Of a stretch of 35,122 nucleotides of DNA, positions 1 through 35,122 are shown in pieces. The position numbers were made by a program, and so were the translations under genes. Each line of letters starts with the position of its first letter. The first letter of the stretch is position 1. The notes under the pieces were generated by a model. That model was given only the letters and a program-made list of their open reading frames with translations. It had not been told where the DNA came from and searched no databases. The DNA is from Sulfurimonas sp. (GTDB taxonomy: Bacteria > Campylobacterota > Campylobacteria > Campylobacterales > Sulfurimonadaceae): positions 1 through 35,122 of the forward strand of contig WFNM01000020.1 in assembly GCA_015488615.1 (NCBI GenBank). Reading direction: 5' to 3'.

Positions 1-173
1 ACTACTCTAGTCTCTATGTCCGCCTGAGGGAGTTCGCTCTTTATCTCTTCACATCGACTAAGTGTTCTACTTGCTAGAACTATTTTGCCAAAAGTCTCTG
101 CATTTTGTACACACTTATACACTGCAACACGACCGACGCCACCTGCTCCTATAATTAAAGTTGTTTTTTTCAT
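1..173 (-). CDS. Saccharopine dehydrogenase-family protein, N-terminal fragment
   Basis: Only the first 57 codons are inside the window; the gene runs off the left edge. The N-terminus reads MKKTTLIIGAGGVGRVAVYK, a Rossmann fold with the GAGGVGR dinucleotide-binding loop, followed by a beta strand ending in ASRT (ASRTLSRCEEIK), as in the saccharopine dehydrogenase family. In Campylobacterota this family includes carboxynorspermidine dehydrogenase of the spermidine pathway, so that role is plausible but rests on family knowledge. The start is supported by an AAGGAGA ribosome binding site just upstream. It lies 16 bases downstream of dgkA on the same strand and is probably co-transcribed with it. 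Confidence 0.75.
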   Translation of the reverse strand, partial: MKKTTLIIGAGGVGRVAVYKCVQNAETFGKIVLASRTLSRCEEIKSELPQADIETRV

Positions 174-189
174 TAAAAGTACTCTCCTT

Positions 190-561
190 CTATACAAGTT
201 TAAATGCTAATGCTAGAACACTCATCCAAATCATCACCATAACTATAAGACTGAGTAGTACCATAGTTGCACCAACATCTTTAGCTTGTTTGGCGAGTAT
301 ATGATAATCAATGGTCACAAGATCAACTACTCTCTCAATAGCAGAATTAGCAACTTCAGCTAATATAGGGATGAAAAGAGATAAAAAGAGTATGCTTGAG
401 TATGCAAAACTAATAGGCAAATTCCATGCAATAATGCCTAAAACAAAAAGCATCAAAAGTTGCCACTTAAAAGAAGTCTCATTTTTGACTATATCTACAA
501 AGCCCTCAACTGCATATATACCATTTCTCAAAAGATTATGTTTAGGTTTATTTAGTTTCAT
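190..561 (-). CDS. dgkA: Diacylglycerol kinase (DgkA)
   Basis: Small integral-membrane kinase that phosphorylates diacylglycerol to phosphatidic acid, recycling lipid into phospholipid synthesis. The 123-residue length and three hydrophobic helices (about residues 33-49, 51-68 and 98-120) match the family. The signature is clear: E69 and E76 in AEVANSAIERVVD (68-80), then AKDVGA (93-98), which bind ATP-Mg and form the active site in E. coli DgkA. Its start overlaps the 3' end of the upstream acyltransferase fusion by 14 bases. The neighbour makes phosphatidic acid by acylation, so the two genes feed the same lipid pool. Confidence 0.95.
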   Translation of the reverse strand: MKLNKPKHNLLRNGIYAVEGFVDIVKNETSFKWQLLMLFVLGIIAWNLPISFAYSSILFLSLFIPILAEVANSAIERVVDLVTIDYHILAKQAKDVGATMVLLSLIVMVMIWMSVLALAFKLV

Positions 562-2368
562 ATTTTTCCTTCATGTTTTGAATAACTTTCTGTAATTCTT
601 CTGCTGTTGTCTCTTTTGGAAGTGCTGTGCCATAGTAAATACTAATAGCTCTGCGTTTATAAAAGGCTTTCTTACCCTTCTTATATCTTGAAAAACTACT
701 TCCAAAAACACCATCTATAAAAGCAGGAATGATGACACCATCATACTCAGGTTTTATAAGCTCATACCCACGATAGAAACTGTTTAATTCTCCATCAGCA
801 CAAATTTTTCCCTCAGGAAATATTCCTACTATATGACCTGATTTTAATCTTTTTTGTGCTTCCATCCAAGCATCTTTGCTAGCTTTAACTGAAACTGGAA
901 TTGTCTCACCTTTTTTGAAAAAAGCATGAAATCCAAACCAATGATAAATATCTTTATCCATCATATAATTTATATGGCGTTTGAGTGGTAACTGCAAAAA
1001 TATCCAGTCTAACCAACTTACATGATTACTAAGCAAAAGTACAGCACCTTCTTTTGGAATATTTTCTAAACCGTGGTAATGGTATGTCTGTCTTAAACTA
1101 CCAAAAATACCCATAATAGCCCAAAAGGTATCTACTAGGTAGCGTTTTAGTGTCATATAACTCAAAAAGAGTCCAATCAATCCCATAAGATAGAAGAGTA
1201 GCTTTGTATGCATGCCATAATATGCAAATATAGTTGTCAGTGCTAAAAATGTAAACATAAAAATATTTTGTATAAAGTTATTTCCTGCGAGAATAGTTCC
1301 TAAATGCACACGAGAAGCAAGATACTGAATACGAGCATTGAGTGGTACCATAAGAAAACCAGAAAAAATTCCAAAGAGAAAAAAGAGAATAGCCATAAGA
1401 GGAAGAGACTGTACAAAAGGTACGCTAAATACAATAATTGTCACACCAAAAGCGCCAATACTCACAAGTCCCATATTTATAAAATACTTAGAGTAACTTG
1501 ATGCCATAATAGAACCCACAACTATACCAATCCCAGCTAATGCCATAACACCCTGAACATAGATAGTATTTGTAATACCTAAGTCACTCTTCGCATACTC
1601 TCCAAAGATAGCAAGCACTACTTGAGAGATAGACCAAAAAAGGCTTAATGCTATAATAGCTTCAAATATCTCTCTTTTACGGGTAACAGTTTTTAGATTT
1701 TTGCGAAGATAAGCACCACTTAGATAGCGCTTGAGATGGAAGTGGCGTTTACTTGCCTCTTGCATCTTGTTTGGTAATTTTGAAGCAAAAAACCACTCTA
1801 TGATAGAGCTACCAACTAAAAGCCAACCAAGAGGAGCGATAGCTTGTAGTATCTCTTTTTCATTTATAAATGTATCACGATACATCCCCTCAAAAAGTAC
1901 AGTATAAAAGATGATACCACCAAGAATAGCTACTGTTGTAGTTGCTTGAATTGCTGCGTTTCCACTACTGATGTACTTTGTACCTACAAGTTCTTTTATG
2001 TAACCATACTTTGCAGGTCCATAGATAGCACTCTGGAGTGCGAGTAAAAAAGTCATGGCAAATGCAAAAAGAAAAAGTCCATTATAGTAGGCATAAGTGA
2101 TACCAAGAGTAATCACAACTGCAAAAATAGCAGAGTACTCCATAATCTTGTTTTTAGGAAACCTGTCGGCTAAAAAACCAGAAGGTGAAAAAACAAGAAT
2201 AAAAGGCAGAAGTATAAGGGCATTTACTATAGCAGTTAAGACCACCTGAGTATTACCATCATAGACTTTAAAAATAGTATCTTGGATGATAATTTTATGT
2301 CCTAAATCTGTAAAAGCATTTAAAAATATAACTACTATGTAGTTTATAACACCTACTATTTTATACAT
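548..2368 (-). CDS. MFS transporter-1-acylglycerol-3-phosphate acyltransferase fusion
   Basis: A 606-residue two-domain protein. Residues 1 to about 410 are a 12-helix major facilitator domain resembling the lysophospholipid flippase LplT, with the loop DRFPKNK (68-74) after helix 2. Residues about 425-606 are a PlsC-type acyltransferase with the catalytic NHVSWLD motif (H449 and D454 of HX4D), the acceptor-binding FPEGK (517-521) and IPAF (547-550). The likely job is to flip a lysophospholipid inward and re-acylate it, or to make phosphatidic acid. Many bacterial fusions of this kind carry a third, AMP-binding acyl-ACP synthetase domain; it is absent here. It begins directly after the stop of the upstream gene and overlaps dgkA, so the three genes form an operon. 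Confidence 0.88.
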   Translation of the reverse strand: MYKIVGVINYIVVIFLNAFTDLGHKIIIQDTIFKVYDGNTQVVLTAIVNALILLPFILVFSPSGFLADRFPKNKIMEYSAIFAVVITLGITYAYYNGLFLFAFAMTFLLALQSAIYGPAKYGYIKELVGTKYISSGNAAIQATTTVAILGGIIFYTVLFEGMYRDTFINEKEILQAIAPLGWLLVGSSIIEWFFASKLPNKMQEASKRHFHLKRYLSGAYLRKNLKTVTRKREIFEAIIALSLFWSISQVVLAIFGEYAKSDLGITNTIYVQGVMALAGIGIVVGSIMASSYSKYFINMGLVSIGAFGVTIIVFSVPFVQSLPLMAILFFLFGIFSGFLMVPLNARIQYLASRVHLGTILAGNNFIQNIFMFTFLALTTIFAYYGMHTKLLFYLMGLIGLFLSYMTLKRYLVDTFWAIMGIFGSLRQTYHYHGLENIPKEGAVLLLSNHVSWLDWIFLQLPLKRHINYMMDKDIYHWFGFHAFFKKGETIPVSVKASKDAWMEAQKRLKSGHIVGIFPEGKICADGELNSFYRGYELIKPEYDGVIIPAFIDGVFGSSFSRYKKGKKAFYKRRAISIYYGTALPKETTAEELQKVIQNMKEKYETK

Positions 2369-3091
2369 TTACACTTCTAATTCTGAAGCTAAAACGGTAC
2401 TCCAACCTTCATAAAAACCTTGATTTTTCTTAATTATTTCAAAAAGTTTAGAGATCTCTTCTTGTAAAGTTTGGCTAGTAACATTATGCTCTTTTACAAG
2501 GGCAATACCGTGCTCAAACTCTTCGCTACTTATCTCATCTTTTAGAGTGTAACCCTCAATGTCTAGGGTATTTATAAATCTATTTTTTTGTGTAGGAAGT
2601 TCAAAGGAAATATAATGTTCTACAGGGCGAACTACTTCTAAATCATCATCTTCTTCTTGGAGCATAAAAATAATCTTTTCACTCTCTATATGACAAAGTT
2701 CTAGCTCACTTGGTTTAAGGTTTTTATAGTGAAAGTCCCACTTTGTGTCACGGACAACACTACTCTCATAAACATAGTGACTAGGGGAAAGTATCTTTGT
2801 GACAATAGCATCTAAATCTTTGGAATCATTTGCATAAAAATAAAGCTCACTCCAGCCATCAACAATACGCATACCGACATATTTAGTACGATCTTCATGC
2901 TCTAATGCGATAATAAGTGCTTCTTTAGTTTCAAGAAACTCTTCAAAACTTTCACTAGCCTCATCAGCACCATCGAACTTGATGAAGACACTAAATAGCC
3001 ATGGATTATCACTACTATAGGCAAAAGCATTCATATCAACTTCTAAATGGACTACACTATTTTCTTCAATTCTTGTAAATAATTCTCTCAT
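2369..3091 (-). CDS. DUF695 and RraB-like domain protein
   Basis: A soluble acidic protein of 240 residues with no signal peptide or membrane segment. The N-terminal half (about 1-130) fits the DUF695 pattern, with W31, a central WSELYFYA strand and a WDFHY motif. The C-terminal half (about 150-235) resembles RraB, the regulator of RNase E: an RPVEHYISFE segment, then a strand-helix repeat with EGYTL. Both assignments come from my reading of motifs, without a search. E. coli RraB inhibits RNase E; since many Campylobacterota rely on RNase Y or J instead, that role should not be assumed. It is the first gene of the minus-strand operon leading into the MFS-PlsC fusion and dgkA. Confidence 0.6.
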   Translation of the reverse strand: MRELFTRIEENSVVHLEVDMNAFAYSSDNPWLFSVFIKFDGADEASESFEEFLETKEALIIALEHEDRTKYVGMRIVDGWSELYFYANDSKDLDAIVTKILSPSHYVYESSVVRDTKWDFHYKNLKPSELELCHIESEKIIFMLQEEDDDLEVVRPVEHYISFELPTQKNRFINTLDIEGYTLKDEISSEEFEHGIALVKEHNVTSQTLQEEISKLFEIIKKNQGFYEGWSTVLASELEV

Positions 3092-3142
3092 ATTCTCTCT
3101 ATTGTAAGTTTTCTAAGTAGATTATATCAAATTTTGCTTTGA

Positions 3143-3158
3143 ATTAGGAAAACCTAAT
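3143..3158. promoter_or_regulatory. Perfect 6-4-6 inverted repeat, possible operator
   Basis: ATTAGG, four A residues, then CCTAAT: a perfect palindrome in the 136-base gap between two divergent genes. It lies about 50 bases upstream of the -10-like hexamers of the receiver-GGDEF gene, where a dimeric regulator could bind. No T-run follows on either strand, so a terminator is unlikely. Confidence 0.3.
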
Positions 3159-3189
3159 CTAGTTAAAGTAGATTTAATACTTATATAAC

Positions 3190-3205
3190 TATAATTAAGT
3201 ATAAT
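3190..3205 (+). promoter_or_regulatory. Candidate -10 elements of the receiver-GGDEF gene
   Basis: Two TATAAT hexamers (3190-3195 and 3200-3205) lie 22-38 bases upstream of the ATG. No good -35 hexamer is visible at the right spacing, which is common for AT-rich Campylobacterota sigma70 promoters. Confidence 0.4.
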
Positions 3206-3227
3206 CACTTCAAATAAGTAGGTAGGT

Positions 3228-4466
3228 ATGTTTAAAAAAACTTTAGTAATAGATGCCGATACAGATTTTACAGATGTTTTAAAAGAGAGCATAATAAAAC
3301 AAATCAATACTCAAACTACGATAGTCAATGACCTTGATAGCGATATCGAAGAGTTCTACTCTTATAACTTATATATTATTCGACTTCATGAAAAGACAGA
3401 AGAGCGAATAAAACAATTAGCACATGAAGATAAATTTATCATTATTATTACAGATGAGGACAATAAAGAGGTTCGTAAAAAAATACTTTCATTTCATGTT
3501 TCCGACTATGTCGTTACAAACTCTGTAGCTTCTGCAAAATTTGTTGCTAAGGTAGCAAAACGTCTGCAAGATAATGCAAAAAAAACTGTACTTGTTGTTG
3601 ATGATTCAAAAGTTGTTCTTACTCAAATATCTATGTTACTCGAAGCACAGAACATTAACTACATATTGTGTCATGACGGACAAGAAGCATGGGAGCTGTT
3701 AAATGCTAAGAACTCTAAAAAAATAGACCTAGTTGTAACAGACTATGAAATGCCAATCATGGATGGCTACAACCTTGTCAAGAAAGTAAGAACACTTTAC
3801 TCATTTGAAGAGCTTCCAATGCTTGTACTCTCTGGAACAGAAGATACTTATATGATAAGCCGTTTTTTAAAAGTTGGGGCAAATGACTACATCACCAAAC
3901 CCTTTATTAATGAAGAGTTTATTGGACGTGTAAACAATACTCTTTTAGTTGTCAATATGTTTAATGAGATAAAAAACATGGCAATGACTGACCATCTTAC
4001 AGGTTTGCATAACCGTGTTTACTTTTATGAAACAGCGACAAAAGTTCTTAATATAGCCAATCGTGCAAAACACCCCTCAGCAGTTGCTATGATAGATATA
4101 GATAATTTTAAAAGTGTTAACGATACTTACGGTCATGAGGTAGGAGATCAAGCACTGATTCATGTTGGAAATATTATGCAAAAAGCACTTCGCCGATCTG
4201 ATATTCTTGTCCGTTTTGGTGGAGAGGAGTTTGTAATACTCCTTCCAAACTGTCCACACGACCAAGCAATGAAAATAATGCAAAAGCTTTGCTCCTTTGT
4301 AGCAAAGTCAGAACTCAACATTGGTCATGACACTGTACTTAAAATAACAGTATCAGTAGGTGTTACTTCCAAAATCCTTGATGCTGATGCTATGATAGAA
4401 CAGGCTGACAAATACATGTATACTGCAAAACAGAATGGAAAAAATCAGGTTTATTCAGAAGAATAA
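3228..4466 (+). CDS. Response regulator diguanylate cyclase (receiver-receiver-GGDEF)
   Basis: A 412-residue cytoplasmic protein predicted to make cyclic di-GMP. Residues 1-115 fold like a receiver but lack the phospho-acceptor aspartate: the expected site reads LYIIRLHE. Residues 120-245 are a complete receiver with acidic pair D125-D126, phospho-acceptor D172 in TDYEMP, S202 and K224 (TKPF). The GGDEF domain (about 255-410) has an intact GGEEF active site (331-335) and an RxxD inhibitory site (R322-D325) exactly five residues upstream, so product feedback is expected. The layout resembles PleD, with one degenerate and one active receiver. The cognate histidine kinase is not in the window. 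It stands alone between a divergent and a convergent gene. Confidence 0.93.
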   Translation: MFKKTLVIDADTDFTDVLKESIIKQINTQTTIVNDLDSDIEEFYSYNLYIIRLHEKTEERIKQLAHEDKFIIIITDEDNKEVRKKILSFHVSDYVVTNSVASAKFVAKVAKRLQDNAKKTVLVVDDSKVVLTQISMLLEAQNINYILCHDGQEAWELLNAKNSKKIDLVVTDYEMPIMDGYNLVKKVRTLYSFEELPMLVLSGTEDTYMISRFLKVGANDYITKPFINEEFIGRVNNTLLVVNMFNEIKNMAMTDHLTGLHNRVYFYETATKVLNIANRAKHPSAVAMIDIDNFKSVNDTYGHEVGDQALIHVGNIMQKALRRSDILVRFGGEEFVILLPNCPHDQAMKIMQKLCSFVAKSELNIGHDTVLKITVSVGVTSKILDADAMIEQADKYMYTAKQNGKNQVYSEE

Positions 4467-4646
4467 GCCCTGTTTTCCACTCTTTCACACTCAATCCGCA
4501 CTCTTAAAGCTTGTAAGTCCTTTTTTCATAATGCAAGGTTTTGAGGTCTTTGCTTATGTCAAGCTCATCTCATTCGGACTTTTAGAGTTTTTACTGCTCA
4601 ATACTTTTGCACTACTCTTTGGCTCTGTCTTTTCTAAACTCTAGAA

Positions 4647-5936
4647 CTATTCTAGTATTAAGTTTTCTAGAGATGTAAAGAGTTGATTACTTGCCTCTTC
4701 CATAATTTTAAAGTTTTCAATAATATCCGGAATATTCTCTTTTTTGTATACAGTCTCATTTCGAACATAAGACATATTTTTCATCACTGAATCATGAAGT
4801 ATTTTATGAGGTTGTTCTATATCTTTGTATGATGGCTTATTAGCAAAAAATTCTTTACCATCATTTTGATACCATTTTCCAAAACGACAGGAGTGATGAT
4901 CTACAACATCTCCTTCACAAGTTTCGTTAATAACAGCAGAATAAGCATGAGACTTAAACACGATATGATCTATCTTAGCGATAGAGACTAAAAAGATATT
5001 GTCTATAAGTTTTGCACTGTCTAAAGACTCTTCTGCCATATCACTAAATGTTCTTAAAGCACTGTCTAAAGTTCCCATCTTCTCATTTGAATCATTTGCA
5101 ATCTTTGTCATATTTTCAGACTCTTCTTGGATGCTTACTGTCTCTTGCTGAAGACTAGATATGGTGATAGATATTTCACTCGTTGCCTTAGCTGTTCTCT
5201 CAGCCAACTTTCGTACTTCATCGGCAACAACAGCAAATCCACGTCCATGCTCACCTGCACGTGCTGCTTCTATAGCTGCATTGAGTGCAAGTAAGTTTGT
5301 CTGCTCTGCGATATCTTTAATGAGATCAGCAACAGTAGATATCTCCTGAGACTGTGTGCTTAAGGCATCTATACCTTCTGCTGTTTTTGATATACTCTCT
5401 CTCAATTGCTCAAAGTTACTTTGTACTACATCTACAGACTCCAAACTCTCTAACGATGCCTTACTAGTCTCTATGGATGTACTTACTATCTTTTTTGTGA
5501 CTTCATTCCCATTTTCTATATCGCGTTTAATCTGAAGCACACCACCCATACTTCCACCACCTATATGGTTAAAAGCACTACTGAGTTCTCCTTGAATCTT
5601 TATCTTAACACCAGACTTCACACCTTCTATAGCATGGTTTAGTGGTTCTATATTACTTGCAAATGTTCCTTTGAAACCCTCTTCAAAAAGACAAGCACTT
5701 CTATCCCCATCAGCAGAGAGACTCATCGCTGTTGATGTGTCTCGCATAAGTGCTTCCATCTGATCTAGAAGGTTATTATAGCTCCATGCAATATTTGAGT
5801 ACTTAGAGTCTTTAGGAATATTGGTAATTCTATGTTCAATATTTCCCGAAGCACCTTCACTCATTCTTGTATTTATTTTTTCTAGTAGCTCGGACTCTTC
5901 TCGTGACTCACTTTTGAAGATTGATAATAAACTCAT
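4647..5936 (-). CDS. Cytosolic methyl-accepting chemotaxis protein with C-terminal CZB zinc domain
   Basis: A 429-residue chemoreceptor without transmembrane segments or signal peptide. The N-terminal part (about 10-110) looks like HAMP-type helices. The signalling hairpin spans about 150-320 and has the invariant tip around [20 protein letters not shown] and [12 protein letters not shown] (211-247). The C-terminus (about 320-400) is a chemoreceptor zinc-binding domain with H324, C350 in CRFGKWY, and H377 and H381 in HKILH, the usual His-Cys-His-His zinc set. CZB receptors such as Helicobacter TlpD sense zinc, hypochlorite or oxidants in the cytoplasm. Its start overlaps the end of the PAS gene by 29 bases, suggesting translational coupling and a shared receptor complex. 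Confidence 0.93.
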
Positions 5937-6393
5937 CGTAACTCACCCCTTTTTCATCTAGTATAGTAGTTAAATATTTTGCAGATTGATCGACACAAGA
6001 GGAGTTTTCAATACGTAAAAGTTCTTTATAAAGTCCTTCAATAGCCTCGATACCTTTTTGTGAAGGTTTTCTTCTTACTGAGAAATAGCCTATTATGTTG
6101 TTATTTTTATCAAAAGAAGCGGTTACATTAGCAAATACCCAGTAGTAATCACCATTTTTAGTTCTGTTTTTTACATAAGCATTGATAAACTTTTTTGCCT
6201 GGATTCTTTCCCACAGAAGCTTAAATATTATCTTTGGCATATCTTTATGTCGTAAGATATTATGCGGTGCATTTAAAAGTTCACTCTCAGCATATCCCGA
6301 CATCTCAATAAAATATTCATTACCGTAAGTTATTCTGCCTTTTACATCAGTTTTAGAGACAATTAATTCATCACTTTTCATGGCTATTTCCAT
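5908..6393 (-). CDS. Aer/CetB-like PAS domain protein
   Basis: A 161-residue soluble protein consisting almost wholly of one PAS domain (about 10-115), with an Aer-type core: [21 protein letters not shown] (46-53; HPDMP in Aer-like FAD-binding PAS domains) and YYWVFANV. Family knowledge makes FAD a likely cofactor and redox or energy state a likely signal. There is no membrane segment and no signalling domain, so it must act through a partner; the overlapping downstream chemoreceptor is the obvious one, as in the CetA-CetB pair of C. jejuni. I chose the ATG five bases after an AAGGA site over the TTG three bases upstream. A helical tail (115-161) may be the contact region. Confidence 0.85.
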
Positions 6394-6455
6394 CAAAATC
6401 CTTCTTATACTTAATTAATTTAAACTTATATATATTTATTAAGTCATTATAGCAG

Positions 6456-7102
6456 TTATTTTGTAAATATCATTATATTTTTACTCACAACCTTCTTTTT
6501 ATCACTTTCTAAAACCACATAAGCTAAGTCAAGTGAGTCTAAAAAAGTATAAGCTTTTTGCTTGGGCATAACACTTGAGGCAGTTGCATAAGCATCTAGG
6601 TCTGCATTTGGTAGATGAGAGATGAGTGTTATGGAGATGAAGTTGTTCTGTGAGTGTTTTTTTTTTGGGTTTATGAGATGGTTATTTTTCTTGCTCTTTA
6701 CATAGCGGTTGTAGTTTCCGCTCGTGCTTATACCTATATCTGGCTCTTTGGTTGTAAAGCTAAGTAATGGCGTTTTAGAGAGAGGATTATGTATCTCTAT
6801 AGGACAGATACCTAAACAGCGGATATCTCCACTAGCAACCACTCTCGCGTTTATCCCCCCTGTCTCTGAAGTACTTAGATACCTTATCTACTCCAAAGCC
6901 CTTACCCATTCCTCCAAGGTCTATTTTGACACCCTTTTTTAAAGTTGCGGAAATCTTATTAAAACTAAGCCTATCAAGTGCAGTAGAGCTATGCTCAAGC
7001 TCATAAGAAGAAGGTAAAAGTACCCATAAGCACCTGAGTTCTGCTTGTAGTTTCTGCACTGAGCAATGTCAGAAATGTGAGAAGAGAGAAAAAAAATTTC
7101 AA
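6456..7102 (-). pseudogene. apbE: Decayed apbE-like gene (FAD:protein FMN transferase)
   Basis: Pieces of one ApbE protein are spread over three frames. A TTG at 7102 opens a signal peptide (KFFFSLLTFLTLLSA) leading to the conserved RTQVLMGTF, then a stop. A second frame resumes with SSYELEHSS and the signature KIDLGGMGKGFGVDKV. A third frame gives ASGDIRCLG, ISTSGNYNRY, HLINP and a DAYATASSVM segment at the C-terminus. Only about 35 residues separate MGTF from IDLGG where intact family members have roughly 100, so an internal deletion is present besides the frameshifts. The second frameshift sits in a run of six G (minus strand, 6855-6860); five would restore the frame. It starts 4 bases after ribBA, a fitting neighbour since ApbE consumes FAD. 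Confidence 0.8.
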
Positions 7103-7106
7103 GAAC

Positions 7107-8135
7107 TTAGATCTCTATAACTTCTTTGACCTCTAAACCAAAACCACTTAGCCCTACTAAATCTACTTTTTTCGTAGAAGTAAGAAGGTTCATCTGTGAG
7201 ATACCAAAAGACTTGATAATCTGAGCACCGATACCGAACTCTTTTGGAGCTGCATTATCTTGGTGTTCTGTTTTATTTATAAAAACTAAAAGACCACTAT
7301 TTTGCTTGAGATACTCTATTGAAGTCACAAGATTATTATATTTTTTCTGATTTAAAAGAAGGTCGATGTCTGGCATAACATTATGCACACGCACATTCGA
7401 GACCTTTCCTGTAGAGTAAAATTCTATCGCTGTATGCTCTATGCCATCATGGTCAGTAAAAGTATGTTGTTTAACTTTTACACCGAAAAATTCAATCTCT
7501 ACTTCATTCTTCTTCTGTACAAGAGACTCATTTGCAAGTCTATACTCAACTATATCTGAGATAAAAACAGTCTTGAGATTGTGCTTCTCACCGAAGATGT
7601 CTAGGTCATCACGACGTGCCATCGTTCCATCTTCTTTGATGATCTCACAGATAACACCGGCTTCACTTAGCCCCGCTAAACGGCAGATGTCTACACTCCC
7701 TTCAGTATGTCCCGTACGAATAAGAGTCCCTCCATCTTTGGCAATAAGAGGAAAGATATGCCCAGGTTTTACAAGCTCGTCAGGCTTAGCTATAGGATTT
7801 GCAAGGATTTTAATAGTATCATCTCTCTCACCTGCTGAGATACCAGTAAGTGCATCTTTTGCATCCACAGAGACTGTAAATGCAGTCTCATAAGAAGAGG
7901 TATTAGAACTTACCATAGGGTTAAGCTCTAGTCTTGTAGCTATTCCCTTAGAGAGTGCTACACAAATAAGCCCCTTGGCATTTGTCGCCATGAAGTTTAC
8001 ATGTTGTGGTGAACTAAATGCTGCGGCATACACAAGATCACCCTCATTCTCTCTATCTTCATCATCGATCATTATGATCATATTACCTTTTTTAATCTCT
8101 TCTATTGCTTGTGTTACTCTCTGTATCGGTGTCAT
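7107..8135 (-). CDS. ribB: 3,4-dihydroxy-2-butanone-4-phosphate synthase with degenerate GTP cyclohydrolase II domain
   Basis: A 342-residue RibBA-type protein of riboflavin synthesis. Residues 1-205 are DHBP synthase, which converts ribulose 5-phosphate to DHBP, with DDEDRENEGD (24-33), a GERDD segment (102-106) and RTGHTE (140-145) intact. Residues 210-342 align with GTP cyclohydrolase II at FGIGAQIIKSFG and GLSGFGLEV, but the zinc-binding cysteine block that should follow VRVH is replaced by NVMPDIDLLL with no cysteine. I therefore expect only RibB activity, with a separate ribA elsewhere. Campylobacterota are known for such hybrid RibBA proteins. A minus-strand TATAAT (8168-8173) precedes it; no FMN riboswitch is visible in the leader. 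Confidence 0.9.
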   Translation of the reverse strand: MTPIQRVTQAIEEIKKGNMIIMIDDEDRENEGDLVYAAAFSSPQHVNFMATNAKGLICVALSKGIATRLELNPMVSSNTSSYETAFTVSVDAKDALTGISAGERDDTIKILANPIAKPDELVKPGHIFPLIAKDGGTLIRTGHTEGSVDICRLAGLSEAGVICEIIKEDGTMARRDDLDIFGEKHNLKTVFISDIVEYRLANESLVQKKNEVEIEFFGVKVKQHTFTDHDGIEHTAIEFYSTGKVSNVRVHNVMPDIDLLLNQKKYNNLVTSIEYLKQNSGLLVFINKTEHQDNAAPKEFGIGAQIIKSFGISQMNLLTSTKKVDLVGLSGFGLEVKEVIEI

Positions 8136-8221
8136 AATTTCTCTTTTAGTATTTGTTTATTTTCTGAATTATAGTCAAATCTTCATTAAAAAAAGGAATT
8201 TATAAATAAATAAATAAAACC

Positions 8222-8250
8222 TTGACAAAGAAAATAAAAGAGACTATAAT
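8222..8250 (+). promoter_or_regulatory. Perfect sigma70 promoter of the initiator tRNA pair
   Basis: TTGACA (8222-8227), a 17-base spacer, then TATAAT (8245-8250): both hexamers and the spacing are exact consensus. Transcription would start near 8257, about 35 bases before the first tRNA. Such a strong match is unusual in this AT-rich window and fits a stable-RNA promoter. Confidence 0.88.
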
Positions 8251-8292
8251 TCCGTCAAGAAAAGACAGACAGACTTTTTCTTTTTAAAATGT

Positions 8293-8369
<77 letters not shown>

Positions 8370-8427
8370 ATTACAAATAAAACCAAAAAAAGAACTTTTA
8401 TAATATTATATAGTCTTTTCAAAATGT

Positions 8428-8504
<77 letters not shown>

Positions 8505-8554
8505 ATTACAAATAATTCCCTAAACAAACTTTTAAAACATTTTGCCACATAAAC

Positions 8555-9826
8555 TTATGAAGAACTACCTCCATCATAATCTCCATATCTATTTTTTAGC
8601 TGTGCTCGCTTTGCTAATATTTGTACACTTTGAGTGATCTCTTCTCCGGCTATATTGTAGTGCTCATGTAACTTCTCTAGTGATTCATCTATTTTACTTG
8701 CGAAGTTTTCACTTAAAGCATCTATCTTTTGTGACATCTCCAGAACCTGTCTATCTTTGCTTTGTGCTAAATCTTGTGAGATAAGAGAGAGCTGAGACTG
8801 TGATTTTATATAATCTAACTTTACTAGCTCTACATCATGTATAATCTCTTTTAACATTGTATAGACATCATGTAAATCGCTATTTTGTAGCTGAAGTTCT
8901 TTCATTTTATTAGAGGAAAGTACCATCTGCTTCATAATTATCTCACTCTGTGTTTTAATAGATTCTAATCTCGTTTCACCCTCTTGTAATGATGTTTGTA
9001 GACTCTCAGTGTGAGACTTTAGAGTTAATATCTGTGACTCAAAAGCTTTTGTAACTCCGGAGAGCTGTTTAAGAGTTTGTGCAGTGATACTTTTTGCTAT
9101 CTCATCAGAGATAGTTTTCATACTATTAAGTTTTATTTTTAATTCATCTATGTCATCACTCATATCTACCCTACTCTCTACAGCCTTTTGAAGGAGTTGG
9201 TTAAGTTTATTATAATGATCTTGTTCTGCTACTCTCAGAATATCAATATGCTTATGCACAACATTATCAAGTTCAGGGAGTTGTACCTCTGTGAAGTATG
9301 CAAAACCTTTACTCACATCCTTATGCCATGCTTCCATCTCATCAAACTTATCTATAAACTTTGTCTGGTTAAATTGAATAGTATCAAGAGCTCGAATATC
9401 TTCACGAAATTTTACTCGTATCTCCTCTTGAGAGCTACGTTCAGCTTCTTGAGAAGAAGTCATCTTCATCTCTATCTCAAGTATAAAATCTTTAAGCTGT
9501 GTTATCTCTCTCACAAGCACTTTGACAAACTCTTCTTGTGTTCTTGCATTCTCCGACACCTGTGTTTGGTGTAGAACATTCATCACTATGTATAAAAGTA
9601 GTGCTACAAGAAAGGGGAATATAGACTCTCGAAGTAATAATATAACATCTGTAGTATCAGGGTTAATAATAAAGTGCACAAGAGAAGCTATCGCTCCTAT
9701 AGCTATCATTAAAGGAGCATAGTTAATTTTATTTGGGCGTTTAAGTATTATTATCTGGCGTAAAAAAAGCAGTGCCATAAAAGCAAATGCTAAAAGTAAG
9801 TCACTATTAAACATTGGTGTCTCCAT
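8555..9826 (-). CDS. Membrane-anchored coiled-coil protein, unknown function
   Basis: I do not recognise this 423-residue protein. The N-terminus has three hydrophobic helices (about residues 9-25, 38-55 and 67-86), followed by about 320 residues rich in E, K, Q and L with heptad character, a long coiled coil. It ends in a Gly/Ser tail. The architecture resembles cytoplasmic coiled-coil scaffolds and RmuC-like or receptor-like proteins, but there is no chemoreceptor signalling tip, nuclease motif or HAMP. It lies 32 bases downstream of the HAD phosphatase gene on the same strand and may be the last gene of the hemH transcript. Confidence 0.75.
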   Translation of the reverse strand: METPMFNSDLLLAFAFMALLFLRQIIILKRPNKINYAPLMIAIGAIASLVHFIINPDTTDVILLLRESIFPFLVALLLYIVMNVLHQTQVSENARTQEEFVKVLVREITQLKDFILEIEMKMTSSQEAERSSQEEIRVKFREDIRALDTIQFNQTKFIDKFDEMEAWHKDVSKGFAYFTEVQLPELDNVVHKHIDILRVAEQDHYNKLNQLLQKAVESRVDMSDDIDELKIKLNSMKTISDEIAKSITAQTLKQLSGVTKAFESQILTLKSHTESLQTSLQEGETRLESIKTQSEIIMKQMVLSSNKMKELQLQNSDLHDVYTMLKEIIHDVELVKLDYIKSQSQLSLISQDLAQSKDRQVLEMSQKIDALSENFASKIDESLEKLHEHYNIAGEEITQSVQILAKRAQLKNRYGDYDGGSSS

Positions 9827-9858
9827 GTTTTTATATGGGACTATTTTAGCATAATAAT

Positions 9859-10491
9859 TTATAAAACTATAGTGAGTATCTCTTTTGGGTGTTCAAGTTG
9901 TACTAGAAAGTCAGTTTGAGGTGTAAAACCCCATGTAGCAAAGAGTCCTTTTATTTTAGCATTTGAGGCACTAAGCATATCTTTTGAGTTATCTCCTACC
10001 ATCCAAGCACTGTCTTTTGTAGTATCATATTCATAAGAGTCTAAAATTTCAAAAAGCATCTCTGGATTTGGCTTTGAATGATTCACTTTATCTGCACCTA
10101 CAATACTATCAAAGAGTTCTGCAACCCCTAAAGAGCCTAGCATAAGTTTAGCAAAGGGAGTTGGTGCATTTGTGGCTACTGAGAGTTTTACACCATGTTC
10201 TTTTAGTTTTTTAAGCATCTCTTCTACACCCTCATACAAATATGGGTTCTGAGTACATTGCTTAGTATAGTGTGCTTCAAAGGCAATTTTATCTTTTTTC
10301 ACATACTCTTTCGTGCCATAGAAAAGTTCAGGAAGATTTCTTACTTCTTTATTAATTGCATTGACTATAAACTCTTCACTCAATGGTTCTAAGTTGTAAT
10401 GGGCTTTTCGTATAGAATTTATAGAGAGTGTGATGTCTTTTTTTGAGTCTATTAGTGTCCCATCCATATCAAAAATTACTATCTTTTGCAT
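9859..10491 (-). CDS. HAD-family phosphatase, phosphoglycolate phosphatase-like
   Basis: A 210-residue cytoplasmic HAD hydrolase. Motif I is DMDGTLIDS (D8 nucleophile, D10 acid/base), motif II the threonine of VATNAPTP, motif III the lysine of SKPNPEM, and motif IV VGDNSKDM, which binds magnesium. The helical cap between motifs I and II is the C1 type of the Gph/PGMB group, so phosphoglycolate or a similar small phosphate is the likely substrate, though specificity cannot be read from sequence. The hemH stop overlaps its ATG by one base (TAATG), so the genes are translationally coupled. Confidence 0.85.
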   Translation of the reverse strand: MQKIVIFDMDGTLIDSKKDITLSINSIRKAHYNLEPLSEEFIVNAINKEVRNLPELFYGTKEYVKKDKIAFEAHYTKQCTQNPYLYEGVEEMLKKLKEHGVKLSVATNAPTPFAKLMLGSLGVAELFDSIVGADKVNHSKPNPEMLFEILDSYEYDTTKDSAWMVGDNSKDMLSASNAKIKGLFATWGFTPQTDFLVQLEHPKEILTIVL

Positions 10492-11441
10492 TACTTCATC
10501 TTCTCATATATTTCACATATAGCATCCACAAAAAGCGGACTATCATTAGAGCACTCTACTACTCTGTACTCACGAAATCCAAGATTCTCAGCTATCTCTC
10601 TGTACTCTACTTCAAGCTCAAAATCTGTTTCCGAATTATCTATAGTAAATGCGATAGGCACGATGATGATGCCACGGTTACGAACCACCTTGAGTTTCTC
10701 TTCTAATGAAGGCTTTAACCACTCTAGTGGCCCTACTTTTGACTGGTAAGCAAGATGTGTTTCATGAAAGTTCATATCTTCATCTTCTAACATATTTTTC
10801 AATATCTTAACATGCTTCATAATATGGCGTTCATATACATCTCCAGCGTCTACTATCTTCTGCGGTAAACCATGAGCAGAAAATATTAAGTCAAAGTCCC
10901 GGTAGTCATCATTTCCAACACTTTTTTTGATATTTTCTATCATGGACTTATTATAGCTCTCATTTTCAAAAAAATGTTTTCTCTCCACTAAAAGAGCATC
11001 GTTACCATTAAGGTGGTAGCACTCTTCAAAATCTTCTAAAGAGGATTTTGTAGTAGTAGTTGAATACTGAGGATAGAGAGGGATGAGATAAATCTTTTCG
11101 ACTGCTGCTTCATTTAAACGCGAGATAACTTCCTCAGCAAACGGAGGAGTATATCGCATCACAAAATCCACTAAGACATCTTCACCTAGTTTTTCTTGGA
11201 GCTTAGAAACAAGACTTTTAGTATATCCTACTATTGGGGATTTTCCACCTAGCTGTCTATAAATCTCTTGAGAACTCTCAGTACGAGAAAAGGTTATCAT
11301 ACCTCCAACAAATTTACGTACGAGATCACTCTTCATAGTTAAGATATTTTTATCATTAAACATATTTTTCAAAAACATCTCAACTTCGTTAAGATTGTTT
11401 GGACCACCCATATTGAGAAGGATTACTGCTTCTTTTGCCAC
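10491..11441 (-). CDS. hemH: Ferrochelatase
   Basis: Inserts Fe2+ into protoporphyrin IX, the last step of haem synthesis; haem is needed by the c-type cytochrome encoded nearby. The 316 residues include the N-terminal LLNMGGP, IPLYPQYSTTT (120-130), FSAHGLP with H190 as metal ligand, YQSKVGPLEWLKP, and a C-terminal PIAFTIDNSETDFE carrying the conserved glutamate. The usual SD.IET-type motif reads DNSETDFE here, a modest variation. The start is GTG, supported by AGGGA five bases upstream. It is followed by the HAD gene with a one-base overlap. Confidence 0.95.
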   Translation of the reverse strand: MAKEAVILLNMGGPNNLNEVEMFLKNMFNDKNILTMKSDLVRKFVGGMITFSRTESSQEIYRQLGGKSPIVGYTKSLVSKLQEKLGEDVLVDFVMRYTPPFAEEVISRLNEAAVEKIYLIPLYPQYSTTTTKSSLEDFEECYHLNGNDALLVERKHFFENESYNKSMIENIKKSVGNDDYRDFDLIFSAHGLPQKIVDAGDVYERHIMKHVKILKNMLEDEDMNFHETHLAYQSKVGPLEWLKPSLEEKLKVVRNRGIIIVPIAFTIDNSETDFELEVEYREIAENLGFREYRVVECSNDSPLFVDAICEIYEKMK

Positions 11442-11547
11442 TATATTCCCTAATGCATTATTTACTAAATAAAATTGCAGAACTATAGCATAAATAAGAT
11501 AATTTGTATGTGAAATTAAAGTTAATTAAATATTATTAATTGAAGGG

Positions 11548-11622
11548 TGGATGGGGTAGAGGGATTCGAACCCCCGAATACCAGTACCAAAAACTAGTGC
11601 CTTACCGCTTGGCGATACCCCA
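11548..11622 (-). tRNA. tRNA-Gln (TTG)
   Basis: A 75-base cloverleaf: acceptor TGGGGTA pairing with TACCCCA, D-arm GCCAAGCGGTAAGGC, anticodon stem CTAGT/ACTGG around loop TTTTGGT (anticodon TTG), T-loop TTCGAAT and encoded CCA. The discriminator base is T, not the G of E. coli tRNA-Gln. Campylobacterota commonly make Gln-tRNA by amidating misacylated Glu-tRNA, which relaxes the demands of GlnRS on this base; that link is inference. Confidence 0.95.
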
Positions 11623-11672
11623 ATATTGAAGAAAGTTCCAAGTTGCTAATGCTTCTTTTTACTTATGCCGAA

Positions 11673-11681
11673 ATTATAGCA
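11673..11681 (-). promoter_or_regulatory. Extended -10 promoter of tRNA-Gln
   Basis: On the minus strand this reads TGCTATAAT, a perfect TATAAT with the TG of an extended -10 element, about 50 bases upstream of the tRNA. No consensus -35 is visible, which an extended -10 can tolerate. Confidence 0.6.
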
Positions 11682-11872
11682 GTAAAAAATAAAAAAAAGC
11701 TTAAAACTGAATCCCTTTAGAAAGATTTTTAAAAAAAACTCAAATATCTATCTATTATAAGTCAATAGCCATTATCTCTTCTGCAACCGAATACTCAAAA
11801 CTATATAAATTTTTTCTTTTTGAGTGCCATAATTATGGTATTATTTTAAAAAGAAATTTAAGGAGATATTTC

Positions 11873-11971
11873 ATGAATGACACAACTGATATAACAACAC
11901 TAAGCATTAGAATGGTAATTTTTGTAGTAATAGCAGGGATTTTTTTCTTTGTACTGAAGAAGAAAAAATAA
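11873..11971 (+). CDS. Small single-pass membrane peptide (32 residues)
   Basis: An unrecognised short reading frame with strong gene signals. AAGGAGA sits six bases before the ATG, and the stop is followed at once by a hairpin. The peptide begins with a polar stretch (MNDTTDITTLSIR), continues with a hydrophobic helix of about 16 residues (14-28) and ends in KKKK. By the positive-inside rule the tail would be cytoplasmic. It is the only plus-strand gene between tRNA-Gln and sorB, which converges on it. It could be a small membrane-complex subunit, a regulator or a type I toxin-like peptide; nothing here decides among these. Confidence 0.6.
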   Translation: MNDTTDITTLSIRMVIFVVIAGIFFFVLKKKK

Positions 11972-11992
11972 AGAGAAAGTTCTCTTTATTTT
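11970..11992. terminator. Terminator hairpin between the small peptide and sorB
   Basis: AAAGAGA, loop AAGT, TCTCTTT, then ATTTT. The 7-8 bp stem begins at the last base pairs of the peptide gene and lies 9 bases beyond the sorB stop. It is AT-rich with a short T-run, so it would be weak, and could serve both converging genes. Confidence 0.5.
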
Positions 11993-12000
11993 AAGTAAAT

Positions 12001-12312
12001 TTATTTAAGTTTACCATTTCCATAATGTTTAAAAAGATAATTTACAACAATAACTTTATCTTCTTTCGAGATTGGAGCTTTAAAGTGAGTAATCATTTTA
12101 TCCACTTTTTTATCCCAAAAAAGGCGAGACTGCGGTCCTTGATTTATGATATACCCAAAAGAGTGACACATAAGACAGTTTGCTTGAACAGCATCAAAAC
12201 CTTTACCCATTTTTATCTGATATGAGATATATGGAACTTCAACATCACTTTTAACTTGTGCAAAAAGTGAACCTACTGTCAAAATAGCTATTAATAGTAA
12301 TTTTTTCATCAT
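12001..12312 (-). CDS. sorB: Monohaem c-type cytochrome, SorB-like
   Basis: A 103-residue periplasmic cytochrome: a Sec signal peptide (KKLLLIAILTVGSLFAQ) and one haem site CLMCH (C46, C49, H50). A later methionine, probably M73 in VDKMITHF, is a candidate sixth ligand. It lies 7 bases downstream of the molybdenum enzyme gene on the same strand. The pair matches the sulfite:cytochrome c oxidoreductase of C. jejuni (Cj0005c/Cj0004c, from memory), so this cytochrome probably takes electrons from sulfite oxidation. Two ATGs are adjacent; the AGGAG site is better spaced for the second (12309) than for the first. Confidence 0.85.
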   Translation of the reverse strand: MMKKLLLIAILTVGSLFAQVKSDVEVPYISYQIKMGKGFDAVQANCLMCHSFGYIINQGPQSRLFWDKKVDKMITHFKAPISKEDKVIVVNYLFKHYGNGKLK

Positions 12313-12319
12313 AATCTCC

Positions 12320-13516
12320 TTATACCACTTCTACTGTTACAACATCTATACCGTTGTACATATAACCACCATGATTCCATGGAACATTTTTAGCAAGTGG
12401 TTGCTCTTCACCTAAGCGGTTAACAGCTTTTGCCATTATTGACACTTTACCATACTCTGTCGGTTTAAACACAAATCTAAATTCAGTAAAAGCATAACGA
12501 CCATTTTCCTGTTTAAGGAGTGCTTCTTTCCATGTTTTACCATTATCAACAGAAATCATAACTTTACGGATACCATGTCCATCATCAAATGCCACACCAC
12601 GAACAACAATATGGGAATTATGATAAATTTTCATACCTGTTTCAGGATAGGCTATTACGGACTTTACATTCATATGAGTAATTGGTTTCGTTTTTTTAGC
12701 AAGATGATCTGGTGTTTCACTCTCGGTAGCATTATCAGGAACACGGTAAGCCATATCCATAAAGAAAAGATGTTTATACTTATCTGTAACAGTAATATTA
12801 CTAAGCATTTTCACCCAGCTATCAGAGTAGTAACCTGGCACTACTAAGCGAAGAGGAAAGCCATTTAAGTATGGTAAATCTTCACCATTCATTTCATAAG
12901 CAATAATAACATGATCATCTAATTCAGTAAGCTCTAGCTCACGAACAAAGTTAGGAGTTTCAAAGTATGCAGCTTTTTCAAGACCGTTAAATCCTATCCA
13001 ATGTGCATTTTTCTTGAGTCCAGCACGATTAAGAAGATCTGAAAGTCTTACACCTTTCCATTTAGCACAACCCATTGCACCGCTTCCCCATTGGATTCCA
13101 CCAGTAATCGGAGTGAATGCTGAACGGCTATTACCACCACATTGTAGTACAGATGTAACTTCTACTTGCTCATAGTCACTTTTAAGCTCTTTTAGTGTTA
13201 TATTTAACTCTTTTTCAACAAGTCCATTAATTTTAATAGTATATGAATCTAAATCTATATGAGTTGGAATATCTGGAAGGTGCCATCTTACAAAGAACTC
13301 ATCATTTTCTGTAATACCTCTTACAAATGTCGCTCTAGTAGACTCTAAAAGAGGTGGTCTATCAGAATAGGTAATCATTGGACGTTTTTCTGGAAATGCC
13401 ATGTTTGACACTATTTGTCCTATCTTTGGTTGGTGAGTTATACCAGCATTTAGGTTAGTACCTAAAATAGCAGCTGATGCAACAATGGAAGTTTTAAAAA
13501 AGTCTCTTCTTTGCAT
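12320..13516 (-). CDS. sorA: Sulfite dehydrogenase molybdopterin subunit, SorA-like
   Basis: Periplasmic sulfite oxidase-family enzyme, predicted to oxidise sulfite to sulfate and pass electrons to the SorB cytochrome. The 398 residues start with a twin-arginine signal (QRRDFFKTS, R3-R4), as expected for a cofactor-loaded export. The molybdopterin domain (about 60-270) has the Mo-ligand cysteine C126 in LQCGGNSRSAF and the conserved GAMGCAKWKGVRL segment. The C-terminal part (about 280-398) is the Mo-co dimerisation fold, with SVDNGKTW. SoxC-like or other sulfite oxidase paralogues are the alternative, but pairing with a monohaem cytochrome favours SorAB. A minus-strand TATAAT (13546-13551) lies upstream. 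Confidence 0.88.
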   Translation of the reverse strand: MQRRDFFKTSIVASAAILGTNLNAGITHQPKIGQIVSNMAFPEKRPMITYSDRPPLLESTRATFVRGITENDEFFVRWHLPDIPTHIDLDSYTIKINGLVEKELNITLKELKSDYEQVEVTSVLQCGGNSRSAFTPITGGIQWGSGAMGCAKWKGVRLSDLLNRAGLKKNAHWIGFNGLEKAAYFETPNFVRELELTELDDHVIIAYEMNGEDLPYLNGFPLRLVVPGYYSDSWVKMLSNITVTDKYKHLFFMDMAYRVPDNATESETPDHLAKKTKPITHMNVKSVIAYPETGMKIYHNSHIVVRGVAFDDGHGIRKVMISVDNGKTWKEALLKQENGRYAFTEFRFVFKPTEYGKVSIMAKAVNRLGEEQPLAKNVPWNHGGYMYNGIDVVTVEVV

Positions 13517-13608
13517 AAGTTATCCTAAAATTTATAATAATGTGTATTATACCTTTTTTAATTTAAAAAAAGGTAAATAATTTTTTCATAAAAACTGTTT
13601 AAAAAATA

Positions 13609-14100
13609 CTAGATATATTCAGGAAGTAAACTCTTGATCTTTTTATATATTCGCTCGAAATCTGTTGAGTAAACTCTAGTTTGTGCTATACTCGTAATAA
13701 AGTTCGTATCACGATTAAAACGCGGTACAAGATGCATATGAATATGTTCTGCAATCCCTGCTCCAGCAGGTGCACCAAGATTCATTCCAATATTCACACC
13801 GTGAGCTCCAAAACCCTCTTTAAGAAGTCTTACACCTTTTTGTGCAAGCTCTGCCATATGCAACCAAGTCTCAGGATCTAACTCTTCTAGCTTATCAGTA
13901 TGAAAATGGGGAATAATCATAAAATGTCCAGGAGTATAAGGGTACTTATTCATCACCATAAAACAGTACTCATCTCGATAAAGCACATATGAGTCTTTGT
14001 CTTCATCTTCATTCTCTGAGATGTGACAAAAAACACAGCCTTCTATCTTCTCCCCAGCTATATATTCATCTCGCCATGGGGCATATAAAACATCTTCCAT
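13609..14100 (-). CDS. HIT family protein
   Basis: A 163-residue nucleotide hydrolase or transferase of the histidine triad superfamily. The triad is AEHIHMHLVPR, with H119, H121 and H123. C22 and C25 (EGCVFCHI), together with later histidines, form the usual zinc site of the Fhit/Ap4A-phosphorylase-like branch, and NKYPYTPGHFMI is conserved in that branch. The substrate is likely a dinucleoside polyphosphate or an AMP conjugate. It lies 15 bases downstream of the thiamine-binding-like gene and is probably the last gene of that unit. Confidence 0.92.
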   Translation of the reverse strand: MEDVLYAPWRDEYIAGEKIEGCVFCHISENEDEDKDSYVLYRDEYCFMVMNKYPYTPGHFMIIPHFHTDKLEELDPETWLHMAELAQKGVRLLKEGFGAHGVNIGMNLGAPAGAGIAEHIHMHLVPRFNRDTNFITSIAQTRVYSTDFERIYKKIKSLLPEYI

Positions 14101-14115
14101 CTCTTAACCTTTTTT

Positions 14116-14442
14116 TTAGTGCTTTACTTTTCTATTTAAAACTTTTTCTACAGATTTTATCTTTGTTTGAAGTCTGTTTTCTGTGTTTTTACGGATGTCA
14201 AACTTAAGTGACGAGTAAACACGGTCGCAGTCGCTTACTTGCTCATAAGCGAGTTCTATAATACTTAGTGCCTCTTTCATACTTGTTGCCTCTATCACAG
14301 TTCCCATGGGAGTAAGCTGATAAGGAACTCCAGATTTATCTATAGCATCTATTATTTTACTTACTTGTTTTGAAACTGAAGAATCTTCTCTTCCATCACT
14401 CGATGTGGGAAACATACTGAATTCTAGTAATACACTTAACAT
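14116..14442 (-). CDS. MTH1187 family thiamine-binding-like protein
   Basis: A 108-residue soluble protein of the DUF77/MTH1187 family, which forms tetramers of ferredoxin-like folds and in characterised members binds thiamine. Features seen: the opening LLEFSMFPTS, a central YQLTPMGTVIEA strand and a basic C-terminal helix. The length is normal for the family. No thiamine pathway gene is adjacent, so the physiological role stays open. It is followed by the HIT gene after 15 bases and preceded by the TRAP transporter genes. Confidence 0.85.
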   Translation of the reverse strand: MLSVLLEFSMFPTSSDGREDSSVSKQVSKIIDAIDKSGVPYQLTPMGTVIEATSMKEALSIIELAYEQVSDCDRVYSSLKFDIRKNTENRLQTKIKSVEKVLNRKVKH

Positions 14443-14516
14443 ATTTATAATCCTTAACTGTTTTTCTAAAGATTATATCAAAAGAGTCTAAAGACTATAT
14501 AACATAAATCGACTAC

Positions 14517-15800
14517 TTACAAGAAGGCAAAAACTAAATCAGGGAAAAGAACAACTAAACCTAAGGCTAAAAGCTGTAGCAAGATAAAAGGGATAATTCC
14601 CTTGTAAATCTCCATAGTAGTTACACTATCTCCAGCTGCACCTTTCAAAAAAAAGAGAGAAAGTCCAAAAGGAGGTGTCAAGAAAGAGGCTTGAAGGTTC
14701 ATAGCTATAAGCACTGCAAACCAGATAGGATCTATCCCAAATGCAGACATAACAGGCACTAAAATAGGTACAATGATAAAACTAATCTCAATAAAATCTA
14801 TAAAGAATCCAAGTATAAAGATAGCAAACATAGCCACCCCAATGAAGATCCAAACATCCCCAATATCTTCACTAAAAAACTCTAAAATAAGATCAGTTCC
14901 ACCAAGCTCGTTAAAAACAAGACTAAAGGCAGTAGCCCCAATAAGAATCATAAAAATCATACCTGTAAGCTTCATTGTCTCAAAGAGTGCATATTCTACC
15001 ATCTCGCGAGAAAATGTCTTGTTTAGAGCTGAAAGTAAAATACCCCCAAGAACTCCAAACGCAGCAGACTCTGTAGGTGAAGCGATACCAGCAAAAATAC
15101 TTCCAAGTACAGAAATCATCAGAAGTAAGGGAGGAACAATAGCTTTAAGTAAATCAAATAGTGTGACTTTCTCATCGCTTATTAGTGCAGGTGCATCCTC
15201 TTTTTTAAAATAAGCTCGAATGAGTATATATGTGATGTAGAGACTAACAAGTGTAAGTCCAGGAAGAACAGCACCCATAAAAAGATCACCCACACTCACA
15301 CTCATAACATCCCCTAAGACAATAAGAATAATAGAGGGAGGAATAATTTGTCCAAGTGTTCCAGAAGCGGCAATAGTCCCACTTGCAAGAGACTTGTTAT
15401 ACCCTGCATTTATCATTAATGGAAGTGCTATAACACTCATCATAACAACTGATGCTGAGACTATTCCAGTAGAAGCTGCAAGTATAGCACCAACTAAAAC
15501 CACACTTACACCAAGACCGCCACGAACCCCCTTAAACATAGCAGACATAGAGATAAGAAGTTTTTCAGCCATACCAGACTTCTCTAAAATGAGACCCATA
15601 AGAATAAAAAGAGGTACTGCCATAAGAGTAGTGTTGCTCATAATACCATAGATGCGAAATGGTAAGATATTAAAAACATCAAAACTAAGTTCAGGTATGA
15701 AAAAAGCAAATATCATAGCAACACCACCAAAAGCAAATGCTACAGGAATACCAAGTAGAAGAAGAATAAGTGCTACGACAAACATCACTAAAGCTATCAT
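14517..15800 (-). CDS. dctM: TRAP transporter large permease, DctM
   Basis: A 427-residue inner-membrane protein, hydrophobic almost throughout, with the 12-13 helices of DctM. It is the transport channel of a tripartite ATP-independent periplasmic system that takes up organic acids with sodium. Conserved segments include GIPVAFAFG near the start, SGTLGQIIPPSI in the middle and LTPPFGLSLFFLKG near the end. I chose the ATG at 15800, with GGAG six bases before it, over the in-frame GTG at 15812; it then overlaps the dctQ stop as ATGA. A solute-binding dctP would be expected next to it but is not in the window. Confidence 0.92.
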   Translation of the reverse strand: MIALVMFVVALILLLLGIPVAFAFGGVAMIFAFFIPELSFDVFNILPFRIYGIMSNTTLMAVPLFILMGLILEKSGMAEKLLISMSAMFKGVRGGLGVSVVLVGAILAASTGIVSASVVMMSVIALPLMINAGYNKSLASGTIAASGTLGQIIPPSIILIVLGDVMSVSVGDLFMGAVLPGLTLVSLYITYILIRAYFKKEDAPALISDEKVTLFDLLKAIVPPLLLMISVLGSIFAGIASPTESAAFGVLGGILLSALNKTFSREMVEYALFETMKLTGMIFMILIGATAFSLVFNELGGTDLILEFFSEDIGDVWIFIGVAMFAIFILGFFIDFIEISFIIVPILVPVMSAFGIDPIWFAVLIAMNLQASFLTPPFGLSLFFLKGAAGDSVTTMEIYKGIIPFILLQLLALGLVVLFPDLVFAFL

Positions 15801-16282
15801 AAAGATCTCCACTCTTGAAGATTTTTATAAAGCTCTTCAAAAGCTTGCAATGCTAAAAAGAGAAAAGCTAATGGCATAAGAGATTTAACTATCCAGCGAT
15901 GAGAAAGTCCACCAGGATCAGAAGAAGCTTCACTTTGCATAAAACTTAGTTCAGTAAAATTATACCCAATATAGATAATTAAAAATGCTAAGGGCAGAAC
16001 AAAGAAAAGTGTAGCAAAGATATCTATTAATTTTTGTATCTTTTTAGAAAAGTGTGTATAAAAGATATCGACCCTAACGTGAGCATTATGCTTAAATGTG
16101 AAAGAAATTGATAGTAGAATAATAAGATCAAAAAAGTGCCACTCTAACTCTTGTAGTGCAGTGGAACCAGAAGAAAAAAGATAACGAGCAGTTGCATCAT
16201 AAAGAATAAGAGCTACTAAAAGCATAAGAGTTAATGCAATAATATATGCAACATATTTAGAAAAGTTTGTAAATATTTTCAT
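15797..16282 (-). CDS. dctQ: TRAP transporter small permease, DctQ
   Basis: A 161-residue membrane protein with four predicted helices, the small subunit that stabilises DctM. The pattern matches the family: an N-terminal helix, ELEWHFFDLIILLSISFTF, then HAHVRVD-type HNAHVRVDIFY at the second cytoplasmic edge. It is coupled to dctM by an ATGA overlap. It begins 18 bases after the stop of the DUF4105 gene, so all three may share a transcript. With no solute-binding protein nearby, the substrate cannot be predicted. Confidence 0.9.
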   Translation of the reverse strand: MKIFTNFSKYVAYIIALTLMLLVALILYDATARYLFSSGSTALQELEWHFFDLIILLSISFTFKHNAHVRVDIFYTHFSKKIQKLIDIFATLFFVLPLAFLIIYIGYNFTELSFMQSEASSDPGGLSHRWIVKSLMPLAFLFLALQAFEELYKNLQEWRSL

Positions 16283-16300
16283 GCTAGAACATCCTCTAAT

Positions 16301-18010
16301 TTAATAGTAATATTTTACCATAGCTTGAAGTGTTTCTTCCTTTTTTATATCAGATAAAATTTCTTTATCTCTATAATCATATTTCAAAACCACTTGGAGA
16401 TTTTGAGAAAGTCTAAAACCTTCAGAAACTTTCATAAGAAGCTGTCTCTTTCCATTATCATACATTCGTGAAGTAAATTCTGAATTAAGATTCATAAATT
16501 TATACTTGTCTATACTAAAACCAACACTACCACCTAGTCCAGCATGAAATCCATCGTCAATATAGAAGAAAGGGTCAAGCATAACATATATATAGGCCAA
16601 CTTATTTCCCCAGCTGTATCCTACTCCAACACCACTATAAAAAGCAGCATTTTCGCTTAAAAAGTTTCTATCCCAACCTATTTTAGTTCGCCAAGAAAAG
16701 CTTTTAAAAAAAGTACTTCGTTGTGCTAAAGAGACTATAGAAAGAATAGTTCCTTTTTCTAATGCAAGTTTTTTTTCATCTAACGAGTAAGAGAGTAAAA
16801 GATCCAAAAACTCAATCTGTGTTCCCCTTAGAAAACCGTAATTACTATCTTCTAAATCATGATATGCTACACGATAACCTAAGAAGGTGAGCTTCTCATC
16901 TTCTCTCACACCTACTCCAGCAGTCACTCTTAAAGCTCTATGTCCATTTATTGGATTTGCAGGTGTTTTTATCTCCATCTTTTTTGCAAGTCCTAATTTT
17001 GCTCTTTGTGTTGTAAAAGTATGAAATTTTGTCAAGTATTGTGCTTTGGGAATTTTCCCTCTCCCTAGTTGATACTCAAGATATTCAGTACTTGCTTCTA
17101 ATATATACTCTTTCTGCTTTTTACTAATCTTTTTATTTTTTACTAATTGTTTTACATCATAATCACTGTCAACTAATGCAATCACTATATCTAAATATTT
17201 CTCTTTAATAAGGGCTTCATATTTTAATAGTATAGTTCTTTTTGATGCACGGTACTTATCTGACACTACCATTCCAGCTGCTTTGACCTCATGTATAGTC
17301 TCCATAGGAGCAACCTGATAGAAAAATTTATCTCGAAGATGTACAGTTGGTCTTGCTATCTCAAGCAACCAAAGCATATTATACGAACAGTTTTCTGTAA
17401 AAAAATAATAATATGAGTGTATATCATTAAGTTCCCAAATATGTTCAAACATTATCTGTGTCTCTTCTTCTGTAAGATTAAGATTATACTCCCAGATATC
17501 TCTCTGCTCACCATCTCTATACTCTTTCAGTTTTTCATAATAAGGTAACAGAGAATAACTACCATAATAACCACCAAAAAGCCCTTTAATAGCAAAAACA
17601 ACACCATTTTCTGTTTCTGGGTTAGCATTTGCTGAGTAGTTTACAGCATAGGCTATAAGGCGAGAATCATAGGAAGAATTTATACGTAAAAAAGTATGTC
17701 CAAACATAGAAGCTGGGGAGTTTATATGTGCAGATGGAAAGACGATTGTTACTGATTTTGGATCTACTCTATTATACATTTTTGTATAGGATGGGCAAGA
17801 AGCAGTTGGGAAACTTCCCATATTGATCTCTTTTTCAAGCCATCTATAGCGTGCTGGAAAACGACAGATACTAGAGTTATCATCTTTTATTTCATCGCTA
17901 AAAAATGCTTCTAGTGTCGCGTTTAATTCACTTGATGCATTATTTACACCATTTGGAGATAAAAAAAATTTTTTATCATCTATCTCGCTCTTTCCATTAT
18001 TCATATGCAA
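16301..18010 (-). CDS. DUF4105/Lnb-like periplasmic protein with C-terminal beta-barrel-like region
   Basis: 569 residues counted from TTG at 18010, the first conventional start codon. The DUF4105 domain (about 1-280) carries H105 in MFGHTFLRI and C208 in TENCSYN, the His and Cys expected of its papain-like fold. The family was renamed after Lnb, a lipoprotein N-acyltransferase of Bacteroides, so a lipoprotein or envelope modification role is possible but unproven. Residues about 340-569 are alternating beta strands ending in YYY, like an outer-membrane barrel. Coding clearly continues upstream of 18010: the frame yields the conserved SDKYYWQLL and a signal peptide back to about 18139-18145, but with no ATG, GTG or TTG. 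The real start is probably there. Confidence 0.8.
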   Translation of the reverse strand: MHMNNGKSEIDDKKFFLSPNGVNNASSELNATLEAFFSDEIKDDNSSICRFPARYRWLEKEINMGSFPTASCPSYTKMYNRVDPKSVTIVFPSAHINSPASMFGHTFLRINSSYDSRLIAYAVNYSANANPETENGVVFAIKGLFGGYYGSYSLLPYYEKLKEYRDGEQRDIWEYNLNLTEEETQIMFEHIWELNDIHSYYYFFTENCSYNMLWLLEIARPTVHLRDKFFYQVAPMETIHEVKAAGMVVSDKYRASKRTILLKYEALIKEKYLDIVIALVDSDYDVKQLVKNKKISKKQKEYILEASTEYLEYQLGRGKIPKAQYLTKFHTFTTQRAKLGLAKKMEIKTPANPINGHRALRVTAGVGVREDEKLTFLGYRVAYHDLEDSNYGFLRGTQIEFLDLLLSYSLDEKKLALEKGTILSIVSLAQRSTFFKSFSWRTKIGWDRNFLSENAAFYSGVGVGYSWGNKLAYIYVMLDPFFYIDDGFHAGLGGSVGFSIDKYKFMNLNSEFTSRMYDNGKRQLLMKVSEGFRLSQNLQVVLKYDYRDKEILSDIKKEETLQAMVKYYY

Positions 18011-18171
18011 TAAAAGTTGCCAGTAGTACTTATCTGAGAGATGTAGGGATTGTGCCTTATTTTTATAGGTTTGAACACTTGAAGCTTGAATAAGACTAGT
18101 ATTAAAAAGTATAAAAATAGAGAGGAGAAAATATTTGATTTTTATGACCTTGTAAAGAAGAGAGATAAGAA

Positions 18172-18195
18172 GAGTTAAGCATAAATGCTTAACTC
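18172..18195 (-). terminator. Hairpin after the DUF3015 gene
   Basis: A perfect 11-bp inverted repeat, GAGTTAAGCAT and ATGCTTAACTC around AA, 9 bases after the DUF3015 stop. On the minus strand it is followed by TTCTTATCTCTCTT, which is T-rich but broken, so it may be a weak terminator or attenuator that reduces read-through into the DUF4105 gene. Confidence 0.55.
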
Positions 18196-18204
18196 AAAGC
18201 ATTA

Positions 18205-18648
18205 CTATATAGCAGTAGTAGAGATGTTGTCTAAAACATCAGCCATTTTAACTGACTTAGATGCATAAATATTGTTGTAGTTTGCTTGAAGTGCAGAAGC
18301 GAAAGATGCTTTATCTTGAACATTTAAAAGCTCAGCTAATGTATCAACAGACTCACCATGACCAACAGAAATTTCTTTTGCAAGAGTGTCCATATTTGAT
18401 GCAACAAATTCAGATGCTCTTTCATTCATAACAAATTTAGTTTTTTTACATCCTAAAGTACCTGAAGTGATACCAAAAGTTTGGTTACCTGAAGTACCAT
18501 TTGTTGTAGACTGTAGTGCTAACATAACGGCAGAAGAGTCATCTTTAATGAGCATAGCACCAAGACCACAACCTGTTTGAGTGTTTGCTGCCATTGCAGA
18601 AGAACTTAATGCAACTACTGCTGCTAAACTTACTAATACTTTTTTCAT
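18205..18648 (-). CDS. DUF3015 domain periplasmic protein
   Basis: A 147-residue exported protein: a Sec signal peptide (about 1-21, ending SSSAMA) and the DUF3015 hallmark GCGLG directly after cleavage, with a second conserved cysteine in TLGCKKTK and a helical C-terminal half. The two cysteines could form a disulfide. The family's function is unknown to me. It sits immediately upstream of the DUF4105 gene on the same strand, separated by a hairpin; I recall the two families as frequent neighbours, suggesting a shared envelope role. AAGGA precedes the ATG. Confidence 0.85.
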   Translation of the reverse strand: MKKVLVSLAAVVALSSSAMAANTQTGCGLGAMLIKDDSSAVMLALQSTTNGTSGNQTFGITSGTLGCKKTKFVMNERASEFVASNMDTLAKEISVGHGESVDTLAELLNVQDKASFASALQANYNNIYASKSVKMADVLDNISTTAI

Positions 18649-18709
18649 TTTTTTTCCTTAAAAATTGAGATAATTTATTCTATACTAATATAACTTAATT
18701 TTTTCTGTT

Positions 18710-20158
18710 TTAAATAAAATTTGGTGCATCATTTGCAAAAAGGATAATATCGCCGGATTTTGTCTGGTTTGCAAGTACTGCTGTGAGGCTTGTTTTATCA
18801 GCTAGCATAACTTTTTGTTTAACATCTAAGTGCTTATTAAAAAGCTCTGCATTTAAAGAACCTGTCACTATCACTATGTCAAATACTTCATTTATCGCAT
18901 TTATAAGTTTGAGGTTTAACTCCTCTGTACTCTCTACAAGTCCAGGGGTTACTATGACTTTTTGTCCACCATCATGGAGTGAGCAGAGTCGTACACCCTC
19001 TAGCATTCCATCTATGTTGCCATTGTAACCATCATCTAAAATGAGTTTTCCTCCAGCTTTTATCATCTGGAGTCTATGTTCTACTGGTTCTAGTTTTTTT
19101 ACAGCTCTTGTTATTTCTGCATCACTCATACCGAACTCTTTAGCTATGCGAACAGCTACAGCGATATTCATAGTCTGAAATGAGCCTAAAACATCAGTAT
19201 GTAAATTTAGGCTAGTCTCGTCAAAGTTCATGCTAAAGTCAGTGCCATCTAGTCCTGCATTTATATCGCTTAACTCATTGCCAAAAAAAGTGACCTTATC
19301 ATGAGGTTCATCTGTAACAGATGTATGTATAAAAGCTTTCTCTAAGCACGGTGATTGCATAATCTCTAACTTTGCAGCTATGATATTTTTTAGTGATTTG
19401 AAGTACTCAATGTGAGCTTCACCAACGCGACCAACCACAACAGTTTGAGGTTCTACAAAGGTAGTGATTTCATAGATATCTCCACTCTCACGAGCACCCG
19501 CTTCACAAATGTAAATCTCTGTATCCTCAGGAAGTGAGTTGTTTACATCACCCATTATACCGCCAAGAGTATTGACACTTCTTGGTGTTGCATAGACCTT
19601 GTACTTTTGAGAAAGAATTTGTGCTACAAAGTTTTTGATACTTGTCTTGCCATAACTGCCTGTGATGGCTATCACTTGGAGCTTATCCATACTTGCAAGT
19701 TTTCTTTTTGCCTGTTTTTTATAGATCATGAAGAGATATTTTTCTATAAGATAAGAGCCGATATATGCCAGAGCTAAAGGCATAAACACACCATACATTT
19801 GGCATGAATCTTTGAGAGTACAAAGCATATCCTGAAAGAGTGTTAAAGATACTAAAAGTATAAGAAAACGCTTCACACGCCAAGTAAGTACGAGTTTCTT
19901 ATCGAGTTTCTTATACCAAAAAATGATAGCAGGTAAAAAGGCAAAGAGAAAAAAGATAATAAAAAACTTCCCTGTTGTATAGTAAGCTATAAAGGGAATA
20001 ATAAAGTACATCACATGCCACTGTGGCTTATGATGCTTAAGTACAACACGGGAGAGACTATAATTATACCACTGTAGATTAGTTATAAGATACCAACCCA
20101 AAAGTGTAACGAAGATTGCATTTATTCCAAAGTTAATTAGTGTTTCAAATTCTTCCAT
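18710..20158 (-). CDS. murF: UDP-MurNAc-tripeptide:D-Ala-D-Ala ligase, membrane-anchored MurF
   Basis: Adds D-Ala-D-Ala to the UDP-MurNAc tripeptide, the last cytoplasmic step in making the peptidoglycan stem. The catalytic Mur ligase domains span about 155-482: ATP loop TGSYGKTS (166-173), carbamate/metal region ICEAGARESGDI, and DDGYNGN, corresponding to DDSYNANP of E. coli MurF. The usual N-terminal UDP-binding domain is replaced by about 150 residues with four or five hydrophobic helices (about 8-28, 48-82, 97-110, 122-145). I recall this layout in other Campylobacterota. It is the last gene of the ddl operon, one base after the hydrolase stop. Confidence 0.88.
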   Translation of the reverse strand: MEEFETLINFGINAIFVTLLGWYLITNLQWYNYSLSRVVLKHHKPQWHVMYFIIPFIAYYTTGKFFIIFFLFAFLPAIIFWYKKLDKKLVLTWRVKRFLILLVSLTLFQDMLCTLKDSCQMYGVFMPLALAYIGSYLIEKYLFMIYKKQAKRKLASMDKLQVIAITGSYGKTSIKNFVAQILSQKYKVYATPRSVNTLGGIMGDVNNSLPEDTEIYICEAGARESGDIYEITTFVEPQTVVVGRVGEAHIEYFKSLKNIIAAKLEIMQSPCLEKAFIHTSVTDEPHDKVTFFGNELSDINAGLDGTDFSMNFDETSLNLHTDVLGSFQTMNIAVAVRIAKEFGMSDAEITRAVKKLEPVEHRLQMIKAGGKLILDDGYNGNIDGMLEGVRLCSLHDGGQKVIVTPGLVESTEELNLKLINAINEVFDIVIVTGSLNAELFNKHLDVKQKVMLADKTSLTAVLANQTKSGDIILFANDAPNFI

Positions 20159-20159
20159 A

Positions 20160-20894
20160 TTATTCTCCCAAAGTTGCTAAAAAAGTCTCTTCTGTCTTTT
20201 TCATTATATCTTGTGCATTTTTTATGAAGAAGAAGTGATCTCCCTCGTAAACTTCTAATTGAGAATCTTTTATAAGCTTTACTATCTGCTCGCCTGAGCT
20301 TAGTGGTGTCGCAGTATCCTCAGTTGCGAAACAAACAAGTGCTTTTCCTCTAAACATTAAAAAATCATTACTAAAATTTTCATTAACAACATTTTTAAAA
20401 GTTTCATACATTGGACGACTAAGCTTTTTAGCATCTTCTGCTACAAAAAGAGATCGAAATTTACTAAGTCCAAAAAAATTAAAGAGTTTTGTCATAGCAA
20501 TTTTGAGCTGTATAGAAAGTGGTTTTGGCATGTAGATTCCAGCACTTGCAACGAGAACTAGTACTTTTGGATCAAGAAGAAGTGCTACTTTACCGCCAAA
20601 AGAGTGCCCTAAAATTATGTCTTTATTTGCATTTATATAAATCATAAATAATTCCACTACTCTTGCAACATCTGCTGTAGTTAATGCGATAGGACATGTT
20701 GAATTTCCAAAACCAGGTAAATCTATGTAAATATGACGAAAAGCTTGCATATAAGGGCTAAAAGCACCTTTCATCATCTCTTTATTACTACCCCAACCAT
20801 GGAGAATAATAATATCTACTTTGGCTTGAGGATTAAGAATCTCATAGCTTATATCAAAAGTGTGCTGTAGATGTTGAATAGACTTGACAGCCAT
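20160..20894 (-). CDS. Alpha/beta hydrolase between ddl and murF
   Basis: A 244-residue soluble alpha/beta-hydrolase. The oxyanion region is LHGWGSN, the nucleophile elbow GHSFGG, and the C-terminal histidine lies in EGDHFFFI; an acidic residue in ATEDTATPL is the likely third member of the triad. The substrate is unknown; BioH-like or carboxylesterase activity would fit. It is locked between two D-Ala-D-Ala pathway genes, overlapping the ddl stop by one base and ending one base before murF. A hydrolase sits in the same position in C. jejuni (from memory), so the placement is ancient and hints at an envelope role. Confidence 0.85.
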   Translation of the reverse strand: MAVKSIQHLQHTFDISYEILNPQAKVDIIILHGWGSNKEMMKGAFSPYMQAFRHIYIDLPGFGNSTCPIALTTADVARVVELFMIYINANKDIILGHSFGGKVALLLDPKVLVLVASAGIYMPKPLSIQLKIAMTKLFNFFGLSKFRSLFVAEDAKKLSRPMYETFKNVVNENFSNDFLMFRGKALVCFATEDTATPLSSGEQIVKLIKDSQLEVYEGDHFFFIKNAQDIMKKTEETFLATLGE

Positions 20895-21931
20895 TATTTT
20901 CCTTTTGCTTGAGAAATTGAATGGATGTAGTCATAACTTACTTTTGCTTTTGAAGCATTAGGTAGAGAGGTGGCAAGTGCTTTTATAGACTCAGGAAAAT
21001 CTTCAAAAAGATAATTCGCCATAGATCCAGGTATAGGGTTTATCTCATTGAGTAAGACTTCACCATCAACTACAAAAAAATCACAACGGATAAGTGCCCC
21101 CTCAAACATTCCACGATACACTTTTTCAAAATTTGACTTGAGTTTTTGAATAAGCACTTCACCAATCTCTGCACGACTCACTTGTTCTGAACGTGAGAAA
21201 TCCATATACTTCTTCTCGAAATCTAAAAATTCCTCTTTTTGAGGTTCTTCTACTATAGAAAAGTGCATCTTTCCCCCTGCCATATAACCAGCAAGATTAT
21301 ACTCTTTAACACCCTCAATAAAAGGTTCAACTAAAACACTACTGTCAAACTCAAATGCAGTATCTAAAGCATAGTCAAACTCTGACTCTTCTCTTACTAT
21401 ACTCACACCGATAGAACTTCCTAAAGAAGCGGGCTTTACAATGATAGGCATAGAGAGACTAAGATTTGTTTCTACATCCTTACTGAAGACCTCATAAGGA
21501 ACACTTTTCACACCGATAGCATCACAGAGATACTTCGTATATCGTTTATCATAAGAAAAAGTACAAGCCTCTTTACGTGGACCGATGAACTTAATATCGT
21601 AAAAGTCAAGGAGTGAAGAGATAGTACCATCTTCACCATCTCCACCGTGAATTAGGTTTAAAACTGTATCAGAATGCATAGTAGAACCTAAAAATGATTT
21701 TTGTAAAAACCCACCATTTGTAAGAGTAAGTTCTGGCATTTTTTTATGAAGTTGTTTACTAAATGTTGTCGCTTTCATCTTACCTGCATCTATAAGATAG
21801 AACTTATGGTCTCCATCACAAAAGACAAAACTCAAATCAAAACTATCTAATTTCTCTTTTACTGTTATAGCACTAACAACACTGATCTCATGCTCAAAAC
21901 TCGCTCCACCAAATAAAATCGTTAATTTCAC
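20894..21931 (-). CDS. ddl: D-alanine--D-alanine ligase
   Basis: Joins two D-alanines with ATP to make the dipeptide used by MurF, encoded two genes downstream. The 345-residue ATP-grasp enzyme has the N-terminal GGASFEHEISVVSA, HGGDGEDGT (the usual HG..GEDG loop), PASLGSSIGV for ATP, and the metal-binding end of the active site NEINPIPGS. The usual N.LPG motif appears as NPIPG, typical of this group. It lies 20 bases downstream of ruvA. Confidence 0.95.
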   Translation of the reverse strand: MKLTILFGGASFEHEISVVSAITVKEKLDSFDLSFVFCDGDHKFYLIDAGKMKATTFSKQLHKKMPELTLTNGGFLQKSFLGSTMHSDTVLNLIHGGDGEDGTISSLLDFYDIKFIGPRKEACTFSYDKRYTKYLCDAIGVKSVPYEVFSKDVETNLSLSMPIIVKPASLGSSIGVSIVREESEFDYALDTAFEFDSSVLVEPFIEGVKEYNLAGYMAGGKMHFSIVEEPQKEEFLDFEKKYMDFSRSEQVSRAEIGEVLIQKLKSNFEKVYRGMFEGALIRCDFFVVDGEVLLNEINPIPGSMANYLFEDFPESIKALATSLPNASKAKVSYDYIHSISQAKGK

Positions 21932-21951
21932 TATATATTTCCTTTTTCTTT

Positions 21952-22524
21952 CTAAACTGTCTGTAGTAATTTTAAAGCACCCTTGACAAGTGCTGCTGTA
22001 TCGTCACCCTCACAAGCTGTGAGTGCCTTCGATATCTTATCTTTTTTGAAGCCAAGTGACTCTAAGGCTTCTGTTGCCTGAGCAAATGCAAGAGTCGCAT
22101 TTGCACTGCCATCACTAGACTCTATAAGCTCAGTGTCAAAACCAGCAAGTTCCACAAGGATGCGCCCTGCTCCTTTTGGTCCTATACCTGGTACTTTTTT
22201 GACACCATTTAAGTCTTTGTTATTTATCACTGTTGCGAACTGAGAAGGAGTATATGTCGAGCATATAGCCATGGCAACTTTAGGCCCTACCCCATTTATC
22301 TTTATGAGCCGTGCAAACATCTTTTTTTCATTCTTATCTATAAACCCAAAGAGAAGTGAAGCATCTTCACGAATAATTTGCGAAGTAACAAGCGATACCT
22401 CAGCCTTGCCTAATGCCGAAAATGTTTGCAGAGAGATAAACACTTCATAGACTATACCTTGCACATCTACATGCACAAATGCAGGTTCTTTGTAAACTAT
22501 ATTGCCTTTTATACCTACTATCAT
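21952..22524 (-). CDS. ruvA: Holliday junction DNA helicase subunit RuvA
   Basis: Binds four-way DNA junctions as a tetramer and loads the RuvB motor. The 190 residues show the OB fold (1-65, opening MIVGIKGNIVYKEP), two helix-hairpin-helix motifs (NGVGPKVAMAI and VPGIGPKGAGRILVEL) and a C-terminal RuvB-binding domain (about 140-190, ending in AALVKGALKLL). The start overlaps the fapA stop as ATGA. ruvB and ruvC are not in the window. Confidence 0.96.
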   Translation of the reverse strand: MIVGIKGNIVYKEPAFVHVDVQGIVYEVFISLQTFSALGKAEVSLVTSQIIREDASLLFGFIDKNEKKMFARLIKINGVGPKVAMAICSTYTPSQFATVINNKDLNGVKKVPGIGPKGAGRILVELAGFDTELIESSDGSANATLAFAQATEALESLGFKKDKISKALTACEGDDTAALVKGALKLLQTV

Positions 22525-24431
22525 TCTTTAACTGCCTGTATTTCAAATTTTTCATCACCTAAATCAACTATACCAAAAATCATTTTATCTGATCCTTCTG
22601 CAGGTTTATACACTAAATCCATAGGTGGATCTACGAGCTTAAATCTCACTTCATTATAGCCAATCCATCTATCTCTGTTTATAATTCTTGCATTAAAGAT
22701 ATTATCTTGAAAAGAAGAAGTTCTTGTTGTGTGCAAAAGTAGATTGTCTTTTTTTGCAGCATATTCCTCTTGAAATTCTTTTAAACTATCTTGAAGTTGC
22801 ATAAACTCTTTATATTTTTTCACAAAACTTGCTGGCATTTTTACACCATTTTTTTTGTAATGCATCAGCCGTTTTTTTATTTCTATAAATGAGTGAGTCC
22901 CTTCTTTTATTCTTATCTTTAAAGATTTTATCTCTTTTTCTAAACTCTTTACAGCATTTGATAATGTATCAATTATCTCTTGGTTATTATCAAGACTCTC
23001 TTTTATATCTTTTTGAAGTAAAGGATCTATAGTGAAAATATTTTCACTTCCCTGCATCTTTTGTATCTCTATAGTTTTTGTTGCTGTAGCATGTACATGC
23101 GAAGCACAGATACCAATAAATATCTCTTTTGCACGAATATGACCACCTAAAGCTTGAGTAATTTCAGCACTATCAGCTTCAACTATTCCATGTTCTAGCC
23201 TAGTAATATGTACTTGTTTTCCAACAGCTGTTCCCTTATGGACATTTACATCAAGCGTATCGGCTTTTATATAAGAAGTTTTATGAGTTAATCCACCGAC
23301 AGTTGCTTTAAGTGCCACTACATGAGCATTTGAACCAACATTACCATCTATCTCTATCTCACTAACTTCCACTTCCATCCCGGAACCAATGGCATCTTTA
23401 TATGCATCTGACTCATTAACATTAAGATTAACATCAGAATCAACACCACTTTTTATAGAGCCTGTAGTTTTAAAACTAATTGCTTCTATGTCCATTTCGC
23501 GTTTAATAGTATAGGTATTATCTTCAAAAGAGATATAGCCATTTTCTTTCGCGAAGTACTTGATACTATTTTCATCTTCTTCTATCCCAATAGTCTCATC
23601 AATACTAAAGCTAATTTCATGAGCCACTATAGGAGCTTGAGGGATAAGGTATTCTCCTCTACAGTTACGCCCAGGTGTACCCTCTTTTGGTTTTATGTAC
23701 TCTATGAGTAACTCATCTTTTTTGACACCCTCAACAAAACCTCTAGCGGAATAATCAACTTGCTCATTGTCATCTATACTTTTTTCATTATCTTTATAGT
23801 GTAGTATCAGTGCATCATTTTGTGTCGCTGTTGGCTCAAAACCTTCTGCGACAAGAATAGTTTCTTTTTTAGTAAAGAGTACATTTGCATCTACTCTTAC
23901 CTCTGCACTAATTTTAGAAACTATATCTTTAAGCATCTCATCAAATATATTTACAAAAATACCAGCACGAACCTTTCTTTTATTAATCAGATTTGTTAAT
24001 TCTTTGGAAATATTATCGATTAAATCTATTTTTGAACCTTTTGCAACACTAATGTAAATTTTGCACTTACTTGCATTTGCACCAATAGACAGAGTAAGAT
24101 CAGGGAAAGGATTGTAAGAGTTTCGAGATAAAGAGAATACTTCTATCTCATAGGTCTGTTTTATCTCAAAATAAGGGTTTAAAAGAGCTGTCTTATCATC
24201 AAGTTCATAAAGCTCACGGCTCTCTATCTTTTCCCATTCGGCATCCGCTGAGACATCTGTCATACGAATATATGTAAAAACTTCTAAAATTGTAAAATCT
24301 AAGGTATCTAGATTAACATTATTAGACTGTGCTATTTTTTGAAGTACTTTTGCAACATTAGGAGTTCGTTCTACAGTTGGACGAATAACTGTTTTCTGTG
24401 AAGTAGTTTTTGAAGAGCCAAAAAGTGCCAT
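22521..24431 (-). CDS. FapA family protein (DUF342)
   Basis: A 636-residue soluble protein of the flagellar assembly protein A/DUF342 family. The core (about 185-480) has the family features GTPGRNCRGE and a run of right-handed beta-helix repeats, with conserved SYIKADTLDVNVHKGTAVG and ALGGHIRAKEIF. A coiled coil covers about 480-575, then a short beta tail. The family is linked to polar flagellar assembly in Vibrio and to surface functions elsewhere; its biochemistry is unknown. I prefer the ATG at 24431 (MALFGSS) over the in-frame TTG at 24446. It heads the ruvA-ddl-murF operon and is divergent from murJ, sharing a promoter region of about 100 bases. Confidence 0.85.
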   Translation of the reverse strand: MALFGSSKTTSQKTVIRPTVERTPNVAKVLQKIAQSNNVNLDTLDFTILEVFTYIRMTDVSADAEWEKIESRELYELDDKTALLNPYFEIKQTYEIEVFSLSRNSYNPFPDLTLSIGANASKCKIYISVAKGSKIDLIDNISKELTNLINKRKVRAGIFVNIFDEMLKDIVSKISAEVRVDANVLFTKKETILVAEGFEPTATQNDALILHYKDNEKSIDDNEQVDYSARGFVEGVKKDELLIEYIKPKEGTPGRNCRGEYLIPQAPIVAHEISFSIDETIGIEEDENSIKYFAKENGYISFEDNTYTIKREMDIEAISFKTTGSIKSGVDSDVNLNVNESDAYKDAIGSGMEVEVSEIEIDGNVGSNAHVVALKATVGGLTHKTSYIKADTLDVNVHKGTAVGKQVHITRLEHGIVEADSAEITQALGGHIRAKEIFIGICASHVHATATKTIEIQKMQGSENIFTIDPLLQKDIKESLDNNQEIIDTLSNAVKSLEKEIKSLKIRIKEGTHSFIEIKKRLMHYKKNGVKMPASFVKKYKEFMQLQDSLKEFQEEYAAKKDNLLLHTTRTSSFQDNIFNARIINRDRWIGYNEVRFKLVDPPMDLVYKPAEGSDKMIFGIVDLGDEKFEIQAVKE

Positions 24432-24533
24432 AATATTTGATACCAAACTTATTTTAGATTTATTTTGAGTCTATTTTAACTAAAAGTTTGTTAAAATGGA
24501 GTAAAACCAAATAAAATATCGACAAAGAGGCCT

Positions 24534-25946
24534 ATGTTTAAAGCAATATTTACTAATAGTTTTGGAATTCTTATCTCACGTATTTTAGGGTTTGTAAGAG
24601 ATTTACTCACCGCTTCAGCACTCGGTGCAAACATTTACAGTGACATCTTTTTCATAGCGTTTAAACTCCCTAATCTCTTTCGCCGTCTCTTTGCAGAGGG
24701 TGCATTTACACAGGTCTTTATCCCTGCATTTGCTAGAACTAGACATAAGGCCGTCTTTTCAGTCAACATCTTTTTTGTCTTTGTTTCTATCATCCTACTC
24801 ATTACCTTACTAGTTAACCTCCTCCCTGCTCTTTTCACCAAAGCTATTGCAGTAGGATTTACTCATAAAACAATAGAGATAGCAGCTCCATATGTAGCTA
24901 TAAACTTCTGGTATCTCCCTCTTATCTTCTCTGTGACCTTTTTAAGCGGGATGCTACAGTATAAGAACCATTTTGCCACTACTGCATTTAGTACAGCCCT
25001 ACTTAACCTCTCGCTTATCGGAGCACTGCTACTAAGCCATAACAAAGAAGAGAGCGAAATAATATACTATCTTAGTATTGGGGTTGTGGTTGGTGGGATA
25101 CTCCAACTCATCGCTCACATCATCGCTATTTACAACATGGGGCTTATGAAGCTTCTCTTTGGCGGAGTAAAATATCTAAGTGTCAAAAGTAAAATCATCA
25201 AAAAAGATATACAAAAATTCCGACGTCATTTCTTTCCTGCCATGTGGGGAAACTCAACAGCACAAGTCTCTGCGTTTTTAGATACATTTCTTGCCTCATT
25301 TCTAGCGACTGGGTCTATCTCCTATCTCTACTATGCCAACCGTATCTTTCAACTCCCACTAGCTCTTTTTGCCATCGCTACATCTATAGCCCTCTTCCCA
25401 AAGATAGCAAGGTATCTAAAAAATAATGATGAGGCAAAAGCAAAAGAGAACCTTAAAAAAGCCTTCTGGTTCTTGACGTTTGTACTCACTGCAAGCACTA
25501 TAGGCGGTATCATCCTCTCTCGTGAGATAACATGGTTACTTTTTCAACGCGGTGCTTTTACTACAAGCGACACAGCCAATACAACAGCTGTTTTACAGAT
25601 GTACATGATAGGACTCCTACCTTTTGGACTCCAAAAACTCTTCGTGCTCTGGCTCTATGCAAAAGAGATGCAGATGCAAGCCGCAAAGATAGCTACACTC
25701 TCTCTTGGCGTTTATGTAGTGATGGCACTTTCATTCATCTCTCCCTTTGGAGTAGCAGGTCTAGCTCTTGCTTCTACTTTAGGTGGTCTTGTAAGTTTTA
25801 TCTTTACTATAAGAACTTTTGGACTCAGTAACTTTATGGAGATTATCCGTTCTAAATATACTATTTATCTTCTCATTGGAGCTATACTTTTTACTTTTAT
25901 ACTTCTGGCATTGAAGAGTTTTGTAGAGCCTTTTATTTTTAGTTAG
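24534..25946 (+). CDS. murJ: Lipid II flippase MurJ
   Basis: Flips the peptidoglycan precursor lipid II across the inner membrane. The 470-residue polytopic protein is somewhat shorter than E. coli MurJ (about 511), with roughly 13 hydrophobic helices. Conserved segments are ILISRILGFVRD, DIFFIAFKLPNLFRRLFAEG and FTQVFIPAF; the arginines and glutamate here are the essential charges of the central cavity. A GAGG site precedes the ATG. It faces the minus-strand fapA-murF operon, so precursor synthesis and export are encoded back to back. Confidence 0.93.
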   Translation: MFKAIFTNSFGILISRILGFVRDLLTASALGANIYSDIFFIAFKLPNLFRRLFAEGAFTQVFIPAFARTRHKAVFSVNIFFVFVSIILLITLLVNLLPALFTKAIAVGFTHKTIEIAAPYVAINFWYLPLIFSVTFLSGMLQYKNHFATTAFSTALLNLSLIGALLLSHNKEESEIIYYLSIGVVVGGILQLIAHIIAIYNMGLMKLLFGGVKYLSVKSKIIKKDIQKFRRHFFPAMWGNSTAQVSAFLDTFLASFLATGSISYLYYANRIFQLPLALFAIATSIALFPKIARYLKNNDEAKAKENLKKAFWFLTFVLTASTIGGIILSREITWLLFQRGAFTTSDTANTTAVLQMYMIGLLPFGLQKLFVLWLYAKEMQMQAAKIATLSLGVYVVMALSFISPFGVAGLALASTLGGLVSFIFTIRTFGLSNFMEIIRSKYTIYLLIGAILFTFILLALKSFVEPFIFS

Positions 25947-26052
25947 CACTTTGTACTATTATTGACTCATTTCCCCATTAAAAACACATCAATTTTTTAA
26001 GTTTCAATGCTTGATTCCATGAAACAGTGTATTTTTAGCCCATTATCTATAA

Positions 26053-26421
26053 ATACCTCATACAATTTGGGTCAAGGGTGAACCAATACTTCAAAGTAAA
26101 CCAAATGGTAATAAAATCAAAGCCATTCAAAATTTGACGGGTCACGAAGATGCATGTTTAGATTTTGCAATTGAGCAAAGAGATGTTGCCATACAATGTG
26201 ATTTTTTTCCTCCTGAACTAATTAAATTAGCTGGAGCATTAGGACTAGGTAAGGTGGGGAGACCATTATTTGACGATACTTGCATTAGAACTCCTTCATA
26301 TTCCAATAATCAAGCAAGAGTTATTCCCACTTCTTTAGCATACTTTTATAAGCTACTTTATACTATAATTTCCTCACAAATTAAGCTATCAACAGGAAGA
26401 CTCATTTATGTACATTTTTGA
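26053..26421 (+). other. Start-less open frame in the murJ-cysS gap, possible gene remnant
   Basis: The 461 bases between murJ and cysS hold no complete gene that I can identify. One frame stays open from after a TAA at 26050 to past the cysS start, reading IPHTIWVKGEPILQSK, NLTGHEDACLDFAIEQRDV, CDFFPPELIKLAGALGLG and GRPLFDDT. The composition looks like real protein, without low-complexity bias, but there is no ATG or GTG; the only start is a TTG at 26134 in mid-sequence. The last third becomes AT-rich where the cysS promoter should be (TATAAT, 26364-26369). I do not recognise the family. The best reading is the truncated C-terminal part of an acquired or lost gene. From 25947 to 26052 I see nothing but a short GTTTCA/TGAAAC inverted repeat. 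Confidence 0.4.
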
Positions 26422-27808
26422 CTCAGTAAAAAAAGAAAAAAGAGAATTTATCCCACTTCAAGAGGGCAAAGTAAGCCTCTATGTCTGTGGACCCACTGTC
26501 TATGATGATGCTCACTTAGGGCATGCCAAGTCTGCGTTAGTTTTTGACCTTCTTACTCGTGTACTTAGTGCAAATGCTCTTGATGTTACTTATGCTAGAA
26601 ACATTACCGATATTGATGACAAAATCATCAAAAAAGCTATAGCACAGAAGAAAGACATTAAAGATATTACAGACTTTTATACTGATGCATTTCATAAAGA
26701 AATGTCAGCTATCGGTGTGAGCCGTCCTGACATCGAGCCTAAGGCTACAGAGTCTTTAAACGCCATGTTTGAGATGATGCAAAAGCTCATAGACAGTGGT
26801 CATGCTTATACTACAAAGGATGGTGATGTTTATTTTGATACAGCTAGTGATAGTGAATACCTAACACTCTCTAAACGTGTGCAAGATGAAGATGATAGAC
26901 AAGAGCGTGTAGAGTCATCAAGCCTAAAGAAAAATCCTGCTGACTTTGCTATGTGGAAGTCTGTTAAAGATGGCTCACTTACATATGACTCTCCTTTTGG
27001 AGCTGGGCGTCCTGGATGGCACTTAGAGTGTTCAGCCATGATAGAAAAACACCTCGCCAAACCAGATACTGCGTTTGCAGTAGATATCCACGGAGGTGGA
27101 GCTGATCTGCTTTTCCCACACCATGAAAATGAAGCGGCACAAACGCGATGTTCTTCTAACCATGAACTTGCAAATTATTGGATGCACAATGGTTTTGTAA
27201 ATATAGACGGCGAAAAGATGTCTAAGTCTTTAGGCAATAGCTTTTTTCTTAAAGATGCTCTTAAAGAGTACGATGGCGAAGTCCTACGTTTTTATCTTTT
27301 AAGTACACACTATAGAAGTAACTTTAACTTTAACACTGAAGATTTAGCCACAGCTAAAAAAAGACTTGATAAGATTTACAGACTCAAGAAGCGCCTTTTT
27401 GGTTTAGCTCCTAACTCTGACACTACAGAGTTTCAAACTAAACTCCTCGAAGCTCTTAGTGATGATATGAATGTTTCAACAGCTCTAGCCCTTATAGATG
27501 AGATGCTCTCAAACGCCAACGAGACACTTGACACGGCTGGAAAGCACAAAGCTCTTAAAAAAGAGACCATTTCTAACTTAGCTTACATTGAAAAGCTTTT
27601 AGGTTTTGGAGTGAAGAATCCTTTTGAGTATTTTCAGTTTGGAATGGATGAAGAGACAAAGTCTGCTATCGCCACACTAATGGAAAAACGAGACACTGCC
27701 AAAAAAGAGAAGAACTTTGAGGAGTCGGATAGACTTCGTGATGAGATACTGGCGTTTGGAGTTTCCCTAATGGACACTCCAGCTGGAACATTTTGGGAAA
27801 AGGTATAA
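26408..27808 (+). CDS. cysS: Cysteinyl-tRNA synthetase
   Basis: Charges tRNA-Cys. The 466-residue class I enzyme has the zinc cysteine C27 in YVCGPTVYD, the HLGH form of the HIGH motif (36-39), GWHLECSAM and HHENEAAQ completing the zinc site, and KMSKS at 270-274. The length is normal for the family. AGGAAG lies upstream of the ATG, and a TATAAT at 26364-26369 is the probable -10. No T-box or other leader structure is visible. The order murJ-cysS is shared with C. jejuni (from memory). Confidence 0.97.
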   Translation: MYIFDSVKKEKREFIPLQEGKVSLYVCGPTVYDDAHLGHAKSALVFDLLTRVLSANALDVTYARNITDIDDKIIKKAIAQKKDIKDITDFYTDAFHKEMSAIGVSRPDIEPKATESLNAMFEMMQKLIDSGHAYTTKDGDVYFDTASDSEYLTLSKRVQDEDDRQERVESSSLKKNPADFAMWKSVKDGSLTYDSPFGAGRPGWHLECSAMIEKHLAKPDTAFAVDIHGGGADLLFPHHENEAAQTRCSSNHELANYWMHNGFVNIDGEKMSKSLGNSFFLKDALKEYDGEVLRFYLLSTHYRSNFNFNTEDLATAKKRLDKIYRLKKRLFGLAPNSDTTEFQTKLLEALSDDMNVSTALALIDEMLSNANETLDTAGKHKALKKETISNLAYIEKLLGFGVKNPFEYFQFGMDEETKSAIATLMEKRDTAKKEKNFEESDRLRDEILAFGVSLMDTPAGTFWEKV

Positions 27809-27936
27809 AAAGTTGACAAAATAATCTTGTTTGATAAAAGAAAAAATAATAATTAATATAATATAAAGATTTATTGTCTTATTATAATGTTATACATAGG
27901 AACAGTGTTTATAAACTAGCTGAAGGATTTAAAGAA

Positions 27937-29142
27937 ATGGGTTTTTTTACAAAAAAAGAAGATAAATACAATTTTGATTTTGTTGCTATTGAGATACAAA
28001 GCATACTTAAAGATACAAGTATGGTTGTGTTTGATAAAGAAAAAGATATTTTACAACAAGGAAATATGGAAGAGAAGATTAAAACACTTTTCGCCATTAA
28101 GGATAGAGAGATTTTCTACTGGGAAGAGTTTAAAAGAACTTATCCTGTAGGAATGTTTTCAGTAACACCTGAGAGAAAGTTTCTTGAGTGGAACTCTACT
28201 TTTGCATCTTTAGTTGGATGGAATGACCAAGAGCTAGGTATTGCAAGTGGAGCGGGTAAAGTACTTTGGCCTTCTAAACCATCAGAGTGCCAAGTCTGTA
28301 AACTAGTCAAACAATTTGATATGAATGAGAAAAAAGCGGGTTATGGTACTGCTAATGTTGAAGATAAACATGGCACTATTATCCCTGTTTATGTCTATAT
28401 CATCCCTGTATTTATAAAAAATAAACTCGATAGAACTTTTGTAATTATACGAGATAGACGCGAAGAGATTGCTAACAGAAAAAGCTTTTTAGCACAAGAG
28501 ACCGCACCTATTATTGGGAGACTTCAAAGACTTCAAGAAAAAGACATTGCAGAACTTATACAACTCAGTGATGACTCTGAACTTAAAGCACTCGAAAACC
28601 CTATAAATGCCATTATCACAACACTACAAGATATAGTAAATCAAATAGACTCTTCAACAAATGATGTAGATACAGAATCCAGACAAACGAAAGATATAGT
28701 GGATGCTTCTGTTGCATGGGCTTCTGGAGATTTTCAAGAGACACAAAGTGCACTAGTTGAGCGAGCACGATCTCTTGAATCTTCAACAAATGAGATAGAA
28801 AATATGGTTGGTCTTATCAAAGATATCGCAGATCAGACGAATCTACTTGCACTAAATGCGGCAATTGAAGCTGCACGAGCTGGAGAGCATGGTCGAGGTT
28901 TTGCAGTTGTTGCAGATGAAGTACGTAAACTCGCCGAACGTAGCCAGCATGCAACCACAGAGATAACTTCTACTATTTCAGTGATTAAAGATGCTACTTT
29001 TTCTATGGTTGCCGATATTGATCAATCAAACAAAGATAGTGAAAAGCTTGTAGGTGAACTCTCTAAAATTAGTGCAAATGTAGACAGTATTGAAAATCAC
29101 ATCTACACACTTAAAGATGCAGTACAAGGATTTAAATTATAA
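27937..29142 (+). CDS. Cytosolic PAS-containing methyl-accepting chemotaxis protein
   Basis: A 401-residue soluble chemoreceptor. Residues about 68-175 are a PAS domain ([15 protein letters not shown], ending [10 protein letters not shown]) with an unusual C118xxC121 pair in SECQVCKL that could bind metal or form a disulfide. Helices follow, then a short signalling domain with the invariant tip (about 297-335: [18 protein letters not shown] and [12 protein letters not shown]). There is no membrane segment or methylation-site hairpin of full length. I chose the ATG at 27937, with AGGA nine bases upstream, over the in-frame TTG at 27874, which sits among -10-like TATAAT sequences (27857-27862, 27883-27888). 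The stop is one base before the next gene, so it heads a three-gene unit. Confidence 0.9.
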
Positions 29143-29143
29143 T

Positions 29144-29605
29144 ATGGCTGAAATTTTAGAAGGAATGAGTAAAGATGTCATTATGCATCTTATGAATCCA
29201 CACAACTACGGAAAACTAGAGAATCCTACTTGTATAGGGATAGCAACAGATGAGAAAACTGGAGAGTATGTTATCTTTTATACACTCCGTGAAGATGATA
29301 CTATCAAGGATGTGAAGTTTGCCACAAATGGCTGCCAAGACACAGTAGTCATAGGATCAATGTACACAGATATGATAATGGGTGAGAGCATTGAGTATGC
29401 TCACTCTGCTTTAGGGAAGATAAAAGAGAAACTCGGTGTTATGACAAAACAGCAGCAGATTTGTGCAGAGATAGTTCTCAATGCTTTTGTAGCATCTATG
29501 ATAAACTTTGACAACCTTGCAGAGGGTAAAGAGGAAGAAGCACACATCATCAAGATGACAGAGAGTTGCGAAATAAAAGAAGAGGAAATAATAGATGAAC
29601 AGTAG
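29144..29605 (+). CDS. IscU/NifU-N-like iron-sulfur scaffold protein
   Basis: A 153-residue soluble protein resembling the U-type Fe-S scaffold. Matching features are NPHNYGKLENP at 18-28 (HP.N.G in IscU), KFATNGCQDTVV with C64 and QQQICAEIVL with C107. The first scaffold cysteine, in the CGD loop of IscU, is replaced here (KTGEY, 38-42), leaving two of three cluster cysteines, so classical scaffold activity is doubtful. The Lys of the K.HC-type motif is also not conserved. The C-terminus is an acidic tail. I chose the ATG at 29144, one base after the chemoreceptor stop, over an ATG at 29090 inside the receptor gene. It overlaps the next gene by 11 bases. Confidence 0.75.
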   Translation: MAEILEGMSKDVIMHLMNPHNYGKLENPTCIGIATDEKTGEYVIFYTLREDDTIKDVKFATNGCQDTVVIGSMYTDMIMGESIEYAHSALGKIKEKLGVMTKQQQICAEIVLNAFVASMINFDNLAEGKEEEAHIIKMTESCEIKEEEIIDEQ

Positions 29606-30416
29606 TATTTACCAAGCCAAACATGAACTTTACCTAAGTATAACTTTTGCCTCTTTTGCCATCAAAGATGAGGCAATAAGTTCAAGACTTTATGAGTTTT
29701 CACTCATCGCGTTTCGCCATATGAAGTGGATAGGTGAAGCTATCTTAGCGGATGGTGGCGACTATAACTACGATAGAGATATGACTCTATATAAACGCGA
29801 GAGTACATTTGAGATACTTAAAGCTTTGGTTGTTGAGATAGAAGCATTTCAAAAAACGACAACAGATTCCATCCTCTCTCAAAGAATAAAAACAGATGAT
29901 GAGTATCTCTTAACTTACCTCTCTTCTCTTTTGTGTGATAAGACAAATGACCAAGAAGTGACTGCGTTTAACATGCAGAGAAAATGGCTAGATAAGAACC
30001 TCGACCAAGATCAAATTGATGCACTAACTCTCTTTTTGTTTGAAGAGTCTTACAAGGAATATGAGCTTATACTTGTCTATGCCTACATGCAAACGCGAAC
30101 AAAAAATGCTCTAGAGTTTAATGTCTTTGAAGACCTCATAGCAGAGTCACACTTTCACCTCAAATCTTTTGGAAATATGATGTCAGTTATGGGCATACTA
30201 GCCCTTCCTCGTGAGCTTCATGAGATGACTTACATCGTTAAAGATTTAGAAAAATTTGTTACAGATGGCATCGCTGAAGAAGAAGCTGCAAAAGTAATGT
30301 GCAAAGAGCTTAGTGACTCTATAAAAGATGAAGAACTCTCTAAATTTTTTGACTTTATCAACTACCAAGAGAGCTACCATATTGAACTCATGAAGAAACT
30401 CCTAAACAATAAATAG
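29595..30416 (+). CDS. Predicted ferritin-like helical protein
   Basis: An all-helical soluble protein of 273 residues that looks like two four-helix units in tandem. In the second unit the helices carry acidic or histidine residues where a di-iron site would be: E150/E151, E184 with H186/H188, E220 and the clean ExxH of E259-H262 (YQESYH). The first unit is degenerate, with H42 and E48 in RHMKWIGE. This suggests a rubrerythrin- or ferritin-like fold, but I cannot name a family and the metal site is inference. It is translationally coupled to the IscU-like gene by an 11-base overlap and ends about 120 bases before nuoA. Confidence 0.55.
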   Translation: MNSSIYQAKHELYLSITFASFAIKDEAISSRLYEFSLIAFRHMKWIGEAILADGGDYNYDRDMTLYKRESTFEILKALVVEIEAFQKTTTDSILSQRIKTDDEYLLTYLSSLLCDKTNDQEVTAFNMQRKWLDKNLDQDQIDALTLFLFEESYKEYELILVYAYMQTRTKNALEFNVFEDLIAESHFHLKSFGNMMSVMGILALPRELHEMTYIVKDLEKFVTDGIAEEEAAKVMCKELSDSIKDEELSKFFDFINYQESYHIELMKKLLNNK

Positions 30417-30491
30417 TATTTTTAATTCCTTTTTTACTACTTTTTAGTTGAAAAGGAGTAATATATAGTATAAATAACAAGGAAATACTAT

Positions 30492-30545
30492 ATGGAAAAT
30501 ATAAACTATGATATTTTAATCAAAAGAGACAACTCAAATGATTGA
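30492..30545 (+). CDS. Possible 17-residue leader peptide upstream of nuoA
   Basis: A short frame (MENINYDILIKRDNSND) with a well-placed AAGGA eight bases before its ATG. Its stop TGA lies 3 bases past the nuoA ATG, so the two overlap by 8 bases, as in coupled translation. nuoA itself has no strong ribosome binding site, which would make this leader useful for initiation. The peptide shows no run of one amino acid, so classic attenuation is unlikely. It may be accidental. Confidence 0.35.
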   Translation: MENINYDILIKRDNSND

Positions 30546-30888
30546 AACCTTTTTTCTCTATGCTCTCTTTGTAGCAATTGCTGTTTTTTTACTTTACTTT
30601 TTAGGAGTAGCTCTAGCTCCTTATGCCCCTAACCGTGTAAAAAATGAACACTTTGAGTGTGGACTTCCAGCCTCTTCATCGACTCCAAAAAAAGCAAACT
30701 TTGGCTTTTTTGTTTATGCAATTATGTTTATAGTTGCAGATATGACGGGACTTTTTTTCTCACTTTTTGTCTTTGGACTTGACAGACATGCTTCACTAAT
30801 AGCAAGTGCTTTCGCACTCATCATGGCTCTTTCTATCACACTCGCAATGCACGAACTTCAAAAAGAAAACAAGGAAAACAATGCTTAA
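30538..30888 (+). CDS. nuoA: NADH-quinone oxidoreductase subunit A
   Basis: A 116-residue membrane subunit of respiratory complex I with three helices. The conserved loop NEHFECGLPASS carries the glutamate and cysteine found in NuoA near the quinone site. It opens the cluster and overlaps nuoB by 8 bases. The short frame at 30492-30545 may couple its translation. Confidence 0.93.
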   Translation: MIETFFLYALFVAIAVFLLYFLGVALAPYAPNRVKNEHFECGLPASSSTPKKANFGFFVYAIMFIVADMTGLFFSLFVFGLDRHASLIASAFALIMALSITLAMHELQKENKENNA

Positions 30889-31354
30889 AATACTCGACTT
30901 TTTTGACTATGCCAAGAGTGAATCTCTCTGGATGGCACACTTCTGTACAGGATGCTGTTCTTTAGAGATGGCAGCAGCGATGGGGCCGCGTTATGACTGG
31001 GAACGTTATGGCTACCTCCCAACACCAACGCCAAGACAGGCTGATGTTCTTATGATAACAGGTTTAGTAAGCAAGAAAATACTCCCCGCACTGCTAAGAA
31101 CCTATGCACAGATGCCTGAACCTAAGTATGTAGTCGCTATGGGTGCTTGCTCTTTTGATGGTGGACCTTATAACGAGTCACTTTCAGTTATCAAAAATCC
31201 TACAGAGATTCTCCCTGCTGATGTTTTCATCGCTGGGTGTCCTCCTAAACCTGAAGCTATTATAGAGGGTTTAGAGCAAGTCAAACAGAAGATTAAAAAT
31301 GGCGAACCAAGTGCAGCAAGCCAAGGTGGTCTTTGGAAAGAGATGGATTTTTAG
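30881..31354 (+). CDS. nuoB: NADH-quinone oxidoreductase subunit B
   Basis: A 157-residue peripheral subunit that holds the N2 iron-sulfur cluster next to the quinone pocket. The four ligands are visible: the double cysteine in CTGCCSLE, one in GACSFDGGPY and one in GCPPKPEA. I chose the ATG at 30881, preceded by AAGGA and opening MLKILDFFDYAKS, because the family begins about here; an upstream in-frame ATG lies inside nuoA. It ends directly against the nuoCD start. Confidence 0.95.
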   Translation: MLKILDFFDYAKSESLWMAHFCTGCCSLEMAAAMGPRYDWERYGYLPTPTPRQADVLMITGLVSKKILPALLRTYAQMPEPKYVVAMGACSFDGGPYNESLSVIKNPTEILPADVFIAGCPPKPEAIIEGLEQVKQKIKNGEPSAASQGGLWKEMDF

Positions 31355-32998
31355 ATGAATAATGTACGTAAAATAGTAGAAGAGTTCTCTTGCGAATATG
31401 TTGAGGATTATAAAAAAATATGGCTCAAAGCAAAACTTAACTCTAAAAATGATTTGTTAGCACTTGCACAAGCTCTCAAAAAAGAGGGGCTTCGTTCACT
31501 CTCTACAGTATCGCCTACAGACTTCTTAGAAGAGAATATCATGGAGCTAAACTACTTTTTTGAAGATTTAGAGACTAAACGCAACCTTTGGCTTAAAGTT
31601 AATCTTCCTCGTGAGAGTGAGGGATGTAAGATAGAGTCACTAACACCTCTCTTTCCTAGTGCAAATTGGCATGAGAGAGAAGCTTTTTCGATGTACGGTG
31701 TGGAGTTTTTAAATCATCCAGACCTTAGAGAAATCATCAAAAGTGAAGATTTTAAAGGTGTGTACCCTTTTAGAAAAGATTTTGATTGGGATGCTCATGA
31801 GAAAAATCAAGTGCAAAATGTCCAGCAGATTGTAGATGCCTTTAAAAAAGAGCAGGAAGAAAATGAGCTAGAGTTAGACTCGGACTCTTCTGAGAGTATC
31901 CTCAACTGGGGACCAACGCACCCAGCAAGTGGACCCATCCGTCTTCGTGTTCATTGTGATGGCGAAGATATAATCAGCATAGACCCTGACATCGGTTATG
32001 TCTGGCGTGCCTTGGAGCATTTAGTAGAGAAAAAAGATTTTGTGGGGGCTATTGTCTCCGTTGAACGTCTCTGTTTTATGGATAACATCAACTCAATGGT
32101 AGGCTACTCTATGGCAGTTGAGGAGATAGCAGGCATAGAGATTACTCCTTTTGCTTCATGGATGCGAGTTCTGCTCGGTGAAGTGGCACGAGTCTCTTCA
32201 CACTTTATGGGTCTTGGTATGTTTTTTAACAACATGGGGCTGCATACTTTAGCGATGTGGAACATGGACACAAGAGAGTTCTTTTTAGACTTTTTAGAGT
32301 CCTACTCAGGAGCGAGAATAGCCACGGCTTCTATTGAACCAGGTGGTGTTCGTTATGGTTTAGATATGAGTATGCTTGATGAACTACAAAAAGCACTTGA
32401 GAAGTTTGATGCGAGTGTTGGTGAAGTTGAAGCCATCTTTGTAAAAAATCCAACGATGAAACTCCGCTCAGACAATGTCGGTATCCTCACAAAAGAGGAA
32501 GTCCATGAGTTTGGTCTCAGTGGTATAGTTGCTCGTGCAAGTGGTGTCAAAACTGACATCCGTATAGATGAACCTTATGCTGCTTATGGTGAGCTTGATT
32601 TAGAGTATATCACACAAGAAAAAGGAAGTGCCAAAGATAGATTTATGATGCTTTTCCGTGATTTAAAACAGTCTGTAAAGATCATCAAACAGGCAAAAGC
32701 ACACATAGAAAAAGCTGTAGCTGATGGTGAGATGAACCCTACAAAAGACCACATGGTGAAGGTACCAAAAAAACTACCAAAAGGTGAAGCAATAAGCCGT
32801 GTTGAGTGGGCAAGAGGCGAAGTGCTTATGCACCTAGTGACAGAGGAAAAAGCCAAGTCTCCTTATCGTTTAAAGATGCGAGCACCAAGTTTTAACCATA
32901 CGATGATGCTTGATCACCTGCTTAAGGGGCAAACACTCTCCGATATTCCACTTATTTTTGGAAGTCTCTATATTTGTCAGGGAGATTTAGATAGATGA
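31355..32998 (+). CDS. nuoCD: NADH-quinone oxidoreductase fused subunit CD
   Basis: A 547-residue fusion. NuoC (about 1-165) shows NWHEREAFSMYGVEF and the HPDLREI...PFRKDFDW end. An acidic linker (about 166-183) joins it to NuoD (about 184-547), with NWGPTHPASGP, IGYVWRALEHLVEKKDF and EPGGVRYGLD lining the quinone cavity beside NuoB. Fused NuoCD is known from E. coli. The next gene is nuoH, by a 4-base ATGA overlap, so nuoE, nuoF and nuoG are not at the position they usually occupy. Confidence 0.95.
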   Translation: MNNVRKIVEEFSCEYVEDYKKIWLKAKLNSKNDLLALAQALKKEGLRSLSTVSPTDFLEENIMELNYFFEDLETKRNLWLKVNLPRESEGCKIESLTPLFPSANWHEREAFSMYGVEFLNHPDLREIIKSEDFKGVYPFRKDFDWDAHEKNQVQNVQQIVDAFKKEQEENELELDSDSSESILNWGPTHPASGPIRLRVHCDGEDIISIDPDIGYVWRALEHLVEKKDFVGAIVSVERLCFMDNINSMVGYSMAVEEIAGIEITPFASWMRVLLGEVARVSSHFMGLGMFFNNMGLHTLAMWNMDTREFFLDFLESYSGARIATASIEPGGVRYGLDMSMLDELQKALEKFDASVGEVEAIFVKNPTMKLRSDNVGILTKEEVHEFGLSGIVARASGVKTDIRIDEPYAAYGELDLEYITQEKGSAKDRFMMLFRDLKQSVKIIKQAKAHIEKAVADGEMNPTKDHMVKVPKKLPKGEAISRVEWARGEVLMHLVTEEKAKSPYRLKMRAPSFNHTMMLDHLLKGQTLSDIPLIFGSLYICQGDLDR

Positions 32999-33951
32999 TA
33001 GACACACTCTTTTCAGCCTTTGTTTTCCCGGGACTTCTTTATGTTTTACTCTGGACTATTGGGCTTTTTTGGTTTTTTAGAAAATTTATGGCGGCCCTGC
33101 ATAAGCGTGTAGGTCCTAGTTTTAACGGAAAGGGAGGAAGTTATCAAACACTTTTTGATTTGAGTAAACTCCTTACCAAAGAGAGCATTACCCCTGATGG
33201 AGTAAATCCTTATCTCTTTTCTATTATGCCACCTCTAGCTCTTATCATCGCTATGCTTCCTGCTGCATTTATACCGTGGATGGATAGCTCTGTGGTAGTA
33301 GATAGCAACTATGGTCTTTTAGCACTTGTTATCCTCATAGGTATTGAGCCATTTTTACTCTTTTTAACAGGTTTTGGCTCAAACAATAAGTACTCGTTTC
33401 TTGGTGGTGTGCGAATACTAACACAGTCTATCTCTATGGAGACAGCGTTTTTCTTAGCAGCACTCTCTCCTGCCCTACTTTTTGGAACGATGAACTTAAC
33501 TGAGATAGTCCAGAGTGGTACTTGGCTAAGCTTTCTTATACTCCTGCCTGGATTTGCTATGTACTTTGTAGCACTCTTAGGTTTACTAGAGCAGCCACCT
33601 TTTAACATTCCAGATGCAGAACAAGAGATAGTGTATGGTTTTTACACAGAGTATAGTGGGACAAACTACTTCTTACTCAAACTTGCAGAGTTTGCAGAAT
33701 TTATGGCTGTTTTTGCAGGGGCAACTACACTTTTTTTAGGAGCCTACAAGGGTATCTTCTTTGATAGTTACTTCTTCTTTTTTATGAAAATGTTGGGTAT
33801 TGCAGTAGCTATGATGACTATTCGTGCGGCAACGCCACGTATTACCTTAGCACAAATGCTCTCTTTTTCGTGGAAATATATGGTACCCCTTGCACTGCTC
33901 AACATCGCATGGGTACTTTTTGCAAAAACACTCTGGTTTATGGGAGCATAG
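32995..33951 (+). CDS. nuoH: NADH-quinone oxidoreductase subunit H
   Basis: A 318-residue membrane subunit with eight helices, forming the mouth of the quinone chamber. Family landmarks are LHKRVGPSFNGKGGSYQ near the start, EQPPFNIPDAEQEIVYGFYTEYSG in the middle (essential glutamates) and IRAATPRITLAQ near the end. It overlaps nuoCD as ATGA and is three bases before nuoI. Confidence 0.96.
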   Translation: MIDTLFSAFVFPGLLYVLLWTIGLFWFFRKFMAALHKRVGPSFNGKGGSYQTLFDLSKLLTKESITPDGVNPYLFSIMPPLALIIAMLPAAFIPWMDSSVVVDSNYGLLALVILIGIEPFLLFLTGFGSNNKYSFLGGVRILTQSISMETAFFLAALSPALLFGTMNLTEIVQSGTWLSFLILLPGFAMYFVALLGLLEQPPFNIPDAEQEIVYGFYTEYSGTNYFLLKLAEFAEFMAVFAGATTLFLGAYKGIFFDSYFFFFMKMLGIAVAMMTIRAATPRITLAQMLSFSWKYMVPLALLNIAWVLFAKTLWFMGA

Positions 33952-33954
33952 AAA

Positions 33955-34518
33955 ATGGTACTTGAAATATTAAACAGAACATTCAGAGTGGCAAAAGCCC
34001 TTATGACACCATCACCTGCCAACAAAGATATACGCTACGAAGCTATGCATCATCCTGCACGTTACCGTGGAGAACATAGAGTCGATTATGAATCTTGTAT
34101 AGGATGTGATAGTTGTAACAAAATCTGTCCGACACATGCCATAACGATGAAACATCTTCCACTAAAAAAGCAAAATATCGTACCAGAGGTCAATCTCTCT
34201 ATCTGTATCTTTTGTGGGTTATGCGAAGATGTCTGCCCTACAAAACCTGAGAAATCTATCATCTTAAGTGGTGGTCGTTATGATATGCTCAGTGGTGGAT
34301 GGCATGAAGATCAAACTGATTTTTGGGTACATAACGATGTTCCTCAAAGTTATATAGATTCGCGTTTAGAGGAAGAGGAAGCTGCTCGTGTCAAAAAAGA
34401 GCTTGCTGCGAAGAAAAAAGCAGCTGAAGCTGAGGCAAAGAAAAGGGCTGAAGCTGGCGAAACGCCAAAAGAGGTGGAGAGTGGTCTGCCAGATTTTAAC
34501 AAGGGAGTATTAGAATGA
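33955..34518 (+). CDS. nuoI: NADH-quinone oxidoreductase subunit I
   Basis: A 187-residue ferredoxin-like subunit with two [4Fe-4S] sites: C48, C51, C54, C58 (CIGCDSCNKICP) and C84, C87, C90, C94 (CIFCGLCEDVCP). These clusters carry electrons to N2 in NuoB. Beyond the core there is a charged Glu/Lys/Ala-rich tail (about 140-187), helical and likely solvent exposed. In a complex without NuoEFG, this subunit would be the natural docking point for the electron donor. It overlaps nuoJ as ATGA. Confidence 0.96.
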   Translation: MVLEILNRTFRVAKALMTPSPANKDIRYEAMHHPARYRGEHRVDYESCIGCDSCNKICPTHAITMKHLPLKKQNIVPEVNLSICIFCGLCEDVCPTKPEKSIILSGGRYDMLSGGWHEDQTDFWVHNDVPQSYIDSRLEEEEAARVKKELAAKKKAAEAEAKKRAEAGETPKEVESGLPDFNKGVLE

Positions 34519-34982
34519 ATATAGCTCTTTTAAGTGCCGTATTGCTTTTAGCGATAGGCTCATTAGTCATAAAAAAAAGTGTCCCAGCTATCATAAGTTT
34601 TATCCTTATGATGTTTCTCTTAGGTTTTTACTACATCAACCTCGATGCAAAAATGCTTGGACTGTTTCAGATTTTCATCTACACGGGTGGGATTATGGTG
34701 CTTATGCTCTTTGGTGTCACTATCATAGGAACTGAGTTTCCAAAATCAAAGGCAAAACCATTTAACGCGGCAGCGGCATTTCTTCTTTTCGTAAGTATCT
34801 CGGCTCTCTTTTTAAGAGGTGTCGATACTCTTACAGTAGCACTCAAACAACCCGTAGAAGATGTAAATCTTTTCAGTGGTGAGTTTAGCGATTTTGTTAT
34901 CATTTTCGCACTTATCGCCTCATCATTACTCTATGCTACTGTAAAAATGAGTAATACACTTAAAGCAAAAAGGAGTAGGTGA
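34515..34982 (+). CDS. nuoJ: NADH-quinone oxidoreductase subunit J
   Basis: A 155-residue membrane subunit with five hydrophobic helices. The conserved helix 3 segment QIFIYTGGIMVLMLFGV, with its pi-bulge region linked to proton coupling, is clear. It overlaps nuoI at the start and nuoK by one base (TGATG) at the end. Confidence 0.93.
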   Translation: MNIALLSAVLLLAIGSLVIKKSVPAIISFILMMFLLGFYYINLDAKMLGLFQIFIYTGGIMVLMLFGVTIIGTEFPKSKAKPFNAAAAFLLFVSISALFLRGVDTLTVALKQPVEDVNLFSGEFSDFVIIFALIASSLLYATVKMSNTLKAKRSR

Positions 34983-35122
34983 TGTTTGAAATAGAGATGC
35001 TTTTTGCCTTTGCTCTTTTTGCTCTTGGCGTTTATGGAGTGAGTTCGAGTAGAGATTTTTTACGGATATTTTTCTCGCTTGAGATGCTTCTCAATGCAGT
35101 CATCATGATACTAGCAATCACG
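34982..35122 (+). CDS. nuoK: NADH-quinone oxidoreductase subunit K, partial
   Basis: The first 47 codons are present before the window ends. The sequence has the family hallmark ALGVYGVSSSRDF followed by SLEMLLNAV, whose glutamate lies in a proton-channel helix. Its ATG overlaps the nuoJ stop. nuoL, M and N should follow outside the window. Confidence 0.93.
   Translation, partial: MFEIEMLFAFALFALGVYGVSSSRDFLRIFFSLEMLLNAVIMILAIT

Follow-up and report, generated by a model that had tools for sequence, protein, structure and literature searches.

The window analysed here, a contig of Sulfurimonas sp. (WFNM01000020.1) with a length of 35,122 nt, contains three consecutive genes on the plus strand, confirmed by translation, which encode a soluble PAS chemoreceptor of 401 residues (positions 27937..29142), a NifU/IscU-like protein of 153 residues (29144..29605) and a ferritin-like protein of 273 residues (29595..30416). 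A gap of 1 nt separates the receptor gene from the NifU-like gene, which in turn overlaps the ferritin-like gene by 11 nt. These coordinates, spacings and families, all confirmed, are those of an initial annotation of the locus, in which the tight spacing was taken as a sign of one common function and the three products were proposed to form an iron or redox sensor. Scans for promoters and terminators returned nothing over the shuffled background. The nuo (Complex I) genes lie at positions 30538-33951, the first of them 122 nt past the ferritin-like gene, a neighbourhood that is peculiar to the window among the loci compared.

The chemoreceptor matches the MCP signalling domain (Pfam MCPsignal, 5e-35) and, weakly, PAS, and displays no strongly hydrophobic 19-residue stretch, which agrees with its earlier description as a soluble PAS receptor with a CxxC pair. 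This pair, C118xxC121 (28288..28299), lies in the PAS domain as part of an LWPxxPxxCxxC motif that is invariant in 24 homologues, and may be involved in metal binding or act as a thiol switch.

Altered putative metal sites in the NifU-like and ferritin-like proteins

The NifU-like protein matches NifU_N (5e-14), and its model (pLDDT 89.6) shares the fold of IscU and of the N-terminal domain of NifU, as judged from its superposition with the IscU proteins of Aquifex (2z7e, Z 17.4) and A. fulgidus (4eb5, Z 16.9). Two of the three cluster cysteines of IscU scaffolds are kept, as had been noted from the window alone: Cys64 (29333..29335) and Cys107 (29462..29464), corresponding to the second and third, are invariant in an alignment of 73 sequences. 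In contrast, the Cys-Gly-Asp of true scaffolds is replaced by Thr39-Gly40-Glu41 (29258..29266), the first cysteine (the Cys37 position) having given way to Thr, Ser or Asn in 73/73 sequences, while an acidic residue is retained at the place of Asp39, in the form of a glutamate in column 41 of all 73. The histidine that precedes the third cysteine in scaffolds is also lost (Ile, Val or Ala). The genome of the window encodes NifS and a complete three-domain NifU elsewhere, the latter with CGD at the same positions; the NifU-like protein is therefore an addition to the normal machinery and, since its first cluster cysteine is replaced throughout the alignment, probably does not serve as an ordinary scaffold.

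A further cysteine that was absent from the initial annotation, Cys142 (29567..29569), is found in the C-terminal tail, an additional invariant residue by comparison with IscU. It is present in 73/73 sequences and in 112 of the 113 sequences of a wider set that includes paralogues of 180 residues; in the model it borders on a tail of low confidence. The fact that these paralogues (L180-L186) have lost Cys64 and Cys107 and kept Cys142 argues for a function of this residue. On the other hand, the tail of Aquifex IscU also has a cysteine, and Cys142 may thus be inherited and need not be a ligand. The 180-residue paralogues of Sulfurimonas (L180:5871-6413, L181:5873-6415, L182:5646-6197 and L186:5636-6184) occur mostly in genomes without the ferritin-like gene and, in these loci, follow a deoxycytidylate deaminase-like gene.

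The AlphaFold2 model of the ferritin-like protein (pLDDT 95.8) displays eight main helices arranged in two four-helix bundles, composed of residues 3-22, 26-52, 71-86 and 93-114 and of residues 138-166, 172-198, 218-242 and 246-271, respectively, by which a single four-helix ferritin is ruled out. A comparison of the two halves with hhalign, performed for an internal duplication, gave no significant score. The second bundle contains an invariant set of putative ligands of the diiron type, in line with a four-helix metal site in this protein. The residues concerned (30057..30380) were delineated in an alignment of 90 sequences and form the motifs E155-x6-Y162, E184-S185-xx-H188, E229-x6-C236 and E259-xx-H262. 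Six of them (E155, S185, H188, E229, E259 and H262) are found in 90/90 sequences, down to 23% identity; position 184 is Glu in 87 sequences and Asp in the other 3, and Y162 and C236 are each present in 89/90. Relative to an E-ExxH-E-ExxH arrangement, E155, H188, E229, E259 and H262 are invariant, the helix-2 motif is E184xxxH188, and Ser185 occupies the position that normally belongs to Glu. Of the pair of ExxH motifs originally ascribed to the protein, E259xxH262 is thus confirmed, whereas the other is an ExxxH.

The helix-1 E-x6-Y, the helix-3 Glu, the register of the helix-4 ExxH and the fold of the second bundle are common to rubrerythrins and bacterioferritins, from which the ferritin-like protein differs in the shift of the helix-2 motif by one residue, the replacement of the helix-3 Tyr by Cys, the presence of two bundles per chain and the lack of a rubredoxin domain. 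Indeed, no rubredoxin-type Cys4 iron domain is found in the 273 residues, where Cys236 (30300..30302), another nearly invariant cysteine that had gone unmentioned, is the sole Cys column conserved at 90% or above. In an hhalign comparison with the bacterioferritins of relatives, weak in score and collinear, H188 coincides with the ligand His and S185 with the ligand Glu, and in helix 3 E229 falls on the Glu and C236 on the Tyr; scores against both bacterioferritins and rubrerythrins being weak, the exact register of the ligands is tentative.

A profile search of the PDB retrieved one full-length relative, 9viw_A ('Bacterioferritin', 306 residues; E 3.9e-21, over residues 9-270), for which a literature search found no paper. 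This protein likewise comprises two bundles, the second with an ExxxH motif in helix 2 and an ExxH motif in helix 4, but Tyr stands at the position of Cys236 and the first bundle contains an ExxH, of which most members of the ferritin-like family keep only the His. The structural matches listed for the ferritin-like protein are ferritin-like, and its second bundle superposes on Dps, bacterioferritin and related chains with Z about 13-14.5 over 130-140 residues; these values are near the level of ambiguity for helical bundles, so that more weight falls on the residue pattern and on the relationship to 9viw in sequence. With Foldseek alone, the model had no match under 0.05, NCBIfam holds no family for the protein, and the Pfam Rubrerythrin match at its C-terminal end (6e-4) is below the Pfam cut-off. 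In the first bundle only H42, R97 and D101 are kept, and this half is therefore likely to have no diiron centre of its own. Neither PF00210 nor PF02915 has a match in the genome of the window. A role as a replacement for ferritin was ruled out, the presence of the ferritin-like gene being independent of that of PF00210 (46/22 versus 63/29, Fisher p 1.0, 160 genomes).

Conservation of the gene pair and insertion of the chemoreceptor

A pair of searches over one set of 399 genomes from the order Campylobacterales listed 147 places with a ferritin-like gene, which in 115 cases immediately follows a NifU-like match in the same orientation. In three further cases, at least two of them on short contigs, the NifU-like match is located elsewhere. 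The remaining 29 ferritin-like genes are without a NifU-like match, and most belong to families f13 and f16, whose ferritin-like proteins are the most divergent, the families with the ferritin-like gene alone being at 31-34% identity. Such families are represented by L192, L193 and L194, the last of which has a bacterioferritin-type gene a few genes off. Since NifU-like-type genes are in turn present without a ferritin-like gene, neither strictly requires the other. The neighbours around the pair are highly varied, with 33 upstream and 46 downstream types in 85 loci, and its adjacency is therefore not a matter of general synteny: the two genes travel as a unit and are adjacent far beyond chance. 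Although these counts of genomes lack phylogenetic independence, many families of the order contain the pair. Outside the order, no occurrence was detected in a sample of 298 genomes from the phylum, every match falling within the order, and the pair was not found on plasmids. At one locus (L197:4754-9518, genome G102) it lies close to peroxiredoxin and rubrerythrin genes.

The receptor has no such conserved place. With the exception of the window, it does not precede the pair in any of the 80 related contigs found with the ferritin-like protein or in 29 further relatives, in nearly all of which, as far as the contig extends, the ferritin-like gene has the NifU-like gene ahead of it; the arrangement with the receptor is restricted to the genome of the window (G000) and to the sister genome G049, in which a receptor 92% identical to that of the window stands in the order cysS-receptor-NifU-like, followed by the end of the contig. 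Homologues of the receptor occur in 11 of 99 relatives, where they adjoin unrelated genes at many sites. The sister locus L031, whose ferritin-like protein is 90% identical, is the nearest one that has no receptor, and in it the end of cysS overlaps the start of the NifU-like gene, between which the receptor sits in the window. A recurrent position next to nfu was also considered as a meaningful link and rejected. In four Sulfurimonas loci (L200, L202, L203 and L204) the order is alaS, receptor, nfu and a flavin-reductase-like gene, and G049 has a second copy before nfu that is 70% identical to the receptor of the window; this arrangement is an insertion too, because alaS adjoins nfu without a receptor in L256 and L257. 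The receptor is thus a recent, lineage-specific insertion ahead of an older pair, and was rejected on synteny as part of the system.

As a consequence, the proposal of a three-gene sensor loses its basis, the receptor being rarely adjacent in relatives. The join between the NifU-like and ferritin-like genes is conserved and that between the receptor and NifU-like genes is not: here the 1-base gap connects a recent insertion to an old pair, a caution against relying on the close packing of genes in a single genome. In the lineage of the window, the inserted receptor may have placed the pair behind its own promoter. The members of this small receptor family are soluble, share the invariant LWPxxPxxCxxC motif in the PAS domain and are inserted at many different places in the chromosomes of the order. 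Another Campylobacterales locus (L107) has, upstream of the pair and in its orientation, a gene for a PAS-type protein whose C-xx-C motif reads CTWC.

Possible functions of the pair

The conserved object at this locus is a two-gene module encoding the NifU-like and ferritin-like proteins, and the two probably handle iron together. A dedicated iron-handling pair, in which an IscU-derived metal carrier serves a predicted diiron protein, is tentatively favoured, with metal binding, contact and the direction of transfer all inferred from sequence and models. The ferritin-like protein would bind iron, and then oxidize or buffer it, at the diiron site of the second bundle. The NifU-like protein would no longer be a general scaffold, having become the partner of the ferritin-like protein, and could carry iron (or electrons) between the diiron site and the Fe–S assembly machinery of the cell. 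This reading is supported by the precedent of YtfE from E. coli, a diiron protein that works with IscU: it binds both IscU and IscS and supplies iron to the assembly of clusters, and its authors extend the idea of an iron donor to bacterioferritins (PMC8117158). YtfE/RIC is likewise a helical-bundle diiron protein with a partner of the IscU fold, the metal and the contact being predicted in the case of the pair; it is, however, hemerythrin-like and not ferritin-like, and its partner is a normal IscU instead of a specialized IscU-like protein encoded by the adjacent gene. A more specific version, to which we assign little likelihood, would be a new two-protein relay of iron or sulfur in Campylobacterales, in which the IscU scaffold has been rebuilt, through loss of the first cysteine and gain of Cys142, as the dedicated partner of a ferritin-like diiron protein with a cysteine at its metal site, and iron or persulfide passes between Cys142/Cys107 of the former and the diiron/Cys236 site of the latter.

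The NifU-like protein may instead be a redox partner which, holding a [2Fe-2S] cluster or a mononuclear Cys-ligated iron, would deliver electrons to the diiron site of the ferritin-like protein for the reduction of peroxide or oxygen. Rubredoxin is the electron donor of rubrerythrin, and Bfd that of bacterioferritin, and it is to the rubrerythrin/bacterioferritin type that the helix-1 and helix-4 pattern of the ferritin-like protein conforms; furthermore, Cys236, beside the presumed diiron site, is redox-capable, the NifU-like protein keeps up to three cysteines and one glutamate, and at L197 the pair is near peroxiredoxin and rubrerythrin genes. We consider this role rather doubtful, as the ferritin-like protein is devoid of a rubredoxin domain, IscU-type clusters are labile and, to our knowledge, not known as electron carriers, and the neighbourhoods, apart from that of L197, are random as to oxidative stress genes. 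A function in maturation, with the NifU-like protein loading or repairing the metal site of a ferritin-like protein that is an enzyme outside iron homeostasis, would be in line with the invariably upstream position of the NifU-like gene, with its absence from the families whose ferritin-like proteins have diverged most, and with a helix-2 ExxxH and a helix-3 Cys that are unlike those of iron-storing ferritins. No enzyme partner and no neighbour linked to a substrate is seen repeatedly next to the pair, though, and such a function appears unlikely.

By far the least probable is an intracellular sensor of iron or redox state, linked to chemotaxis, that includes the receptor. The 1-base gap, the invariant CxxC of the PAS domain and the same gene order in G049 could be seen in its favour, but no other locus has the receptor at this place, its family occupies many unrelated sites, the recurrent nfu neighbour is explained by insertion, and in L031 cysS and the NifU-like gene overlap with no receptor between them.

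The pair was not found described in the literature searched, which was largely open-access. Both folds are already known; their fixed combination and the changes at both presumed metal sites seem not to have been described before. Divergent additional IscU-like proteins are themselves known in the phylum, an example being SMUL_1533 from Sulfurospirillum multivorans, which was proposed to mature the dehalogenase PceA (PMC4585668). By its description, SMUL_1533 likewise occurs alongside a normal NifSU, but no ferritin-like partner is mentioned for it (PMC4585668). The physiological iron donor for Fe–S cluster assembly is an open question (PMC8117158), on which the coupling of an IscU fold without cysteine 1 to a diiron-type protein constitutes a natural experiment. 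The two proteins, both small and soluble, stay together in many families of one order amid changing surroundings.
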